Shown: piece after piece, positions 1 to 64,000 of the stretch
How positions within the stretch are numbered: the first letter of the stretch is position 1
Layout of the letters: the number at the start of each line of letters is the position of its first letter
NCBI RefSeq assembly: GCF_000244895.1
Contig: NZ_CM001441.1
Coordinates: 4,120,198-4,184,197, forward strand
Direction: 5' to 3'
DNA: 64,000 bases
DNA from: Desulfosporosinus youngiae DSM 17734
GTDB taxonomy: Bacteria > Bacillota > Desulfitobacteriia > Desulfitobacteriales > Desulfitobacteriaceae
Notes under the pieces: generated by a model
What the model was told of the DNA's origin: nothing
The model's database searches: none
The model's input: the letters and a program-made list of their open reading frames with translations, nothing else
Program-made: the position numbers and the translations under genes

Positions 1-178
1 TTGCTTATGGTGTTATGGAACCTAGGCAGGAAAATGATCGATGAAAATAAATATGTCCGGCTTTGTCTGTTTATTCAAGTAATTGATGCTATAGCAAAAA
101 AACAACCCCTGGCAATCTGCGTCAGTGGTTGTTTTCGCTGTTTTTGCTGTTTTCATTGGCAGAAGCGGATCCCCCGGC

Positions 179-1126
179 CTAATAGACTGAATCACAAAGA
201 GCAGCAAATTTGCCGCTCAGCTCCAAGATCCAGTCTTTCTTAATGATCTTGGCCAGCCAATCCTCCGGGATCCCCCCCAGTCCATAGTATACTCCGGCCA
301 ACCCTCCGGCAATTGCTCCAACTGTATCAGTATCAAGACCGAGGTTCACTGCCTTAAGAACAGCATCTCTGTAGCTGACCGTCGTCATAAAACACCAAAT
401 GGCTGCTTCAAGAGTGTAAACCACATACCCTGTGGATTTAATCTCATCCTCGGAAAGCTTCGGCAGACTTCCATCGATTAAGCGCCGGTAGCGGCCCAAC
501 TCTCCTTCCAGTTCAGAATCCGCAAAAACCGTCTGCGCCTTTTCTCCCATGGTCCGGTAGGCGGCCTCCGGTTTTTCGCCTGCTAATAGCTCTTTAACAA
601 GCATTGCGTACAAGGCGCAGCCCAACTGACTGCGCGGGTGACCATGAGTTATTTTTGAAACTTCACATACCCTCTTAATTAACTCCAAATCCGGCAGATG
701 GGCAAAGTAAATTGCCGCGGGAAGAATACGCATGAGAGACCCATTACCATTATCATTTTCGTCAGCCGGACCGGCTTCTAAGGGTGAAATCCCTTTGATT
801 AAGCGTTCTACCGCCTCACTTGTGGTAAAACCAATGTCAAAGGCCCGGCCAAAGGGTGTACAATAGCCCTCTTGATACCAGCGGACGAATCGATCAGCAA
901 TATCCGACATATCAAATCCCTTTTCGACCAGACTTTCAACTAAGCAAAGGGTCAGAGAGCTGTCATCCGACCAAGTACCCGGCGGAGTATCAGAGACTCC
1001 GCCGCCACGTATTCCTGTCACTGGGTTCCGCCGAACTTCGGTGCGTGACAAGCCTTGTATGGGCAATCCAATGACATCCCCTGTTACCAAGCCTAAAATT
1101 CCCCCGCAGACTCTCTCTTCGTACAT
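179..1126 (-). CDS. ADP-ribosylglycohydrolase (DraG-like) family protein
   Basis: This 315-aa protein belongs to the ADP-ribosyl-glycohydrolase family, whose members remove ADP-ribose from modified proteins or small molecules using a two-metal centre. The sequence shows the N-terminal GGILGLVTGDVIG helix, the metal motif WSDDSSL (Asp54-Asp55-Ser56), NGNGSLMR (126-133), THGHPRS (160-166) and the C-terminal LGLDTDTVGAIAGGLAG stretch (262-278) that supplies the second Asp pair. All usual metal ligands are present, so it should be active. A GGGAG ribosome site precedes the ATG. It is not obviously in an operon with the next gene. The substrate cannot be read from the sequence, because this family also includes crystallin-like and ADP-ribosyl-arginine hydrolases. 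Confidence 0.9.
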   Translation of the reverse strand: MYEERVCGGILGLVTGDVIGLPIQGLSRTEVRRNPVTGIRGGGVSDTPPGTWSDDSSLTLCLVESLVEKGFDMSDIADRFVRWYQEGYCTPFGRAFDIGFTTSEAVERLIKGISPLEAGPADENDNGNGSLMRILPAAIYFAHLPDLELIKRVCEVSKITHGHPRSQLGCALYAMLVKELLAGEKPEAAYRTMGEKAQTVFADSELEGELGRYRRLIDGSLPKLSEDEIKSTGYVVYTLEAAIWCFMTTVSYRDAVLKAVNLGLDTDTVGAIAGGLAGVYYGLGGIPEDWLAKIIKKDWILELSGKFAALCDSVY

Positions 1127-1200
1127 CCAAATACTCCCTCGAATTTTAGTTCACTAAATAGCTTCTTAGCTGAGGATAATCTCGAACATCAGCTAATGAT

Positions 1201-1749
1201 TTAGTAAATTGAAGGCTTACAGATTATTTCATGAATTTTAGTTTCCAATATGCTGCTGGCATGGGACGGTGTCATTATGACAGCAGTATCCGCGCCTTTG
1301 CCCGTACCGCCTATTGCAATAATGGGTTCTCCATAGGGTATCAAACCGGCATCTAAAGCCATAACTGCTACTTCGACACATACTTTCATCCCTTGACCAA
1401 ACATGCGCAAACTGTGAGCTATGATTTCGACAGGATATGCTCCTCCAAATGCTTTGCTGATCCCCCTCTCAGCTCCGCTCAGCACATGAGTTGTTGTCAA
1501 TACCTTTATTCCCATACCCGCGAGTTCATTGCGTATTTCTTGGGACATTTCGCTTTGACCCGGTCCTGAAAAACCATTTGCATGGGTCACGCAAATAATA
1601 TTAAGTCCGTCTGAGTTTTTTAATAGTTTTGCAGTTTCACCTCTGGACGATGCAGCAACAATGTATTTAATATTTTTTTCTGCCGCAGCTTTTAAGGCTA
1701 ACACCGCTGTATCCTTTGTATTTACCTTACCTGTTTTATCGAAATACAT
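1201..1749 (-). CDS. Stand-alone pyruvate kinase alpha/beta domain protein
   Basis: This 182-aa protein resembles the C-terminal alpha/beta (allosteric) domain of pyruvate kinase without the catalytic barrel. Visible elements are AASSRGETA (33-40), which matches the phosphate-binding loop of that domain, VTHANGF (54-60), TTTHVLSGAERGISKAFGG (85-103) and IAIGGTGKGADTA (145-156). Stand-alone copies occur in clostridia and archaea, and their biochemical role is unknown. An AAGGGTG ribosome site lies upstream of the ATG. It sits between the ADP-ribosylglycohydrolase and a glycerophosphodiesterase on the same strand. It has no catalytic kinase residues and should not be called a pyruvate kinase. 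Confidence 0.8.
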   Translation of the reverse strand: MYFDKTGKVNTKDTAVLALKAAAEKNIKYIVAASSRGETAKLLKNSDGLNIICVTHANGFSGPGQSEMSQEIRNELAGMGIKVLTTTHVLSGAERGISKAFGGAYPVEIIAHSLRMFGQGMKVCVEVAVMALDAGLIPYGEPIIAIGGTGKGADTAVIMTPSHASSILETKIHEIICKPSIY

Positions 1750-1808
1750 AAATTAACACCCTTTCTTTTAGTCTTTGCCTGAATCTCCCACTTTCAAGTC
1801 ACTGACAA

Positions 1809-2570
1809 TCAATTTGAATTTAGACAATTTAACTCAGCCATCACAGAACGTAGTCTGTCAGGATAGTTGGTAATTATACCATCCACACCTGTCTGAACAA
1901 GTCTTCTCATTGCTGCAGGATCATTTATTGTAAAGGTATTTACTAATAATCCCTCTGAATGAGCTTCACAAATAATCTCTTCGTTAACAGCGTAGAAATA
2001 CGGATGTAAAGCGTCTGCGCGGGCTGTCCTGGCATAGAGACCCGGCCTATATAAGCCCTCCATATACAGAAGTCCGGTTTTAAGGCTTGGCGCAATTTCT
2101 TTGCAGTGCACCATTGAATAGTGATTAAAACTGGAGAGAATCACAAGGTCCTGCCAACCGTAGCTGTAAATAAGCTCAATCAATTTTTCTTCGATAAACT
2201 CATACTGAACGATGCCGTTTTTAATCTCAAAATTAAGACGTATTCCAGCGTCCCGGGCCAAAAGGAGAAGTTCCTCCGCCCTTGGAATTCCAGCTCCGGC
2301 AAAAGAGGCACCGTACCATAACCCGGCATCTAAACGGCAGAGTTCCGCATAGGAATAATCCTTAACCAGGCCGGAGCCGTTGGTGGTGCGGTCAACCCTT
2401 TCGTCATGGATGAGAACAAGTACCCCGTCCCTCGTCATCTGGACATCAGTCTCGATGCCATCACAGCCCATTTCCACTGCTTTGGCAAAGGCAAGCATGG
2501 TATTTTCAGGATAATTACCGCTCGCCCCCCTGTGAGCATAATTGATTACCGCGTTATTCAGAATCGACAT
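1809..2570 (-). CDS. Glycerophosphodiester phosphodiesterase
   Basis: This 253-aa GDPD family enzyme hydrolyses glycerophosphodiesters, deacylated phospholipids, to glycerol-3-phosphate and an alcohol. The family signature is complete: catalytic His13 in YAHRGASGNYPENT, metal ligands Glu40 and Asp42 in GIETDVQMT, and the second catalytic His55 in VLIHDERVDRTTNG. The C-terminus carries VNTFTINDP and GVDGIITNYPD, which are typical of the bacterial UgpQ type. There is no signal peptide, so it is probably cytoplasmic. Its start lies 17 nt inside the 3' end of the upstream ArsC-like gene, so the two are probably translationally coupled. Confidence 0.92.
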   Translation of the reverse strand: MSILNNAVINYAHRGASGNYPENTMLAFAKAVEMGCDGIETDVQMTRDGVLVLIHDERVDRTTNGSGLVKDYSYAELCRLDAGLWYGASFAGAGIPRAEELLLLARDAGIRLNFEIKNGIVQYEFIEEKLIELIYSYGWQDLVILSSFNHYSMVHCKEIAPSLKTGLLYMEGLYRPGLYARTARADALHPYFYAVNEEIICEAHSEGLLVNTFTINDPAAMRRLVQTGVDGIITNYPDRLRSVMAELNCLNSN

Positions 2571-2904
2571 CGATCTTCATTCCTTGCTTGAATCCAATAA
2601 TAAGCTTGTTAGCCCCCGCAACCAAGGGTCGGATCATTGCTTTTGGATTGGCTGCAATAAAACCGGCGACCGCCAATTCGTTTGACTCCTCAAGTCCCTT
2701 GCCAAGATCCTTGTAAGTTTTGCTCCTCTTATTAAGCAGCCCCTGCACGACAGTTCCGCCAAGTTTAGCTAAGGCAAGCAATTCATCCACTGAGGGAGGA
2801 TTTTTTACTATGTTCCGGTATTCAAACTGAACATTTTCCTGCAGAAGACCCGCTTCTGCTTTACGACAAGTCGTTCACTGGGGAAAACAATAAAAGGTAA
2901 TCAT
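2554..2904 (-). CDS. ArsC/Spx-family thioredoxin-fold selenoprotein (in-frame TGA = Sec10)
   Basis: A conventional ORF call gives only a 78-aa protein starting inside the gene. Reading upstream in the same frame through one TGA (2875-2877) gives a 116-residue protein that starts MITFYCFPQ and continues U-TTCRKAEAGLL, which is the redox loop of the ArsC/YffB/Spx-like family. Family members normally have a Cys at this position (FYxYPKCxTCRKA), so the TGA replaces exactly the first Cys of CxxC to give UxxC. The proposed ATG has a strong GAGGAGG ribosome site, and the total length is the family norm of about 115 aa. The C-terminal part keeps KTYKDLG and the IRPLV loop. A SECIS-like hairpin follows the TGA. 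The gene overlaps the glycerophosphodiesterase by 17 nt. The substrate is unknown, and true arsenate reduction is only one possibility. Confidence 0.85.
2841..2859 (-). promoter_or_regulatory. Bacterial SECIS-like hairpin after the in-frame TGA
   Basis: On the minus strand a perfect 7-bp stem, GCAGAAG with CTTCTGC, encloses the 5-nt loop CGGGT. The loop begins 22 nt after the TGA, inside the roughly 16-37 nt window of known bacterial SECIS elements, and has the expected G at its second position. The hairpin is within the coding frame and introduces no stop. It would recruit SelB with selenocysteyl-tRNA. Confidence 0.75.
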
Positions 2905-2988
2905 TTTACGCCTCCTCTTCAATGTCATTTTATCAAAAAATAAATGATGATTCCACAAATGGATGCATTCGGTAAATCAATCAAAATA

Positions 2989-3012
2989 GCCTTCGCTTAT
3001 TAGGCGAAGGCC
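2989..3012 (-). terminator. Rho-independent terminator after the acyl-CoA dehydrogenase gene
   Basis: An 8-bp GC-rich stem, GCCTTCGC with GCGAAGGC, and a 7-nt loop lie 22 nt downstream of the stop codon. A short T-rich stretch (TATTTT) follows on the minus strand. Confidence 0.7.
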
Positions 3013-3033
3013 ATTTTTTAACATGATTATAGT

Positions 3034-4869
3034 TTAGTACTCGAAAACCTCAACCGGAACATCAAGAGCAGAGGTATCTCCATCGATTACGATCTCCGCT
3101 GTTGCCCATACATTGGGAACGACATTGCGTAAGTAGTACCTGGCGGCGGCGACTTTGCCGGTGTAGAACTTATAATCAAAGTGCTCCGGTCCAACTTCTT
3201 TAGCTTTTTTATCAGCCAAAACCGCCTGATCAAGAATCTGACGGCCACAGTATAGCTGGGAAGTCGCTGTCAGGACACGGTGGGAATAGAGGGGAACCAT
3301 ACTCATATTAGTTTTGGCATATCCATTTAGAGCTTTGAGCATTTCTTTATAGGCATCAAGAGCCTTGCCTAAATTTGCAAATTCTTTATTTAAACCCTCA
3401 TAGTCTTTATTCGTTTCATAAAAGTCTACCATTTCCTGTACCCAGGCGGCAAACACGGTGCCGCCCTTCATGCTCATTTTGCGGCCAACCAGATCCATGG
3501 ACTGAATATAGTTTGTGCCTTCCCAAATAGAATAAATCTTCATGTCACGAGCAATTTGGGATATTGGATATTCTTCACAATAACCATATCCGCCATAAGA
3601 TTGAATAGCCTCACCAATAAGCCACCAGCCTTCATCAGAAGGATAAGCTTTACAAAGCGGGGTAGTTATTTCAATCAGATCATTGGCTGCTTGTCTGACG
3701 GCCGGGTCGGGATCACGATGCCGCTGGTCAAATGCCAGATAAACCCGGTACATCATGGCTCTCATAGCTTCGATATGCGCTTTGCCCATCATTAAGGTAC
3801 GCTTTATATCTTCATGGTTGATGATAGCTACCCGGCCAGCCTTGGGATTTGTCAGCAAGCGGCCCTGAACTCTTTCTTTAGCATTATCCCGGGCATTGGC
3901 GAAGGCATTGACAATACAGGACAGAGCCATATGGCCGGTTTCCATACGGGCCATATTCATCATTTGGAACATCTGGGCCATACCTTGACCCTTGCCATCG
4001 TTTTCACGCGGATCGATACCGAGCAGCCAACCCCGGCAATTATCGTTTTCTCCCGCAGATAATGCGGCAGTGACTGAACCATGCTGACCCATCTTATGCT
4101 CTATCCCGGTGTTTATAAAATCGTTGTCTTCAAGACTGCCATCTTCGTTGACCCACAGCTTCGGAACTACGAACAAAGAAATACCGCCCGTTCCAGGCTT
4201 GGCACCCTCTACCCGAGCTAAATAGAGGTGAATGATATTTTCTGTAAAATCATTATTTCCGCCTGTTATAAAGATTTTATTACCTTTGATCTTGAAAATC
4301 CGCGGATTATCAGTGGGATAAGCCTTGGAAAGAATATCCCCTACATCAGACCCGGCGCCGGGCTCGGTAAGGCACATAGTTCCCGACCAGGTTCCATTCA
4401 TCATCTTAGGCAGGAACATTGCTTTTAATTTATCATCGCCGAAGCTTTGAATCAGGCCTGCTGCTCCGGAAGTCAGCAAAACGTAGGGCATAAAGGTAGG
4501 ATTAGCCGCACAAATCAGTTCCCAAACCGCTGCATTCAACATTTCCGGCAATACCATGGCATCAGGGGAATTATCGATGTTGCTGGTACCCCAACCCTCT
4601 TCCTGCAGCTTGTGAAAAAGAGGTCCAAAGCTGGGCGGAGTCGTCACCTTGCCGTCGGCAAACGTAGCTGGGTGAGTCTCGTTTTCATCATTCGTCGGCT
4701 CAATGACTGCCTTACACATTTTTAAAACGGGTTCCAAAACTGATTTAATATCATCCTTGGAATAATAGTCCGCAAACTGCGGGTAATTAAACACTCCCTC
4801 AGTGGGAAGCCATTCTTGCATAATAAATTCAAAATCCCTAATATTATTAACCGCAAAATTAGAAGCCAT
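3034..4869 (-). CDS. Acyl-CoA dehydrogenase, long (about 600 aa) type
   Basis: This 611-aa flavoprotein belongs to the acyl-CoA dehydrogenase class that carries extra N- and C-terminal domains. It oxidises an acyl-CoA to the 2-enoyl-CoA and passes electrons to an electron-transfer flavoprotein. The FAD/substrate signature MCLTEPGAGSDVGDI is at 165-179, and the helical core GHMALSCIVNAFANAR at 312-327. QSYGGYGYCEEYP is at 423-435, and SIWEGTNYIQ carries the expected catalytic Glu450. An AGGAGG-type ribosome site precedes the ATG. It lies downstream of thiolase and CoA-transferase genes on the same strand, which points to fatty-acid or C4 acyl-CoA oxidation. The chain-length preference cannot be read from the sequence. 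Confidence 0.92.
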   Translation of the reverse strand: MASNFAVNNIRDFEFIMQEWLPTEGVFNYPQFADYYSKDDIKSVLEPVLKMCKAVIEPTNDENETHPATFADGKVTTPPSFGPLFHKLQEEGWGTSNIDNSPDAMVLPEMLNAAVWELICAANPTFMPYVLLTSGAAGLIQSFGDDKLKAMFLPKMMNGTWSGTMCLTEPGAGSDVGDILSKAYPTDNPRIFKIKGNKIFITGGNNDFTENIIHLYLARVEGAKPGTGGISLFVVPKLWVNEDGSLEDNDFINTGIEHKMGQHGSVTAALSAGENDNCRGWLLGIDPRENDGKGQGMAQMFQMMNMARMETGHMALSCIVNAFANARDNAKERVQGRLLTNPKAGRVAIINHEDIKRTLMMGKAHIEAMRAMMYRVYLAFDQRHRDPDPAVRQAANDLIEITTPLCKAYPSDEGWWLIGEAIQSYGGYGYCEEYPISQIARDMKIYSIWEGTNYIQSMDLVGRKMSMKGGTVFAAWVQEMVDFYETNKDYEGLNKEFANLGKALDAYKEMLKALNGYAKTNMSMVPLYSHRVLTATSQLYCGRQILDQAVLADKKAKEVGPEHFDYKFYTGKVAAARYYLRNVVPNVWATAEIVIDGDTSALDVPVEVFEY

Positions 4870-4951
4870 GTATTGTGTCCTCCTCGAAAATCGTTCTCAG
4901 TAAGTTCTTACTTCATTGGTATTATCCACAGACTCTCCGGTATAAGAAGCT

Positions 4952-6181
4952 CTATATCTCCCGAGTCCATAGAGAAGCCATAGCAGCCCCTCCGCCTACG
5001 CAAAGGGAAGCGCCGCCGACGTTTTTCCCAAGTCTCTCCAGTTCATAGTAAAGGCTGACAATGATACGGAGTCCGGTAGCCCCCACAGGATGCCCCAGGC
5101 CAATTCCTGAGCCATTGGTGTTGATGTTTCCGTCCTGCTCAAAAGTGCCTATGTTCAACGTAATGCCTGCTTCATCTTTAATCTTCTTGCCAACACCAAT
5201 AACTTGGGCTGCGAAGGCTTCGTTGATTTCCCAGTAATCAACGTCTTCGTACTTCATTCCCGCCTCTTTCAGACATTTCGGAATAGCAACAGCCGGGCCT
5301 AAGCCCATAACCCTTGCTTCTACCCCTTCATCACAAATATTTATGAGTTTCATCAGGGGTTTAATCCCTAGTTCTTCAGCTTTTCTCTTAGTCATTAGCA
5401 CTACGGCAGCTGCTGCGTCATTAAGACCGGAAGCGTTGCCGGCAGTTACAACTCCGTCTTTTTTGAAGACGGTTTTCAGTTTCCCCATACTTTCGAGACT
5501 TGCTCCCCTGATAGGATGTTCGTCCTGCTTGAAAACGTATTCTTTCTTGCCCTTTTTGACCGGAACAGGAACAATTTCTCTCTCAAAGCGACCTTCGTCA
5601 ATGGCCCTTACAGCCCTCTGGTGGCTGAGCAGTGCCAGCTCATCACATTCTTCTCTGGTTATTCCATACTGTTCAGCAATATTCTCAGCTGTTCCGCCCA
5701 TGTGGGAACCGGCCAGCTGACATACCAATCCATCTGCCAGCATGGCGTCCTGAAGTTTAATATCCCCCATTCTTGCCCCCCACCTGGCGGTTGTAGAGAT
5801 GTAGGGAATATTGCTCATGCTTTCCGTACCGGTTACCAGTGCTATATCGTATTTACCCAGCTGCAGTTTCATGGCCGCGATTTCCAGTGCCCTCATTGCC
5901 GATGCACAGTTCTGGTTAACCATGGACGCACTTGATTTGGGATCCATACCTATTTCCATGGCTACGATACGGGGCGGGCATGAACCATTGCCATGGCCTA
6001 AACACATGCCGGACACGATTTCATCGATCTGTTTAGGTTCAATTCCTGCACGCCTGATAGCCTCGGAAGCAGCAATCTTAGTCAATTCGTTGGCCGGTAC
6101 AGGTTGAAGCGAACCTCCATAAGCGCCAATAGGCGTTCTGCAGGCGCTAACCATTACAACTTCATTAAGTTCAATCGTCAT
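4952..6181 (-). CDS. Acetyl-CoA C-acetyltransferase (thiolase)
   Basis: This 409-aa thiolase joins two acetyl-CoA to acetoacetyl-CoA, or cleaves 3-ketoacyl-CoA in the reverse, degradative direction. The nucleophilic Cys92 is in VNQNCASAMRA, the catalytic His364 in GLGHPVGATG, and the second active Cys394 in LCVGGGAA. Length and motif order are normal for the biosynthetic/short-chain thiolase group. A GAGAGG ribosome site lies upstream of the ATG. It sits between the acyl-CoA dehydrogenase and, beyond a 350-bp gap holding a repeat, a CoA-transferase. Together they form a module for activating and beta-oxidising short acids. Confidence 0.93.
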   Translation of the reverse strand: MTIELNEVVMVSACRTPIGAYGGSLQPVPANELTKIAASEAIRRAGIEPKQIDEIVSGMCLGHGNGSCPPRIVAMEIGMDPKSSASMVNQNCASAMRALEIAAMKLQLGKYDIALVTGTESMSNIPYISTTARWGARMGDIKLQDAMLADGLVCQLAGSHMGGTAENIAEQYGITREECDELALLSHQRAVRAIDEGRFEREIVPVPVKKGKKEYVFKQDEHPIRGASLESMGKLKTVFKKDGVVTAGNASGLNDAAAAVVLMTKRKAEELGIKPLMKLINICDEGVEARVMGLGPAVAIPKCLKEAGMKYEDVDYWEINEAFAAQVIGVGKKIKDEAGITLNIGTFEQDGNINTNGSGIGLGHPVGATGLRIIVSLYYELERLGKNVGGASLCVGGGAAMASLWTREI

Positions 6182-6213
6182 AATAAATGTTACCTCTCTT
6201 TAATTGTTAGAAT

Positions 6214-6510
6214 GCCCTTGGATTTCAAGGGCTGGGGTTTTTAGGATAGATCCTCATGCCGCTGAGGCGGCACTATCAGAGGATGAAAGTAGGTCTTTTG
6301 GGTCGGGCAGCTTCTCGCACATCCGTTCGCTCAGCACTCCGAGCCTCGCCCACTCACCGGCGCGGGACTCCGCCAAACCTCCGGGTAGTACCTGATGTAA
6401 ACCCGTGGCTCCGTCTCCCCGCACCGGCTTGTGGGCTTTTACCGCCTCTCCATGCAATGAGTTCACTCCTGTGCGAGAAGCTGCCTTCCTCTGAAGCCTA
6501 CAGATTCTTT
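6214..6510 (-). repeat. Structured-RNA repeat, copy A
   Basis: This non-coding repeat fills the gap between the thiolase and CoA-transferase genes. In RNA orientation (minus strand) the arms GGCAGCTTCTCGCAC and GTGCGAGAAGCTGCC, about 170 nt apart, pair perfectly over 15 bp. An inner stem and a terminal hairpin TGCCGCctcaGCGGCA follow. The core matches copies B (13.7 kb), C (29.0 kb) and D (44.1 kb), but lacks the palindromic units inserted in C and D. A separate hairpin (GCCCTTG/CAAGGGC, 6214-6232) lies at its 3' side. Short ORFs can be drawn through it in several frames, but none resembles a protein. Confidence 0.75.
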
Positions 6511-6529
6511 GAATGTTTTTGGGTATTTT

Positions 6530-7873
6530 TTAGGATCGTTTATTGGATCTTATCCAAATCTTATTGGCATCTGCTTCTTTGATCAGTTCATCCCGCAAAT
6601 CAGGATGAGCAATATTTATCAAGGCTTCGGCTCTTTGCCAGGTGCTCTTGCCCTTGAGCATTGCCATACCGTATTCAGTGACTACATAATAGTTAATGCT
6701 TCTCGGTACGGTAACAATTGCCCCGGGAGTCAAAGTCGGCTTGATGCGCGATCTCAGCTTGCCATCCTTGTCAACGAAGGTCGAGGTAAGGCAAATCAGC
6801 CCCTTACCACCTTTTGATTTATAAGACCCGTATATATAATCCAACTGGCCGCCGGTTCCTGAAATTTGTCTGGTTCCTGATGACTCTGACGCGACCTGAC
6901 CATAGAGGTCCACTTCTATGGCGTTATTAATGCAGATCATATTATCATTTTGACAAATGGTGTCAGGATCGTTGGTATAACTGACCGGATAACTTGCGCA
7001 TACTGGATTGTTATTCAAGAAATCATAAAGTTTATTGGTTCCCATGGCAAAGGTATAGACCATCTTGCCTTTGTCAAGTTGTTTGCGCAAACCCGTAATT
7101 CTTCCGGCTTCATACATATCCACAAAGGAATCTACCAGCATTTCAGTATGAACACCTAAGTCTTTTAAATCTGATTGAGCAATCATTGCGCCAACGGCAT
7201 TCGGCATGGCTCCAATCCCTAACTGCAGGCAAGCGCCATCGTTTATTTGCTCCAGGATAATCTTAGCAATCGTTTTATCAACCTCGGATATGGGTGTTGC
7301 GGGAAGCTGAATTAGGGGTTTATTGTCTCCCTGGACAAAATAGTCGATTTCAGATACATGTAAGGTCTCTCTTGATCCACCCATACATCTTGGTACAGAT
7401 TCATTGACTTCGGCAATAACTACTTTAGCGGCATCACAGAGGGCATGGGTGATCGAATTAGACGTACCCAGGTTTACAAAGCCGTGTTGATCAGGTGGAG
7501 TGACCTTGATCATGGCTACATCGACAGGAACATACCCGCGCTCAAAAAAGCTGGGTCCTTCGTGATAGGTCAGCGAACTATAGTTGCATAAATTTTTATC
7601 GTGGAGCTTTCTGCTGGCTCCACTGAAATGCCAGTCATTATAAATAAAATGCTTTCTCTCCGGATCATTTAAGACAGTTTGCGGCGGAAAGGGACAGGTA
7701 ACCGTTCTAATGTTAACTCCTTCCAATTCATCTTTTCTCTTAGCTAAAGCAGCATCTAAAACATGGGAAACCATCACGAATTCGCCGTAATGAACAGAAT
7801 CTCCGGATTTTACAACCTTGACTGCTTCGTCAGCAGTCACCAATTTCCTCAGGTATTCACTCTTATAATCCAC
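6530..7873 (-). CDS. Acetyl-CoA hydrolase/transferase family CoA-transferase (4-hydroxybutyrate/butyrate type)
   Basis: This 447-aa family I CoA-transferase moves CoA between acetyl-CoA and another short acid. The glutamate that carries the CoA intermediate is likely Glu244 in GVHTEMLVDSF, which matches the position known in 4-hydroxybutyrate CoA-transferase. Other family stretches are QLGIGAMPNAV (217-227), SGTGGQLDYIYG and the C-terminal EYGMAMLKGKS. The start is GTG with an AAAGGGGG ribosome site. It is the first gene of the module thiolase/acyl-CoA dehydrogenase, separated from thiolase by repeat copy A. A sigma-54-type promoter lies about 145 bp upstream. Acid specificity (butyrate, 4-hydroxybutyrate or succinate) is uncertain. 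Confidence 0.88.
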   Translation of the reverse strand: MDYKSEYLRKLVTADEAVKVVKSGDSVHYGEFVMVSHVLDAALAKRKDELEGVNIRTVTCPFPPQTVLNDPERKHFIYNDWHFSGASRKLHDKNLCNYSSLTYHEGPSFFERGYVPVDVAMIKVTPPDQHGFVNLGTSNSITHALCDAAKVVIAEVNESVPRCMGGSRETLHVSEIDYFVQGDNKPLIQLPATPISEVDKTIAKIILEQINDGACLQLGIGAMPNAVGAMIAQSDLKDLGVHTEMLVDSFVDMYEAGRITGLRKQLDKGKMVYTFAMGTNKLYDFLNNNPVCASYPVSYTNDPDTICQNDNMICINNAIEVDLYGQVASESSGTRQISGTGGQLDYIYGSYKSKGGKGLICLTSTFVDKDGKLRSRIKPTLTPGAIVTVPRSINYYVVTEYGMAMLKGKSTWQRAEALINIAHPDLRDELIKEADANKIWIRSNKRS

Positions 7874-8015
7874 GTTAATCCCCCTTTAATTATTTTCCAA
7901 CCGGCTGCGTCATCCTTAAGAACACCTAAGAATTCTTTGCCGGTCTTCTTGGCAAGGTGCCCATCTCCTACTTTGCTAAAATGCCAATCAAGGACGGTTG
8001 CCTTTGTCATTTAAT

Positions 8016-8033
8016 ATGCAAGAATAAATCCAA
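8016..8033 (-). promoter_or_regulatory. Sigma-54 (-24/-12) promoter candidate
   Basis: The minus strand reads TTGGATTTATTCTTGCAT, with GG and GC separated by exactly 10 nt and an intact TTGCA -12 box. The -24 box departs from TGGCAC after the GG. The promoter would give a leader of about 130 nt before the CoA-transferase GTG. A sigma-54 activator gene is the next gene upstream, which supports the reading. A 52-codon open frame starting at 8010 overlaps the predicted transcription start and has no ribosome site, so it is not called. Confidence 0.6.
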
Positions 8034-8064
8034 CTTTCAGAATTATTCATAATATTTTAAGAAA

Positions 8065-8100
8065 ACTGCTAAGGCCGGGGAAATCCCCGGCCTTAGCAGT
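8065..8100 (-). terminator. Strong terminator hairpin after the sigma-54 regulator
   Basis: A nearly perfect hairpin with arms of about 17 bp (ACTGCTAAGGCCGGGGA and its complement) and a 2-nt loop is followed on the minus strand by TTTTCTTAA. It separates the regulator transcript from the sigma-54 promoter of the acyl-CoA module. Confidence 0.85.
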
Positions 8101-8234
8101 CAATCCTATCTGCAAATAATCAACGCCCCTACAAAATCATGCTGATAGTGTCTCTATTTTGAGATAATCTGTTCCCCAAAAGGACACTTTGTCTCGATCA
8201 GGAACCACCATAAGTATCAGTATAATGTTTGAAT

Positions 8235-10031
8235 TTAATATTCCTGGGACAAAGTCATACCACCAAGTCCATGTTTTCTTAATTTCTTATACATAACCGA
8301 TCTGTGAATTCCCAAGATTTTTGCCGCTTGGGACTTATTGCCCTTAGAACGCTTCAAAGCGTCAACCAGCAGCTCTTTCTCAGCACATTTTACTCCTTCC
8401 TCAAAACGGCCTTTTTCCATGCTCTGAGTCTCCTCCGCTGCCGTTTTGGAATGTGGTATCCGCGCCGGTAAATGTTCGGGCAAAATGAACGGCTCATCAA
8501 CTATGTTCATTACTTGTTCCAAGACACTCTCCAGTTCCCGTACATTACCCGGCCAACTATAATTTTGTAATAGCTGCATGCTCTCTTGAGAAATTCCTTT
8601 CACACCCGTCTCTAGTTTCTGTTTTAATTTAGTCAGCATATAATTTGCCAGTAAGCGAATGTCGCTTGGCCTTTCACGTAAACACGGCAATTCAAGAACT
8701 ATGACATTTAACCGATAGAAAAGGTCTTCCCGAAACATTCCTTCCTGAACCATTATGTCTAATTTGCGGTTAGTCGCTGTAATAATACGCACATCGATTT
8801 TGAATGTTTGCGTTCCGCCTACCCTTTCAATTTCCCGTTCCTGAATCACACGCAAAAGCTTGGCCTGCATGGTTAGACTCATATCCCCGATCTCGTCTAA
8901 AAAGATAGTACCGTGGTTTGCCAGTTCGAATTTACCAGGTTTACCACCTTTGCACGCCCCGGTAAAGGCCCCTTCTGCATAGCCAAACAACTCCGATTCC
9001 AGGAGCTGTTCCGGAATTGCGGCACAATTAACCTTTATAAACGGGCTATAGCGACGCGCGCCGTCATTATGAATAGCATGGGCGAACAACTCCTTTCCGG
9101 TTCCGCTCTCTCCTGTCAAGAGAACGGTAGAGCTTGCTCGAGCCACTCGTTTCGCTAAGTATATGGTTGATGTCATTTTTATATCTTCTCCCACAATATC
9201 CTCAAAAGTGTAGGTCGCGCTGTGGATTTTTCGCAACTCCTCTTTATAAAACTTCAAGTCATTTTCCATTTGGGCCAGTTTCCGGGCAAAGACATGAGCC
9301 AGCCCCATATCTTTAAAAAGTGTCTTGCCCATTGCACCAATTGTCTTTCCATCTCTTTTAATCGGTGCCCGTATAATCATGAAATCCCTATCCCGGACTT
9401 TCCAGTAATCTACAAATTGAGCCTTTCCTGTACGCACAATGTCCGGAAGTTCCGAATGCGGGGTCAGCTCGCGAATATGTCGTCCAAGAGCCTGCTCCCT
9501 GGTTATGCCAATAGCCTCTAAATAGAAGTTATTAATAATAATCACACGGCTATTTTCGTCAACTACGACTAAGCCTTCATACGGATTTTCTATTACCGCT
9601 TCCAAGGTCGCTGTGAGCCTCTTGGATTCGTTAAGCTCTGAATCGATCATTTTCAGCTTGCTTGCCTGGTAATCAAGCAGCGGCCAAACCTTTAGCAATC
9701 CAATCATCCGTCCCGCCTCGTCGATAACCGGAACTTCGGTTATTTGATGTGCGGAGAAATAAGAAACCGCCTCCTCAAGTGTGCTGCCGGAGGCGAGACA
9801 CTTTGGCGCTTTACACATAAGCTCTCCCGCAGGTTTTTGCAGGTTTTCATCTGTTCCGGCTTGTATCATAGCTGACTGATCAAGCAGCCCAACTAATAAT
9901 CCATCTTTGTCTACCACATAAACATAAGCTGACGTGTGGCCAAATTCTTCGTAAACCTTAGAAATCTCCCTCTCAACGGAAACCTTGGGAAAATCCAGTG
10001 CAATCATGCTATCTACTGAGAAATGATCCAC
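8235..10031 (-). CDS. Sigma-54-dependent transcriptional activator (CBS-CBS-PAS-AAA+-Fis HTH)
   Basis: This enhancer-binding protein has a nucleotide/ligand-sensing front end. Numbered from the upstream ATG, two CBS repeats span about 12-130, a PAS domain 145-250 and the AAA+ domain 285-510. The AAA+ domain has Walker A GESGTGKE (313-320), the sigma-54 contact loop GAFTGA (360-365) and Walker B TIFLDEIGD. A Fis-type helix-turn-helix ends the protein (KSQAAKILGIHRSVMYKKL). An ATG exists at 10049, but GTG at 10031 follows AAAGGGGG at proper spacing and is the better start. It lies just upstream of the CoA-transferase/thiolase/acyl-CoA dehydrogenase genes and their -24/-12 promoter, so it probably activates them. 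CBS domains often bind adenine nucleotides, but the signal here is unknown. Confidence 0.92.
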   Translation of the reverse strand: MDHFSVDSMIALDFPKVSVEREISKVYEEFGHTSAYVYVVDKDGLLVGLLDQSAMIQAGTDENLQKPAGELMCKAPKCLASGSTLEEAVSYFSAHQITEVPVIDEAGRMIGLLKVWPLLDYQASKLKMIDSELNESKRLTATLEAVIENPYEGLVVVDENSRVIIINNFYLEAIGITREQALGRHIRELTPHSELPDIVRTGKAQFVDYWKVRDRDFMIIRAPIKRDGKTIGAMGKTLFKDMGLAHVFARKLAQMENDLKFYKEELRKIHSATYTFEDIVGEDIKMTSTIYLAKRVARASSTVLLTGESGTGKELFAHAIHNDGARRYSPFIKVNCAAIPEQLLESELFGYAEGAFTGACKGGKPGKFELANHGTIFLDEIGDMSLTMQAKLLRVIQEREIERVGGTQTFKIDVRIITATNRKLDIMVQEGMFREDLFYRLNVIVLELPCLRERPSDIRLLANYMLTKLKQKLETGVKGISQESMQLLQNYSWPGNVRELESVLEQVMNIVDEPFILPEHLPARIPHSKTAAEETQSMEKGRFEEGVKCAEKELLVDALKRSKGNKSQAAKILGIHRSVMYKKLRKHGLGGMTLSQEY

Positions 10032-10198
10032 CCCGCATCCCCCTTTCATTAGTATAAATCAATAAAACACCACTAAGTAATGTCTTTTTAAGCAGGTTAT
10101 TTGTATTATCTAAATATTCTCTACTTTTTTGTTTATCCCTGCTAGATCTATAATTTACATCGCAAATGGGACTCCCGTTCTTTAGAATTAAACACAGA

Positions 10199-10233
10199 AA
10201 GAACTACCTCCCTGAATGAGAGAGATAGTTCTT
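10199..10233 (-). terminator. Terminator after the FAD/Rieske gene
   Basis: The stem AAGAACTA paired with TAGTTCTT, with further C-T-C/G-A-G pairs, is followed on the minus strand by TTCTGTGTTT. A second small GGCC stem lies closer to the stop codon. Confidence 0.65.
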
Positions 10234-10278
10234 GTAATCGGCCTGGATCAATCCCCTGGCCTTTTTGCTTTATTCTCG

Positions 10279-11844
10279 CTAGAAATCATCCGTAATGAGT
10301 TTTTCTATAGTATTTACATTATTATGTATGTCTAAAGGTCTTAGAGCGGGGCCCTCGACTACATCTCCTTCGCAAGAAAACCTTGAGCCGTGACAAGGGC
10401 AATCCCATGATTTTTCAGCCGAATTCCAGTTTAATTCACACCCCATATGTGTACATGTTGTATCTACCACATGCAGTGTGCCTTGTCCATCCCGGTAGGC
10501 GCCGGATCTTTGTCCATTGGCTTCAATTATTTTCCCTTCACCCGGCCTGATTTCAGCATCGCTTGGAAGGGAAGAAAATTTGCCCTTGATCAGTTCCTCT
10601 GCAACATTCAGATTTTCAACAATAAAGCTTTTGGCAGAAGCTAATATAGTTTCTCGTGAAGGGTTGTAAACATCCTGCCAGGCACTCTTTCCCTCAATGA
10701 TCAGGTCCCTTAATATCATTGAGGAAACCATACTATTAGTCATTCCCCATTTGCCATAGCCGGTTGCAATATATAAATTGGGAGTATCTGAGGTGAAATG
10801 CCCCGCATAAGGCAGTCCATCCAGAGTCATACAATCTTGAGTAGACCATCTGTAGGGAATATCTTCAACGCTGAAGGTTTCATCAGCAAACTTTAATAAA
10901 GCTTCGTAATGCTTGGTTGTATCCTCTCCCTGGCCTGTTTTATGATGCTCACCGCCTACCAGTATCAATTCTCCCTTATCAGATGATTGGCTGCGGAGTG
11001 ACCGGCCAGGATCCTCTGCGGTGATATACATGCCGCCGGGATAACTCTCCTTTGCCTTTATAGCCAGGACATAGGACCGTTCCGGGTATAGTCTGGAAAA
11101 ATATAATCCATGCTTGTTGTAGAAAGGATAATGGGAAGCAATGATCGTCTTTTCAGCAATAACCTTTTTTCCCTGATTGGTAGTTAATACATAACCGCCA
11201 TCTTCTTCAATGTCTACAATCCTGCTTTGTTCAAAAATCTGAACCCCATCATGGGTAATCTTCTCAGCAAGAGCCAGTAAAAATTTGCGCGGATGAAATT
11301 GAGCCTGATCCTCAAAACGTACCCCGGCTTTAATAGGGTAGGGCAAAGGTATTTCTTCCAGATAACTGGCTTTTATGCCAAGAGCGGCGGCGACATCGGC
11401 TTCGTCTTGAATTTTATCAACATAGTTATCCTGTAATGTATAAACATACGCGGACTGGGGAAGAAAATCACACTCAATTTTAGTTTCTTCCGCTATCGTC
11501 TTAATCATCCGAATCGCCGATTCATTGGCCTCCGCGTATTGCTTTGCCAATTCCTCACTTAATTGATTCTTGATTTTACTATATATCAGCCCATGCTGTG
11601 AGGTAATCTTTGCCGTGGTATGCCCTGTTGTGCCTTGCAAAATACGATCCGCTTCAAGAACAGCAATTTTCAATCCTTTTTTACTAAGCAGGTACGCACA
11701 TAATATACCGGTAATACCGCCTCCGACTATTGCCACATCAAGCTTTAAATCCTCATTTAAGGATGGATAACCTAGACTGGAAGTCGATGCCATCCAAAAT
11801 GATTGAGGTTGGTTTTCAAAATGCCTTTGCTCCACAGTTTTCAT
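10279..11844 (-). CDS. FAD-dependent oxidoreductase with C-terminal Rieske [2Fe-2S] domain
   Basis: This 521-aa protein has two domains. Residues about 35-400 are a DAO-type FAD fold with the dinucleotide motif VAIVGGGITGILCAYLLSKKG near the N-terminus. The last 90 residues are a Rieske ferredoxin domain with cluster ligands Cys464 and His466 (CTHMGC) and Cys482 and His485 (CPCH). The architecture matches the glycine/D-amino-acid oxidase-like plus Rieske proteins found in many Gram-positives, whose substrate is not established. There is no signal peptide. It stands alone, with a terminator downstream and a repeat upstream. All ligands and the nucleotide motif are intact, so it is probably functional. 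Confidence 0.93.
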   Translation of the reverse strand: MKTVEQRHFENQPQSFWMASTSSLGYPSLNEDLKLDVAIVGGGITGILCAYLLSKKGLKIAVLEADRILQGTTGHTTAKITSQHGLIYSKIKNQLSEELAKQYAEANESAIRMIKTIAEETKIECDFLPQSAYVYTLQDNYVDKIQDEADVAAALGIKASYLEEIPLPYPIKAGVRFEDQAQFHPRKFLLALAEKITHDGVQIFEQSRIVDIEEDGGYVLTTNQGKKVIAEKTIIASHYPFYNKHGLYFSRLYPERSYVLAIKAKESYPGGMYITAEDPGRSLRSQSSDKGELILVGGEHHKTGQGEDTTKHYEALLKFADETFSVEDIPYRWSTQDCMTLDGLPYAGHFTSDTPNLYIATGYGKWGMTNSMVSSMILRDLIIEGKSAWQDVYNPSRETILASAKSFIVENLNVAEELIKGKFSSLPSDAEIRPGEGKIIEANGQRSGAYRDGQGTLHVVDTTCTHMGCELNWNSAEKSWDCPCHGSRFSCEGDVVEGPALRPLDIHNNVNTIEKLITDDF

Positions 11845-11932
11845 ACTAGTTCCTCCAATTACCCATAATCTGCAAACTAGTATTTATCTTTTGCCGCCGG
11901 ACATCGAAATATCCACTTTTACATCTTTGATT

Positions 11933-12203
11933 TTATCCGATGACTGCCAGCCGTAAAACTCCCATCTTCTATAAGTACGAAAGCATCCAGTGACGAAACC
12001 CGGGTGAGGGTTTCGCCCAAGCCGCCTGCTCCAAAGAAAAGCTTAACGGCGCAGGTTGCTTTCGCCGAACCGCAAACTAGACAGAACAACTTTAGCGGTG
12101 AGGATGAGATAACGGCTGCTACGTCCCTGGATAAGTTCTTCTAAGCTTCAGCTGGAGTAAGTATTCCTCTTGGGCAAACTCCATCTGAAGCTAAGAATCA
12201 CTT
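11933..12203 (+). repeat. 270-bp palindrome-rich repeat, copy E
   Basis: This non-coding element is present a second time, inverted and about 98% identical, at 41450-41719 (copy F). One end is a long imperfect hairpin (CTTCAGCTGGAGT with ACTCCATCTGAAG) and the other has ACTCCCATCTTC. Inside, an ACGAAAGC...GCTTTCGCCGAACCGC hairpin is interrupted at its loop by a second unit of the same kind (11991-12055). No ORF is present. The orientation given is arbitrary. Subterminal hairpins with no coding capacity suggest a non-autonomous IS200/IS605-like element, but this is inference. Confidence 0.75.
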
Positions 12204-12221
12204 AATCCTCTCCTTATTCCG

Positions 12222-13376
12222 TTATAGTTCCTCAGTTACTAAGTCAAAGCCATCAAGGGTGGCCGTATCATCAATCCGAATCATCAAGTATCTTATACCA
12301 TCCTTAGTTACTTGCTTAACATTTTTTATATCTTGAGGGTCGATCGTAATCGCTGCCGTATTATTATCAATTTTTATCGACTTCGTGCCATAATTAGGGG
12401 TAATGCTTGAAGCTTTGAACTCGTAGTTTTCTGCTCCCATAACTTCCAGAAACGAGGTTCTAAGCTTATCCCCGGTGTCAATACCGCTATGCTCTAAAAT
12501 TCTCTCTATATCGTTCAAACCGATCAGAGAGACTTCTCCGCTTTCAGCTTCTGCGTCAAGCCGGCGACCAAGCTCCTCATAAATATTCGAAACAACTTCC
12601 GGCTCGATTTCTCCTCCTACAACCTCACGAACAACTTCTAAAAAACGCTCTTTGTCAGCTTTCGCTGTAGACTTGAAGGCACAATCAAGGATATTTTCCA
12701 CAAACAACGGATTGGGCTTGTTCTCCTTTTGAGTATAATAGACAACTTTATCGGTCTCGGCTGCATCCTCACTAAAGGCAGGAAACATAAAACCCTCATA
12801 AGGAGCCTCGGTATTGATGGTCACATTCATCGGCACACTTGTTTTGAATCCTCTTTCTTCAAAGTCAAATTTGAGCGACTTTTTAGGGATAATAATCGGA
12901 CAAATACTCCCTATAAAAAATCCCAAGGTATAGGCTTTTTCATCATCAAGCTCATTATTTTCCCTTCTGGCCGATTTATAAACCTCTCCTCTTACGAAGG
13001 TGATCATAAAATCTTTATCATAACCTTCGCAGGTTTCTTCTAAAATTCTATTGACGATTGTTAGAGTAGCATCTCTAAAATCCTTGGTCTGCAAGGTATG
13101 AAGCAGATGTTTTTGAGTTATATTTTCGCCTAGTTTATTATCTTTGAACTCTAACTCAAAAATTTTAGAGTCAATCTTTCCTGATAATACCTTCTTGAAG
13201 TTTTTTAAGTATAACTCTTTCTTTTCTTCATCCATCATATCGAAATACAATTCTTCCGAACAAAGAATGTCTTTGCTTTCTTGCTTTACATAATAGCTGC
13301 AAATTTCTTGTAAGTTTAACTTTGAGTTGTTAATCTTTAATTCTCTGCGAATACCGGCAATATCTTCCTTATTCAT
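12222..13376 (-). CDS. DUF4317 domain-containing protein
   Basis: This 384-aa protein matches the DUF4317 family as I know it from clostridia, beginning MNKEDIAGIRRELKINNSKL with a conserved SYYVKQESKDI segment soon after. It is acidic, has no signal peptide or membrane helix, and no catalytic motif can be recognised. The function is unknown. It is monocistronic in this window, flanked by repeat E downstream and repeat B upstream. Confidence 0.8.
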   Translation of the reverse strand: MNKEDIAGIRRELKINNSKLNLQEICSYYVKQESKDILCSEELYFDMMDEEKKELYLKNFKKVLSGKIDSKIFELEFKDNKLGENITQKHLLHTLQTKDFRDATLTIVNRILEETCEGYDKDFMITFVRGEVYKSARRENNELDDEKAYTLGFFIGSICPIIIPKKSLKFDFEERGFKTSVPMNVTINTEAPYEGFMFPAFSEDAAETDKVVYYTQKENKPNPLFVENILDCAFKSTAKADKERFLEVVREVVGGEIEPEVVSNIYEELGRRLDAEAESGEVSLIGLNDIERILEHSGIDTGDKLRTSFLEVMGAENYEFKASSITPNYGTKSIKIDNNTAAITIDPQDIKNVKQVTKDGIRYLMIRIDDTATLDGFDLVTEEL

Positions 13377-13584
13377 TCATCTGTCTCCCTTATTTACCTT
13401 AGGCAGAAGCCTCCGCCTCTGGATCTCTGTTTAAACTTAAGCATTGATGGAATTTCGAGTTATACCTACAAATTCCATGTTATGTGTACATTATTCGCCG
13501 TCTTCCCTTCATTTCCTCTTAAGAAACATAAATCGTGGCGGAAAGCCGTTAACCAGAATTATCATCAGGCTAGCGTGGCTCAAT

Positions 13585-13825
13585 TGGCGGAGCAGAGGAT
13601 GAAAAAGAGAGTTCTTCCAGGTCGGGCAGCTTCGCCCACATCCGCTTACCGCAGCATTCCGAGGCTGGCCCACTCGCCGGTGCGGGACTCCGCCAAACCT
13701 CCGGGTAATACCTGATGTGAACCCGTGGCTCCGTCTTCCCGCACCGGCTTGTAGGCTTTTAACGCCTCTCCATGCAATGGGTTCGCTTCTGTGGGCGAAG
13801 CTGCCCTTTCTCTGGGGTCCCTGGA
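13585..13825 (-). repeat. Structured-RNA repeat, copy B
   Basis: This is the second copy of the structured repeat, lying just downstream of thiD. In RNA orientation (minus strand) the closing arms GGGCAGCTTCGCCCAC and GTGGGCGAAGCTGCCC pair over 16 bp. An inner stem GCCGGTGCGGGA/TCCCGCACCGGC is perfect. GAACCC in the 5' part can pair with GGGTTC inside the inner loop as a pseudoknot. Compared with copy A, the closing stem differs on both arms in a way that keeps pairing. It lacks the inserted units of copies C and D and most of the 3' terminal hairpin. Confidence 0.78.
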
Positions 13826-13837
13826 TTTTTCAAAGGC

Positions 13838-14629
13838 TTACAACTCCTTAAAGAAGCGGTAAAAATGGTGTACCGGACCTACTCCATGGCCTAGGGGAAA
13901 TGAATGCTCGATAGCTCCTGAAAGATAGGATTTTGATTTTTCGACAGCTGTCATTAAATCATAACCCAAGGCTAAATGTGCGGCGATAGCCGCGGAGAGG
14001 GTACATCCGGTTCCATGGGTATTTTTCTTATTGAGGCGCGGGGACTTAAACCAGGTTAGATCTTTTCCATCGAAAAGAAGGTCATTTGCTGCCCCTTCTA
14101 AATGCCCGCCTTTAATCAGAACGCTTTCCAGGCCTAAGGAAAAGATTTCTTGGGCAGCTGACTCCATCCTTTCTTCGTCTGTCACTTCCCAACCGAGCAT
14201 AGCCTTCACCTCTGGCAAATTGGGCGTAACCACCCTGGCCAAAGGAAGGAGCTCCTTCTTCAGTGTTTCAATGGCTTCAGGTTTCAGCAGATGATAACCG
14301 CTTTTGGAAACCATCACTGGGTCTACCACAATATTTATGGCCTTCCAGTCCTTTAAAGATAAGGCGATTTGCTGAATGATCTCAGGATTAGATACCATCC
14401 CAATCTTAACGGCATCAACGGGGATATCATTAAAGACGGCATCAATTTGGGCTTTAACCATCTCTCTGCTTATCTCCTCAACCCGTTCTACACCCTGGGT
14501 GTTTTGAGCCGTAACCGCTGTAATAACACTCATCCCATAAACCCCTAAAGCAGCAAAGGTTTTGAGGTCCGCCTGAATACCTGCTCCTCCGCTGGAATCC
14601 GAGCCCGCAATCGTTAAGAGATTTTTCAT
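13838..14629 (-). CDS. thiD: Bifunctional hydroxymethylpyrimidine kinase/phosphomethylpyrimidine kinase
   Basis: This 263-aa ribokinase-fold enzyme phosphorylates HMP and then HMP-phosphate to HMP-PP, the pyrimidine half of thiamine. It starts MKNLLTIAGSDSSGGAGIQADLKTF, which holds the substrate-binding GSDSSGGAG loop, and has the nucleotide/anion-hole motif NTHGTGCTLSAAIAAH near residue 210. Length is normal. It is the last gene of thiC-thiM-thiE-thiD and starts 13 nt after thiE ends. The operon is controlled by the upstream TPP riboswitch. Confidence 0.95.
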   Translation of the reverse strand: MKNLLTIAGSDSSGGAGIQADLKTFAALGVYGMSVITAVTAQNTQGVERVEEISREMVKAQIDAVFNDIPVDAVKIGMVSNPEIIQQIALSLKDWKAINIVVDPVMVSKSGYHLLKPEAIETLKKELLPLARVVTPNLPEVKAMLGWEVTDEERMESAAQEIFSLGLESVLIKGGHLEGAANDLLFDGKDLTWFKSPRLNKKNTHGTGCTLSAAIAAHLALGYDLMTAVEKSKSYLSGAIEHSFPLGHGVGPVHHFYRFFKEL

Positions 14630-14641
14630 GGTTTTCCCTCC

Positions 14642-15268
14642 TCAATGATCTTTCCATAAATTCTTCAGTTCCCTTGCTGCACAATATGGATCTTCTTCGC
14701 TTAGGATCGCTGAAATCACCGAGATCCCATTAATGCCTATGCTTTTAAGCTGGCTCAGGTTGGCTGTCCCTATGCCGCCGATTCCTACAACCGGAATGTT
14801 TACACACTGCTTGATGGTTTTCAGCCCCTCTAAACCAATCGGTTCCGAGGCATCCTTTTTGCTGCCGGTAGGAAATACCGGGCCTGCTCCCAAATAATCC
14901 GCTCCCATCGCTTCTCCGTAGACAGCCTCTTCCTGATTAGCAACGGAATACCCTAACAGCTTATCTTTGCCGATCATGCGTCTTACATGCTCTATGGGCA
15001 AGTCGTTTTGGCCAATATGCACACCGTCGGCATCAAGAACAAGGGCCAGATCCACCCGGTCATTGATAATCAGCGGCACTCCAAATTCTGCCGCGATTTT
15101 TTTGACTTGCAGCCCAAGCTCGTAAAACTCCTTGGAGCCGGCATCCTTTTCCCGAAGCTGGATAAGGGTTACCCCTCCCTCCAGTGCTCTTTTTACAGAT
15201 GTTAAAAAATCCTTGGAACCAACCAGCTTACGATCCGTCACTAAATACAGGGTATAGTCTACAGCCAT
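14642..15268 (-). CDS. thiE: Thiamine-phosphate synthase
   Basis: This 208-aa TIM-barrel enzyme joins HMP-PP to thiazole phosphate to form thiamine monophosphate. It shows the pyrophosphate-binding [16 protein letters not shown], the INDRVDLAL strand, [12 protein letters not shown], and [14 protein letters not shown] followed by VVGIGGIG at the phosphate end. The ATG overlaps the thiM stop codon region by 10 nt, which indicates translational coupling. All expected regions are present and there is no fusion to thiD. Confidence 0.95.
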
Positions 15269-16068
15269 TGTACCCGCCCCCGTTTCAGAGCTTCCTCATC
15301 CATAAGGCTGATCTGGTCAATCAGGTGTACCCGGAACGTCCCGGGCAAATCCCCTCCCGGTGCTTCCTGAGCCAATTCGCCGGCTATACTCATGGTAAGC
15401 AGTGCCGCAGCCGTTGATAGGAAAGCATCATTATTTGCCCCGCAGAATCCCGCAACCAGAGCCCCGGCCATACAGCCGGCACCTGTGATTCGGGTCAGTA
15501 TTTCCGTGCCGTTTTCAATCAGGCAAGCTCTTTGACCGTTGGTAACGATGTCTGTTTTACCCGTTGCGGCCACGACACACCCGTATTCCTGCGCCAGTTT
15601 TTTACAGGACTCTAAACCATCCTCTCCTTCGTCCAGAGAGTCGACCCCTCTCACTTTAGCCTCAACTCCCGCCAGGGCTTTGATCTCACCTAGATTCCCT
15701 TTGATTACCGTAAATTGACCGAATTTATGCAGCCTCTCAATGGTCTCTTTTTTACGCGGAATCGCCCCGCAGGCTACCGGGTCCAGAATGATCGGATTCC
15801 CTTTAAGAGATGCTCCCCGAACCGCAAGATACATGGACATTTCCTGTTCTTTCGTCAGGGTGCCGACATTGAGATAGAGAGCATTAACCATCTGACTAAA
15901 TTCAAAAACTTCATCGGAAGCTTCACACATAGCGGGGGAGGCCCCGGCTGCCAACAGGATATTGGCACAGTCATTGACTGTCACGTAATTGGTAATCGCC
16001 TGAACAAGGGGTGTTGTTTGTCTAACGGCTTTCAGGCATTCTATTAGTTTATGATTCATAATGGTCAC
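15259..16068 (-). CDS. thiM: Hydroxyethylthiazole kinase
   Basis: This 269-aa ribokinase-fold enzyme phosphorylates the salvaged thiazole alcohol. Diagnostic segments are [33 protein letters not shown] and the catalytic loop [17 protein letters not shown]. The GTG at 16068 and the ATG three codons later both have a usable AAGGGTG/AAAAGGTG ribosome site. Its presence in an operon without thiazole-synthesis genes suggests that thiazole comes from salvage or from genes elsewhere. Confidence 0.95.
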
Positions 16069-16098
16069 CCTTTCACCTTTTAATTTATACGAAGATAC

Positions 16099-17397
16099 CT
16101 AACAGCCTGTGAAACTGGTCCCCATATACTCACTTATCAACTGATAGGCACAGAACTTTCCGCACATGGTGCAGCGTTCCTGATCGTCATCGTTTTTATC
16201 CTTTCTCATTTTGGCGGCTTTTTCGGGATCAATCGACAGCTCAATTTGTTTTTTCCAATCAAGCGCTTTGCGGGCTTTTGCCATCTTGAGATCCCACTCC
16301 CACGCTCCTTTGACCCCTTTAACCAGGTCTGCTGCATGTGCTGCGATCCGGGCAGCGATAACCCCCTCTTTAACATCCTCTTCAGTTGGCAAACCCAAAT
16401 GTTCAGCCGGTGTAACATAACACAGGAAATCTGCTCCGCTGGAAGCGGCAATAGCTCCCCCTATAGCTGAGGTGATATGATCATATCCCGGGGCCACATC
16501 GGTAACCAAGGGTCCCAAAACGTAGAAAGGTGCATTATGACAAAGGGTCTTTTCCAGCTGCATATTCGCGGTTATCTGATTTAAAGGGACATGTCCGGGC
16601 CCTTCTACCATAACCTGTACTCCAGCCTCCCAGGCACGTTTTACCAGCCCTCCCAAGGTGATCAATTCCTTAATCTGCGGAGCATCCGTGGCATCAGCCA
16701 GACAACCGGGCCTGAGCCCGTCACCCAAACTTAAGGTCACATCATACTTTAAGGCCATTTCCAAAAGCCGGTCATATTGCTCAAAGAGCGGATTCTGTTT
16801 CTGATGATGGAGCATCCAAGCCGTGATAAAGGAACCTCCCCGGGAAACGATATCCATGACCCGGCCCTTTTCTTTGAGTTCGTTGATCACGTCCATCGTA
16901 ACCCCACAATGAACTGTGATAAAATCCGCTCCATCCTGGCAGTGTTTTTCTATGCCGGTGAAAATATCATCGGCCGTCATTTCTACTAAACCCCTGCCTG
17001 TCTTCTGAGTATCCACCAATACTTGATATAAAGGAACCGTTCCAACCATGACCGGGCAGGCTTCGATAATGCTTTTCCTGACCAGATCAATATCTCCCCC
17101 TGTACTTAAGTCCATAATAGAATGGGCACCGGCCTGAATCGCGACGTCTAGTTTCGTCATTTCCTTAGCTAATTCCGGGTAAGCATCGGAAGTTCCGATA
17201 TTGGCATTGACTTTTGTTGACAATCCTTTGCCAACAGCAATTGGGCGTATGTTTTTATGATTTATGTTGCAGGGCAAAACCACCTCACCTGAGGCAATCT
17301 TCTGCCTGAGTTCTTCCCCGCTGATCCCTTCTAACTCACCCGCTTTTGACATCTGCTCCGTGACGATTCCTTTTTTGGCTGCTTCTAATTGAGTCAC
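16099..17397 (-). CDS. thiC: Phosphomethylpyrimidine synthase ThiC
   Basis: This 432-aa radical-SAM enzyme rearranges aminoimidazole ribotide into HMP-phosphate. The fold signatures DLSTGGDIDLVRK, VEGPGHVPLNQI and VTDVAPGYDHITSAIGGA are present. Near the C-terminus lies the cluster motif CTMCGKFC (Cys409, Cys412, Cys416). The length fits the shorter clostridial/archaeal ThiC rather than the enterobacterial enzyme of more than 600 aa. It is the first gene of the operon and lies immediately downstream of the TPP riboswitch and its terminator. Confidence 0.96.
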   Translation of the reverse strand: MTQLEAAKKGIVTEQMSKAGELEGISGEELRQKIASGEVVLPCNINHKNIRPIAVGKGLSTKVNANIGTSDAYPELAKEMTKLDVAIQAGAHSIMDLSTGGDIDLVRKSIIEACPVMVGTVPLYQVLVDTQKTGRGLVEMTADDIFTGIEKHCQDGADFITVHCGVTMDVINELKEKGRVMDIVSRGGSFITAWMLHHQKQNPLFEQYDRLLEMALKYDVTLSLGDGLRPGCLADATDAPQIKELITLGGLVKRAWEAGVQVMVEGPGHVPLNQITANMQLEKTLCHNAPFYVLGPLVTDVAPGYDHITSAIGGAIAASSGADFLCYVTPAEHLGLPTEEDVKEGVIAARIAAHAADLVKGVKGAWEWDLKMAKARKALDWKKQIELSIDPEKAAKMRKDKNDDDQERCTMCGKFCAYQLISEYMGTSFTGC

Positions 17398-17420
17398 TGA
17401 TATTCACACCTTTCTAATTT

Positions 17421-17451
17421 AAAAAACACAGACCCGTGCAGGTCTGTGTTC
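17421..17451 (-). terminator. Riboswitch expression-platform terminator
   Basis: On the minus strand the stem ACACAGACC/GGTCTGTGT with a small loop is followed directly by TTTTTT, and thiC starts about 25 nt later. It should form when the TPP aptamer is occupied and stop transcription before thiC. Confidence 0.9.
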
Positions 17452-17462
17452 TATAAGCTAAC

Positions 17463-17563
17463 GCTATCTGTCCACCTTCCCTACGCTGGCATTACCCAGA
17501 TCAGGTTAAAGGGTCAAAGGATTCATCAGTCCTTAATCTCAGCCGACCTTTTCGGCACCCCCA
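17463..17563 (-). promoter_or_regulatory. TPP riboswitch (THI-box)
   Basis: The minus strand carries the conserved TPP aptamer landmarks in order: GGGGGTGCC, GGCTGAGAT, ACCCTTTAACCTGATC, TGGGTAATGCCAGCG and TAGGGA. It lies upstream of thiC with a terminator between, so control is by transcription termination. The gene content of the operon agrees with the ligand. Confidence 0.97.
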
Positions 17564-17737
17564 GGAACTATTCAGTTTATCGTTGAGAGGATTCTATCAT
17601 AATAATTGGCAAGTATCAAGCTGCTATAACCGGGTCCATGTCCTAATTATTTACCCGATGTACTGGTTGATTATCTATATTTTTCTCTCATTTCTGTCGA
17701 AGGTTATGATTATGCTTTTGTTCAATCGGCACCTTAA

Positions 17738-19102
17738 TCAGAAACGATGCAGCTGATTGGAAATTTCCAAAATCCGCTCCTGCTGTTCTGACCCGACTAG
17801 CTGAAAATAACGTCTTAAATATGACCTTAAGGCCCGTTCAGGTTCAGATAAATCGACTGCTTCAATCTCTGAGTTGAATGGATACTTTCTGATCAGTGCG
17901 GCGATCTCGACATCCCCAAGGATACTAAGAACTGAGGTAATTTCTTCTCCGCTTAACTCAGCGTCTAAAAGAATATCTTCCATATCTCCAAAGGATCGAA
18001 CCTTTTCTTTAATAAGGGCAAGCTTATCCGATGAATACCGGCATATTAACAATTCATCAATCAATTTGCGATATTCCTTATCATCCATTTTCTCTCCGGA
18101 TATAAACTGTATTTTAGGTTTAAGGTCTGGATTAACAGGAGCTACGAAAGTTTTACTGAGAGTTTTTGTCCTGACTGCATTAAGGATAGTTGCTGTGATT
18201 CTTGGCAAGCTTCGATCAACGTAGTTTTTCAGTAAAAGACTTGTAACCTTTAACTCTTTCAGCACTTTTTCAGATGCCTGACAAATCTTCAAAGTAAGTA
18301 AAGAATCGTCATCCTTTAAAAGGTTGTAATTCAAACCTTGGACTTCTTCTTTGGAAAGGGCTAATTCTACAACCTTGCGGTTTGTAAGAATACATCCGAT
18401 TGCCGCCGTCATCACTTGTTCAAAAATATTAATTAACAAGTCCTGGTATCCCTCATCATATCCGCTAAGCAGATGGTGAATCTTTTCCGGGTCAAAATAG
18501 CTGCAAAATCGATTTTCGAGAAGTAAGTTGTCGAGGTATTTTTGAATATACTCGATTCCGGTTAAATCTGTTATTGGATTACAAAGCTGGTAGTCAAAGG
18601 ACGCCGCTACTTCATGAGCTGCATAATCGGGATCGTAGGACATAAAAAAACTGCCAATGCCCGTATCATCAAGTGTCTGGTTATAGGTATAGTTTAAGGT
18701 CATTATTTTATTACCTTTAACTTGTTCATAAATATGCTTAGAAGAATGTATTTTGGCATTGATTAAAGCTCTTCCTTTTTGATACATTTCCGGAATGCCG
18801 GCTGATTTAAGTGCCTTGACTGCGCTGTCGGCATCGGGGAAGGATTTTAGATAAATACCTATTGTATAGAGGTTGGATTTCATAATACTTTCGGCGGTTT
18901 CCACTTTGATTGAACTACTATCGCCACAGTTGTACCTTTCAACTTTATTGGCCAGAAATTTTAAGCACTGCATTTGAATAGTTTCAATTTCGGAATTGCT
19001 CATGAGCTGGTTGGCATAGACTTCTGCCAGAATTGAAGTAAAATAGAATTCACCGCTTAAATTGTTAGGGTTAATGATTTGTCGTTTTTCAATATTCAGC
19101 AT
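17738..19102 (-). CDS. DUF6179 family protein
   Basis: This protein of about 454 aa has unknown function, and I recognise it as DUF6179. It is mainly helical, with no signal peptide, no membrane helix and no recognisable catalytic motif. A longer frame begins at 19240, but its first 46 residues overlap the DUF6323 gene in another frame and look non-coding. The ATG at 19102 follows AGGAGG at 6-nt spacing and is the sensible start (MLNIEKRQIINPNNLSGEF). It overlaps the end of the DUF6323 gene by 14 nt, so the two are cotranscribed and probably act together. Confidence 0.75.
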   Translation of the reverse strand: MLNIEKRQIINPNNLSGEFYFTSILAEVYANQLMSNSEIETIQMQCLKFLANKVERYNCGDSSSIKVETAESIMKSNLYTIGIYLKSFPDADSAVKALKSAGIPEMYQKGRALINAKIHSSKHIYEQVKGNKIMTLNYTYNQTLDDTGIGSFFMSYDPDYAAHEVAASFDYQLCNPITDLTGIEYIQKYLDNLLLENRFCSYFDPEKIHHLLSGYDEGYQDLLINIFEQVMTAAIGCILTNRKVVELALSKEEVQGLNYNLLKDDDSLLTLKICQASEKVLKELKVTSLLLKNYVDRSLPRITATILNAVRTKTLSKTFVAPVNPDLKPKIQFISGEKMDDKEYRKLIDELLICRYSSDKLALIKEKVRSFGDMEDILLDAELSGEEITSVLSILGDVEIAALIRKYPFNSEIEAVDLSEPERALRSYLRRYFQLVGSEQQERILEISNQLHRF

Positions 19103-19589
19103 CATTATCCTCCTCATGGTTCTCCTCAGACGTACAATCCTCCGAGTGTTCAGGATCGTACCCGAATCGTACGTTCCGTGCCATTTTTGCAAGCTCACGT
19201 CCCGAAAGCAGTTCCAGGGAGCCCTTACATATACCATCAAACTTTCTTTTCATAAATTTTATAAGATCGTCGTCACTCATGAGCTCAAGAGTTTCGTTTT
19301 TGTAAAAATAAAACATATCGGTCAAGTCATGGAGGGATTCTGCATAATTGTGCATCGAAAGATAAGGAGAGTTATAAAATTCCCGGATTATTTTTTCTAT
19401 GACTCCTCCTCCGAATTCGATTCGCCCATTGTTTTTCAAGGCCAGAGTACGAGTTTCAACTAATTCAACAGCATCGTAATTAGATAATGTCAATCCGAAT
19501 TGAGCGGTAAATTCATTACATTTTTCAAGTTCTGCCACCGCTTGTTTTTGGATTAGTCCTGAGGATAGAGTCATTATTTCAAAAGACAA
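19089..19589 (-). CDS. DUF6323 family protein
   Basis: This small acidic protein of about 166 aa is one I recognise as DUF6323, the usual partner of DUF6179. Typical segments are KQAVAELEKCNEFTAQFGL, NGRIEFGGGVIEKII, YFYKNETLELMSDDDLIKFM and KRKFDGICKGSLELL. The longest frame starts at TTG 19604. The TTG at 19589, which gives MSFEIMTLSSGL, is better placed because GGGGGTG lies 7 nt before it. No catalytic motif is visible, and the function of the pair is unknown. Confidence 0.75.
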   Translation of the reverse strand: MSFEIMTLSSGLIQKQAVAELEKCNEFTAQFGLTLSNYDAVELVETRTLALKNNGRIEFGGGVIEKIIREFYNSPYLSMHNYAESLHDLTDMFYFYKNETLELMSDDDLIKFMKRKFDGICKGSLELLSGRELAKMARNVRFGYDPEHSEDCTSEENHEEDNDAEY

Positions 19590-19622
19590 TAGCGGCACCC
19601 CCAAAAGAATTTTACAAAAAGG

Positions 19623-19651
19623 TTGACATGTAACTGAATTTATGATATGAT
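19623..19651 (+). promoter_or_regulatory. Consensus sigma-A promoter
   Basis: TTGACA, a 17-nt spacer and TATGAT give a near-perfect housekeeping promoter facing right. No ORF follows closely. The first thing downstream is a terminator hairpin about 60 nt past the expected start site. Confidence 0.75.
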
Positions 19652-19657
19652 ATAGTT

Positions 19658-19755
19658 GTAGTTATATGGATATTTTACATAGTTCACTGTATACCTTATC
19701 ATTTTTAAGTTAAAAAGACAAACAAAAGACAACATTCTTTTGTTTGTCTTTTCTT
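19658..19755 (+). ncRNA. Candidate small RNA (promoter to terminator)
   Basis: Transcription from the TTGACA/TATGAT promoter would begin near 19658. It would meet the hairpin AAAAGACAAACAAAAG/CTTTTGTTTGTCTTTT (19713-19752), which ends in CTTTT, giving an RNA of about 95-100 nt. Read-through would extend it to a second, stronger terminator at 19945. No start codon with a ribosome site lies inside. The RNA does not match a class I can name. It might instead be a leader of the EamA gene at 20079. Confidence 0.5.
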
Positions 19756-19909
19756 TTGGGCAACTTTCCCTCCTTTTCCCTTTTTGCTGGTTCAAGTGTC
19801 AATATTCCTATATCCGATTGCCATTTACGGCGCTTTTGCTAATTGTTTATTTACCTATAACACTAGAGTTTTTGCCATTTATCTGCGGCAGCTCATAATG
19901 GCGTTTTCA

Positions 19910-19945
19910 GGCCCTTCAAACATCGTTTTGAAGGGCCTTTTCTTG
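19910..19945 (+). terminator. Rho-independent terminator
   Basis: GGCCCTTCAAA, a short loop and TTTTGAAGGGCC are followed by TTTTCTTG. This would be the end of a transcript from the 19.62-kb promoter if the first hairpin is bypassed. It is upstream of the EamA transporter gene, which needs its own promoter (a TATAAT lies at 20031). Confidence 0.85.
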
Positions 19946-20078
19946 TCCTATTCCGCAGATGAAACCTAAGTTAAGATTAGCTTTTTGTTGAAAATTACTT
20001 AAAATTCAGCAACTAGATAGCAATATATAGTATAATGGATTTTGTCGATTCAGTTGCAGCCCATAGAAAAGAGGAATT

Positions 20079-21005
20079 ATGATGAAGGATATTTTAAAGG
20101 CCAATATAGCAATGGTTGCTGTCATAATAATTTGGGGAATATCTTATGTCAGCATTAAGGTAACAGTTGCTGAAATTCCCCCTATTACCATGGCACTTAT
20201 TCGTTTTGCCATAGCCTCCTTAATACTCGGGATAATGATCCGCAGAGTTGAACCTCAGACGAAGCTGGATAAGTCTGATCTGCCGAAAATGTTTTTAGGC
20301 GGAATTTTTGGCATCACCATTTACTTCATTTTTGAAAACATCGGAGTCAAACTCACCACAGCAACCAATGCTGTCCTGATCGTTTCGGTCGTTCCAATTA
20401 TTACAATCACTTTGGATGTACTGTTCTTTCATGGCAGGATATCCTTGATAAAGCTGGCGGGGGTTACCATAGCTCTAGTGGGCTCTTACCTTGCCGTTAC
20501 TGCCAATGGTAAGGTTGAACTGAATTCCGCTCATTTTGTCGGAAATATTTTGATGATTGCTGCCATGCTGTCATGGGCATTTTTCACGTTGATTAACAGG
20601 ACGCTTCAAGAAAAATATTCAGGGTTTTTTTTAACGACTTACCAAACCATCTTTGGAACCCTGTGTTTTATCCCTTTATCACTCATCGAGTATAAAGAAT
20701 GGGCATTGTTTTCTCTTATAGCTTTCGTCAATATTTTGTTTCAGGCAATTTTTTGTTCGTGTATAGCCTATTTATTATATAACTACGCCTTGAAGCGTTT
20801 GGATGTGGCATTGACGACCATTTACTTAAATCTGATTCCCGTCGTTGGGGTCCTCAGCGGTTACCTGATACTGAAAGAAACTGTTTTGCCCATCCAGCTT
20901 ATCGGCGGGATAATAACAATTCTGGCTATATTAATCATTAATTTTGAGTTGGGAGCCCTTCGGCGGACGTTTTCTGATAAAAGCCATACGCTGAATAGCA
21001 AGTAG
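20079..21005 (+). CDS. EamA (DMT) family transporter
   Basis: This 308-aa integral membrane protein has about ten hydrophobic helices arranged as two EamA repeats. It belongs to the drug/metabolite transporter superfamily, whose members export or exchange small metabolites. Typical segments are IIIWGISYVSIKV in the first helix and YNYALKRLDVALTTIYLNLIPVVGVLSGYL in the second half. GAGGAATT precedes two adjacent ATG codons. It is monocistronic and faces right. The substrate cannot be inferred. Confidence 0.9.
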   Translation: MMKDILKANIAMVAVIIIWGISYVSIKVTVAEIPPITMALIRFAIASLILGIMIRRVEPQTKLDKSDLPKMFLGGIFGITIYFIFENIGVKLTTATNAVLIVSVVPIITITLDVLFFHGRISLIKLAGVTIALVGSYLAVTANGKVELNSAHFVGNILMIAAMLSWAFFTLINRTLQEKYSGFFLTTYQTIFGTLCFIPLSLIEYKEWALFSLIAFVNILFQAIFCSCIAYLLYNYALKRLDVALTTIYLNLIPVVGVLSGYLILKETVLPIQLIGGIITILAILIINFELGALRRTFSDKSHTLNSK

Positions 21006-21092
21006 ACAAAAGAGTAGGGTAAAGGAGTTGGGCAGGCAAGCGAATGGATTGCTCCGGTTATAAGCAGACTATCTGAAATAGCCACACAAAAA

Positions 21093-21125
21093 ATCACCCC
21101 ACTGACAATGTGTCGGTGGGGTGAT
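21093..21125 (-). terminator. Terminator of the 48-aa gene
   Basis: The hairpin ATCACCCCAC/GTGGGGTGAT with additional GACA/TGTC pairs is followed on the minus strand by TTTTTTGTG. It lies 16 nt beyond the stop codon of the small gene at 21141-21287. Confidence 0.85.
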
Positions 21126-21140
21126 GCATTTAATGAACCC

Positions 21141-21287
21141 TTAACCATGAGTAGGATCTGTATTTTCATTAGTAGGTATATCCGTCTTTTTCGCAATCAC
21201 TTTTGTTTTAGGTGTTATTATACCTGGTTTGGGAGTATTTCCCAATGGCAAGAAATTCGTATTTCTGCTTTTACCTAAGGTTGCCAT
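21141..21287 (-). CDS. Small unrecognised protein, 48 aa
   Basis: This 48-codon reading frame starts MATLGKSRNTNFLPLGNT and ends NENTDPTHG. It has an excellent ribosome site (AAAGGAG, 9 nt before the ATG) and its own terminator directly downstream, the layout of a real short gene. The product is basic in the middle and rich in Lys, Thr, Pro and Asn, with no hydrophobic segment, so it is probably soluble and unstructured or nucleic-acid binding. I do not recognise the family. Confidence 0.65.
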   Translation of the reverse strand: MATLGKSRNTNFLPLGNTPKPGIITPKTKVIAKKTDIPTNENTDPTHG

Positions 21288-21394
21288 GTTTTAATCTCCT
21301 TTACTCTAAAATCTGAATTTAGTTTCTGCAAAAGGCAAATTTCTAACACGACAATTTATACCATTGTCCTTTCATTATTATTTATAGAAAAGGT

Positions 21395-21523
21395 TTAAAT
21401 AGCAAACACTACCTTAACAGAATGATCAGGAATTAGAATCGGACCCTGGATAATCTCAATATCAAGGCTCTTTGAATATAATAGATCACCATAAGGAAAT
21501 ACAATTAAAGAACTGTAACAATA
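21395..21523 (-). pseudogene. Possible gene remnant (C-terminal fragment)
   Basis: A 42-codon open stretch on the minus strand reads like a protein end (FPYGDLLYSKSLDIEII, then PDHSVKVVFAI and stop). It has no start codon or ribosome site, and a stop lies just upstream. Residue composition is protein-like, but the source family is not recognised. The rest of the gap between 21288 and 21586 shows nothing else. Confidence 0.3.
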
Positions 21524-21586
21524 TCAAACTTCAAAAATACTTGGTGCCGCTATTGAGTGACCTAGATAAAATAGTGAGATGATTAT

Positions 21587-22537
21587 ATGAAGACTAGCTA
21601 TAAAGCGGGGATTGTAATTCTTACTGCTCTTGTAATTATTACAAATATTGTTGGAATCAATATCGGTAATCAATATTACCAGAAAGTCTGCATGCTAAAT
21701 ATAAATCCGGCAACTACAGGGCTTGAGTATTATAAAACCAGCTTCAATTATGAGAGATTTACCCAATTGCAGTCCAATAAATTGTGGATTGAATCAGATT
21801 TTGATTATCAGCTTTCCGGTACATATATATTAAATCCTGAACCGACCAATAACACTGTAATTTTAGTTCATGGCATAGGTGCTGACCGGTGGGAAGCCAT
21901 GAAATATTCAGATATGTATATTGACATGGGCTTTAATGTTTTAGCCTATGATTCACGAAAGCATGGCCATAGCGGAGGGAAAGACATAACTCTTGGTTTT
22001 TTTGAAAAGACCGACCTCAACAACGTAGTAAATTGGGTCAAATTGGTTAACCCAAATGGGATTATAGGCGTGCACGGAGAATCTTTAGGGGCTGTTACTG
22101 CCCTGCTTCAAGCAGAGTTGGATCAAACAAGAAGGTCTGTCGATTTTTACGTAGTAGATTGCCCCTATTCAGATTTATGGGATTTAATGAATATTAAACT
22201 CACAGGTAATTTACGGCCCAGTTTCCGGCTTTCCGGAGCATTTATCTTATTTTATGCAAATATTATTGCCTTAACTAAGTCAAACTTTTCACTTCATGCA
22301 GTATCCCCAATCACTGTAATCAGCGATATTGAAACCCCCATAATGTTTATCCATGGCAGTAATGATACCTTCATACCAGCCTCTATGTCATTAGAATTAT
22401 ACTTAAGCAAAAAAGGCCCGAAAGAACTATATATCTCTTCTGGTGCGGAGCATGCAATGTCTTATCTTACCAATAAGGAGGAATATGTCAGTAAAGTCAA
22501 GGGATTTCTCGCCGGGCATAAGTTGCTTGGATACTGA
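21587..22537 (+). CDS. Membrane-anchored alpha/beta hydrolase
   Basis: This 316-aa protein has an N-terminal membrane helix (about 8-27) followed by an alpha/beta hydrolase domain outside or anchored to the membrane. The oxyanion region VILVHGIGADRWEAM is at 91-105. The nucleophile elbow GVHGESLGA has Ser166, and the acid Asp260 is in IHGSNDTFIP. The catalytic His289 is in SGAEHA. It resembles the BEM46/YqkD-type Gram-positive hydrolases, whose substrates are unknown. It is monocistronic with no clear ribosome site beyond GTGAGATG. Confidence 0.87.
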   Translation: MKTSYKAGIVILTALVIITNIVGINIGNQYYQKVCMLNINPATTGLEYYKTSFNYERFTQLQSNKLWIESDFDYQLSGTYILNPEPTNNTVILVHGIGADRWEAMKYSDMYIDMGFNVLAYDSRKHGHSGGKDITLGFFEKTDLNNVVNWVKLVNPNGIIGVHGESLGAVTALLQAELDQTRRSVDFYVVDCPYSDLWDLMNIKLTGNLRPSFRLSGAFILFYANIIALTKSNFSLHAVSPITVISDIETPIMFIHGSNDTFIPASMSLELYLSKKGPKELYISSGAEHAMSYLTNKEEYVSKVKGFLAGHKLLGY

Positions 22538-22616
22538 CCTGCCTCAATGTTAAGCAGGCCAAATTTAAATTGAAATTACAACGTTCAATTGATATCTTAG
22601 TGGATAAAGAATTAGA

Positions 22617-23186
22617 TTGGTTAAAAGGCAGGTGGAAAAACTGAATTCAGAAGAGTTAAGGAGCTTTGAAGCCAACATGCGGTACAAATTTTGCCCCCAT
22701 TGCGGCGGAAAGCTATCCGCAAAAGAGACGCTTTCCCTCAGCAGACCGAAATGTCTGACTTGCAATAGAGTATTCTATCAGAATCCTGCTGTAGGAGTTG
22801 CTGCGATCATTATCCGTGACAAAAAGATACTTTTGGGGAGAAGAAATTCAAGCTATCGGGATATGTGGTGTATTCCCTGCGGATATGTGGAGTATTACGA
22901 GGATGCCAGAGAAGCCTTGATTCGGGAAATCAAAGAAGAAACCAATCTGGAGATTAAATTAGGTACGGTATTTGACATACATTCAAATTTCCATAATCCG
23001 GCTCAGCATACTGTCGGAATATGGTTTTTAGCGGAAGCCTACCAAGGGGATATAGCTCCCGGAGATGATATCGAAGCATTAGATTTCTTTTCAAGTGCAG
23101 AGATTAAAGCACAAAATATAGTGCTTGCCTTTCCTACAGATATCAAAGTATTAGATGCTCTTGTTAATAAGGGATTGATATTTTGA
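22617..23186 (+). CDS. Nudix hydrolase with N-terminal zinc ribbon
   Basis: This protein of up to 189 aa has a four-Cys zinc ribbon (Cys26, Cys29, Cys46, Cys49; FCPHCGG and KCLTCNR) before a Nudix domain. The Nudix box GYVEYYEDAREALIREIKEE (89-108) has all metal-binding glutamates. Such proteins hydrolyse nucleoside diphosphate-linked compounds, and the zinc ribbon recalls NudC-type NADH pyrophosphatases, although the NudC SQPWPFPxS signature is absent. The start is uncertain. TTG at 22617 has no ribosome site, and ATG at 22677 (MRYKFCPHCGG) fits homologues better, with AAGGAG somewhat far upstream. Confidence 0.85.
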   Translation: MVKRQVEKLNSEELRSFEANMRYKFCPHCGGKLSAKETLSLSRPKCLTCNRVFYQNPAVGVAAIIIRDKKILLGRRNSSYRDMWCIPCGYVEYYEDAREALIREIKEETNLEIKLGTVFDIHSNFHNPAQHTVGIWFLAEAYQGDIAPGDDIEALDFFSSAEIKAQNIVLAFPTDIKVLDALVNKGLIF

Positions 23187-23197
23187 TAAACCCAAGA

Positions 23198-23689
23198 TTA
23201 CTTATTATCCAGTTGTCTCTTTAATTTTCTGAACTCCATAAACATGCTAATGCGCCACGGCAGGATCATGCTAAAGGCAAGGATAAAGAAAATACCACTC
23301 ATTTGCGCGGGATCAATATTGATGGTCTCCGCAAGGACAATCTTTCCGGTCATTCTTAAAGCGACTAAGCCTATCAAGGCTGCTAAAAACAGCTTTGATC
23401 TTTGGAGATAGATCTGGTTGTCACGAATTTCAAATTTAGACGTTTTAATTAAAATGATCGAGAAAAGCATTCCCATGACAACGGAACTTATTAGTTCAAG
23501 TAATGTTGGTCTAAACATTGGCAGGATAAACATACCCGCGCCGGTAGCCATGAAAAGCGGCGGCAAAATGATCGTTCTGGCGGCTGCCGGTTTTTTTGTG
23601 TTTCTCAGCCGTACTAAATTGACGACAACAACCATTAACAATGACACTACGATTGATGCAATGACTAAAAACTGTTTTGTTAACATCAT
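23198..23689 (-). CDS. CcdC-like membrane protein (DUF1453)
   Basis: This 163-aa membrane protein has four to five hydrophobic helices and matches the CcdC/DUF1453 family known from Bacillus, which is linked by name to cytochrome c maturation without a defined activity. Typical features are RTIILPPLFMATGAGMFILP in the second helix, FEIRDNQIYLQRSKLF and RMTGKI. It ends in a basic tail (FRKLKRQLDNK). It is convergent with the Nudix gene, and no cytochrome maturation genes lie nearby. Confidence 0.82.
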   Translation of the reverse strand: MMLTKQFLVIASIVVSLLMVVVVNLVRLRNTKKPAAARTIILPPLFMATGAGMFILPMFRPTLLELISSVVMGMLFSIILIKTSKFEIRDNQIYLQRSKLFLAALIGLVALRMTGKIVLAETINIDPAQMSGIFFILAFSMILPWRISMFMEFRKLKRQLDNK

Positions 23690-23723
23690 TAAACCCTTCT
23701 ATCCTTCAGTTGTACCCCTATTA

Positions 23724-23768
23724 AAATATAACTCTTTGCTTCTATAATCAAGCAAAGAGTTATATTTT
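23724..23768 (-). terminator. Terminator of the ABC exporter operon
   Basis: The arms ATATAACTCTTTGCTT and AAGCAAAGAGTTATAT form a perfect hairpin of about 16 bp about 60 nt after the permease stop. T-rich sequence flanks it on both strands, so it may also serve in the other direction. Confidence 0.8.
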
Positions 23769-23826
23769 TGCAGACGTAAAGAGATAGTTAGCTTTTTTGT
23801 CTGGCTATTTAATTTATAGACCTGTT

Positions 23827-24621
23827 CTAAGTGATATCTTTATTCGAAAATTTCCGGATCGCTAACATCACAAATCCGAGCATGTAGACAGCAATGTATA
23901 CAAACATCCAGACACTTGCCGGTTTGCCGCTGCCGGATAAACTGGCTGCTGACATTGCACTTGCCGCAAGTTGAGAATTAGGAACCATGACCCGTTCCAT
24001 CGTGCTATAAATCGTTTGGAAAGGGGAAACCAGGCTAATAAAAATTCCTGTCCCAATCACCGAGTTATTATTCACGTACTGTCCGATCATCTCGACCATT
24101 CCGCCAACATTCCCTAAAATGTATATAAAGATCATTAAGATTCCATTGGATACTGCTTTTAAAGACACAGATCCAAACAATGTCAGGCAAAGGACTGCGA
24201 CCGGCAGCAAAAGATAGAGCAGCCATCCTGTAAGGATTTGAGAGAACGTCAGACTGGTTATGGTGCTCAACCCAAATAAGGCTCCGATGACCAGAATTAA
24301 TGAGAAAAGCAGCGTCGCGTACGTACAGGCTAAAATCATCAGTCCGCCGAGTTTGCCAAGAATATACTGATAGCGGTGAATCGGACGAGAGAGAATCCCT
24401 TGAATTAATCCGGACTCCAGTTCCGAGGCAATGGCACCCGATCCAAGCATAATCGTCAGCAAAGCTATTAACATAGCAGAAAATTGAAACCCCATTTTGG
24501 TAACCATTTGGATCGCAAAGGGTCTGAATTGATTTCCCATTCCATGAGTCACGGATGAGTTGGGAAAATAATTGAGCATTAAGGTCCAGAATACCAAGTA
24601 CAAAAAGGTGACAACACCCAT
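23827..24621 (-). CDS. ABC transporter permease (ABC-2 type)
   Basis: This six-helix membrane subunit pairs with the ATPase encoded just upstream. It carries the ABC-2 pattern MLGSGAIASELESGLIQGILSRPIHRYQYILGK, and the large extracytoplasmic loop after helix 1 is typical. The first usual start codon is ATG 24621. The same frame stays open upstream and encodes a fitting N-terminus, LITTLKEAIRKKTFIV, that homologues normally have. A strong GGAGGAGGGAG ribosome site, inside the end of the ATPase gene, points to ATC at 24681 as the actual start. No ATG, GTG or TTG exists in that extension. Confidence 0.87.
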   Translation of the reverse strand: MGVVTFLYLVFWTLMLNYFPNSSVTHGMGNQFRPFAIQMVTKMGFQFSAMLIALLTIMLGSGAIASELESGLIQGILSRPIHRYQYILGKLGGLMILACTYATLLFSLILVIGALFGLSTITSLTFSQILTGWLLYLLLPVAVLCLTLFGSVSLKAVSNGILMIFIYILGNVGGMVEMIGQYVNNNSVIGTGIFISLVSPFQTIYSTMERVMVPNSQLAASAMSAASLSGSGKPASVWMFVYIAVYMLGFVMLAIRKFSNKDIT

Positions 24622-24665
24622 TACGATAAAGGTTTTTTTACGAATGGCTTCCTTAAGGGTTGTGA

Positions 24666-25583
24666 TTAATATGGCAGCGATGGTGCTCCCTCCTCCCCCA
24701 CGATCTGCATAAACACCGTTTCAAGCGTCTCCCGATGGGGTGTTAACTCATAAAGTGTCGCACCATTTGCAATAAGTGCCGCTGCCAGAGCAGGAATCTC
24801 CTCGTAATCGGTTAAAGAAACGGTTAGACTGCCATCAGCTAGTATTTGCAAGGATTCATGCTGATTATTTATCCCTGACAACAAATCGTCGCTTATGCCC
24901 TTGGCCCGAATAGTTAAGGAAATCTTATTCATGAGCAGCTCATCCATCCGTGCGGATCTGACAACGGTCCCTTTATGAATAAACGTAACACTGTCGCAAA
25001 CTGCTTCTACTTCACTTAAAAGATGACTGTTTAGAAAGACAGTTGCTCCTTCATTTTTTAAAGCTACGATAATGTCTCTGACATCTTTACGGCCAATTGG
25101 ATCCAGAGCAGATGTCGGTTCATCCAGGAAAACCAGTTGTGGATCAGGCAGCAGCGCACAGGCTAACCCGATGCGTTGCTGCATTCCTTTACTATACGAA
25201 CCCACTTTGTATTTTTCTTGCCCTTCAAGACCTACCAGCTTCAAGACTCTGGCAATTTGATCCTTTTTATTTTTCAATCTGATTAATTGAGCGTGGAAAT
25301 TGAGCAGATCCAACCCTGTCATCCAATCCTGGTATCGAAAGAGTTCAGGGAGGTAACCCATCTTTTCTCTCGCGGAAACATCCCCAAGGGGCCTGCCTAA
25401 TACAGTGCCGCTTCCGGATGTGGGAAACACAAGACCGGTTAACATCTTAATACAAGTACTTTTCCCGGCGCCGTTACGGCCCAGGAATCCATAGACTTGC
25501 CCGGCATCTACTGCAAGGTTGATATTGTCACATGCCGTTTTATTGCCATAGGTTTTAGTCAAAGCATGTGTCTCGATAATCAT
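24666..25583 (-). CDS. ABC transporter ATP-binding protein
   Basis: This 305-aa ATPase is of the DrrA/CcmA-like exporter class. Walker A is LGRNGAGKST, the signature is YSKGMQQRIGLACALL, Walker B is LVFLDEPTSALDP, and the H-loop is LNSHLLSE. The last 90 residues form the C-terminal extension common in this class. Its ATG shares its last base with the stop of the upstream exported-protein gene, so the genes are tightly coupled. It supplies energy for the permease that follows. Cargo is unknown, and the two-component system upstream suggests an envelope-stress or antimicrobial response. Confidence 0.93.
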   Translation of the reverse strand: MIIETHALTKTYGNKTACDNINLAVDAGQVYGFLGRNGAGKSTCIKMLTGLVFPTSGSGTVLGRPLGDVSAREKMGYLPELFRYQDWMTGLDLLNFHAQLIRLKNKKDQIARVLKLVGLEGQEKYKVGSYSKGMQQRIGLACALLPDPQLVFLDEPTSALDPIGRKDVRDIIVALKNEGATVFLNSHLLSEVEAVCDSVTFIHKGTVVRSARMDELLMNKISLTIRAKGISDDLLSGINNQHESLQILADGSLTVSLTDYEEIPALAAALIANGATLYELTPHRETLETVFMQIVGEEGAPSLPY

Positions 25584-26605
25584 TAACGAACACTCCCGGC
25601 GATTTTCACCAGCTCGGCATCCGTCTTATTACCAATTAAACTATACAAATTGCCATCTTTAGTCCAAATCAGCACTGAAGCGTTCTCCAGATCAGGCATT
25701 TTTTCCATGGCCATCTTATGTGCTTCTTTCAGAGCAGCCAATTTTTCTTCACCATATTTGCTCATCAGTTTTTGGCTCATTTCATCCATCCCGACCTGGG
25801 ACTTATCTTGTAAGCCTTTCAGAGCCTGACTATGCGATCCCGGGGCTATCATATCCTGGGGAATAGTTTCAGTAAGTCCTTTCAAATCAGACAATGTGTA
25901 AATGTAACCATTTTTCCCGCCCAAATCCACTTCTCTTCCAAAACCAACCAGGACAGGAAGATAGATATCCGAACTATCCTCATCGATTTCGGCAAGTTGT
26001 TGGCGCAGATTCACAGGAATTAACGGCATATCCAACATGACATCCCGCAATTCACTTTTTGCAGCCTGGGGCGCATCTAAGTAGGATTTCTGAGTTGCTA
26101 CGAATAGCACATCCCCATAGTTTGCGAAGGCAGCCGCCGAAGATACCACGGACATTTCGACATTTTGCAGATTATTGGAAAGGAGTTTCGGGCTATTAAC
26201 CGCTTTCAGCAGTTGATTGCCGGCATCCACATTTAGCGTGAAGGTCATTTTACCCGAATCCAGCGCTGTGATCTCAGGGGTTTGATCTGCCAATTCACGC
26301 GGCAAACGAAGTTTGAAAGCCTCAAACTCTTCAGCCGCGTTCAGTTTTGTTACTTGATGCTGTGATTTTGAAACAACGTTAATCAGAGAGTTGTGTTCAA
26401 ATGTCTTTCCTTTGAAAGCTTCTTTCAGATTAGAAAGTGTTTGCATACCTTCTTGCAGGTCCGCAATGGTAATTTCAAGGGTTTTCACATTGTTTACGCG
26501 GAAAATCGATAGAGTATCCAGCGCTAAGGTTTGCACCGGTTTAACAAAGGTAATAAGTGCCAACACAAGCGCTAATGAAGCTAAGATGGAAATTTTTCGT
26601 TTCAT
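25583..26605 (-). CDS. Exported protein of unknown function in an ABC/two-component operon
   Basis: This protein of about 340 aa begins with a signal peptide or membrane anchor (MKRKISILASLALVLALITF) and continues as a soluble extracytoplasmic domain. I do not recognise the domain. It contains repeated Leu-rich helical stretches and the C-terminal segment LWTKDGNLYSLIGNKTDAEL, which recalls sigma-regulator or lipoprotein-sorting type beta domains, but this is weak. A TTG at 26614 could start the frame. The ATG at 26605 with AAAGG upstream is better. It is encoded between the histidine kinase and the ABC exporter and may sense or accept the exporter's cargo. Confidence 0.7.
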   Translation of the reverse strand: MKRKISILASLALVLALITFVKPVQTLALDTLSIFRVNNVKTLEITIADLQEGMQTLSNLKEAFKGKTFEHNSLINVVSKSQHQVTKLNAAEEFEAFKLRLPRELADQTPEITALDSGKMTFTLNVDAGNQLLKAVNSPKLLSNNLQNVEMSVVSSAAAFANYGDVLFVATQKSYLDAPQAAKSELRDVMLDMPLIPVNLRQQLAEIDEDSSDIYLPVLVGFGREVDLGGKNGYIYTLSDLKGLTETIPQDMIAPGSHSQALKGLQDKSQVGMDEMSQKLMSKYGEEKLAALKEAHKMAMEKMPDLENASVLIWTKDGNLYSLIGNKTDAELVKIAGSVR

Positions 26606-26688
26606 ACCATTCAATCCTTTCCTTTATTAGTTTGCTCTCCTCTTTTTACCTTAAAAATATGTCCTCAATGTGACCTCATCTTAATCCT

Positions 26689-27750
26689 TTAAGACTCCCG
26701 CTTCTTTAAGGGCAATTTGACGACAAAGGTTGTCCCTTGGCCTATTTCACTTGTGAAGCTTATGTCTCCGTCATAAATTTCCACGATCTTTTTTACAATG
26801 GCTAAACCAAGACCGCTGCCCTCTTTGGAATGGGATTTATCCCCTTGAAAAAACTTTTCAAAGATTCGTCCTTGATCGATGTTGGATATCCCAACCCCTT
26901 GGTCCTTAATCTCCGCAACGACCATGTCGGGAGTTTTTTTCGCCTGAATAAAAATAGTTCCCGATTCTGCAGAGAATTTAACAGCATTCTCGATCAAGTT
27001 CAACCAGATCTGTTGGATCAGGTCTTCATCACCTGTGTAAACTATTTCATCAAGATCTATGTTGAGTTCTAAATTTTTCTTAGACCATTTTTCCTCCAAA
27101 AGGACAATTGTCCGCCGAATCTGCTCATCTAAGGAAAAGGATTTTGTTCTCTCAGGAATAAATTGATGGTCCAGTTTCGAAAGGCGCAGCATATTGGAAC
27201 TTAAATGGCTTAATCTCTTTGTCTCCTCAATGATAATGGTTGTGTAAGCTTGAAAATCGTCTTCCGATAAATCCTTATCCTGAAGCATTTCAGCAAAGCC
27301 TTGAATAGAGGCAAGAGGGGTTTTGAACTCATGGGATACGCTGCTAATAAAATCTTTCCGGAGATACTCCATATTACCGAGTTCTGTGGTCATCAAGTTA
27401 AAATTTTGAACCAAAATACCTAGCTCATCATTGCTCTTATAATCCATCTTTATCGAAAAATCCCCCTTAGCAACTTCTTTAGCTGCATTGCTGATCCGAA
27501 TAATAGGGTCGGAAATTTTCCGAATGGCAAAGTATAATAATGAGCCACCTAAGGCCACACATAAAATCAGGGTTACGAACATGAACCGGCCAAAAACCGA
27601 GTGGGCTTCGCTGATACTCAGGTCGCCATGGAAGAGCACTAAGAAAAGTAGCGTCATCAGAGCAAAGGAAACCAAACAGGAGAAAAACAAGATTCCAATG
27701 GCAATCAAGGTTCCTTTGGCGCGAATTGAATTTGACAGTGTTTTAATCAT
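26689..27750 (-). CDS. Two-component sensor histidine kinase
   Basis: This kinase of about 353 aa has two membrane helices in the first 100 residues and a HAMP domain. The HisKA box is SSVSHEFKTPLASIQGFAEML, and the HATPase domain has the N box IWLNLIENAVKF and the G boxes DQGVGI and GSGLGLAIVKKI. The region between the helices is very short, so the signal is probably sensed within the membrane. The reading frame extends to 27861, but the ATG at 27750 overlaps the response-regulator stop by 8 nt and is the natural start. It pairs with the regulator upstream. Confidence 0.93.
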   Translation of the reverse strand: MIKTLSNSIRAKGTLIAIGILFFSCLVSFALMTLLFLVLFHGDLSISEAHSVFGRFMFVTLILCVALGGSLLYFAIRKISDPIIRISNAAKEVAKGDFSIKMDYKSNDELGILVQNFNLMTTELGNMEYLRKDFISSVSHEFKTPLASIQGFAEMLQDKDLSEDDFQAYTTIIIEETKRLSHLSSNMLRLSKLDHQFIPERTKSFSLDEQIRRTIVLLEEKWSKKNLELNIDLDEIVYTGDEDLIQQIWLNLIENAVKFSAESGTIFIQAKKTPDMVVAEIKDQGVGISNIDQGRIFEKFFQGDKSHSKEGSGLGLAIVKKIVEIYDGDISFTSEIGQGTTFVVKLPLKKRES

Positions 27751-28420
27751 GGATCTTTTCCGCCTTATAACCAAGTCCCCGAATTGTGACGATTTTAAAC
27801 TCCGGTCTGTCCTCGAACTTTTTACGAAGCTTTTTAATGTGGCTGTCCACCGTTCGTTCATCTATATCCGTATCCAGCCCCCAGATTTCCGACATAAGCT
27901 GCTGCCTTGTAAAAATTCGCTTTGGATAGCTTAACAATTTGAAAAGCAGCAGAAATTCTTTTTTGGGCAATTCAATCTGAAGATCCGGCCCATTGATGCT
28001 TAAATTGTCATAGTCCAGGATGAGTTCACCGATAACTATCTTATGTTCATTGTTAATTTTAGCCCGCCGCAACAGAGCCGCTACCCTCAAAATCATCTCG
28101 TTCATATCGATGGGTTTGACCATATAATCATCTGTACCCAATCTGAAACCTTTTTCTTTGTCCTCAAACCCTTCCTTAGCTGTCACCATTAAAATAGGCA
28201 GGTTAAAATTGGCTTCCCTAAGGCTTTCAATAAGTTCAAAACCATCCATAAGGGGCATCATTATATCACTAATCATTAAATCCACATGATGCTCTTCAAG
28301 AATTTGGAGAGCTTTCTGACCGTTTTCAGCTTGCAAAACTTTATAGCCCGCTTGTTCCAAACGGGCCTTCATTAACATAAGCAGGCTTTTATTATCCTCG
28401 ACGACCAATATTTGAAACAT
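27743..28420 (-). CDS. OmpR/PhoB-family response regulator
   Basis: This 225-aa regulator has a receiver domain (LVVEDNKSLLMLM, phospho-acceptor Asp in DLMISDIMMPLMDG, conserved Lys in YMVKPIDMNEM). A winged-helix DNA-binding domain ends with DERTVDSHIKKLRKKFE and TIRGLGYKAE. It is the first gene of the run regulator-kinase-exported protein-ABC ATPase-permease. The usual pattern is that it activates the downstream transporter genes. Confidence 0.95.
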   Translation of the reverse strand: MFQILVVEDNKSLLMLMKARLEQAGYKVLQAENGQKALQILEEHHVDLMISDIMMPLMDGFELIESLREANFNLPILMVTAKEGFEDKEKGFRLGTDDYMVKPIDMNEMILRVAALLRRAKINNEHKIVIGELILDYDNLSINGPDLQIELPKKEFLLLFKLLSYPKRIFTRQQLMSEIWGLDTDIDERTVDSHIKKLRKKFEDRPEFKIVTIRGLGYKAEKIHD

Positions 28421-28657
28421 GACAAACCTTCTTTCAGACGATTACATGCTTATTATTTGGGTTTATTTTAGCCTTTTTTTCGACTATCTGCATTGAATCT
28501 GCATTGATCTAATAGTTTGTTATTTTCACTTTTACCGGACGATTATTCATAGTTCTAAATCCTTTTCTAAATTCATCTCTTGATAAGTGTAACTTAATCT
28601 TGTGACTTGAATGTGCCCAAATCACAAGTGCCATACATGAATGACTATTCCAGCAAC

Positions 28658-28693
28658 AACCTAAGCCCTCGGCTGATGCCGAGGGCTTAGGTT
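28658..28693. terminator. Perfect hairpin between the response regulator and repeat C
   Basis: The arms AACCTAAGCCCTCGGC and GCCGAGGGCTTAGGTT enclose a 4-nt loop (16 bp). Neither side has a long T run, so it may be a weak terminator or a small repeat. It lies about 240 bp upstream of the response regulator start. Confidence 0.45.
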
Positions 28694-28826
28694 AGTAACT
28701 TGTTCAACAATGATCAAGGGGCTTGTTCTGACACACTCGGAAGCTCAGCAAAAACATCCTACATGCTCGGCAAAATTCTTAATTATAGTGCTGCTGCAGC
28801 GGCATGGGGGTCTACTCTTAAAAATT

Positions 28827-29285
28827 AAAAGACTTCAAAGCCATGCAGAAGAATCCCCAGACCCGCAAGTAGGGCAGTTTCGTCCACAGAAGCGAACCCA
28901 TTGCATGGAGAGGTGGTAAAAGCCCACAAGACGGTGCGGGGACAGGTCGCCACGGGTTCACATCAGGTATTACCCGGAGGTTTGGCACGAAAGTGTCCGG
29001 TACGATAGTCTCCAGCGGAGAGTATCGCCGAAGCCGTGATCCCTTAAGGAATCCCTACCGGCGTAGGATACAGTTTCGCCGAAGCGGCAATCTCCAAAGA
29101 ATACTTATCCGCTGAAGGTAGCTCCCGCATCGGCGAGTGGACGAGCCTCGGAATGCTGCGGTACGCAGACACTGTCTTCGCACGAATTAACTAATCTTGC
29201 ACGGATGTGGCGAAGCTGCCCGACCAGAGAGTACTCTTATTTTCATCCTCTGCTGATGCTGCGCAGCGGCATGGGCGGCAGCTAT
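28827..29285 (+). repeat. Structured-RNA repeat, copy C, with nested palindromic insertions
   Basis: This is the third copy, oriented left to right. The core matches copies A, B and D: the 5' arm GGGCAGTTTCGTCCAC, then GGAGAGGTGGTAAAAGCC and GGTTCACATCAGGTATTACC, and the 3' arm GTGGCGAAGCTGCCC. Relative to A and B it carries two extra blocks. The first, at 28987-29121, is a palindromic unit (ACGAAA...TTTCGCCGAAGCGGC) that is itself interrupted at 29001-29070 by a second unit of the same design. The second, at 29162-29201, is a 40-nt unit around GACACTGTCTTCGC. The closing stem has lost one base and is probably weakened. No protein-like frame is present. The 190 bp to its right (29286-29479) are AT-rich without visible features. 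Confidence 0.78.
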
Positions 29286-29479
29286 CATAATAGACCAATC
29301 TCAATTTTTCACCATTATGGAACACTTCATGTAGTTAATGAAATTTAAAAAACAAATACAATATTCTTTTAAATTTCTCAGAATTTTTCTTCCTTAACAT
29401 ATGTATCCTCTATTTAGATAATGTTTAATGTAACATTAAATACTTAATCTAAAATCTTTTTGGGTGTTCAAGTGAACAT

Positions 29480-29710
29480 TTATCGTTTAAATATTTTTGA
29501 TAACTTATACCAATAAGATTTCTTTAGCTGCTCATTTTCAATCTTTATAGCTACTAGCTCTCTATTTTTATCGTTCAATTGTCTATTTAATAATTTAAGT
29601 TCAGTTCTCAATTTGTTTACATATTCGTTATTCTGTTGTAATTCATTCCTTTGTTGAGTAGTTTCTCTTTCAAGAGACGTCAGTTGCTCCTTCAATCTCT
29701 GTATCTCCAT
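29480..29710 (-). CDS. Short coiled-coil protein or fragment
   Basis: This 76-aa frame begins MEIQRLKEQLTSLERET and shows uninterrupted heptads of Leu, Ile and Val, so it is a single long coiled coil ending in a basic tail (SYWYKLSKIFKR). That tail recalls the coiled-coil ends that follow glycosyltransferase domains. No ribosome site is evident, and it abuts the remnant of a diguanylate cyclase on the opposite strand. It may be a leftover fragment rather than a working gene. Confidence 0.4.
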   Translation of the reverse strand: MEIQRLKEQLTSLERETTQQRNELQQNNEYVNKLRTELKLLNRQLNDKNRELVAIKIENEQLKKSYWYKLSKIFKR

Positions 29711-29715
29711 TGCTT

Positions 29716-30062
29716 ATAGATGGCCAAGACAAAATTGGTTCTGTTATTATAATTAATGATACTACAGAGAAGAAAAATCATGAACAATACTTGAAAGCCA
29801 AAGCTTATAGTGATGGACTTACAGGGCTATTAATATAGAAACGGGCTTAAATTGCCTTTGATCGAATAATAAATAACACTGATGCTGCTTCAACTCAGCT
29901 TATATCAATACTTATAATAGATATAGATAGGTTTAAAACTATAAATGATACATATGGTCATATAAATGGAGATAAGGTGCTTCAGCATCTTGCAAAAGTA
30001 CTGGTAGAAGAAATTAGATGTGCAGATGTTATTGGCAGATTAGGTGGAGAAGAATATGCTTT
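29716..30062 (+). pseudogene. Decayed PAS-GGDEF (diguanylate cyclase) remnant
   Basis: Translation of the plus strand gives the end of a PAS domain (IGSVIIINDTTEKKNHEQYL), then a GGDEF start (AYSDGLTGLL), two stop codons, IIDIDRFKTINDTYGHINGD, and finally IGRLGGEEYAF. The last motif is the active-site loop. The frame is broken and both ends are missing. The 5' part stops at the coiled-coil frame and the 3' part runs into the end of hutI. The sequence is more AT-rich than its neighbours. It is a clear dead gene. Confidence 0.8.
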
Positions 30063-30120
30063 TTCAACCAGATACTTGCTTACCCCTATCACTCTTACCA
30101 GCTGTCGGATTGTAACACCA

Positions 30121-31383
30121 TTAGTTGCCTTGCCCAACAAGCTTTCCATTTTTAATAACCATCTTAACCTGATTTGTCCCATAACGATAGAATATATAAG
30201 CTAAATCAGGGGCATCCCAAATCACAATATCGGCCTTTTTACCCACCTCTATGCTGCCTATGGCAGCTGCTCTATTAATAGCTGCCGCAGCATTTAAAGT
30301 AACTGCGGTAAGTACCTCCCCAGGCAGCATTTTATACTTTAGACAGGCGATATTCATCGGTAATTGCAGTGATTCATTGGGATTGGAGCCCGGGTTAAAA
30401 TCACTGGCCACAGCCACCGGAATACCTTTATCAATCATGGTTCTCGCTCTAGCGAAATTTTCCCCCAGGTAAAATGATGTCCCGGGCAATAATACGGCAA
30501 TGGTACCCTTCTTCGCCATTTCATCTATACCGGCATCTGTGGCCTGGATCAGATGATCAGCGGAAATAGCTTCCAATTCAGCTGCCAAGCCTGCCCCATT
30601 TAAAGGGTTTATCTCATCAGCATGCATTTTGGGCATCAGGCCATATTTTCTGCCGCATTCCAATATTAATCTTGATTCCTCCAGACTGAATACCCCTTCT
30701 TCACAAAAAACATCACAAAACTCAGCCAGTCTGTTTTCGCTTACCACAGGGATCATCTCTTCCATGATAAGCCTGATATACTCTTCCTTGTTATTCTTGT
30801 ATTCCTCAGGTATGGCATGCGCCGCGAGAAATGTGGAAACAATATCAATAATACCTAGTTTGTTTAGTTCCACGGCGGCTTTTAAAGATTTAATTTCATC
30901 TGCGAAATTAAGCCCATAACCACTTTTTGCCTCGCATGTGGTTGTGCCGTGCGCTAACATCCTTCTAATCTTTACTTCACCATTCTTGATTAATTCAGCC
31001 AAGTCTGCTTCCCGGGTATGCCGGACAGTATTTAGAATACCTCCACCCATTTTTAATATTTCCAGATACGGAACACCCTGAAGCTTTAATGCTAACTCCT
31101 TCTGCCTCCAGCCGGAAAAAACAAGATGGGTATGGGCATCAACCAAACCCGGTGTCACCAGCAAACCTTGGGCATCTATGATGGTAATATTATCCGCTGA
31201 AATGTTTTGACTGGGTAATTCATGATCTTCCCCAAGCTCTACAATATCTTGTCCGGAAACTAAAATATAGGCATTTTTAATGTACTTAATTTGCCTCTGG
31301 TCGGTACCGGCTAAGCTGCGATTACCTTGGGGTGTGGCCAGTAAACCAATATTCTTAATGAGTAAATCCGGTTTTTTGTTCAT
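30121..31383 (-). CDS. hutI: Imidazolonepropionase
   Basis: This amidohydrolase of about 420 aa opens the ring of imidazolonepropionate to give formiminoglutamate in histidine degradation. Visible motifs are the metal site VDAHTHLVFSGWRQKE, TTTCEAKSGYGL, MHADEINPLNGAGLAAEL and VASDFNPGSNPNESL. All metal ligands are present. GTG at 31392 is possible, but ATG 31383 has AGGTG at good spacing. It is the last gene of hutU-formimidoyltransferase-hutI and ends against the dead diguanylate cyclase. Histidine ammonia-lyase is not in the window. Confidence 0.94.
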   Translation of the reverse strand: MNKKPDLLIKNIGLLATPQGNRSLAGTDQRQIKYIKNAYILVSGQDIVELGEDHELPSQNISADNITIIDAQGLLVTPGLVDAHTHLVFSGWRQKELALKLQGVPYLEILKMGGGILNTVRHTREADLAELIKNGEVKIRRMLAHGTTTCEAKSGYGLNFADEIKSLKAAVELNKLGIIDIVSTFLAAHAIPEEYKNNKEEYIRLIMEEMIPVVSENRLAEFCDVFCEEGVFSLEESRLILECGRKYGLMPKMHADEINPLNGAGLAAELEAISADHLIQATDAGIDEMAKKGTIAVLLPGTSFYLGENFARARTMIDKGIPVAVASDFNPGSNPNESLQLPMNIACLKYKMLPGEVLTAVTLNAAAAINRAAAIGSIEVGKKADIVIWDAPDLAYIFYRYGTNQVKMVIKNGKLVGQGN

Positions 31384-31417
31384 TTGCTGCACCTACTTTC
31401 AAGCATTAAAACCATCT

Positions 31418-32320
31418 TTAGCTGCTTAACAAGCAGTTTTCCAAAACCTGTTTTTTCTCATTAAATTCTTCCAGCTGTAAATAGTATTTTGCGGAGTCTA
31501 TCAGAGCATTCATCGGCGTAAGACCAATAATTTCACTGCCTATGACATTAACCCCATACCTTTGTGCCTCTATTTTAATAAGTTCAAAAACCCGGTATAA
31601 AGGTGTAACTTCATAGTTGGTCATATTTATGGAAACCTGAGCTATGTTCCGGTCCTCCAGCATTACCCCGATGGATTTGACATACTTAAGACCACCGTTG
31701 CTTTCCCGGATTGTCTTGGCAATTTGTTTGGATATATTTAGATCTGCTGTATTTAAATTCACATTGTACGCCACCAGAGGCATTCTTGCCCCTACTGCGG
31801 TGACACCTGCCGTGGGATGGACTTCTTGTGCCCCAAAATCAGGCCTCCGATCAGCGTCTTTGATTTTTTCTTTCATCCCTTCAAATTGCCCCTTGCGGAT
31901 ATTGGCCAAATTTATTCTTTCAGCACTCACCGCAGCTTCCTCATATAAAAACACCGGAATAGAAAGCTCTGAAGCAAGCCTTTCTCCTAATTGCTTGGAA
32001 AAATTAATACACTCATCCATTGTTACATATTTTATCGGAACAAAGGGGATGACATCAACGGCGCCCATACGGGGGTGCTCCCCTGTATGAACGTTCATAT
32101 CGATGAGCTCAGACGCTTTTTTCGCAGATAAGAAAGCAGCCTCAATTACGGACTCAGGTTTACCTACAAAAGTAAAAACACTTCTATTATGGCTGTAATC
32201 CGAAGAATAATCCAATAAGATCACATTGGGAACAGATTTAATCGTTTCTGCTATCGCCTCAATAACTTCAGTTCGCCGTCCTTCACTGAAGTTAGGAATG
32301 CATTCAATAAGTTGTGACAT
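31418..32320 (-). CDS. ftcD: Glutamate formimidoyltransferase
   Basis: This 300-aa protein transfers the formimino group of formiminoglutamate to tetrahydrofolate, giving glutamate and linking histidine degradation to one-carbon metabolism. It consists of only the two formiminotransferase subdomains, with IPNFSEGRRTEVIEAI at the start, YSHNRSVFTFVG, and the folate-site segment NVHTGEHPRMGAVDVIPFVP. The cyclodeaminase domain found in fused enzymes is absent here and no separate cyclodeaminase gene is seen. It lies between hutU and hutI. Confidence 0.92.
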   Translation of the reverse strand: MSQLIECIPNFSEGRRTEVIEAIAETIKSVPNVILLDYSSDYSHNRSVFTFVGKPESVIEAAFLSAKKASELIDMNVHTGEHPRMGAVDVIPFVPIKYVTMDECINFSKQLGERLASELSIPVFLYEEAAVSAERINLANIRKGQFEGMKEKIKDADRRPDFGAQEVHPTAGVTAVGARMPLVAYNVNLNTADLNISKQIAKTIRESNGGLKYVKSIGVMLEDRNIAQVSINMTNYEVTPLYRVFELIKIEAQRYGVNVIGSEIIGLTPMNALIDSAKYYLQLEEFNEKKQVLENCLLSS

Positions 32321-32441
32321 TTCTTTATCCTCGCTTTCATTAAACCCCGATTAACAGCCTAATTTATCATGCACTGCTTTAAGTATTTCCTCCTGCAATT
32401 GCTTTCCTTCATTAAGGATATACTCTTTTTTACATTTAAAA

Positions 32442-34469
32442 TTATTTGTTAAAAACCCCAGCAACCAGTTGATCAATCAACTCTCCATTCGGTATATAGG
32501 GTATGGTAATGTGGCCGGTTCCCGTATAATTTTTATTAAAATTAATACTTGTTTCTATGGAATTACTATTTCTGGCCCAGGACCGACGGGCAACTCCCCC
32601 CATCACATCCCACAGCATCGCCGATTTAATAATACTGTCCACCCTGGCCGAACCATCAAGAACCAAGCCAAAGCCGCCGTTGATGGCTTTTCCAATCCCA
32701 ACGCCGCCTCCATTATGCAGAGCTATTAAACTCATACCTCTTGCCCCATTACCGGCAAAGCACTGGACTGCCATATCCGCCATGACATTACTGCCGTCCT
32801 TGATATTAGCTGTCTCCCGGAAGGGGGAATCAGTGCCGCTGACATCATGATGGTCCCTGCCTAACATCACGGGGCCTATTTCCCCATTTCGTACCATCTC
32901 ATTAAATTTAAGGGCGATTTTTACTCTTCCTTCGGCATCCTGATACAGGATTCTGGCTTGTGTGCCCACAACCAGTTGATTTTTGGCTGCATCTTTAATC
33001 CAATTATAATTATCCCGATCCTGAAATCTCCTGTTGTGATCAATACAATCCATAGCTGCCTGGTCTGTTTTAATTAAATCCTCATTATTGCCGCTTAAAC
33101 AAACCCATCTGAAGGGACCATAGCCAAAATCAAACAGCTCCGGTCCCATAATGTCCTCAACATAGGAGGGGAAAATAAATCCATCTTTTTCATCAATACC
33201 GTTTTTGGAGATTTCCTTTACCCCGGCATCATAAACGGCTTTCATAAAGGCATTGCCATAATCAAAGAAATATGTGCCCCTATACGCCAAAATTTTGATT
33301 AAGGCAAATTGTCTTTGTAAGCTTTTGTCCACAAGCTCCCGGAATTTTTTTCTATCCTTGGCCAAAAGCTCTGTTCTTTCCTCAAAGGTTACTCCCTGAG
33401 GGCAATAGCCGCCGTCATACTGCACATGACAGGAGGTTTGGTCAGACAGCAAATCCACTTTAATATTGTTTTCGACAGCATACTCCAGCAAATCAACTAT
33501 ATTTCCATAATAAGCAATAGAAACCGGTTCTTTCTTTTCCTGATACTCAGCGGCGATCTTAAATACTTCCCTCAAATCTGAGGAAACCTTGCTTACCCAG
33601 CCTTGATCATGTCTGGTCTTAATTCTGGAATAATCTGTTTCCGCGATTATACCCACACCATTTGCTATTTCCACGGCCTTGGGTTGAGCACCGCTCATAC
33701 CGCCCAAGCCTGAAGAAATAAACAAGCAACCCCTTAAATCTCCATCCGAGGGGATACCCAGAATTTTTCTGCCTGCAATAAGCAGGGTATTGTAGGTTCC
33801 ATGAACAATACCCTGAGGGCCTATATACATCCATCCTCCGGCAGTCATCTGCCCATAATTGGCCACACCCATCTGTTCTGCAGTTTCCCAGTCTTCCTGG
33901 TTATCAAACATACCAACCATCAGGGCATTAGTAATAATTACCCTTGGGGCTTCAGGCTTGGAGGGGAAGAGTCCCAGAGGGTGCCCCGATTCTATAACCA
34001 AGGTTTGATCCTGGGTCATTACTGCCAAATATTTTTTTATTAATCTATACTGGAGCCAGTTTTGACATACACTCCCTGTTTCTCCATAGGTAACAAGCTC
34101 ATAAGGGTAAAGGGCTACATTAAAATCCAGATTATTATCAATCATCACCTGGAAGGCTTTACCTTCCATACATTTCCCTGAATACTCATCTATAGACTTA
34201 CCAAAAATTCTCCCCGCGGGACGAAATCTATAAGCATAAATTCTCCCGTAAGTTACCAATTCATTTAAAAATTCCGGGGCCAGCTGCTCATGAAGCTCTT
34301 CCGGTACATAACGCAGGGCATTTTTCAAAGCTGTTTGGGTCTGAGCTGCTGTCAGCTTAAACCCTCTGTCGGGCGCCCTTCTGATACCTGCGGCAAATTC
34401 AGACATTTCCGGCAGATCTGCATCTATTTTTATGGTCATTGCTTGTCCGATGTCATAGTTACTTGTCAT
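32442..34469 (-). CDS. hutU: Urocanate hydratase
   Basis: This 675-aa NAD-dependent enzyme hydrates urocanate to imidazolonepropionate. Signature regions are the nucleotide loop SSGLGGMSGAQPKA, SDQTSCHVQYDGGYCPQG, GPFRWVCLSGN, LGRDHHDVSGTDSPFRET and LHNGGGVGIGKAINGGFG. The length matches the long type (about 675 aa, as in animals and some clostridia) rather than the enzyme of about 555 aa in Pseudomonas and Bacillus. It is followed by a 120-bp gap before the formimidoyltransferase. The gap holds a short open frame of uncertain meaning. Confidence 0.95.
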   Translation of the reverse strand: MTSNYDIGQAMTIKIDADLPEMSEFAAGIRRAPDRGFKLTAAQTQTALKNALRYVPEELHEQLAPEFLNELVTYGRIYAYRFRPAGRIFGKSIDEYSGKCMEGKAFQVMIDNNLDFNVALYPYELVTYGETGSVCQNWLQYRLIKKYLAVMTQDQTLVIESGHPLGLFPSKPEAPRVIITNALMVGMFDNQEDWETAEQMGVANYGQMTAGGWMYIGPQGIVHGTYNTLLIAGRKILGIPSDGDLRGCLFISSGLGGMSGAQPKAVEIANGVGIIAETDYSRIKTRHDQGWVSKVSSDLREVFKIAAEYQEKKEPVSIAYYGNIVDLLEYAVENNIKVDLLSDQTSCHVQYDGGYCPQGVTFEERTELLAKDRKKFRELVDKSLQRQFALIKILAYRGTYFFDYGNAFMKAVYDAGVKEISKNGIDEKDGFIFPSYVEDIMGPELFDFGYGPFRWVCLSGNNEDLIKTDQAAMDCIDHNRRFQDRDNYNWIKDAAKNQLVVGTQARILYQDAEGRVKIALKFNEMVRNGEIGPVMLGRDHHDVSGTDSPFRETANIKDGSNVMADMAVQCFAGNGARGMSLIALHNGGGVGIGKAINGGFGLVLDGSARVDSIIKSAMLWDVMGGVARRSWARNSNSIETSINFNKNYTGTGHITIPYIPNGELIDQLVAGVFNK

Positions 34470-34518
34470 TACTTTCGACCTCCCTTAACATATCAAACAG
34501 GTGTGATGAAATCATGAC

Positions 34519-35520
34519 TTAACGATATTCAATCATGGTCCCTAACCCAAGGTTTTTCGCCTTCTCCCAGATTAAATGACCAAGGGCAATATCATTCAAG
34601 GATAACCCCCTGTGCCAGAAGAGGATTCTCTCTTCATCATTTTCCCGTCCCACTTTTTTCCCTGAGACGATTTCACCCAGTTCGGCATGGAGGGTTTCCG
34701 CGGATAATTTACCCGCATCTACATGACGGCGCAGGCTGCCAAATTTACCGCCTTTACATTGACCCCAATCGTCAACAACCATTTTATCCATGACATCGGT
34801 TAGGGAAAACTCCACGGCACTTATTGTTCCATAAGGCACCACAAAGGTTCCGGGTGTAACCCATTCCGTCTTTAACAAAGCTTGAGGCTCGATCAGTCTC
34901 GTTGCTTCAACCATAATATCCGCACCCTTTAGGCACTCTTCACTGTTTTCGACAGCCTTAACAGGTTTACCAAGATGGTCGCTTAACCTCTGGGCAAAAT
35001 CATTCATAGATTCCGGTCTTCTGCTGTTAACTCTGATCTCTTCAAAATCAAAAATACTGTCCAACAAAACAACATTCCACCAGGCAGTTCCTCTAGAACC
35101 CAGATGACCTAATACTTTGCAATCCTTCCTGGCCAGATATTTGGCACCCAAGGCAGTTAAGGCACCGGTACGCATATTTGTGATTTCTGTACAATCAACA
35201 ATCGCCAAAGGCATGCCTGTCCGAGGATCATAAAGTGTCACCAAAGCCAGCTCCGAGGGGAGGCCAATCTTATAATTATTTACATAGTCTCCGACAACCT
35301 TTACCCCCGCTACATTAAGAGGTTCAACATAACCTCTTAATATGTTGAAATGTCCCTGGAATTCAGGATTGGGGATCAAATGCTCCCTTGGTTCAATTAC
35401 TACCTGACCATTTCCCTGGGCTAACAAGCTGTCTTCCACAGCCTTCATTATTTCTTCATTTGTCAGGTTCATTTTTTCAATATCCTTGGCATTAACAAAC
35501 ATAAATTCCAGTGATTTCAT
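34519..35520 (-). CDS. Ornithine cyclodeaminase/mu-crystallin family protein
   Basis: This 333-aa protein belongs to the ornithine cyclodeaminase, alanine dehydrogenase and mu-crystallin family of NAD(P)-dependent enzymes. It keeps the substrate region AGVKVVGDYVNN and VDCTEITNMRTGALTALGAKYLA. The nucleotide loop reads LGHLGSRGTAWWN rather than the usual GxGxQA, an unusual variant that could alter cofactor binding. It is the first gene before hutU (49-bp gap), so it may act on a product of the pathway. Some databases name close relatives tyramine oxidase subunit B, but that name has little basis here. Confidence 0.82.
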   Translation of the reverse strand: MKSLEFMFVNAKDIEKMNLTNEEIMKAVEDSLLAQGNGQVVIEPREHLIPNPEFQGHFNILRGYVEPLNVAGVKVVGDYVNNYKIGLPSELALVTLYDPRTGMPLAIVDCTEITNMRTGALTALGAKYLARKDCKVLGHLGSRGTAWWNVVLLDSIFDFEEIRVNSRRPESMNDFAQRLSDHLGKPVKAVENSEECLKGADIMVEATRLIEPQALLKTEWVTPGTFVVPYGTISAVEFSLTDVMDKMVVDDWGQCKGGKFGSLRRHVDAGKLSAETLHAELGEIVSGKKVGRENDEERILFWHRGLSLNDIALGHLIWEKAKNLGLGTMIEYR

Positions 35521-35553
35521 TTTTCAAACCCCCTAATTTAATTAAGATTATTC

Positions 35554-35616
35554 TGTCATCCTTGAGCTTAAGCGAAGGATCTAGATCCTTCACTCGTTCC
35601 TCCTTCAGGATGACAT
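35554..35616. repeat. Short palindromic intergenic repeat
   Basis: An imperfect palindrome of about 63 bp has outer arms TGTCATCC and GGATGACA and centre AAGGATCTAGATCCTT. Shorter pieces of the same motif occur at about 39808-39822 (GTCATCCTGAG) and 41347-41360 (CTCAGGATGACA), all in the gaps of the hut/transporter region. It is similar in style to the short GTCATCCTGAG-type repeats seen in many genomes. Confidence 0.6.
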
Positions 35617-35696
35617 AGCGCTTAAGTTGCTTTTATAGCAATGACAAACAAAAGAACCTACCTAGTCCCCAAAACTTATAAATTCTGATAGACCAA

Positions 35697-35740
35697 AAAA
35701 GATACCCGGCGTTAAGCCAGATATCTTTTGGGTATCTTTT
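35697..35740 (-). terminator. Terminator after the sigma factor gene
   Basis: On the minus strand AGATACCC pairs with GGGTATCT and is followed by TTTTTTGG. It lies between the sigma-factor stop and the cyclodeaminase-homologue gene, so these are separate transcripts. Confidence 0.7.
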
Positions 35741-35805
35741 AGGCATCTATTGTATAAGACACATTTTATTAATTAAATACTTCAAATAAAAGAATGACAA
35801 TATTA

Positions 35806-36345
35806 TTATAATGCTATTTTCGCTGCCCGGTTTCTTATTAATTGTCTGCCCCGATATATTCTTGTTTCCACTGTACGAATATTTAAACCGGTTATTTGGG
35901 CAATTTGCACATAACTGTAGTTATGATAATAGTGGAGTAATAAGACTTCTTTGTATTTATCCTCCAGGTTATCCAATACATTCTTTATTTCTTTAACATT
36001 TTCCTTTTTCAAATACATTTCCTCGGGAGTAATATCGTCTTTGTAGTCTATATTATCTTCAATAGAAACACTGATATATTTATTTTTACGCTCCCAGTTG
36101 CGATATCTATTGGTAGCGATTGTATACAGCCAGGACCTTATTTTTGAGGGGTTTTTTAACTTATTTAATGACAAGAACGCTTTAAGAAAAACTCCCTGGG
36201 TCACACCCTTCGCATCCTCTGGATCGCAGCCAATCTTACAAATATACAGATATACTTGTGTCTGGTATTTTTTCACCAACTCATCGTATGCTTTGTTATC
36301 ACCCATTAAAGTCATATTTACCAGCTCAAGATCAGTCAATTCCAT
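35806..36345 (-). CDS. Sigma-70 family (ECF-like) RNA polymerase sigma factor
   Basis: This 179-aa protein has region 2 (YDELVKKYQTQVYLYICKIG to SWLYTIATNRYRNWERK) and region 4 (LEDKYKEVLLLHYYHNYSYVQIAQITGLNIRTVETRIYRG), with regions 1 and 3 missing as in extracytoplasmic-function sigma factors. No anti-sigma gene follows, and its own terminator ends the transcript. It sits between the tricarboxylate transporter genes and the hut genes and could control either. This is inference only. Confidence 0.9.
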   Translation of the reverse strand: MELTDLELVNMTLMGDNKAYDELVKKYQTQVYLYICKIGCDPEDAKGVTQGVFLKAFLSLNKLKNPSKIRSWLYTIATNRYRNWERKNKYISVSIEDNIDYKDDITPEEMYLKKENVKEIKNVLDNLEDKYKEVLLLHYYHNYSYVQIAQITGLNIRTVETRIYRGRQLIRNRAAKIAL

Positions 36346-36495
36346 ACAGAGACCCCCTCAATAAGTCTGAATTATGTTAAAATAAATTAACATTGCCTAA
36401 AACAAGCAGCAATTTAAATTTCAACATTTATTAATTGTACAGCAGCTTAATATATTTATAAAGAAATAAATATTTATAAATTTGTATCTACCCTG

Positions 36496-36534
36496 CCCTA
36501 AAAACCACAGAACAAACCTCTGTGGTTTTTAGGG
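36496..36534 (-). terminator. Terminator after tctA
   Basis: The arms CCCTAAAAACCACAGA and TCTGTGGTTTTTAGGG (16 bp) lie 18 nt after the tctA stop. The stem's own T stretch provides the U-rich side. Confidence 0.8.
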
Positions 36535-36551
36535 ATTGCTTTTATATCAGC

Positions 36552-38033
36552 CTATTTATTGGGGGATTTTAGTAAAAAATACAATATAGCCACAGTTAAT
36601 ATGATTAACGTAAGACTAATGGGCCTTTGGAAAAAAATGAGCGGGTTCATATCTGCGGAAATAAGAGCCCTTCTAAAATTGGGTTCAATAATCGGGCCCA
36701 GAACTAATCCCAAGACAATTGGCGGCACCGGAAAACCATATTTCATCAGAATAAATCCAACAATACCCATAATCATTAAGATTTGAACATCAAAATATGA
36801 GCTTCCGTTGGCATATCCTCCCACGACACATAGGACTATGATCAGGGGAATTAAGATAGGCTGCGGGGTTTTTACCAAATAGGGAAACATTTTACTGGCT
36901 AATAAACCTAAACCTAACATGAATAAATTGGCAATAATCAGGATGATTAAAATGGAGGCAACCAAACCGTAATTCTGTTCTATCAGCATCGGCCCTGGGG
37001 TGATACCCTGTACCATCAGGGCACCTAATAAAATAGCTGTTACGGTATCTCCAGGGATGCCCAAGGTCAATAAGGGAATCATCGCCCCGCCGGTTACGGC
37101 GTTATTCGAGGCCTCACTGGCAATTATTCCTTCCGGAATTCCCGTCCCAAAATCTTTAGCATTTTTTGAACCTCTTTTTGCTTCGTTATAGCTGACCCAT
37201 GAGGCAATAGTGGGTCCTGTACCGGGTAATGCCCCAATCAGAGTACCGATTACAGCGCTTTTTACCAGCAGCCACTTGTATTTAAAACAATCTTTTAAAT
37301 TAGTTAATACCTTGTTTACCTTCAATATATTTTGCGTATTGATATCAGAGAAATCCTCTACCTTTAACAGAACCTCTGTAATAGCAAAAAAACCAATCAG
37401 CGCCGGAACTAAGGCGATACCTCCGCTCAAATTTGGGTTTCCAAAGGTAAAGCGCAGTACACCACTGATGGGGTCCATGCCAATAGATCCTAGAAGCATG
37501 CCGAAAATTGCTGCGGCAATTCCTTTAACGATAGATTTTCCGGAAACACTGGCCACACATACCAAGCCTAAAACTCCGATGGCAAAATACTCTGCAGAAC
37601 CAAATTTTGTTGCCAAATTCCCTAATAAAGGGGCAAACAATACTAAGGCAACTGCGGAAAAAATGCCGCCAAAAACTGATGAAACGGTTGACAAGGCTAA
37701 GGCCTCTCCCGCTCTGCCCTTTGCCGCCATTGGATAACCGTCCATAATGGTCGCAGCGTTTCCCGGAGCACCAGGTGTTTTAATCAAAATTGCCGGAATA
37801 CTCCCCGCAAAGTATCCGCCACAAAAAAGACCCAATAAAAGTGCCATAGAAACTTCAAAAGACATATAAAAGGTCAAAGGAGTAAATATCGCCACACCTG
37901 TTGTTGCTGTCAAGCCCGGCAGCGCCCCAAACACTATTCCTACGAAAACGCCGATTAATATCCAAAGAAGAGTTTCCGGTGAAATTGTCCTTATAATTGC
38001 CTCTTGAAGCTGCTGTATCATGTCAATCTGCAT
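36552..38033 (-). CDS. Tripartite tricarboxylate transporter, large permease TctA
   Basis: This 493-aa membrane protein with about 12 helices is the large subunit of a TctABC secondary transporter. The conserved first signature GALPGLTATTGVAIFTPLTF and the second GALPGTGPTIASWVSYNEAKR are both present, as is IPGDTVTAILLGALMVQGITPGP. It follows tctB by 14 bp in the order tctC-tctB-tctA. Such systems take up di- and tricarboxylates or aromatic acids with sodium or protons. The substrate here is unknown. Confidence 0.93.
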   Translation of the reverse strand: MQIDMIQQLQEAIIRTISPETLLWILIGVFVGIVFGALPGLTATTGVAIFTPLTFYMSFEVSMALLLGLFCGGYFAGSIPAILIKTPGAPGNAATIMDGYPMAAKGRAGEALALSTVSSVFGGIFSAVALVLFAPLLGNLATKFGSAEYFAIGVLGLVCVASVSGKSIVKGIAAAIFGMLLGSIGMDPISGVLRFTFGNPNLSGGIALVPALIGFFAITEVLLKVEDFSDINTQNILKVNKVLTNLKDCFKYKWLLVKSAVIGTLIGALPGTGPTIASWVSYNEAKRGSKNAKDFGTGIPEGIIASEASNNAVTGGAMIPLLTLGIPGDTVTAILLGALMVQGITPGPMLIEQNYGLVASILIILIIANLFMLGLGLLASKMFPYLVKTPQPILIPLIIVLCVVGGYANGSSYFDVQILMIMGIVGFILMKYGFPVPPIVLGLVLGPIIEPNFRRALISADMNPLIFFQRPISLTLIILTVAILYFLLKSPNK

Positions 38034-38047
38034 CTTTTATCCCCCTG

Positions 38048-38476
38048 TTACACGATTGCAGTCTTAAAAACATAAACAAATAACCAATAAATAATAAAGG
38101 TACTGGAAGCAGGAACCAATATCAGTAAAACAGGTTTTCTGGTACCCAGAAAATACATGGTAAATAGAACAAATAGAAAAGTTGCAGCGCGAAAATGAAT
38201 GAGTTGCAGTAAAAAGATATAACTAAATAAAAGTACAATTATTGTTAAAAGCCTCTTATTTAGAAAGGAGGGTAAGGGAACCTTCTCACTCCTCCGCCAA
38301 CCCTGCCAAACTAGAATAAGTCCGCAAACACCTAAACAGGCAAATAAAAAGGTTGGATAAAAACCTGGGGATAATCCAAAGTCATCATTGGGAAGCTGTA
38401 TGGAAAAACCAACCCCCATCACTGATAACAGTACTAAACCTATCCCCATTGTGATGTCCTGATCTCGCATATGCAT
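38048..38476 (-). CDS. Tripartite tricarboxylate transporter, small subunit TctB
   Basis: This 142-aa protein has four predicted membrane helices, the form expected for the poorly conserved TctB subunit. It has a DFGLSPGFYPTFLFACLGVCG segment typical of the family. It lies between tctC and tctA on the same strand with short gaps. Assignment relies on topology and position. Confidence 0.85.
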   Translation of the reverse strand: MHMRDQDITMGIGLVLLSVMGVGFSIQLPNDDFGLSPGFYPTFLFACLGVCGLILVWQGWRRSEKVPLPSFLNKRLLTIIVLLFSYIFLLQLIHFRAATFLFVLFTMYFLGTRKPVLLILVPASSTFIIYWLFVYVFKTAIV

Positions 38477-38531
38477 AACACCTCTTTTGCAATTACAGTG
38501 GGGAGGACCTTAAAAAGGTCCTCCTCGTGAA

Positions 38532-39536
38532 TTATTTTGCTTTGCCTAATTCTTTTAAGATATTATAAGTCTTTTCAGCATCCTGTTTAACCCGCTCAGA
38601 GAATTCTTCTGAATTCAAGAAGGATGGCTGCAGGTTTAGTTTTTTCCATTGCTCCTGTACTTCCGGCATATCATAAATTTCTTTAAAGGTTTTTTCCAAG
38701 GTTTTAATTACTTCATCCGGAGTATCTTTAGGAGCAAAAGCCCCAAACCACACACCGGCAAGTAAATCATGCCCCTGTTCTGTAAAGGTAGGCACATCAG
38801 GCATGATGTCAAGTCGTTCCGGGCTGGTTGCACCTATTACTTTAATATCTCCGGAAGTATATTGGCCTACAAGTACACCTGCTCCCACGAATATTGCATC
38901 AACATCCTTGGAAAGAACTGCTGTCAAGGCAGGACCGCCGCCTTCATAGGGCATGACTTTCATATCAATTCCCAAATCCTTGCAAAAACCAAGCATGGTA
39001 ATATGCTGAATAGTTCCGGCACCCGGTACACTAACTCTTACTTTTCCAGGATTTGCTTTTGCATAATCTACAAACTCTGGTAATGTTCTAAATGGTGCAT
39101 TCTTGCCTACAGCTAGGGCAAGAGGTATTTCCGTAAATTGGGCAATAGGTTTAAAGCTTTCATAGCTAAAGCCTACTTCTTCCATATAGGGTTTTGCTGT
39201 AATTAAACCATAGGAACCATTTAATATCAAATGTCCGTCGGGAGCTGACTTGGCAACTTCGGCCGCACCGATGCTTCCGCCGCCGCCCGGTTTATTTACT
39301 ACTACCATTGGTTGGGACAATATTGAACCAACTCTGTCCGCCATGGTCCGTGCGCTCAGGTCCGAATTATCCCCAGCCGCATAAGGTACTATTAGTTGTA
39401 TTGCTTTTGTTGGGTAACCTGCTTGTGCCCCTTGATCCTCTTGTTTTTCCGGTCCAGTCTGAGGCGTATTGGATGTACATCCCACTACACCAAATACTAA
39501 TATTAGTATTAACAACACAAAGGAAAACTTCTTCAT
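38532..39536 (-). CDS. Tripartite tricarboxylate transporter substrate-binding lipoprotein TctC
   Basis: This 334-aa binding protein has a lipoprotein signal (VLLILILVFGVVGCTSN, lipid-modified Cys about residue 20) and a Bug/TctC domain. Family motifs are YPTKAIQLIVPYAAGDNSD, VVNKPGGGGSIGAAEVAKSAPDGH and MPDVPTFTEQGHDL. AAGGAGGAGG precedes the ATG. It captures a carboxylate outside the membrane for the TctAB permease. It is the first gene of the transporter operon, downstream of the UbiD gene. Confidence 0.94.
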   Translation of the reverse strand: MKKFSFVLLILILVFGVVGCTSNTPQTGPEKQEDQGAQAGYPTKAIQLIVPYAAGDNSDLSARTMADRVGSILSQPMVVVNKPGGGGSIGAAEVAKSAPDGHLILNGSYGLITAKPYMEEVGFSYESFKPIAQFTEIPLALAVGKNAPFRTLPEFVDYAKANPGKVRVSVPGAGTIQHITMLGFCKDLGIDMKVMPYEGGGPALTAVLSKDVDAIFVGAGVLVGQYTSGDIKVIGATSPERLDIMPDVPTFTEQGHDLLAGVWFGAFAPKDTPDEVIKTLEKTFKEIYDMPEVQEQWKKLNLQPSFLNSEEFSERVKQDAEKTYNILKELGKAK

Positions 39537-39649
39537 ATAAAATAACCTCCTCCTTGTAAATTAATTATACTACCTGCCTTAGCATTAGCTGTTTTTGCTT
39601 ACACCTCCTAAGCTGGAAAAACTATTCACATCATAATTTAAAATAGAAA

Positions 39650-39667
39650 AGCATCTAGACAGATGCT
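39650..39667 (-). terminator. Small terminator between ubiD-like gene and tctC
   Basis: AGCATCT pairs with AGATGCT over 7 bp with a 4-nt loop, followed on the minus strand by TTTTCTATTTT. The remainder of the 330-bp gap (39537-39866) is AT-rich and holds only a scrap of the GTCATCCTGAG repeat. Confidence 0.6.
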
Positions 39668-39866
39668 CTGCTTCTGCTAAATACTCTTAACTATTAGACA
39701 CATTTTAAAGAATATTTACTTCAAAAAATATAACCCAATTTCTATTTTTTTAACAGCCCTATTAGAGGTTGTTAAAAAATTGTAAAATTCGCAGGATAAT
39801 TAAGCACTATGTCATCCTGAGGGATGCATGTGGTGCTTTCAAAGCAATGACTTTACATCTCTCATA

Positions 39867-41243
39867 TCAATATCCAATATTTTTCAGCAATTTTTTCATT
39901 TTTTCTATTTGCTCTTCAGGTAAATATAAGCTCGTACCAGAAAAACCACTCAAGGGTTTAGTTGCATCAATGCCCATTTTAGATGACCTGCTTAATTCAT
40001 CACTTGAAGGATCAAGCGTACAGCCCATTCCCTGGTGCTGAGGAATAATTAAAACATCCCTGTCCGCCTGTACTCTGGTTGCCACCGCCCATAGTACACT
40101 AGTCTCGTCAGAAACATCAACGTCTTCATCAACTACGATAACCAGTTTAAGGTTATGATCAAGGGAAAGAGCTTTTATAATGGCTTGCACTGGCTGGCCT
40201 TCCGCAGACTTTTTCATAGAAATATAACAGTGGAAAAAGCCGCAGCCTGACATCGGAATATTTACTTTTTTTATATTGGGCAAGCCTTCATTTAAGGATT
40301 TTAATACATCGCCCTCTCTTTGTACCGCCATGATATTATTGTGCTCGGCGGACATACCACCTGTAATCGATTGGAATAAAGGATTATTTCGATAAGATAT
40401 TGATTTAACCCTAAATACATTTTCCGTACTCCTAAATGCAGCGTAGTTAGTAAACTCAGCAAATGGGCCTTCCTTCTCCCGTTCACCTGCCATGATTTCG
40501 CCCTCTATGACAATCTCCGACCAGTATGGGACTTGCACATCAATATCTTTACAATCAGCAAGCTCCACAGGTGCATCAAGCAAGCCACCAATTACGTCAA
40601 ACTTACCCTGGTCTAAGGGCAATACGGCCATTGCGCCCAATGATATGGCCGGATGAACACCAAATACCACAGCAGCCGGAAGATTCTTACCCGCTTCTTC
40701 TGCTCTGCGGTAATAATCCCATAGGCGTTTTCGAGAATGCAGGCTTATGCCCAATTTGTTTTTATCCTTTAACTGCATTCTATGATAGCCACATGTGGCA
40801 GCTCCGGTATCCGGATCCCTGGCAACTACTAAACCTCCGGTAATATATGGACCCGCATCAACGGGATAATGGGTAAATATAGGGAAATTATATAGGTTTA
40901 TCTGCTCATTGGTCCTATAATTATCATTAAACGGAGCATCTGGCAGCACCTTTGGCGTAAATCTATTCTTTACTCTTTTCGCACATTGCTTTACCAGTTC
41001 TTCTTCTTTTATGCCTAGGGAAAATGCGATGCTGTTCCTGGAGGCTAGAATATTTGTAACAACCGGAATGCTTGAATCTTTAATATGATTGAAGATCACA
41101 ATCGGCTGCCTGTTTTTCTTATCAAGCTCCTTTATTAACGCAGTAGGTTCATATCTTTTGTCTATTTCATGATTGATTCTTAATACTTCTCCTGGAAAAG
41201 CAGTCTCATATGCACTTATAAATTTTCGTAAATCCTGTGACAT
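39867..41243 (-). CDS. UbiD-family decarboxylase
   Basis: This 458-aa enzyme belongs to the UbiD/Fdc family, which uses prenylated FMN to decarboxylate or carboxylate aromatic and alpha,beta-unsaturated acids. The catalytic triad pattern can be seen: Arg155 in CGYHRMQLKD, and Glu258 and Glu263 in REKEGPFAEFT, with the same five-residue spacing as in known members. No UbiX-type cofactor gene is adjacent. It precedes the tctCBA transporter and lies in the same run of genes as hutU. The natural substrate is therefore likely an imported unsaturated or aromatic acid. Confidence 0.88.
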   Translation of the reverse strand: MSQDLRKFISAYETAFPGEVLRINHEIDKRYEPTALIKELDKKNRQPIVIFNHIKDSSIPVVTNILASRNSIAFSLGIKEEELVKQCAKRVKNRFTPKVLPDAPFNDNYRTNEQINLYNFPIFTHYPVDAGPYITGGLVVARDPDTGAATCGYHRMQLKDKNKLGISLHSRKRLWDYYRRAEEAGKNLPAAVVFGVHPAISLGAMAVLPLDQGKFDVIGGLLDAPVELADCKDIDVQVPYWSEIVIEGEIMAGEREKEGPFAEFTNYAAFRSTENVFRVKSISYRNNPLFQSITGGMSAEHNNIMAVQREGDVLKSLNEGLPNIKKVNIPMSGCGFFHCYISMKKSAEGQPVQAIIKALSLDHNLKLVIVVDEDVDVSDETSVLWAVATRVQADRDVLIIPQHQGMGCTLDPSSDELSRSSKMGIDATKPLSGFSGTSLYLPEEQIEKMKKLLKNIGY

Positions 41244-41449
41244 GTTAATTCCACCTTTTATTCACAATAAAAAGATAATCCAGTCAATCAGACCAGATTA
41301 TCCTCTCTACATATTAAGACAATTTATTTCTTGGAAATACTTCACGCTCAGGATGACAACTTCACAAAATCGTACTAATTCGCATTTTCCTACTAATGTT
41401 CATTAAAATATGTTTTAGGACCGCCCATTTCTTTGGCTTGTTGAGTATC

Positions 41450-41719
41450 AAGTGATTCTTAGCTTCAGATGGAGTTTGCCCAAGAGGAATACTTACTCCA
41501 GCTGAAGCTTAGAAGAACTTATCAAGGGACGTAGCAGCCGTTATCTCATCCTCACCGCTAAAGTTGTTCTGTCTAGTTTGCGGTTCGGCGAAAGCAACCT
41601 GCGCCGTTATGCTTTTCTTTGGAGTAGGCGGCTTGGGCGAAACCCTCACCCGGATTTCGTCACTGGATGCTTCGTACTTATAGAAGATGGGAGTTTTACG
41701 GCTGGTAGTCATCGGATAA
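41450..41719 (-). repeat. 270-bp palindrome-rich repeat, copy F (inverted copy of E)
   Basis: This is the reverse complement of the element at 11933-12203 with about five differences. It has the same terminal hairpin, the same unit nested in a hairpin loop and the same ends. Both copies share abrupt boundaries (ATCCGATGAC side and AAGTGATTCTTAGC side), which indicates recent duplication or transposition. It is immediately followed by another repeat (G). Confidence 0.75.
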
Positions 41720-41783
41720 ATTAAACTTACTAATTGGATTGTAATCTAAAATACCTCTTTTTGCTTTTGGCATTTTGATCAAT

Positions 41784-42060
41784 TCCGAGACTCCCACTTC
41801 TTTAAGTGGGTGTTCCGATTTCCACTTCGGTGACGAAAGCCTCCAGTACGATAGTCTCCTGCGGAGAGTATCGCCGGAGCCGTGATCCCTATAGGAATAC
41901 TTACCGGCGTAGGATAGGGTTTCGCCGAGCCGCCTTTCCCAATAGAAATCTTAGCGGCGAAGGAGGTAGAATCCCCTACCGAAGCCCCGATGTTCAGCTT
42001 TAGCGTAAGCGAGTTCACTTGCCCTCTTGCCCATGTCGGGCAGTCCTCCTGAACTCTAGT
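41784..42060 (+). repeat. Palindrome-rich repeat G with a nested 70-nt unit
   Basis: The element begins at an IS200/IS605-like end hairpin (CTCCCACTTCTTTAAGTGGG). It continues with a unit ACGAAAGCCTCC...GGGTTTCGCCGAGCCGCC whose loop holds a second, 70-nt unit (41847-41916). That inner unit is about 90% identical to the one nested in repeat C (29001-29070), which is in a different surrounding repeat. No ORF is present. It abuts the toxin gene stop. Confidence 0.75.
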
Positions 42061-42068
42061 ATATATTA

Positions 42069-42344
42069 TCAAAACAAATCGCTGTGAGTACCTGTTCTGG
42101 TAAGGGTCAAAACTAGAACATCGTTGTCAACCCTATAAATTAAAAGCCAGTCGGGAGTAATATGACATTCCCTATGCCCGGTCCAATCACCTGTTAACAT
42201 ATGGTCTTTATTTTTTTCCGGCAGCGGGATTCCGGCTGCCAACAGAGAAACAACACCCTGCAGTAACTGGATATTGTATCCTCGCTTAATAATTGTCTTT
42301 AAGTCCTTTTTGAATCTACCTGTCGATAGAATCTCATACTTCAT
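42069..42344 (-). CDS. YafQ-family mRNA interferase toxin
   Basis: This 91-aa RelE/YafQ-superfamily toxin cleaves mRNA at the ribosome. It has TGRFKKDLKTIIKRGYN, GDWTGHRECHITPDWLLIYRV and LTRTGTHSDLF. The second half contains the His and Asp residues of the YafQ active site and the C-terminal THSDLF motif. It overlaps the antitoxin gene by 11 nt (the stop of the antitoxin follows the toxin ATG), the usual coupled order. A decayed second copy lies at 51.5 kb. Confidence 0.92.
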   Translation of the reverse strand: MKYEILSTGRFKKDLKTIIKRGYNIQLLQGVVSLLAAGIPLPEKNKDHMLTGDWTGHRECHITPDWLLIYRVDNDVLVLTLTRTGTHSDLF

Positions 42345-42615
42345 TCTGGACCTCCGCTATCAGTTCTTCAAAACTTGAATAGCGTTTTGCACTTGGGTCA
42401 CGGCTTATTCTATTGGCTTCTTCTATAGCCGCTATCGTTTCCGAATTCGGAATATTCAAAGAAACTTCAAAGGGTATTTTCCCCTGCCGAACAGCTTGTC
42501 GGACGAAGACTGTGAGTGCCGTCGTCATATTCATACCCAATTCAGAGAAAAGCTGTTCTGCCTGCTCCTTAAGTTCTTTATCTATGCGAATGGTTAAATT
42601 TGTGGTTTCGGACAT
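42334..42615 (-). CDS. RelB/DinJ-family antitoxin
   Basis: This 93-aa protein has an N-terminal ribbon-helix-helix (TTNLTIRIDKELKEQAEQLF) and the DinJ helix SELGMNMTTALTVFVRQAV. The C-terminal half (SFEELIAEVQ) should wrap the toxin. It represses its own promoter in known systems. A 22-nt palindrome lies 48 nt upstream. A paralogue with about 85% identity is encoded at 51606-51926. Confidence 0.93.
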   Translation of the reverse strand: MSETTNLTIRIDKELKEQAEQLFSELGMNMTTALTVFVRQAVRQGKIPFEVSLNIPNSETIAAIEEANRISRDPSAKRYSSFEELIAEVQNEV

Positions 42616-42662
42616 TTAACTTCCCTCCCTTTACTATCATTATATATTTTAACACAAAAAAT

Positions 42663-42684
42663 GTGCATCGCAAATACAATGCAC
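42663..42684 (-). promoter_or_regulatory. Putative antitoxin operator
   Basis: An imperfect palindrome, GTGCATCGCA-AA-TACAATGCAC, lies 48 nt upstream of the dinJ-like gene. A matching perfect palindrome with the same outer arms (GTGCA/TGCAC) and spacing lies upstream of the second antitoxin (51943-51964). This supports a common autorepression site. Confidence 0.55.
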
Positions 42685-42838
42685 ATAAAAATAGTCTATC
42701 CTTCATATAGCTATAACTACTTTATTCTTTCAAACTTAAGTATTTTATCCTTTCTTCAGCTAACCTATTTTAGCCTTACTTTGATTGGTCTTTGTTGTTA
42801 ACCGCTGCCTGGGCGGCGGCTACACTTGCTTCAGCACT

Positions 42839-43783
42839 TTATACACGAAAAAATCTAAGAAACCGTTTATTAATACTGAAATCAAGGAAATTCTTCCTCG
42901 AAAAAGAGTATATCCCCAAGGCCATCCATATTAGTCCGAAGCTGATTAAATCTACCCTGCTAAAGTCTTCTTTAAACAAGAAGATCCCCAGGATAAGAGC
43001 AATGCTGGGAGCCAGATATTGAATAAACCCCAGGGTTGATAAGGGTACACATTTGGCTCCCTGGGCAAATAATAAAAGGGGTATGGCAGTTACCACTCCC
43101 GTAAGTACTACCAGTATTGAAACCTCCCAAGACAAGGCAACTAATGAACTCGTTCCTTCAACCTGTTTATAAACTATGTACCCTAAAGCCAGCGGGGCAA
43201 TAATCATAGTTTCCATGGTCAGACCGATAATTGAAGTAAGATTTGAAAGCTTCTTAACCAGCCCATATAAACCAAACGAAATTGCCAGCAACAGGGACAC
43301 CCAGGGAACCCTTCCATATTGAACCGTAATGATAATGACACCTAACAATGCTAATAATAACGAGACGATTTGCCAACGATCGATCCGCTCTTTCAAAACA
43401 ATGACACCTAATAGAACCGTGAATAAGGGATTAATATAATACCCCAGACTTGTCTCTATGACCCGGTTGCTGTTAACCGCCCAAATATAAATAAACCAGT
43501 TAGCAGTAATGAACAAGGCCCCCAGAGACACACTTAATATGGTTTTGCCGTTTGAAAAAGCATTTTTGAGATCTCCTAAGCCTCTGAGGATTATGAGAAT
43601 CAGCAACGAAAAAACGAAAGACCACAATATTCGGGAAGCAAGTATTTCACCTGCCCCGATTTGCTTCAAGGCTTTCCAAAACAAGGGAAGGATTCCCCAA
43701 ATCGTATAAGCCAAAATTGCATAGAGGACTCCCATCCTTTGAGATCGTTCACTTAGAGCACACATCAATTTATTCAACGACAA
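42839..43783 (-). CDS. rarD: RarD family EamA-type transporter
   Basis: This protein of about 310 aa with ten membrane helices is of the RarD subgroup of the drug/metabolite transporters. The subgroup signature is clear: YAILAYTIWGILPLFWKALKQI, GAGEILASRILWS, FIYIWAVNSNRVIETSLGYYINPLF and LGFIQYLAPSIALILGIFLFKE. RarD proteins relate to chloramphenicol sensitivity and amino-acid export in some bacteria. The start is uncertain among a TTG at 43783 and nearby codons. It stands alone. Confidence 0.9.
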   Translation of the reverse strand: MSLNKLMCALSERSQRMGVLYAILAYTIWGILPLFWKALKQIGAGEILASRILWSFVFSLLILIILRGLGDLKNAFSNGKTILSVSLGALFITANWFIYIWAVNSNRVIETSLGYYINPLFTVLLGVIVLKERIDRWQIVSLLLALLGVIIITVQYGRVPWVSLLLAISFGLYGLVKKLSNLTSIIGLTMETMIIAPLALGYIVYKQVEGTSSLVALSWEVSILVVLTGVVTAIPLLLFAQGAKCVPLSTLGFIQYLAPSIALILGIFLFKEDFSRVDLISFGLIWMALGIYSFSRKNFLDFSINKRFLRFFRV

Positions 43784-43916
43784 ACATCTCCAATCCAGCC
43801 ATTGACTTACATTCTACACGAAATAATTAAATAAGACTACCTCTTTCACATTTATCCTGCCCTCGAAAAAATCTAACGAGGAACCCCTCAAAAGACTACC
43901 CTGAAAAATCAAGACC

Positions 43917-44291
43917 CACAAAAGACATGCAGAAAAATCCCCAGACCCGCAAGCAGGGCAGCTTCGTCCACAGAAGCGAACCCATTGCATGGAGAGGCGG
44001 TAAAAGCCCACAAGACGGTGCGGGGAAACGGAGCCACGGGTTCACATCAGGTATTACCCGGAGGTTTGGCACGAAAATGTCCGGTGGACATTTTCGCCGA
44101 AGCGGCTATCCCCAAAGAATACGTATCCGCTGAAGGTAGCTCCCGCACCGGCGAGTGAGCGAGCCTCGGAGTGCTGCGGTACGAAGACACTGTCTTCGCA
44201 CGAATTAACTAATCTTGCACGGATGTGGACGAAGCCGCCCGACCCAAAGGATCTATTTTCATCATCTGATGGTGCCGTAGTCGGCATGGGC
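43917..44291 (+). repeat. Structured-RNA repeat, copy D, with palindromic insertions
   Basis: This is the fourth copy, oriented left to right. The 5' arm GGGCAGCTTCGTCCAC pairs with the 3' arm GTGGACGAAGCCGCCC. Both arms have changed together relative to copy B (C-G to T-A). It has the 69-nt unit at 44071-44139 (ACGAAAATGTCC/GGACATTTTCGCCG, then a second GCCG...CGGC-type hairpin) without the further nested unit seen in C. It also has the 40-nt unit at 44181-44220. Both units are absent from copies A and B at the corresponding positions. The 3' end is a TGCCG/CGGCA hairpin. Confidence 0.78.
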
Positions 44292-44437
44292 GGCTACTTT
44301 GATATATAAAAAACTGATGGAAAATTTGGCAGACATAATCTCCCAAAAACCATCAGTAAAGCTATATACTCAATCTAATCTATGGCCAATCTCCAAAAAT
44401 ATCCTTTCCCAAAAAGCCCAACGTCTTCGTCCGGACT

Positions 44438-45214
44438 TTACTTAATGGCTTTCAAGGTTTCTTCGCGAATAAGACCCAGTAACCGCGTCTTAAGATTTAG
44501 GAATTCTGAGCTGTTCTTCATCTGATAATCCCGGGGTCTGGGCAGATCAACCGGAATGTTCTCTTTTAAGCGTCCTGGTCTGGCTGTCATAACATAAACA
44601 GAATCCGCTAAAAAGATGGACTCCTCCACATCGTGGGTGATAAAGAGAATCGTCTTTTTTGACTCCTCCCATGCTTTGAGCAGGATTTCCTGCATGATGC
44701 TCCGAGTCTGAGCATCCAGGGCCCCAAAAGGTTCATCCATTAAGAGTATTTCCGGATCATTAGCCAGCGCACGAGCAATCGCCACCCGCTGTTTCATCCC
44801 CCCGGACAGTTGGATGGGATAGTGTTTTTCAAACCCGTTTAATCCGATCAGCTCAAGATAATGCTGAGCCACTTCTTTACATTGTTTTTGAGAGGTTCCC
44901 TTAAGCTTTAAGCCAAAAGCAATATTATCTTCCACAGTTAACCAAGGATAAAGTGTGTAGGATTGGAATACCATACCTCGCTCAGCGCCCGGGCCTTTGA
45001 CCTCATGTCCATCAAGGTATACCTTTCCCGAACTTGGTTCTTCAAGTCCCGCTATGATCCGTAATATGGTGGATTTGCCGCACCCTGAAGGTCCGAGAAT
45101 CGTGATGAACTCACCTTCTTTTACCTTAAACGAGGTTCGATCAAGAGCAACCATTTCTCCGCCCTTGGTCGAATATACTTTGCCCACCTGCTCAATGACT
45201 AATTTGTGATCCAA
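44438..45214 (-). CDS. ABC transporter ATP-binding protein (SsuB/TauB type)
   Basis: This 258-aa ATPase belongs to the nitrate/sulfonate/taurine importer family. Walker A is [20 protein letters not shown], the Q-loop [12 protein letters not shown], the signature [15 protein letters not shown], Walker [13 protein letters not shown], and the H-loop FITHDVEE. The start codon is TTG with AGGAGGG well placed upstream. It is coupled to the permease gene, whose stop it overlaps closely. It is the last gene of a binding protein-permease-ATPase set. Confidence 0.93.
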
Positions 45215-45215
45215 T

Positions 45216-46013
45216 TTACACTCCCTCCTTTCTCATCCAAGAGAAGGAAGTTCGATAGATGAACTTGAAAATAATATCTGTCATGAGGCCTAATAAACCA
45301 ATGATTATGATACCCACAAAAATCTTATCAGGCCGTAAGAATCTGGAGGACTGCATGATCATATACCCTAAACCACTCGACGCACCCACAATTTCAGCGA
45401 CCACTAAATAGGTCCAGGCCCACCCAAAGGTAATTCTTAAAGTATCTACGATACCCGGCAGAGATGCAGGCAGGATTATCTTGCTGAAGATCTGAGATTT
45501 ACTGGCTCCTAAGGTATAAGATACTTCAATTAATTCGTTCTGAACATTCTTGGTGACATCCATCACCATCAGGGTTAACTGAAAAAACGTTCCAAAGAAA
45601 ATGACGCTCATTTTTTCCCCTTCACCGAGACCAATCCACAGAATGAACAAGGGGATAAACGCTGAAGCAGGCATGTAACGAATAAAACCCATGATGGGTT
45701 CAAAAAAACCTTCCGCGATGCGAAGCGTCCCCATAAGAATCCCCAGGGGAACCCCGATCATTGCAGCCATCAAAAAGCCCAAGCTCACCCTTGTAAAACT
45801 GATTCCTATATCAGCGATGATATCCCCTTGAGCAAACAGATCAATCGCCGTATCAATGACCTTCCCGGGACTTGGCAGAAATAGAGGATTTACAATTCCC
45901 GTATAACTAAGTGTTGACCACATAAGGATAAATAGTATGAAGGCCAAGAGTCCTGCCGAGGAATAAAGAGGCTTGGAGATTTCCTTTTTCGGAGCAAAGA
46001 TATTTTTCCACAT
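45216..46013 (-). CDS. ABC transporter permease (SsuC/TauC type)
   Basis: This inner-membrane permease of about 265 aa has six helices and the EAA loop DVTKNVQNELIEVSYTLGASKSQIFSKIILPASLPGI, which docks the ATPase. The ATG at 46013 follows AAAGGGGGAG at good spacing and is preferred to the upstream codon at 46031. It works with the adjacent lipoprotein and ATPase to import a small anion or sulfonate-like compound. Confidence 0.92.
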   Translation of the reverse strand: MWKNIFAPKKEISKPLYSSAGLLAFILFILMWSTLSYTGIVNPLFLPSPGKVIDTAIDLFAQGDIIADIGISFTRVSLGFLMAAMIGVPLGILMGTLRIAEGFFEPIMGFIRYMPASAFIPLFILWIGLGEGEKMSVIFFGTFFQLTLMVMDVTKNVQNELIEVSYTLGASKSQIFSKIILPASLPGIVDTLRITFGWAWTYLVVAEIVGASSGLGYMIMQSSRFLRPDKIFVGIIIIGLLGLMTDIIFKFIYRTSFSWMRKEGV

Positions 46014-46119
46014 GGCGACTCCCCCTTTCAATGTGTTTTAAGTGCCCGGTTCTGAACTTTGATCTTTGGGTGTTAAATATTAAATAAGGAGGCCCTTGCG
46101 GGCACTCCCTACTTCATTC

Positions 46120-47130
46120 CTAAAGTCCTTCAACAAACTTGGAATTGATGATACTTTCCGGAGTAATAGCTTTCTCGATGATCTTTTGCTCGACATAGAA
46201 ATCAATATCATTCTTGGTTGCCTGATAGATCGAACCTGGATTGGCACTTGTTCCAAATATCTGTTTGTTGTCTTCTTTATTAAGGAACTTGAGACCAGGA
46301 ACTGTAGAGGTAAACTCTTGCAAATCAATTTTTAGGCCTTTTGCCATAATTTGATCGGATTCGTCTTTATTGGCCTTCCAATAGTCCATGGCCTCTGCCA
46401 TTGCGGCAACAAAGGCCTTAACATCGTCCGGACGTTTTTCAACGATTTCCTGTCTGAAGCTAATGCTGTCAACGATAATCCCTGGGAGATCCTTCGTAGA
46501 CACTAATATCTTGCCATCGGCATTTGCTCCTTTAGAGAGCCATGGTTCCCAAGTGACCGCCGCATCGACTTTACCGGCTACAAAAGCGGCTCCGGCGTCT
46601 CCGGCAGACATGGGTACAACTTCGACATCCTTATCTGTTAATCCCGCTTTCTTTAATACCGTCAGCATCAGCAAGTGACTTGTTGAACCGACTTCAAAAG
46701 CAACTTTCTTTCCTTTTAAATCCGCAGCTGATGTGATTTCTTTCTTTACTAAGACCCCGTCCCCGCCGAAAGAATCATCTAACAGCCAGACAACCTGAAC
46801 AGGAATTCCCGAAGCAGCCAGTGTTACTTGAACGTCTTGAGCCGTTGCCATGCCGTCAACCTTGCCGCCGGCTAAAGCTTGCTTGCGCTCCGCCAAACCA
46901 TCGACAATGCTCAGCTCAACATCCACACCGTGTTTTTTAAAGAGTCCTTTTTCTTGAGCAAGGAATAAGGGGCCATAACCGGTCCAAGTTGGCAATGTCA
47001 CTTTTAAGGGTGTTTTTTCCGCCGAAGCTTGACCATCTTTAGGTTGCTCTTTAGGGGTATTCGAGGCACCACAACCTGCTAAACCAAGTACCAGAACAAG
47101 AGCCAGAATCAGGGATACAATTTTTTTCAT
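46120..47130 (-). CDS. ABC transporter substrate-binding lipoprotein (NMT1/SsuA-like)
   Basis: This binding protein of about 336 aa has a clear lipoprotein signal (KKIVSLILALVLVLGLAGCGAS) and an NMT1/SsuA-type domain with LPTWTGYGPLFLAQEKGLFKKHG near the N-terminus. The region FEVGSTSHLLMLTVLKKAGL contacts ligand in relatives that bind sulfonates, nitrate or pyrimidine precursors. The ATG at 47130 follows AAGGAG and begins exactly at the signal peptide. A longer frame to 47157 is less likely. The ligand is unknown. Confidence 0.92.
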   Translation of the reverse strand: MKKIVSLILALVLVLGLAGCGASNTPKEQPKDGQASAEKTPLKVTLPTWTGYGPLFLAQEKGLFKKHGVDVELSIVDGLAERKQALAGGKVDGMATAQDVQVTLAASGIPVQVVWLLDDSFGGDGVLVKKEITSAADLKGKKVAFEVGSTSHLLMLTVLKKAGLTDKDVEVVPMSAGDAGAAFVAGKVDAAVTWEPWLSKGANADGKILVSTKDLPGIIVDSISFRQEIVEKRPDDVKAFVAAMAEAMDYWKANKDESDQIMAKGLKIDLQEFTSTVPGLKFLNKEDNKQIFGTSANPGSIYQATKNDIDFYVEQKIIEKAITPESIINSKFVEGL

Positions 47131-47185
47131 GTCGATTCTCCTTCCATCTTTGGGCACATCTGCCTAATAAATACTTTGCAAACCG

Positions 47186-48298
47186 TTACGCTTGGAGCAT
47201 TATTTCCTTAAAGGATTCAACAAAAGCAAGGACTTCTTCTTGCTTTCCTACGGATACACGAATGGAGGTATCCAGACCATAACCCTTGAGCGTTCTTACG
47301 ATCACACCATACTCTGCTAATTTTTCAAAAACCAGATCACTATCGATTTTGGTATCAATGTAAACAAAATTAGTATAGCTTTTCAGATAGGGTAATCCCA
47401 ATGATTCAGCAGCTTCATAAATCAACTGTTTACCCTGATCATTGAGGACCTTCGCCTTTTGAAGATGCTCAAAATCATCCAAGCTCGCTAAGGCTCCCGC
47501 CTGAACAACTGCATTGACGTTAAAGGGCGGGCGAACATGATTGATGGCAGCGATCACCTCCGGGGTCCCGATACCATATCCAAGCCTCGCACCGGCCAAT
47601 GAGTAAGCCTTGGAAAAAGTACGGACTACAAAGAGGAATCTGTGCTGATTTAAATGACGAACCCCGGATTCGAATTCGGGTAAACCAGCGTATTCCTGGT
47701 AAGCTTCGTCGATAACGACGAGGATTTGCTCCGGTACTTTGCTTAAAAACTTTACAAGCTCATGCTTAGGCATGATGGTACCGGTTGGATTATTCGGATT
47801 ACACAAGAAGATAACCTTAGTCTTCGAGGTTATTTTGCTCAGTATATCGTCTAAGTCATAGGAGAGATCCTCGTTCATTTGAGAAAAGACGGGTGTCGCT
47901 CCCATGAGATTCGTGGCCGCAAGGTATTGAATGAAACTTAGCTTTGGTATGATGACTTCATCTTCCGGCTCTAAAAAGGTTTGGGCAATGAGGATAATCA
48001 TCTCATCAGCACCATTGGAGAGAATAACCTGCTCCGGGCCGACTCCCTCAATCTCAGCGATTTTCTTCATAATCGGATCGCCTGACGAACTGGGATAAAG
48101 GTTTAGCTTGCCAAGGGACTCTGTCATGGCTTGGATCGCCTTAGGCGACGGGCTTAAAGGACTTTCATTGAAGGATAACTTGTAGACCGTCTCTTTTCCG
48201 AGGATCGCTTTAATCTCTTCGACTGGTAGATCCGCCAGCTTGCACTTATAAGGTGTTAACTTAGGATAAACCTTGCGGACGATGTTGTTTATGTTCAT
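47186..48298 (-). CDS. HisC-like pyridoxal-phosphate aminotransferase
   Basis: This class I/II aminotransferase of about 370 aa is similar to histidinol-phosphate aminotransferase. Landmarks are LSFNESPLSPSPKAIQAM, LSNGADEMIILIAQTFLEP, LCNPNNPTGTIM, IDEAYQEYAG and the PLP-lysine motif RTFSKAYSLAGARLGYG. ATG 48298 follows GAAGGAGAG. The longer frame to 48388 would run into the alcohol dehydrogenase gene. No other his genes are present. It stands between an iron-type alcohol dehydrogenase and an ABC importer, so a role in using an imported amino or keto compound is more likely than histidine synthesis. Confidence 0.85.
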   Translation of the reverse strand: MNINNIVRKVYPKLTPYKCKLADLPVEEIKAILGKETVYKLSFNESPLSPSPKAIQAMTESLGKLNLYPSSSGDPIMKKIAEIEGVGPEQVILSNGADEMIILIAQTFLEPEDEVIIPKLSFIQYLAATNLMGATPVFSQMNEDLSYDLDDILSKITSKTKVIFLCNPNNPTGTIMPKHELVKFLSKVPEQILVVIDEAYQEYAGLPEFESGVRHLNQHRFLFVVRTFSKAYSLAGARLGYGIGTPEVIAAINHVRPPFNVNAVVQAGALASLDDFEHLQKAKVLNDQGKQLIYEAAESLGLPYLKSYTNFVYIDTKIDSDLVFEKLAEYGVIVRTLKGYGLDTSIRVSVGKQEEVLAFVESFKEIMLQA

Positions 48299-48341
48299 AA
48301 AATTCTCTCCTTCTCCCCGCAAAGCAATAATTGCTTGGATT

Positions 48342-49436
48342 TTAGACCGCTGTGCGCCCCAGTTGATCTGCACGATGAATTCCATCAATCACCATTTGCG
48401 GAGTGACTTCAAAGGGCATATTCGCCATATCCTCAATTTCAACGGTAACACTGCCCAAAGTTTGCCATTGTTCCTCGGAGATGAGAGAAGAATCAATCCC
48501 CATCTCACCTAAGGTCTTCGGTAAATTGACTTGCTGATAGTAAGCGATGACCTCAAGGATTTCTTCATCCGGACGACCTTCGAGAGCCAATTGGGTCAGT
48601 ATTCCAAAGGCAACGATTTCTCCATGGTATACTTCATGAACTTCCGGGAAAATGGTCAAGCCGGAATAGACGGCATGGGCTGCGGCTGTCCGGCAATCAT
48701 CACCGCCATAGTTGCTGATACTGCCACTCACGGCAATAATGGCATCGATAACATCTTCCAGTTCCCTTGAAATGACTCTCTGATGAATCGACTCGGCAGC
48801 ACGTTTCCCTTCTTTTAAGAGAAGTTCATAGACAAATCGTGCTAACACAACAGCACCGTTGTTAAAGGCATTCGGCTGGGCTTTTTGGTTGGATGCTTTA
48901 GATTCAAACCATTTTGCCAGCGTATCCCCAATTCCTGACGTCAGATAGCGAACCGGTGCTTCAAGTATAATTTGTGTATCAACCAGGATCAGATCAGGGG
49001 CTTTCGATCGCCGGCTAATCTCAAGATACTCTCCCTTATCATCGTAGAGAATGGATATACATGTCGCTGCCGCACAAGTCGAAGCGATGGTGGGAATTGC
49101 TATCACCGGGAGTTTCATTAGGTACCCCAATACTTTCACAGTATCGATTGCTTTTCCGCCGCCCGCGACCAACAAAACCTCAGGCTGGAACTCCTCAACT
49201 TGACTTTTTAGGTTGTTTATATTCCTTTCACTGCATTCTCCCCCATACCAGATGGGCGGAAGCAACTCGATGCCCTGTTGCAAAAGGTCTTGACTAATGG
49301 GATCTGATGTGAGGCTCAAGGCTGTTTTTCCGCCAAAAAGGCAGGCCTTTTTACCAAAAGCACCTACATACTCTCCGATTTGACCGATCAATCCTTGCCC
49401 TCGAATATAGTTACCATGTCCGGAAACAATTTTCAT
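48342..49436 (-). CDS. Iron-containing alcohol dehydrogenase / glycerol dehydrogenase family protein
   Basis: This protein of about 364 aa belongs to the group III (Fe or Zn) dehydrogenases, closest to glycerol dehydrogenases. It shows the NAD site VAGGGKAIDTVK, PTIASTCAAATCISILYDD, and metal-site segments DCRTAAAHAVYSGLT and HEVYHGEIVAFG. ATG 49436 follows GGAGGAG at 5-nt spacing. The frame to 49490 adds an unlikely N-terminus. It is the first gene of the run alcohol dehydrogenase-aminotransferase-binding protein-permease-ATPase, suggesting an operon for uptake and conversion of one compound. Confidence 0.88.
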   Translation of the reverse strand: MKIVSGHGNYIRGQGLIGQIGEYVGAFGKKACLFGGKTALSLTSDPISQDLLQQGIELLPPIWYGGECSERNINNLKSQVEEFQPEVLLVAGGGKAIDTVKVLGYLMKLPVIAIPTIASTCAAATCISILYDDKGEYLEISRRSKAPDLILVDTQIILEAPVRYLTSGIGDTLAKWFESKASNQKAQPNAFNNGAVVLARFVYELLLKEGKRAAESIHQRVISRELEDVIDAIIAVSGSISNYGGDDCRTAAAHAVYSGLTIFPEVHEVYHGEIVAFGILTQLALEGRPDEEILEVIAYYQQVNLPKTLGEMGIDSSLISEEQWQTLGSVTVEIEDMANMPFEVTPQMVIDGIHRADQLGRTAV

Positions 49437-49625
49437 GCTACTCCTCCAGGTTGCCCGCGAATTTATACGTTTTTGTGCAATTTTATTCAAACTCTTCTAA
49501 TTCTACGCAGATTCTTTGAGCCTGTCAACCATCTTTTGTCGGTTCTACGACGACAACTTCTATATAACCGCCACTTAAGGTTGTCGTGCGGAACCATTTG
49601 ATAAAGAATTAGCCAAAACTGTAAT

Positions 49626-49652
49626 AAACCACCGCCTGTGTGACGGTGGTTT
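49626..49652 (-). terminator. Hairpin between the Spo0E-like gene and the dehydrogenase operon
   Basis: AAACCACCG and CGGTGGTTT form a perfect 9-bp stem. A T-rich tail is stronger on the plus side (GTTCTTTTC), but the nearest gene end is that of the Spo0E-like gene on the minus strand. Confidence 0.6.
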
Positions 49653-49731
49653 GTTCTTTTCGCTTTTTAAGATTGGAGCAAAAACTGCCGCACTTTTTGC
49701 TTCTAAAAAAAATGGAAATCCGGTCGCTAAC

Positions 49732-49905
49732 CTAACCGTTCCCCGCTTTTTTCATTAGCATCTCTTGATACAAGTCTAAGACATGATCCAACTCTTGACT
49801 TGCAGCTACAACTACCGGATCCGTATAAGCTCTTCCCTCTTTTGTCTTTATCATGTTCAGGCGTAATTCTTCAATTCGCTCTATCAATTCGCTGATCTCA
49901 GACAT
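49732..49905 (-). CDS. Spo0E-family aspartyl-phosphate phosphatase
   Basis: This 57-aa gene has a GGAGG ribosome site. The product starts MSEISELIERIEELRLNMI and contains the family signature VVVAASQELDHVLDLYQEM, whose SQELD motif defines Spo0E-like phosphatases. These proteins remove phosphate from Spo0A or other response regulators and delay sporulation. It is transcribed alone between two hairpins. Its presence fits a spore-former. Confidence 0.88.
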   Translation of the reverse strand: MSEISELIERIEELRLNMIKTKEGRAYTDPVVVAASQELDHVLDLYQEMLMKKAGNG

Positions 49906-49948
49906 ACTATCCTCCGCTAATTATTATTTTGGGGATTAGTGCGCCTAA

Positions 49949-49985
49949 AAATCAAGTCCCCGGCAATACCGAGGACTTGATTTTA
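49949..49985 (-). terminator. Terminator of the small XRE gene
   Basis: AAATCAAGTCC pairs with GGACTTGATTT with an inner CGG/CCG, followed by TTTTTAGG on the minus strand. It separates the XRE gene at 50143 from the Spo0E-like gene. Confidence 0.75.
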
Positions 49986-50142
49986 CGTTTCATGAAGAAT
50001 AAACAAATAAGGAAAGCGCTTATGACAGCCCCCTCCGATACTTTTACGTTCTTCATCATTAACTCCAGTTCAACCTATACCCGGTTATTTAGGTAAAGTT
50101 TAAGTTTAATACTATGAGAATCTTTACTTTAATACATAATTC

Positions 50143-50343
50143 TCATGATTTATAAAAAATAGTCCAATCAAACATTAAAACGCTGCTAAGTTTTTTAGCT
50201 GTTTTAACACCAGGGTTTTTGTTGCCTGACTCAATTTCTGCATAATATGATCTGCTTATTCCTGCTTTATTTGCAACTTGTTGCTGTGTTAAATTTCCCC
50301 GACATTTTATTAGCCACAGCCTCGTCTTGCCAAATTCAGCCAC
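50143..50343 (-). CDS. Small XRE-family transcriptional regulator
   Basis: This 66-aa protein is essentially one helix-turn-helix domain of the Cro/CI type, with LTQQQVANKAGISRSYYAEIESGNKNPGVKTAKKLSSVL. It has no partner domain. It diverges from the larger XRE gene at 50500, and the 156-bp space between them holds four similar operator-like sites. The pair therefore looks like a Cro/CI-style switch, although no phage genes are nearby. Confidence 0.88.
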   Translation of the reverse strand: MAEFGKTRLWLIKCRGNLTQQQVANKAGISRSYYAEIESGNKNPGVKTAKKLSSVLMFDWTIFYKS

Positions 50344-50362
50344 AATCCCCCCCCTTTGTCAC

Positions 50363-50470
50363 GTTGCGTAACGCGACTTAAATCTACCTTAATAATACAG
50401 TCGCAATTCGCGACTGTCAACGTTTTTGTTGAGATTCGCGACACTTATTTTAAATGTCGCTTATTGCGAC
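50363..50470. promoter_or_regulatory. Four operator-like sites between divergent XRE genes
   Basis: Two perfect sites of the form GTCGC-N5-GCGAC lie at 50400-50414 and 50456-50470. Two degenerate sites (GTTGC-N5-GCGAC and GTTGA-N5-GCGAC) lie at 50363-50377 and 50428-50442. The last three are spaced 28 bp apart. The rightmost overlaps the promoter region of the 188-aa XRE gene (TATAAT follows at once), so autorepression is likely. Confidence 0.7.
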
Positions 50471-50499
50471 TATACTATAATAGAGAGGAGGACGTTATA

Positions 50500-51066
50500 A
50501 TGTTAGGGAAAAGGCTGCAACAGCTAAGAAATAAATTCGGACTCACCCAAGAGGAACTGGCAAAAATACTTTGTATGTCCCGAAGTACGTATGCACAGTA
50601 TGAAGTAGATAGGCGTAAACCTGATTATGATACTCTGCAAAGAATTGCGGATTATTTTAAAGTCTCTACTGATTTCCTATTAGGGCGGACAGAGCACTCT
50701 GTAATTGAAGAATCTTATTTTCCCAGCAGACTAAGGATGATACGTGAACTAAATGATATCTCACTAGAACAATTAGCCGAAAGTCTTAACCTACCTCTAA
50801 CCGAAATATCACAATTTGAAACCGGTGAAAAAAATCCTGACCCCTCCACTTTGAAAGCTTTGGCAGAGAGCCTGACTTGTTCTGTTGACTTTCTCCTCGG
50901 GCGAATCACTGAACCAAGATCTTATTTACTTGAAAGCCAACAAGGTTACAGTAGTTTAGCTGCTTACCCTTCAGACGACCCCTTGAAGGATCTGCCGGAA
51001 GAAGCGAAAAAATCCCTTGAAGAATTCAAAGAATTCATTCTTAATAAATACCGTAAAGACAATTAG
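50500..51066 (+). CDS. XRE-family regulator with two tandem HTH domains
   Basis: This 188-aa protein has two helix-turn-helix domains in a row. The first is MLGKRLQQLRNKFGLTQEEL to FKVSTDFLLGRT, and the second is LRMIRELNDISLEQLAESLN to CSVDFLLGR. An acidic tail follows. ATG 50500 follows GAGAGGAGG. The frame continues upstream to 50356 through the operators and is not coding there. Two DNA-binding domains in one chain agree with a palindromic or multi-site operator. Confidence 0.92.
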   Translation: MLGKRLQQLRNKFGLTQEELAKILCMSRSTYAQYEVDRRKPDYDTLQRIADYFKVSTDFLLGRTEHSVIEESYFPSRLRMIRELNDISLEQLAESLNLPLTEISQFETGEKNPDPSTLKALAESLTCSVDFLLGRITEPRSYLLESQQGYSSLAAYPSDDPLKDLPEEAKKSLEEFKEFILNKYRKDN

Positions 51067-51067
51067 G

Positions 51068-51325
51068 CTAGACCTCACTTTGCGGAGTTTGGTTAACACA
51101 TAGAACTCTGAACGCAATAAGAATAATGTGAATAATCATACTATTGTAGGTCAAATGCGTCACCAGTGACGCATTTGGATTGCCATCACTGTCGGGGGAG
51201 TCAAGTGGTTTCGTCCCATACTCTTCGAAGAGCTGCATCAGCCTGCCGACCGTTCGCTGACCGATTCCTTCAACCATTGCTCCATCCATGGGGAAGCAGA
51301 TTCTTAACCTCCAAAGATAAGGCAT
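51068..51325 (-). other. Doubtful 85-codon frame
   Basis: An open frame convergent with the XRE gene encodes a central stretch with protein-like character (VEGIGQRTVGRLMQLFEEYG), but the ends look random. There is no ribosome site for its first codon, and a perfect 12-bp-arm palindrome (CAAATGCGTCAC/GTGACGCATTTG, 51153-51178) runs through it. That palindrome may serve as the XRE terminator. It may be a fragment of a lost gene. The stretch 51326-51476 shows nothing but a short AATTAGG palindrome. Confidence 0.25.
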
Positions 51326-51476
51326 TTCGGTAAAGTACGAGTACTATTCTTAATCAGTTTGCGAGAAACTGCAAACGTTATGGCGAATTACTTCTATAAA
51401 TTAATTTTCGGAATCAACATAAGCAGAATTAGGAATTCCCTAATTATAATCGACAATAGCATACAGCTAAAACAAG

Positions 51477-51606
51477 TCGCTGTGCGTACCTGTTCTGGTA
51501 AGCGTCAAAACTAAAATATTGGCGCTAAGCTTGTAAACCAAAAGCCAATCGGGAGTAATATGGCACTCTCTATGCCCGGTCCAATTCCCAGACAGCGCAT
51601 GGTTCT
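51477..51606 (-). pseudogene. Truncated YafQ toxin remnant
   Basis: The frame reads NWTGHRECHITPDWLLVY and LVLTLTRTGTHSDLF then stop, matching the last 45 or so residues of the intact toxin at 42069-42344. About 50 N-terminal codons are missing. The toxin's ATGAAGTA is joined directly to GAAAAATAAG, so an internal deletion removed the first half and shifted the frame. The antitoxin gene beside it is intact. Confidence 0.85.
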
Positions 51607-51926
51607 TATTTTTCTACTTCATTCTGAACCTCCGCTACCAGTTCTTCAAAACTCGAATAGCGTTTTGCCTTCGGGTCGCGGCTTATTTTATCGGCTTCTT
51701 CCATAGCCGCTATTGTTTCGGCGTTGGGAACATTCAGGGAAATCTCAAAGGGTATTTTCCCCTGCCGTACAGCCTGCCGGACAAAGATATTGAATGCCGT
51801 CGTCATATTCATACCCAATTCAGAAAAAAGCTGTTCTGCCTGCTCTTTCAGTTCCTTATCCATGCGGATACTTAAATTTGTCGTTTCAGCCATATGCAAT
51901 GCCTCCTTACGATTTATTATATACAT
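51606..51926 (-). CDS. Orphan RelB/DinJ-family antitoxin
   Basis: This 106-aa antitoxin starts MYIINRKEALHMAETTNLSI. ATG at 51893 (MAETTNLSIRMDKELKEQ) is the likely real start, because GGAGGCATTGC lies before it and the paralogue begins there. The ribbon-helix-helix and SELGMNMTTAFNIFVRQAV helix are intact. The C-terminus runs two residues further (EVEK) because of the deletion in the toxin gene. It might still bind and neutralise the toxin encoded at 42.1 kb. Confidence 0.88.
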   Translation of the reverse strand: MYIINRKEALHMAETTNLSIRMDKELKEQAEQLFSELGMNMTTAFNIFVRQAVRQGKIPFEISLNVPNAETIAAMEEADKISRDPKAKRYSSFEELVAEVQNEVEK

Positions 51927-51942
51927 TTTAATGCAAAATTAT

Positions 51943-51964
51943 GTGCAATGTAAGTACATTGCAC
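51943..51964 (-). promoter_or_regulatory. Putative antitoxin operator (second copy)
   Basis: A perfect palindrome, GTGCAATGTA-AG-TACATTGCAC, lies upstream of the orphan antitoxin gene. It is equivalent in arms and spacing to the site at 42663-42684. Confidence 0.6.
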
Positions 51965-52063
51965 GTATTATTCCACTCTATTCTTTCCTCTGTTTTTATA
52001 CACATTGTACTGGTTGCCAAGCAACTGCGGCCTTTTTAAACCAGTTAGCCACTTAAACTTTTC

Positions 52064-52092
52064 AAGCCACCGTTAAATGTGAACGGTGGCTT
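52064..52092 (-). terminator. Terminator after polC
   Basis: AAGCCACCGTT pairs with AACGGTGGCTT (11 bp) 24 nt after the polC stop. The T run is better on the plus side, so it may be bidirectional. Confidence 0.65.
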
Positions 52093-52115
52093 GTTATACT
52101 TTTTTATCACTTTCC

Positions 52116-55100
52116 TTAAATCACATCAAAAAGGCTCATCTGATCACTTTCCGGAATTCCCTTAAAGCAGCCGAATTTCCGCAGTACATCAATCGTAGAA
52201 TTCCCAATTTTAGCCCGTTTCTTGACATCCTCTATGGAGTTGAAGGGCTTTTCCAGGGCCGCGTTATACAGTCCTTCGGCTGCCACCGTTCCCATGCCGG
52301 ATATGCTGTTGATGGGCGGCCTTAAGCCCTCTTCCTCAACCAGAAACCTCGTGGCATGGGATTTGTATAAATCAATGGGCAGGAATTTAAAGCCCCTCTC
52401 ATACATTTCCAAAACCAGTTCCAAATCATCGTACATATCCTTATCCTTAGGGGTGGCAGTGTTACCCAGCTCCTCAATTTCCTTCATTTTGGCCTTAACC
52501 TTTTCTTTGCCGAAGATCATAAACTCAGCGTCAAAGGCCTTGGCCCGAATGCTGAAGTAGGCTGCGTAATACGCCTGGGGTATGTGCACCTTAAACCAGG
52601 CTATGCGGAAGGCCATCATGACATAGGCTGCTGCATGGGCTTTAGGAAACATGTATTTTATTTTCCGGCAGGAATCGATATACCACTCCGGTACCTTATG
52701 CTCTCTCATTAAAGCTTCATATTCCGCCCATTTTTCCGGGTTGGACAGAGCCTTTCCTTTACGCACCAGCTCCATGATCTTAAACGCCGTATTGGGCGGC
52801 AGACCCTTTTTAATTAAATAGGTCATAATTTCATCCCGGGTACACACGGCTTCACTTAAGGTCACGGTTCCCGCATCAATCAGGTCCTTGGCATTTCCCA
52901 GCCAGACATCCGTACCGTGGGAAAGTCCGGATATACAGATTAAATCTTCGAAAGCTTTAGGCCTGGTATCTAAAAGCATTCCTCTGACAAACTTAGTGCC
53001 AAACTCAGGAATTCCAAAGGTTCCGACCTTGGAATTAATCTGCTCCGGGGTTACCTCTAAGGCTTCCGTGGAGGAGAAGATGGACATGGTCTTCGGATCA
53101 TCCATGGGTATCTTTTGAGGGTCTACTCCGGTGATATCCTGAAGCATACGTATAACCGTCGGATCGTCATGACCCAGGATATCCAGCTTTAAAAGGTTCG
53201 AATCAATGGAGTGATAATCAAAATGGGTGGTTATGATATCCGAATTGGAGTCATCGGCAGGATGCTGGACGGGGCAAAATTCAAAGATTTCCCGTCCCTT
53301 CGGTACGACGATGATTCCTCCCGGGTGCTGCCCCGAGGTTCTTTTGATCCCGGTGCAACCCTTGGAGACTCTCAGGGTTTCTGCCTTGCTTACGGTACGG
53401 CTTTTTTCTTCATAATACTTTTTCACATAGCCGAAGGCTGTTTTTTCGGCGATCGTACCGATGGTTCCGGCTTTAAAGGTGGTACCCTTGCCAAAGATAA
53501 CCTCTGTATATTTGTGAGCCTTGGCCTGATATTCTCCTGAGAAGTTCAAGTCAATATCCGGCTCTTTATCGCCATTGAAGCCCAAGAAGGTCTCGAAGGG
53601 GATATCGATGCCATCTTTGGCCAGTTTTTCTCCGCAAACGGGACACACCTTATCCGGCAGGTCAAAGCCGATTTTAACCCCATGATCCGAGAAGTCCGAA
53701 TACCGGCAACTGGGGCAGCGGTAATGGGCCTGCAGGGCATTGACTTCCGTAATGCCGGTCATATAGGCAACCACTGATGAACCAACCGATCCACGAGAGC
53801 CGACCAGATAGCCATCCTCATTGGATTTCCAGACCAGCTTTTGGGCGATGATATACATAACAGAGAAGCCGTTTTTGATGATGGAATCCAGCTCTCTATC
53901 CAGCCTTTGCTGAACAATTTCCGGCAAGGGGTCTCCATAGAGGGCATGGGCCTTCTCATAGGTAATATCCTTAATCGTCTGCTCACAGCCTTCAATATGA
54001 GGCGCACACTTCTCGGCTGAAATAGGACTGATCTGCTGGCACATATCGGCTATCAGATTGGTGTTGGTTACCACCACCTCATAGGCCTTTGCCGCTCCTA
54101 AATAGGAAAATTCCCTAAGCATCTCCTCGGTGGTTTTTAAATATAAGGGGGCCTGATTATCGGCGTCCTTAAAGCCTTGACCGGCTTCCAGGATTCTCCT
54201 GTAAATCTCATCTTCCGGGTCCAGGAAGTGAACATCACCCGTGGCAACCACAGGCTTGTTTAATTTTTTACCCAGAGCCACAATTTTGCGGTTGATTTCC
54301 TTTAAATAGTCTTGGTCGGGTACCTGCTCTGTTCTGATTAAATAATCATTGTTCCCGAGAGGCTGGATTTCTAAATAGTCGTAGGCCCTGGCAATGGCTT
54401 CAATTTCCTCATTGGATTTTCCCAGTAAGATGGCCTGGTAAAGCTCGCCTTCACTGCAGGCACTGCCCAGGATTAACCCTTCGGAGTATTTTTTATAAAG
54501 GCTCTTTAAGATCCGGGGTTTCTTATAAAAATAATCCAAATGGGAATAGGAAACCAGCTTATATAAATTCTTTAATCCCACATAGTCCTTGGCTAGGATG
54601 ATGGCGTGATAGGTTTTAAGCTTCTTATACTCTGCCTTCTTCGCATCTTCATCAGAACCATAGAGCTCGATATCCTCAAGGGTTTCTGCTCCCCGTTGCT
54701 TCAGCTTTTCAAGCATAACTTTAAAAACTTTAACCGTGGTATCCACGTCGTCTAAGGCCCTGTGAGCTACCTCCACCTTAAAGCCTAAGTTCTTGGCGAT
54801 TCTTCCTAATTTATAGGTTTTATAATCCGGAAAGAGCTCCTTAGCCAAGGATAAGGTATCCAAATAGGTGTAATCAAAGTCATAGCCTAAAACCTTAGCA
54901 TTATGCTTTAAGAAACCCATGTCAAATTCAGCGTTATGGGCCACCAAAACGCTTCCCTCAATAAATTCCAGCAGTTTAGGAAAGACCTGGTCTATGGTTT
55001 CGGCATCTTTTACCATATCATCGGTAATGTTGGTAACCTCTATGACCCTTGCCGGTATCGGCTTTTCCGGATTGACAAAACAGCTGAACTGGTCGATGAC

Positions 55101-56462
55101 CTTACCGTCTTTGAGTTTCATGATTCCGATTTCCGTGATTTTTTCGGTTACCGCTGAGAAGCCGGTGGTTTCCAAGTCCAGCACACAATAGGTGGTATCA
55201 ATCCCCTGGCCTTTGACGTTGGTTACTGATGGCTTTTTATCCGGTGCCAAATAAGCCTCGACTCCATAGATAACCTTCATGTTCGGATTATCTCGTCCTA
55301 AGAGTTTATGGGCCTCGGGAAAAGACTGAACTACACCATGATCCGTAATAGCAATGGATTTCATACCCCAGCTCATGGCTCTTTTAATCAGATCAGTGGC
55401 ACTGGTCATGGCATCCATCTGACTCATTTGAGTATGCATGTGCAGCTCGACCCGCTTCACCTCTGCCCTATCCTGCCGCTGAGCCTTCTTCATGCCGGCT
55501 GTTTCTACGATCGTATTAGCAATAAGCTCAATTTCCCCGGAAAACTGGCTAAAGCCGGCATTTCCGGCAAGCTTGACACCCTTAGCCTTTTTAAGCCTGG
55601 CTAATACCTCTCCATCTTCACCAGGCTTGAGGAACGCCTTACAGGTCATGGAACTTGAGCCGTCATATAAATCAAAGGAGATTAAGGTTTTGCCGCTTCT
55701 CAATTCCTTGGCATCGATATTGGATGGTTCGCCCTGGATAGCAATCCTGCCTTCATCAGGTGTGATATCCGTAATTTTAATGACCGTATCCTTGATATTC
55801 GAATTTCTGCCCAAGATCAAGGAAGGATCGGCTTTTTTCCCGTCCTTTTCACCGTTATTTTCCGGTTTTATGGGCCCGGCTTCCTTCGGTAATTCATGGA
55901 CATTATGGCTGGATGGTGCAGCCACTTCCTTTTGCAGAAGCAGAATTTCACTTTCTTGGGTATCTTCCCGCAGCTTTTTTAATTCTTCACTGCTTACGTT
56001 ATCCACAAACTTGATCTGATAAGTAGCGCCATAGAGGTTTCTTATGGTCTCTTGGATTACTTTATCGTAACCCCTCGCTTTTAATAAGTAGGATACTGCC
56101 GTTTTAAAGGTAAATTTGATCGTATCATCTTGGGCTATTTCATGGTCACTATTTTTGAACGCTCCATTTAAGACCGGATGTTTATCCGCCAATAAGCATA
56201 AAATATCTTGGAGTGCCTCTTCCAAGGGCTTTCTAGGGGTTCCCTCAGTATACATTACCGTAATAATTGAATCATTTAAAACCAATCGTTCTCTGATAAA
56301 CTGATTAAGGGCTTCAATTTCTCTGGTTTCAATGTATTGATCAGAGCTGATTTTCATCTCCAGAGTTTTTGTACTTTTGGTTAAAACCACTGCTTGTACA
56401 ATAGCAGTCTTGATATTACCCTCTGTTTTATAATCACTAAAAATTTCACTTATTCGTTTCAT
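52116..56462 (-). CDS. polC: DNA polymerase III alpha subunit, PolC type
   Basis: This 1448-aa replicative polymerase of low-GC Gram-positives has the full domain order. An N-terminal region comes first, then an OB fold (about 215-320). A PHP domain (VKRVELHMHTQMSQMDAMTS, from about 333) is split by the proofreading 3'-5' exonuclease (YCVLDLETTGFSAVTEKITEIG, then HNAEFDMGFL and HRALDDVDTT). The polymerase core follows, with the zinc-finger pairs CPSCRYSD and CPVCGEKL and the catalytic EPDIDLNFSGEYQ. It ends in helix-hairpin-helix repeats and a beta-clamp-like tail (SDQMSLFDVI). Length is normal. It is transcribed alone, with a repeat upstream and a terminator downstream. Confidence 0.96.
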   Translation of the reverse strand: MKRISEIFSDYKTEGNIKTAIVQAVVLTKSTKTLEMKISSDQYIETREIEALNQFIRERLVLNDSIITVMYTEGTPRKPLEEALQDILCLLADKHPVLNGAFKNSDHEIAQDDTIKFTFKTAVSYLLKARGYDKVIQETIRNLYGATYQIKFVDNVSSEELKKLREDTQESEILLLQKEVAAPSSHNVHELPKEAGPIKPENNGEKDGKKADPSLILGRNSNIKDTVIKITDITPDEGRIAIQGEPSNIDAKELRSGKTLISFDLYDGSSSMTCKAFLKPGEDGEVLARLKKAKGVKLAGNAGFSQFSGEIELIANTIVETAGMKKAQRQDRAEVKRVELHMHTQMSQMDAMTSATDLIKRAMSWGMKSIAITDHGVVQSFPEAHKLLGRDNPNMKVIYGVEAYLAPDKKPSVTNVKGQGIDTTYCVLDLETTGFSAVTEKITEIGIMKLKDGKVIDQFSCFVNPEKPIPARVIEVTNITDDMVKDAETIDQVFPKLLEFIEGSVLVAHNAEFDMGFLKHNAKVLGYDFDYTYLDTLSLAKELFPDYKTYKLGRIAKNLGFKVEVAHRALDDVDTTVKVFKVMLEKLKQRGAETLEDIELYGSDEDAKKAEYKKLKTYHAIILAKDYVGLKNLYKLVSYSHLDYFYKKPRILKSLYKKYSEGLILGSACSEGELYQAILLGKSNEEIEAIARAYDYLEIQPLGNNDYLIRTEQVPDQDYLKEINRKIVALGKKLNKPVVATGDVHFLDPEDEIYRRILEAGQGFKDADNQAPLYLKTTEEMLREFSYLGAAKAYEVVVTNTNLIADMCQQISPISAEKCAPHIEGCEQTIKDITYEKAHALYGDPLPEIVQQRLDRELDSIIKNGFSVMYIIAQKLVWKSNEDGYLVGSRGSVGSSVVAYMTGITEVNALQAHYRCPSCRYSDFSDHGVKIGFDLPDKVCPVCGEKLAKDGIDIPFETFLGFNGDKEPDIDLNFSGEYQAKAHKYTEVIFGKGTTFKAGTIGTIAEKTAFGYVKKYYEEKSRTVSKAETLRVSKGCTGIKRTSGQHPGGIIVVPKGREIFEFCPVQHPADDSNSDIITTHFDYHSIDSNLLKLDILGHDDPTVIRMLQDITGVDPQKIPMDDPKTMSIFSSTEALEVTPEQINSKVGTFGIPEFGTKFVRGMLLDTRPKAFEDLICISGLSHGTDVWLGNAKDLIDAGTVTLSEAVCTRDEIMTYLIKKGLPPNTAFKIMELVRKGKALSNPEKWAEYEALMREHKVPEWYIDSCRKIKYMFPKAHAAAYVMMAFRIAWFKVHIPQAYYAAYFSIRAKAFDAEFMIFGKEKVKAKMKEIEELGNTATPKDKDMYDDLELVLEMYERGFKFLPIDLYKSHATRFLVEEEGLRPPINSISGMGTVAAEGLYNAALEKPFNSIEDVKKRAKIGNSTIDVLRKFGCFKGIPESDQMSLFDVI

Positions 56463-56518
56463 GGCACTTCTAAGTCTCTCCTAAAAATTATTGCCGGTTA
56501 AAGAAAACTTGGCTAGCG

Positions 56519-56670
56519 CCCACGAAGACATTGTCTTCGCACGTATTAGCCCTTCTTGCATACACTGTCCTGGCACCTGTCAGCTTAGCGGAGCGAAGAC
56601 ACGTCTTCGCAGGGGTTAGCTTATCGCAAAAGCCGCAGGCGACGGCGGCCCCGCCTTAGTTGCTGATGTG
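56519..56670. repeat. Repeat H: tandem GAAGACA-palindrome units
   Basis: Two units of the 40-nt type inserted in repeats C and D occur here outside the structured-RNA core. The first is ACGAAGACATTGTCTTCGCACG with ATTAGCCCTTCTTGCA (56520-56560). The second, shorter one is GCGAAGACACGTCTTCGC with GGTTAGCTTATCGCA (from 56592). The region is more GC-rich than its surroundings and lies just upstream of polC. The rest of the gap to 57022 holds only the terminator at 56742. Confidence 0.65.
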
Positions 56671-56741
56671 CCAGCCAGGGATGGCGGAAAGGGACCTTCA
56701 GAAAGTATACATTGCGGGGTGCTTTCTGATTGGTAAAAAAC

Positions 56742-56769
56742 AGACACGACTTGGCGTTAAATCGTGTCT
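56742..56769 (-). terminator. Terminator of the MoxR/VWA operon
   Basis: AGACACGA pairs with TCGTGTCT over 8 bp, and the minus strand continues GTTTTTTACC. It lies about 250 bp after the last gene of the operon. Confidence 0.75.
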
Positions 56770-57022
56770 TATTTAATTTTACCACCAATGACTGTCCTAT
56801 GAAAAGGTTAAATTTGTTAAAAAATTGTGATGAAGGATCGTAATTGCTAAGAAGGATTCATTATGCCAGTTAATAAACCTCCTGCTGTAGATATTTATAT
56901 CTTACGGCAGAAGGTCTGTTAATGTCCTTTTTTGAGAATAAGGCGCTGGGCCTGGTAATACTTATAAGCCATTTTGGTAAGATGCTGTTCCCAATCTAAG
57001 GCTGCCGGAGATTCGAATTAAT

Positions 57023-58240
57023 CTATGCCCTGATTTGGATTACATTAGCCCAATCCGGGGCCGCTGCATCCCCAAACAAAACGACAATGACGTTCATCCC
57101 TCGTGGTGGATGATCAGGCCATGATGTCTGTCCGTCAGTAATAACGATTCCCAATTGACGCGAAGGCTTTATTCTTGCCGCAGCTTCTAAGCCAACCCCC
57201 ATGTCCGTTCCGCCGCCTCCCGCGAGCCGGATCTGCTCCGGCCGAAACACCCGGCGGCAAAACTCAACCGTCTGATCCACAGCCAAGACGTGGATTCCTT
57301 CCCTTTGTCCCAGAGACTTTAGGATACCGGATATCTCCGCCAGAGACTGGGCGAGCATTTTCTCTGATATACTTCCACTGGTGTCTGCCACAACGGCTAC
57401 TGAAGGTACAGGACAGCGCAGGGACGGAAAAATAACCTTTCCCTTTCCAACCTGCCCCTGGCGGCGTGAGGGACGCCGGTAGGAATAATCCACTGACCCG
57501 GTTATATCTGCTGCCGCAAAACGGATAGCCGCAGCCAGCTTTTTTCGCCAGTCTACTTTCGGATAAAGCTTTTCTTCTGCCCACCGGGCCCAATGACCTG
57601 GTACACACCCTTGGCCTTTGCTATGTTCTCTGATTTGCCTGGCTACATCCCGGCGGATTAACTCCCCTTCCGTCAGACTGAGACCGGAAGAAGACCCTTT
57701 GCCAAGCGGTTTATCCTCCCAAGACGCCATTTGACCCGTTGCACAAGAGCCGCACCGGCCGGAACCGGGCAAAGGAGGTTCTTTTAAATCTGACTGCGCT
57801 TTATTTTTGGTCTGATCGGCTGAAGAGGATTCCTGATTCTCCAAGGCCGCATAGTATTCCTCTGCCAGGAGATTTTCCGGCTGCCCGATGAATTCGGGAG
57901 TCACGGGCTGTGCCGGAAATTCAACACCTTCACGGATAAGGTCGTCATTAATTTCCGCGTCTGCGGCGATATTGCTTAAGCGTGGATTAAAGTGCTTCAG
58001 CCTTTCAGCATGATTGCGGAGAAGATGACAAACTTCATGGTATAAAGCGCCGGCAAGAACCTCCGCCGGCCACCCTGATAATACGTCGGGATCGTAATAG
58101 AGTCTCCAATACATATCGACTGCCATTGATTTCAGGCCGGGCTTGGGCACCGGCTGGAGAGCCCAGGCAGCAGAGGCCAAATAGGGACGTTCTTTCGCCA
58201 GGCGGATACGGGCTGCCTGCAGCTCAAGGGGAAGAATCAC
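57023..58240 (-). CDS. Putative metallopeptidase with VWA-like domain
   Basis: This protein of about 405 aa joins an N-terminal metallopeptidase-like domain to a C-terminal VWA-like domain. The first has the zinc motif HEVCH (His68, Glu69, His72 from the preferred start). The second has a MIDAS-type ADTSGSIS and GGGGTDMGVGLEAA and ends VIVVLFGDA. GTG 58240 overlaps the upstream stop as GTGA, with GGAGG ahead of it, and is preferred to a start at 58261. It is the last gene of MoxR-unknown-VWA. MoxR ATPases paired with VWA proteins usually act as chaperone or metal-insertion machines for a specific enzyme. The client here is unknown. Confidence 0.85.
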   Translation of the reverse strand: MILPLELQAARIRLAKERPYLASAAWALQPVPKPGLKSMAVDMYWRLYYDPDVLSGWPAEVLAGALYHEVCHLLRNHAERLKHFNPRLSNIAADAEINDDLIREGVEFPAQPVTPEFIGQPENLLAEEYYAALENQESSSADQTKNKAQSDLKEPPLPGSGRCGSCATGQMASWEDKPLGKGSSSGLSLTEGELIRRDVARQIREHSKGQGCVPGHWARWAEEKLYPKVDWRKKLAAAIRFAAADITGSVDYSYRRPSRRQGQVGKGKVIFPSLRCPVPSVAVVADTSGSISEKMLAQSLAEISGILKSLGQREGIHVLAVDQTVEFCRRVFRPEQIRLAGGGGTDMGVGLEAAARIKPSRQLGIVITDGQTSWPDHPPRGMNVIVVLFGDAAAPDWANVIQIRA

Positions 58241-58890
58241 GCCTGCAACACCTCCAAGCATTTTAAGGCTTCAATTGTTTCCCTGATTCCAGACGTTTCA
58301 CCCGCCTGAAAGGTTCCGGATGAAAAAATATCCTTAGCCACCCTAATTCCTTGGGTTCGCTCTCTCTGCACTTTTAGCGGCTCAGGCGGTTCATAAAATT
58401 TTAAATTAAGAGCATTTAAATAATGAAGAACAGGGACAGCATTCGTTTTCCGGCTGTTTCGATAGCGCGGCAGAAAAACCGGAGGATAATCCTCCATGAT
58501 TTTTTTCAGGAGAGGGGCTGCGTCTTCGGACAGAATGGAAAAGGTCTGGATTTGGTCATTGGCTATGGAGATCAGCGACGAACAGACAGGCTCCTTCTGT
58601 CCGGTTGTGTAAAGCCGGTACTCTTTCTCTCCGTCAGATATCAAAACCATTTCCGTCTTCCATTTACTTTTACGGTTTTGATGCAGCTTTTCCAGAGTAT
58701 CGACCCATCCCTCAGTCAGTGCCACTTTGAGAACAGCATAAATGTGATAAGCCGGCAGTTGGGAGCCTTCATAATTATATACGTTCAGCCGGGATTCCCT
58801 TATCCCTTCCATGCTCACCAAAACCCGGCCGGATTGCTCGTAAGCATTTTCCTTCCAGGGGATGTCTCGGTACTCATAAGGGGGATTCAC
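58237..58890 (-). CDS. Unknown protein between MoxR and VWA genes
   Basis: This protein of 217 aa has no recognised domain. A longer frame reaches 59235, but its first 115 residues overlap the MoxR gene and are rich in Arg, Gly and Cys as random frames are. GTG 58890 overlaps the MoxR stop as GTGA and follows GGGGGG at 5-nt spacing. The middle contains KTEMVLISDGEKEYRLYTTG and SLISIANDQIQTFSILSEDAA. The tight overlaps on both sides show it is an obligate member of this three-gene operon. Confidence 0.75.
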   Translation of the reverse strand: MNPPYEYRDIPWKENAYEQSGRVLVSMEGIRESRLNVYNYEGSQLPAYHIYAVLKVALTEGWVDTLEKLHQNRKSKWKTEMVLISDGEKEYRLYTTGQKEPVCSSLISIANDQIQTFSILSEDAAPLLKKIMEDYPPVFLPRYRNSRKTNAVPVLHYLNALNLKFYEPPEPLKVQRERTQGIRVAKDIFSSGTFQAGETSGIRETIEALKCLEVLQA

Positions 58891-59969
58891 ATCAACCCCC
58901 CTTTTTGCAGCAGCGGCGCGAATTCCTGTAGTTCTTTCAGGGGTATGGATAATTCCGGTTTCCTGGCTGCGGCTAATTTTTTGGCAGCAACCGCTGCGAT
59001 ATCTTTCATTCCGTGTTCCGATGCCAGGGCAAGTACGCACCAGGCAGCAAACCAGCGTTCCTCTGTCAGCCTGCCGACAGCGGCAGTGATGACAGCCGTC
59101 AGTATGGCAAAGGCCTGGTCCCCCCGGTCCGGCAGCTGAAGGTAGGTCGGATTGGCCAGCACCTCTTCCGGATCCGGCAGATCCAAATCCCGGCGCCAGG
59201 CTAAAAACTCCAGACAGGCTCCTTCGCCAACGCATCCGGCTACAAGAGAAGCGACGACATCCTCCTCTGCCTGCACAGTTTCAGCAGCTGCCAGTAATCT
59301 GGCTGTCATAGACCAAGACCTGGGAGAGGGCCAAGCTTTCCCGGCCTGACCTTCATCTTCAGGCACCTGGAGCAATAAATGCGGCCTGTGCCGGATAAAA
59401 GAGGCTACGAGCACCTCTTTGTCCGGTATGGAATTCTCCCAGGCCGGAGGCAGATGGGGCAGGCCGGAGACAGACCATCCCCCGATCATACCGTCTACCC
59501 AGCCCTGAGTGTCCAGAGACCAAAAAAGGTGGCAGAACCTGTTTGCCAGAGGAGCGGAAAGATCCCATCCGCCGACAGCCTGTTCAGGCGGGTTCGCCGA
59601 TGCAACAACCGATACACTGGCGGGTAAAGCCAAATCCCCAACGACCCTGTCTAATACGACTCTTAATAAGGCAGACTGGACCGCAGGCGGAGCTGTGGAG
59701 ATTTCATCCAGAAAAAGCAGACCTTTTCCAGCCAGTGCCAGGCGATGTGCCCAGGCAGGGGGCTCCATACGGACACCCTTCTCCTCAATGACCGGAAGAC
59801 CGGAAAAATCCGAAGGTTCACGAATAGAGGCCAGGACAACTTCGAGCGGGAGTTCCAGCGCATCCGCAAGCATAGTAATGGTTGCCGTTTTTCCCACACC
59901 TGGAGGACCCCAGGTCAGGATCGGGACTCCAGCCTGAATAGCAATAGCAAGAGCACAATTCGTAGACAT
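58887..59969 (-). CDS. MoxR-like AAA+ ATPase
   Basis: This 360-aa AAA+ ATPase has Walker A WGPPGVGKTATITML, Walker B KGLLFLDEISTAPPAVQSAL, sensor 1 VVASANPPEQ and sensor 2 in PRSWSMTARLLAA. It belongs to the MoxR branch, whose members remodel protein complexes with VWA partners. It is the first gene of the operon and overlaps the next gene by 4 nt. The C-terminal 100 residues are less conserved. Confidence 0.88.
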   Translation of the reverse strand: MSTNCALAIAIQAGVPILTWGPPGVGKTATITMLADALELPLEVVLASIREPSDFSGLPVIEEKGVRMEPPAWAHRLALAGKGLLFLDEISTAPPAVQSALLRVVLDRVVGDLALPASVSVVASANPPEQAVGGWDLSAPLANRFCHLFWSLDTQGWVDGMIGGWSVSGLPHLPPAWENSIPDKEVLVASFIRHRPHLLLQVPEDEGQAGKAWPSPRSWSMTARLLAAAETVQAEEDVVASLVAGCVGEGACLEFLAWRRDLDLPDPEEVLANPTYLQLPDRGDQAFAILTAVITAAVGRLTEERWFAAWCVLALASEHGMKDIAAVAAKKLAAARKPELSIPLKELQEFAPLLQKGGLM

Positions 59970-60080
59970 ATTGTTTTCACCTCATATTTCATCAATCAAA
60001 TCCTTTCCATTTTATCTCTAAAATATAAGCAATCGCTCCATAACCCCTCATAAAACAAAAAAGCCCATCCGGACTTTCAT

Positions 60081-60770
60081 TTAAAAATTCCCCAACCTCA
60101 CTTCCACGAACTCTCTGGCTTCGATCCAATCTTCACCCAATTGACAATCCAAAGCCATAATCTTTAGTCCGGCTTGTTCGGCCTGTACAAGAGCGTGTCC
60201 AAACGCCGGGTGAGTCCGCCAATTGGGTGACATATAGTGTACACCTTGCATTTGGATGATAAAGACCAAATAAGCCTCCATCCCTTTGTCTAAGGCTTGT
60301 TGCAGCTCTTGGATATGTTTGACTCCTCTCTGAGTGGGGGCATCGGGAAAGAGTACCACCCCGTGCTCTTCGAGAGTCACCCCTTTTATCTCAATCAAAA
60401 TCTTGCGGGCACCGGATTCGACATAAAAATCAAATCGGGATTGACCATAAGTGAATTCCGGACGAATAGTGGCATCTTCCCCGAAAAATTGGTTTCTCTC
60501 TGCCCATTCCCGAAAAAGCTTATTAGGAACCTGGCTATCGATATTCACTAATCTCCGGCCCTTATAGACAGAAATCAGATCATATTTGGTTTTACGCTTA
60601 GTTTCATCGAACTCTTGAACATAGATTTCAGCGCCTGGAGTCAGCAGTTCCTTACAGCGCCCCGTATTCTTTACATGGCAGATTTCTTCTTTCCCTTCCA
60701 GCAGGATGTGAGCAATGAATCGATTAGGACGAGTCATGAAAATCGCTTTTCGTATATTTTTATAGATCAT
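60081..60770 (-). CDS. sfsA: DNA/RNA nuclease SfsA
   Basis: This protein of about 229 aa is of the SfsA family, named for sugar fermentation stimulation and later linked to nuclease activity. Motifs are RPNRFIAHILLEGKEEICHVKNTGRCKELL, EFTYGQSRFDFYVE, KILIEIKGVTLEE and FPDAPTQRGVKHIQEL. The conserved Asp and the ExK pair of the nuclease-like core are visible. ATG 60770 follows CAGGAG. The frame to 60818 has no ribosome site. It stands alone. Confidence 0.93.
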   Translation of the reverse strand: MIYKNIRKAIFMTRPNRFIAHILLEGKEEICHVKNTGRCKELLTPGAEIYVQEFDETKRKTKYDLISVYKGRRLVNIDSQVPNKLFREWAERNQFFGEDATIRPEFTYGQSRFDFYVESGARKILIEIKGVTLEEHGVVLFPDAPTQRGVKHIQELQQALDKGMEAYLVFIIQMQGVHYMSPNWRTHPAFGHALVQAEQAGLKIMALDCQLGEDWIEAREFVEVRLGNF

Positions 60771-60892
60771 GTTTAATCTCCTGGCATTTAGTGCCAAGTC
60801 CTTTTCTTGAATTATCAAGTAATACTTGACAACTATAGTTTAACATGGCGTTACCCCCAAGACATAATTCCAACCCAAAAATTGTTCCTGCC

Positions 60893-61198
60893 TTAATTAG
60901 TTTCTTTCCATTTGGCATACTCTTTGGGCATACAATTCTCACATGGACGATATCCTGCTGCAATTGCTGTATCTTCGTCTGCGAAAAACACACGATATTT
61001 ATATTGCCCATTACGAATAAAACGCAGTGCTGATGGACAATCTAAGCGACCGTATATTTTAAGCTCACGATGACCTCCTATTGTTCCCTTAGTATCACTT
61101 ATATAGGGGTTACCACTTGCATCAAGAAGGTTAAAAACCTTTATTGAGCTTTTTTCCACTAATCTATCCACCTCTTGTTTCGTTTTTAAAAGATCCAT
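60893..61198 (-). CDS. Ada-like metal-binding domain protein
   Basis: This 101-aa protein resembles the zinc-binding N-terminal domain of Ada. It has GRLDCPSALRFIRNGQYKYRVFFADEDTAIAAGYRPCENCMP, which contains the conserved GYRPCxxC ending. The first Cys pair of Ada (FxxKPSC region) is reduced to a single Cys54, so metal binding may involve other residues. No methyltransferase domain follows. Stand-alone versions are common and of unknown function. The product is probably small, cytoplasmic and DNA- or metal-linked. Confidence 0.78.
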   Translation of the reverse strand: MDLLKTKQEVDRLVEKSSIKVFNLLDASGNPYISDTKGTIGGHRELKIYGRLDCPSALRFIRNGQYKYRVFFADEDTAIAAGYRPCENCMPKEYAKWKETN

Positions 61199-61270
61199 GG
61201 ATTATTATGTAACGTCATGCCATTTTATATCATCGGCATAATCATAATACAGACTATTATTAAAAATATC

Positions 61271-61307
61271 AGCTCACAATCGAACCGTTTAGGTTCAATT
61301 GTGAGCT
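61271..61307 (-). terminator. Terminator after the 136-aa gene
   Basis: AGCTCACAATcGAACC pairs with GGTTCaATTGTGAGCT over about 15 bp. The minus strand continues GATATTTTTAAT. Confidence 0.75.
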
Positions 61308-61419
61308 AACTCCGATTCTATATGGTTTCACTTGCTCCATTTACGGATGCAGACTAAACCACCATTCGCGGGCTTAGGTCTGCATCTAACCTCAAAAGGA
61401 TACATGCGCATTAAACCTA

Positions 61420-61830
61420 TCACGAACCTTTCGTTTCGTCATACAAATAATCAACCACCGGTTCAAGGGGGTCGATAGCGTCATCCTTTACTTTATAATT
61501 TAACCTCTTCCCAACAAGACTTGAGAGAAATAGACTTATCTTTTTGTTTTTATCGTTAAAAAGCTGGGGAAGGTCGTGTTCAACAACTTGAATGATTCCT
61601 TCGGAATTGACGGTTAACTTACAAAGCAAGTCTGCCACATCCCACTTATCTTCATTGTAGTAGTCCTTAAGAACAAAGGTTATAACTCCATCCTCTTCGA
61701 ACATTTCAGAATCTACATAGCCTTCCACAGGCATAACTTCTTTCAGCATCTTCTTTAATTCTTCAAGTTCAATCGTCAGCTCTTCAAAGTAACCATCTTT
61801 AATTTTTTGAATAAAACCATTTTCTGTCAT
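61420..61830 (-). CDS. Unrecognised acidic protein, 136 aa
   Basis: This short acidic cytoplasmic protein begins MTENGFIQKIKDGYFEELTIE and has no membrane helix or known motif. It has a GAGGAGATTG ribosome site upstream and a good terminator downstream, so it is a real single gene. Alternating hydrophobic strands (DGVITFVLKDYY, DKWDVADLLCKLTV) suggest a small alpha/beta fold. Confidence 0.7.
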   Translation of the reverse strand: MTENGFIQKIKDGYFEELTIELEELKKMLKEVMPVEGYVDSEMFEEDGVITFVLKDYYNEDKWDVADLLCKLTVNSEGIIQVVEHDLPQLFNDKNKKISLFLSSLVGKRLNYKVKDDAIDPLEPVVDYLYDETKGS

Positions 61831-62006
61831 ATCAATCTCCTCTTTGGATACCTATATTAACATTATAAGCATTCATAAAAAAGCTATACATCAATCGAGG
61901 GCTTCAGGGGACCGACATTTACATTGAACACTTGATAGCCCTATGTTAGACTGAAAAAAATGATACAACCGTCATTCCGGATCATCTATAAGGAGGATTT
62001 TATACT

Positions 62007-62909
62007 TTGGACAATGTCAGTATCATTAATATGCTGCTGGTTTTATCCACCTTGGTGATATTATATTTTTTGTTGTTAATCGCCAAAAGAACGCGGAAAA
62101 AGCAAATTCATTATGCTGTTTTAAGTATGACGGCCAGCATTCTCCTATGGAATATGGCGGTATTATTGTATATAACGTTTGACAATGTCCCCTGGATACT
62201 GGCAGTTTGTGAGCGGCTGTACTTTTTGGGTACGATTCTTGTATCAGTTTCCATATTATTTACCGGGTTAATATTTGCCCGAACCAAAATAAAATTCACA
62301 TGGAAGCATGCACTGCTGTTTGTTGTTCCTGTCATCTCTATTGGGGTGCTGCTTACGAACCAGAGTCATCACTTGTTTTATACTGTCTTTAGCCTGATAC
62401 CCTCCAAGCAAAATTTTGGTATCTATTTTACGATACATACCATATATTCCTATTTGTGTATAGGGATTGGCTTGGCCTATCTTGTGATTTTCTCCATAAA
62501 AAACTATGGCGTTTTCTCCAAACAATCCTCGTTAATAGGTATTGGAATTATGATTGCGCTGATCATGGATGCGATCAGCACATTTAAAATCTTTGATTGG
62601 TCAACGGCACTCGAAAATATTGCCTTTGCCGTGACGATTAGCTTTTTTGTGATAGCCACGGTTAAGTTTGATTTCCTGAACGTAATACCCATCGCCTTGC
62701 AAACCGTTGTTGATTTGATTTCTGACAGCTACGTGGTGATTGATGAGGATCTTGAAATCATTGATTACAACCAAGCTTTTGTAGGCGATTTTAGCGGGGT
62801 ATCCAGGAAAGCCGACATTATGGCAATAATCAAAAAGAATTATAGTGATCTTGATGTTAAGAGGTTCAAGGGCTTTCTGGACGAAGCTGTTCGTGAGCAA
62901 AAAAAGTGA
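62007..62909 (+). CDS. Diguanylate cyclase, N-terminal part (7TM sensor plus start of PAS)
   Basis: This 300-aa frame has about seven membrane helices (residues 5-220), as in the 7TM sensor regions of Gram-positive kinases and cyclases. The first half of a PAS domain follows (VVDLISDSYVVIDEDLEIIDYNQAF). It ends at a TGA directly after GAG CAA AAA AAG. The PAS domain continues in the -1 frame from 62906. The heptamer A-AAA-AAG is a classical -1 slippery site, so the two frames are either joined by programmed frameshifting or split by loss of one A. The start is TTG 62007 with AAGGAGG well placed. Confidence 0.8.
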   Translation: MDNVSIINMLLVLSTLVILYFLLLIAKRTRKKQIHYAVLSMTASILLWNMAVLLYITFDNVPWILAVCERLYFLGTILVSVSILFTGLIFARTKIKFTWKHALLFVVPVISIGVLLTNQSHHLFYTVFSLIPSKQNFGIYFTIHTIYSYLCIGIGLAYLVIFSIKNYGVFSKQSSLIGIGIMIALIMDAISTFKIFDWSTALENIAFAVTISFFVIATVKFDFLNVIPIALQTVVDLISDSYVVIDEDLEIIDYNQAFVGDFSGVSRKADIMAIIKKNYSDLDVKRFKGFLDEAVREQKK

Positions 62910-63631
62910 GCTTTGAAATGCCCAAGCCTGTGAATGAAGCTATTGTTTATTATAGGGTGGAAATCACCCCCATTTATGTCAGCGGCAATCCTATAGGAAC
63001 TATCATTTTAAAAAAGAATATTACAGAGCATAAAAATAATCTGATAGAGGTTATGCAGCTCAATGAGAGGCTGCAGAGTCTGGCAACCCGGGATTGGCTG
63101 ACGCAGTCTTATAATAGATATTTCTTTGATGAAAGATTGCAGCAGGAGATTGACCTCGTAAACAGGCTGCAGGCCTATGGTCAGGAATCAGAAAAAAGTG
63201 TCAATAATTTTGGGTTAATCATGTTTGATATAGACTATTTTAAAAATTATAATGATAATAATGGGCATTTGGCGGGAGATGAGCTCTTACAGACAATCGT
63301 TACGGTTGTTAAAGGGGTATTATATCCGACTGATATATTATGCAGATACGGCGGAGAAGAGTTTGCCGTTATTTGCTGCCATACCTCAGAGAAAGGGCTT
63401 GAAATAGCTGCGGAAAAGATCAGAAAGACTGTGGAGGATTATGATTTCAGGTTTCAGGATAAACAGCCGGGTGGCAACCTGACAGTCAGCATTGGCGCAG
63501 CATACTGTTCAACCCCTAACGTTAATAAAAAGGATTTAATAACAAGAGCTGATAATGATCTGTATTTAGCCAAAAGCAGCGGAAGGAATAAGGTTGTTTA
63601 TAGTCCTGTTTTTATCGTAGATATCCCATAG
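62906..63631 (+). CDS. Diguanylate cyclase, C-terminal part (PAS end plus GGDEF)
   Basis: This 241-aa continuation in the -1 frame has the end of the PAS domain (VEITPIYVSGNPIGTIILKKNITEH) and a full GGDEF domain. That domain includes LATRDWLTQSYNRYFFDERL, IMFDIDYFKNYNDNNGHLAGDELL, and the active-site loop CRYGGEEFAVICC. It therefore should make cyclic di-GMP if translated in fusion with the sensor. No ribosome site precedes the GTG at 62906, so independent translation is unlikely. Confidence 0.82.
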   Translation: MSFEMPKPVNEAIVYYRVEITPIYVSGNPIGTIILKKNITEHKNNLIEVMQLNERLQSLATRDWLTQSYNRYFFDERLQQEIDLVNRLQAYGQESEKSVNNFGLIMFDIDYFKNYNDNNGHLAGDELLQTIVTVVKGVLYPTDILCRYGGEEFAVICCHTSEKGLEIAAEKIRKTVEDYDFRFQDKQPGGNLTVSIGAAYCSTPNVNKKDLITRADNDLYLAKSSGRNKVVYSPVFIVDIP

Positions 63632-63776
63632 CTCTGTTATTTACATAATTCCATTTTTATACTCTTTTACACAATCGACACCAGATCATACTTATTTGTT
63701 CTACCGACAGCCATGCATCTTCTGCACCATATAGTGTAAAGCCAACTCGTCTGTTTCTAACATAACCCTCATGAAC

Positions 63777-64000
63777 TCATAATGTTTGGAGGATTGTTGG
63801 CAACACATTGCCATCTATATCGCAAATTTTTATTGCCCCCAGGCCGACAGGCAGAACAACCGCAAAGGGTTTTGTATGATCAATATCAATAATTTCGACA
63901 GTGTTGCCATTGGCAATTTCAATTTTTATAACCTGCTGCTTGTTCATTGAAAGATAAACCTTTTCCTGACGTCCTTGTGCTTTGTATTCAGCAATACCTT
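63777..64000 (-). CDS. 3' end of an unrecognised gene running off the window
   Basis: The last 73 codons of a minus-strand gene lie here. The segment is beta-rich (QEKVYLSMNKQQVIKIEIANG, then TVEIIDIDHTKPFAVVLPVG) with ICDIDGNVLP before the stop. The family is not recognised. The 145 bp between this stop and the diguanylate cyclase show no clear features. Confidence 0.6.
   Translation of the reverse strand, partial: GIAEYKAQGRQEKVYLSMNKQQVIKIEIANGNTVEIIDIDHTKPFAVVLPVGLGAIKICDIDGNVLPTILQTL

Follow-up and report, generated by a model that had tools for sequence, protein, structure and literature searches.

A diguanylate cyclase gene of Desulfosporosinus youngiae broken at an A tract is probably a young frameshift pseudogene

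We analysed a stretch of 64,000 nucleotides from Desulfosporosinus youngiae DSM 17734, referred to below as the window, in which a gene for a membrane-sensor diguanylate cyclase is divided between two overlapping reading frames (Table 1). The original prediction described a sensor frame ending GAG CAA AAA AAG TGA and a second half continuing in the -1 frame, and both the sequence and the open reading frames confirmed this layout. In frame 0, the run of seven A is followed by a G at 62906 and by the stop codon TGA at 62907-62909, and the GTG start of the downstream frame overlaps this stop as GTGA.

Table 1. Features of the split cyclase gene, in window coordinates
Feature	Position	Strand	Details
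DNA similarity to L032 (95.9%), gene and about 90 bp upstream	61918..63604	+	
Shine-Dalgarno-like AAGGAGG	61990..61996	+	10 nt 5' of the TTG start; read from sequence
Upstream frame: 7TM sensor and first part of PAS	62007..62909	+	300 aa/codons; TTG start, ends TGA
HisKA_7TM in upstream frame	about 62037-62690	+	Pfam, E 6.2e-34
A run (7 A), site of the frame break	62899..62905	+	1 A fewer than in six intact relatives, whose run is in frame
Downstream frame (-1): PAS remainder and GGDEF	62906..63631	+	241 aa/codons; GTG start
GGDEF domain (PF00990) in downstream frame	about 63083-63592	+	Pfam, E 3.7e-39
GGEEF catalytic motif (RYGGEEF), intact	63350..63364	+	sequence

The description of the two halves as sensor and PAS/GGDEF held in so far as HisKA_7TM comes first and GGDEF second, but the junction seems to cut the PAS domain. 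An intact relative, L019, gave a weak PAS_4 match at residues 236-343 (20.4 bits, below the cut-off of 23.1), and since this match spans residue 300, the break seems to lie inside the domain and not before it. The GGEEF loop was undamaged, as had been predicted, and the GGDEF domain with its GG[DE]EF motif identifies the product, at the sequence level, as a diguanylate cyclase. Domain order and catalytic motif are those of the 7TM-PAS-GGDEF membrane diguanylate cyclases (HisKA_7TM with GGDEF), unlike which the split gene has its frame broken inside PAS. The genome contains 24 GGDEF matches at E 0.001, including the split gene and one broken remnant. A decayed GGDEF remnant lies in the same window at 29725-30075 on the forward strand; it covers GGDEF positions 1-86 only and contains two stop codons, a TAG and a TAA. 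When 61700-63800 was scanned against Rfam for a structured leader, the only matches were an snRNA (17.4 bits, gathering threshold 33) and a snoRNA (17.5 bits, gathering threshold 90), which were taken as chance matches.

Related loci were then compared at the junction. Combined searches provided 12 loci from a scan of genome contigs, which finds close relatives, L003 from a search of 40 relatives, and L032 and L033 from 82 genomes of the class. These were counted as 15 distinct relatives (L019-L030, L003, L032 and L033; 55-96% protein identity), excluding L034, which duplicates L025 (100% over 3885 bases), as well as L004, L017, L035, L036 and matches below 30% identity. In 14 of the 15, both halves lie in one frame and the junction has no stop. 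Eight A are present in frame in six of them (L019, L020, L021, L022, L023 and L032), while the eight other intact copies (L003 and L024-L030) have no 8-A run and read, for example, CAA GAA AAA or CAG ACA ACG. L025 and L029, the latter a partial copy that begins at residue 140, have seven A, yet stay in frame through a different following codon. The closest copy, L032, has eight A and an open frame of 553 residues. Three distant copies (L004, L017 and L035; 38-46% identity) are single frames of 614-632 residues, and L036 lies at a contig end and is uninformative.

Intact single-frame homologues whose run differs in length were found (L019-L023 and L032), as is characteristic of homopolymer-indel pseudogenes. 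The original prediction had offered two readings, a programmed frameshift or a run that had lost one base, and had held that eight A residues in relatives would make the break an artefact of sequencing or recent mutation. The longer run in six relatives, the closest copy among them, and the uninterrupted reading through 14 of 15 support the loss of a base.

The remaining relative, L033, belongs to the same family but to a different genus and carries an identical CAA AAA AAG TGA break. With one genome per species, the 7-A break occurs in two (window and L033) and eight A in frame in six. Protein matches placed further frame changes of L033 at about residues 26-33, at 73-75 and near 200, and in the alignment its three lesions appear as the loss of 2 bases, one extra base in a run of T and an insertion of 2 bases. 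From these lesions, we read L033 as a decayed pseudogene and as no demonstration that the 7-A state works. In the tree, the window copy and L032 (8 A) group together with an ultrafast bootstrap of 100 and L033 (7 A) lies outside, a placement that would make two contractions, or one contraction and one re-expansion, equally parsimonious.

Searches of 28 other genomes of the genus, some of them incomplete, gave no match at E 1e-40 for the downstream half and none at E 1e-60 for the upstream half, which does have weaker and more distant matches. The lack of a close copy in these 28 members suggests horizontal acquisition. By DNA identity, the nearest copies are L032 (in another genus of the family) and L019 of Desulforamulus aeronauticus (91.3%), followed by L033 (89.8%) and L021 of Clostridium aminobutyricum (89.4%). 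Overall, L019-L024, L032 and L033 share the cyclase gene with the window at 80-96% DNA identity in distantly related hosts. Between distant hosts, the similarity is mostly limited to the gene and some 10-60 bases 5' of it. About 90 bases 5' of the gene are common to the window, L032 and L033, an additional 74-base upstream piece is common to L019 and L033, and longer flanks are common to the pairs L032/L033, L020/L023 and L028/L030. Similarity confined mostly to the gene suggests transfer with little flanking DNA, and the cyclase gene seems, from these alignments, to travel without its neighbours. A scan of viral contigs, which finds close relatives only, gave no match that would indicate phage carriage, and in a plasmid collection the single match was partial, with 25.7% identity over 54% of the query.

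At the 3' end, positions 63605-63631, where the downstream frame has its final 8 codons and its stop, fall outside the DNA similarity to four aligned relatives. The distant relative L028 still aligns at the protein level to residue 241. The 3' end of the gene may have been altered on transfer.

A dnaX-type slip heptamer had been proposed at the junction, and A_AAA_AAG is indeed present in frame 0 at 62900-62906; it has the form X_XXY_YYZ and is followed directly by a stop. The heptamer alone, however, is common in this genome, and intact L025 has it in frame at the same place with no stop. Counted over stop-free frames of 200 codons or more, in-frame copies of A_AAA_AAG numbered 18 in a 400-kb sample from the window genome (95,647 codons), 7 in the window itself (16,413 codons) and 27 in a congener sample (111,607 codons). 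A stop directly after the heptamer was found in only one of 25 cases (18 + 7), which was the split-gene junction. Since CAA AAA AAA G minus one A automatically gives A_AAA_AAG, part of the 'dnaX-type' look follows from the loss itself.

We also looked for elements that could stimulate a frameshift. Many studies have used a spacer of 5-9 nt, according to PMC5009743. No 3' structure was found 5-9 nt past the heptamer, where an 81-nt fold gave a z of -0.54; folds of 40, 59 and 100 nt gave z values of 0.96, -1.01 and 0.38, and a 15-nt piece remained unfolded. The best fold by z (59 nt) contains a stem of -11.9 kcal/mol about 15 nt past the heptamer and was equalled by 35 of 200 shuffles, so that the suggested stimulatory structure after 62909 does no better than shuffled sequence. 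In dnaX, the Shine-Dalgarno-like stimulator lies about 10 nt upstream. No such element was seen by eye about 10 nt 5' of the present heptamer, where 62886-62892 reads GCTGTTC; AAGGG (62868-62872) and AGAGG (62860-62864) end 27 and 35 nt 5' of the heptamer, respectively, and a weak GAAG (62883-62886) lies nearer, at 13 nt. For tRNA-Lys, the genome carries genes of anticodon TTT, at all 4 of the loci scanned, and one gene of anticodon CTT. According to PMC5009743, a single lysine tRNA reads both AAA and AAG in about half of the bacteria known, including E. coli. We infer that a second lysine tRNA would lower the slipperiness of the site. In the literature searched for programmed frameshifting in a diguanylate cyclase, the single paper returned was on resequencing errors in Vibrio fischeri.

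To estimate the age of the break, we counted the changes that arose after the window copy and L032 diverged. The window copy has 14 silent and 8 amino-acid-changing changes and L032 has 14 silent and 10 changing; these small numbers are unambiguous changes, counted after removal of codons 1 and 301, of codons with gaps and of 14 ambiguous sites. The two halves were otherwise intact, as had been claimed: both are open, and neither shows decay beyond the intact sister, which, on so few changes, suggests that the lesion is young. On these small numbers, the split gene bears no apparent sign of long decay. Constraint no looser than in an intact sister is also expected of a still-expressed gene.

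Taken together, these results favour, with a probability of about 0.67, a membrane-sensor diguanylate cyclase gene (7TM, PAS, GGDEF) that was probably acquired horizontally, underwent a recent one-base contraction of its A tract and is now a young, ordinary frameshift pseudogene. Slipped-strand replication would have shortened the tract. Translation would then halt within the PAS domain to give a membrane protein of 300 residues that lacks the cyclase domain, and the cyclase would be essentially lost; a little frameshifted protein may persist, or a little of a GGDEF fragment with truncated PAS, produced when ribosomes reinitiate at the overlapping GTG. PMC8538453 reports that about 12.3% of A/T tracts of 8 or more were mutated in Salmonella enterica, a rate at which an A-tract contraction would be an ordinary event. 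The split gene resembles the homopolymer A/T indel pseudogenes described in that work (AT 8+mers) and in PMC3711429 (GeneTack pseudogene and singleton classes) in its one-base A-tract contraction, in having intact homologues in relatives and in a frame transition that is not conserved across genera. It differs from them in that its break looks very young, with no other frame lesion in either half and amino-acid changes no more numerous than in the intact sister copy. Given the 24 GGDEF matches in the genome, loss of this cyclase need not be costly.

It is conceivable that sequencing or assembly gave the run a wrong length and that the organism itself carries an intact gene. Such errors classically arise in homopolymer runs, and the open halves, the constraint no looser than in the sister copy and the intact closest relative would all fit such an error. 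We scanned for stop-free frame pairs of at least 150 codons each that were broken at runs of at least 6. One homopolymer-junction candidate was found in 400 kb of the window genome (about 7% of the genome), equal to the one found in a congener sample of 400 kb; within the window itself, the split-gene junction was the only candidate. The two sample candidates are putative frame breaks at G6 runs, at L040:17729-17734 (window genome) and L060:2060-2065 (congener). Widespread assembly trouble was thus not seen in the 400-kb sample relative to the congener, and the lack of an excess of homopolymer breaks favours a real mutation over an error, though it is not proof. Further, L033 has the 7-A break alongside two lesions outside homopolymers, and contraction of this tract therefore appears to occur in nature. 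We consider a real mutation more likely, and an error unlikely.

Less probable still is a 7-A allele that is real but leaky, with ribosomal or transcriptional slippage, or reinitiation at GTGA, yielding some full-length cyclase or free GGDEF fragment. A_AAA_AAG was much more shift-prone in E. coli than four other heptamers compared alongside, as reported in PMC5009743, the TGA is overlapped by a GTG, and the halves show no decay. Against this stand folds similar to those of shuffles, the missing Shine-Dalgarno-like element at dnaX spacing and the presence of tRNA-Lys CTT. Transcriptional slippage is cited for A runs longer than 7 in PMC3711429, and a reinitiated product would be a partial PAS with no sensor.

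We regard as decidedly improbable the idea that the A tract is a slipped-strand contingency site, which toggles the cyclase on and off by phase variation. It would agree with the recurrence of the 7-A break in the window and L033 beside eight A in frame in six relatives, and with a tree that places contraction plus re-expansion on a par with two contractions. However, the tract is only 7-8 bases long, eight intact copies have no 8-A run, so that it is not kept across the family, and L033 bears three further lesions. It is equally far-fetched that a cyclase gene spreading among distant Firmicutes carries a reversible A-tract switch that is off in the window genome and L033 and on in L032.

A dedicated dnaX-type -1 frameshift that sets the dose of cyclase, as originally proposed, was rejected on folds, conservation, upstream sequence by eye and tRNA-Lys content and is very unlikely, close to negligible: the heptamer, its phase and the stop directly after it are right, but 14 of 15 relatives lack the frame transition, the frame is unbroken in the nearest copy and in most of the tree around it, stimulators were not found, and L033, which alone shares the broken junction, has three more frame lesions. 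The likeness to E. coli dnaX is A_AAA_AAG in the 0 frame, here with the frame-0 stop directly after it. Unlike dnaX, the split gene has no better-than-shuffle structure, no Shine-Dalgarno-like element at the dnaX spacing and no conservation, and tRNA-Lys CTT is present. In addition, the dnaX frameshift gives the short form, whereas a shift in the split gene would give the long one.

The break is best regarded as a homopolymer frameshift of an ordinary kind. The loss of one base from CAA AAA AAA G makes a perfect-looking A_AAA_AAG, and the motif alone is therefore weak evidence of recoding. For annotation, the two open reading frames should be entered as one frameshifted gene, a possible pseudogene, and not an example of programmed frameshifting; beyond this, the finding is of little importance.
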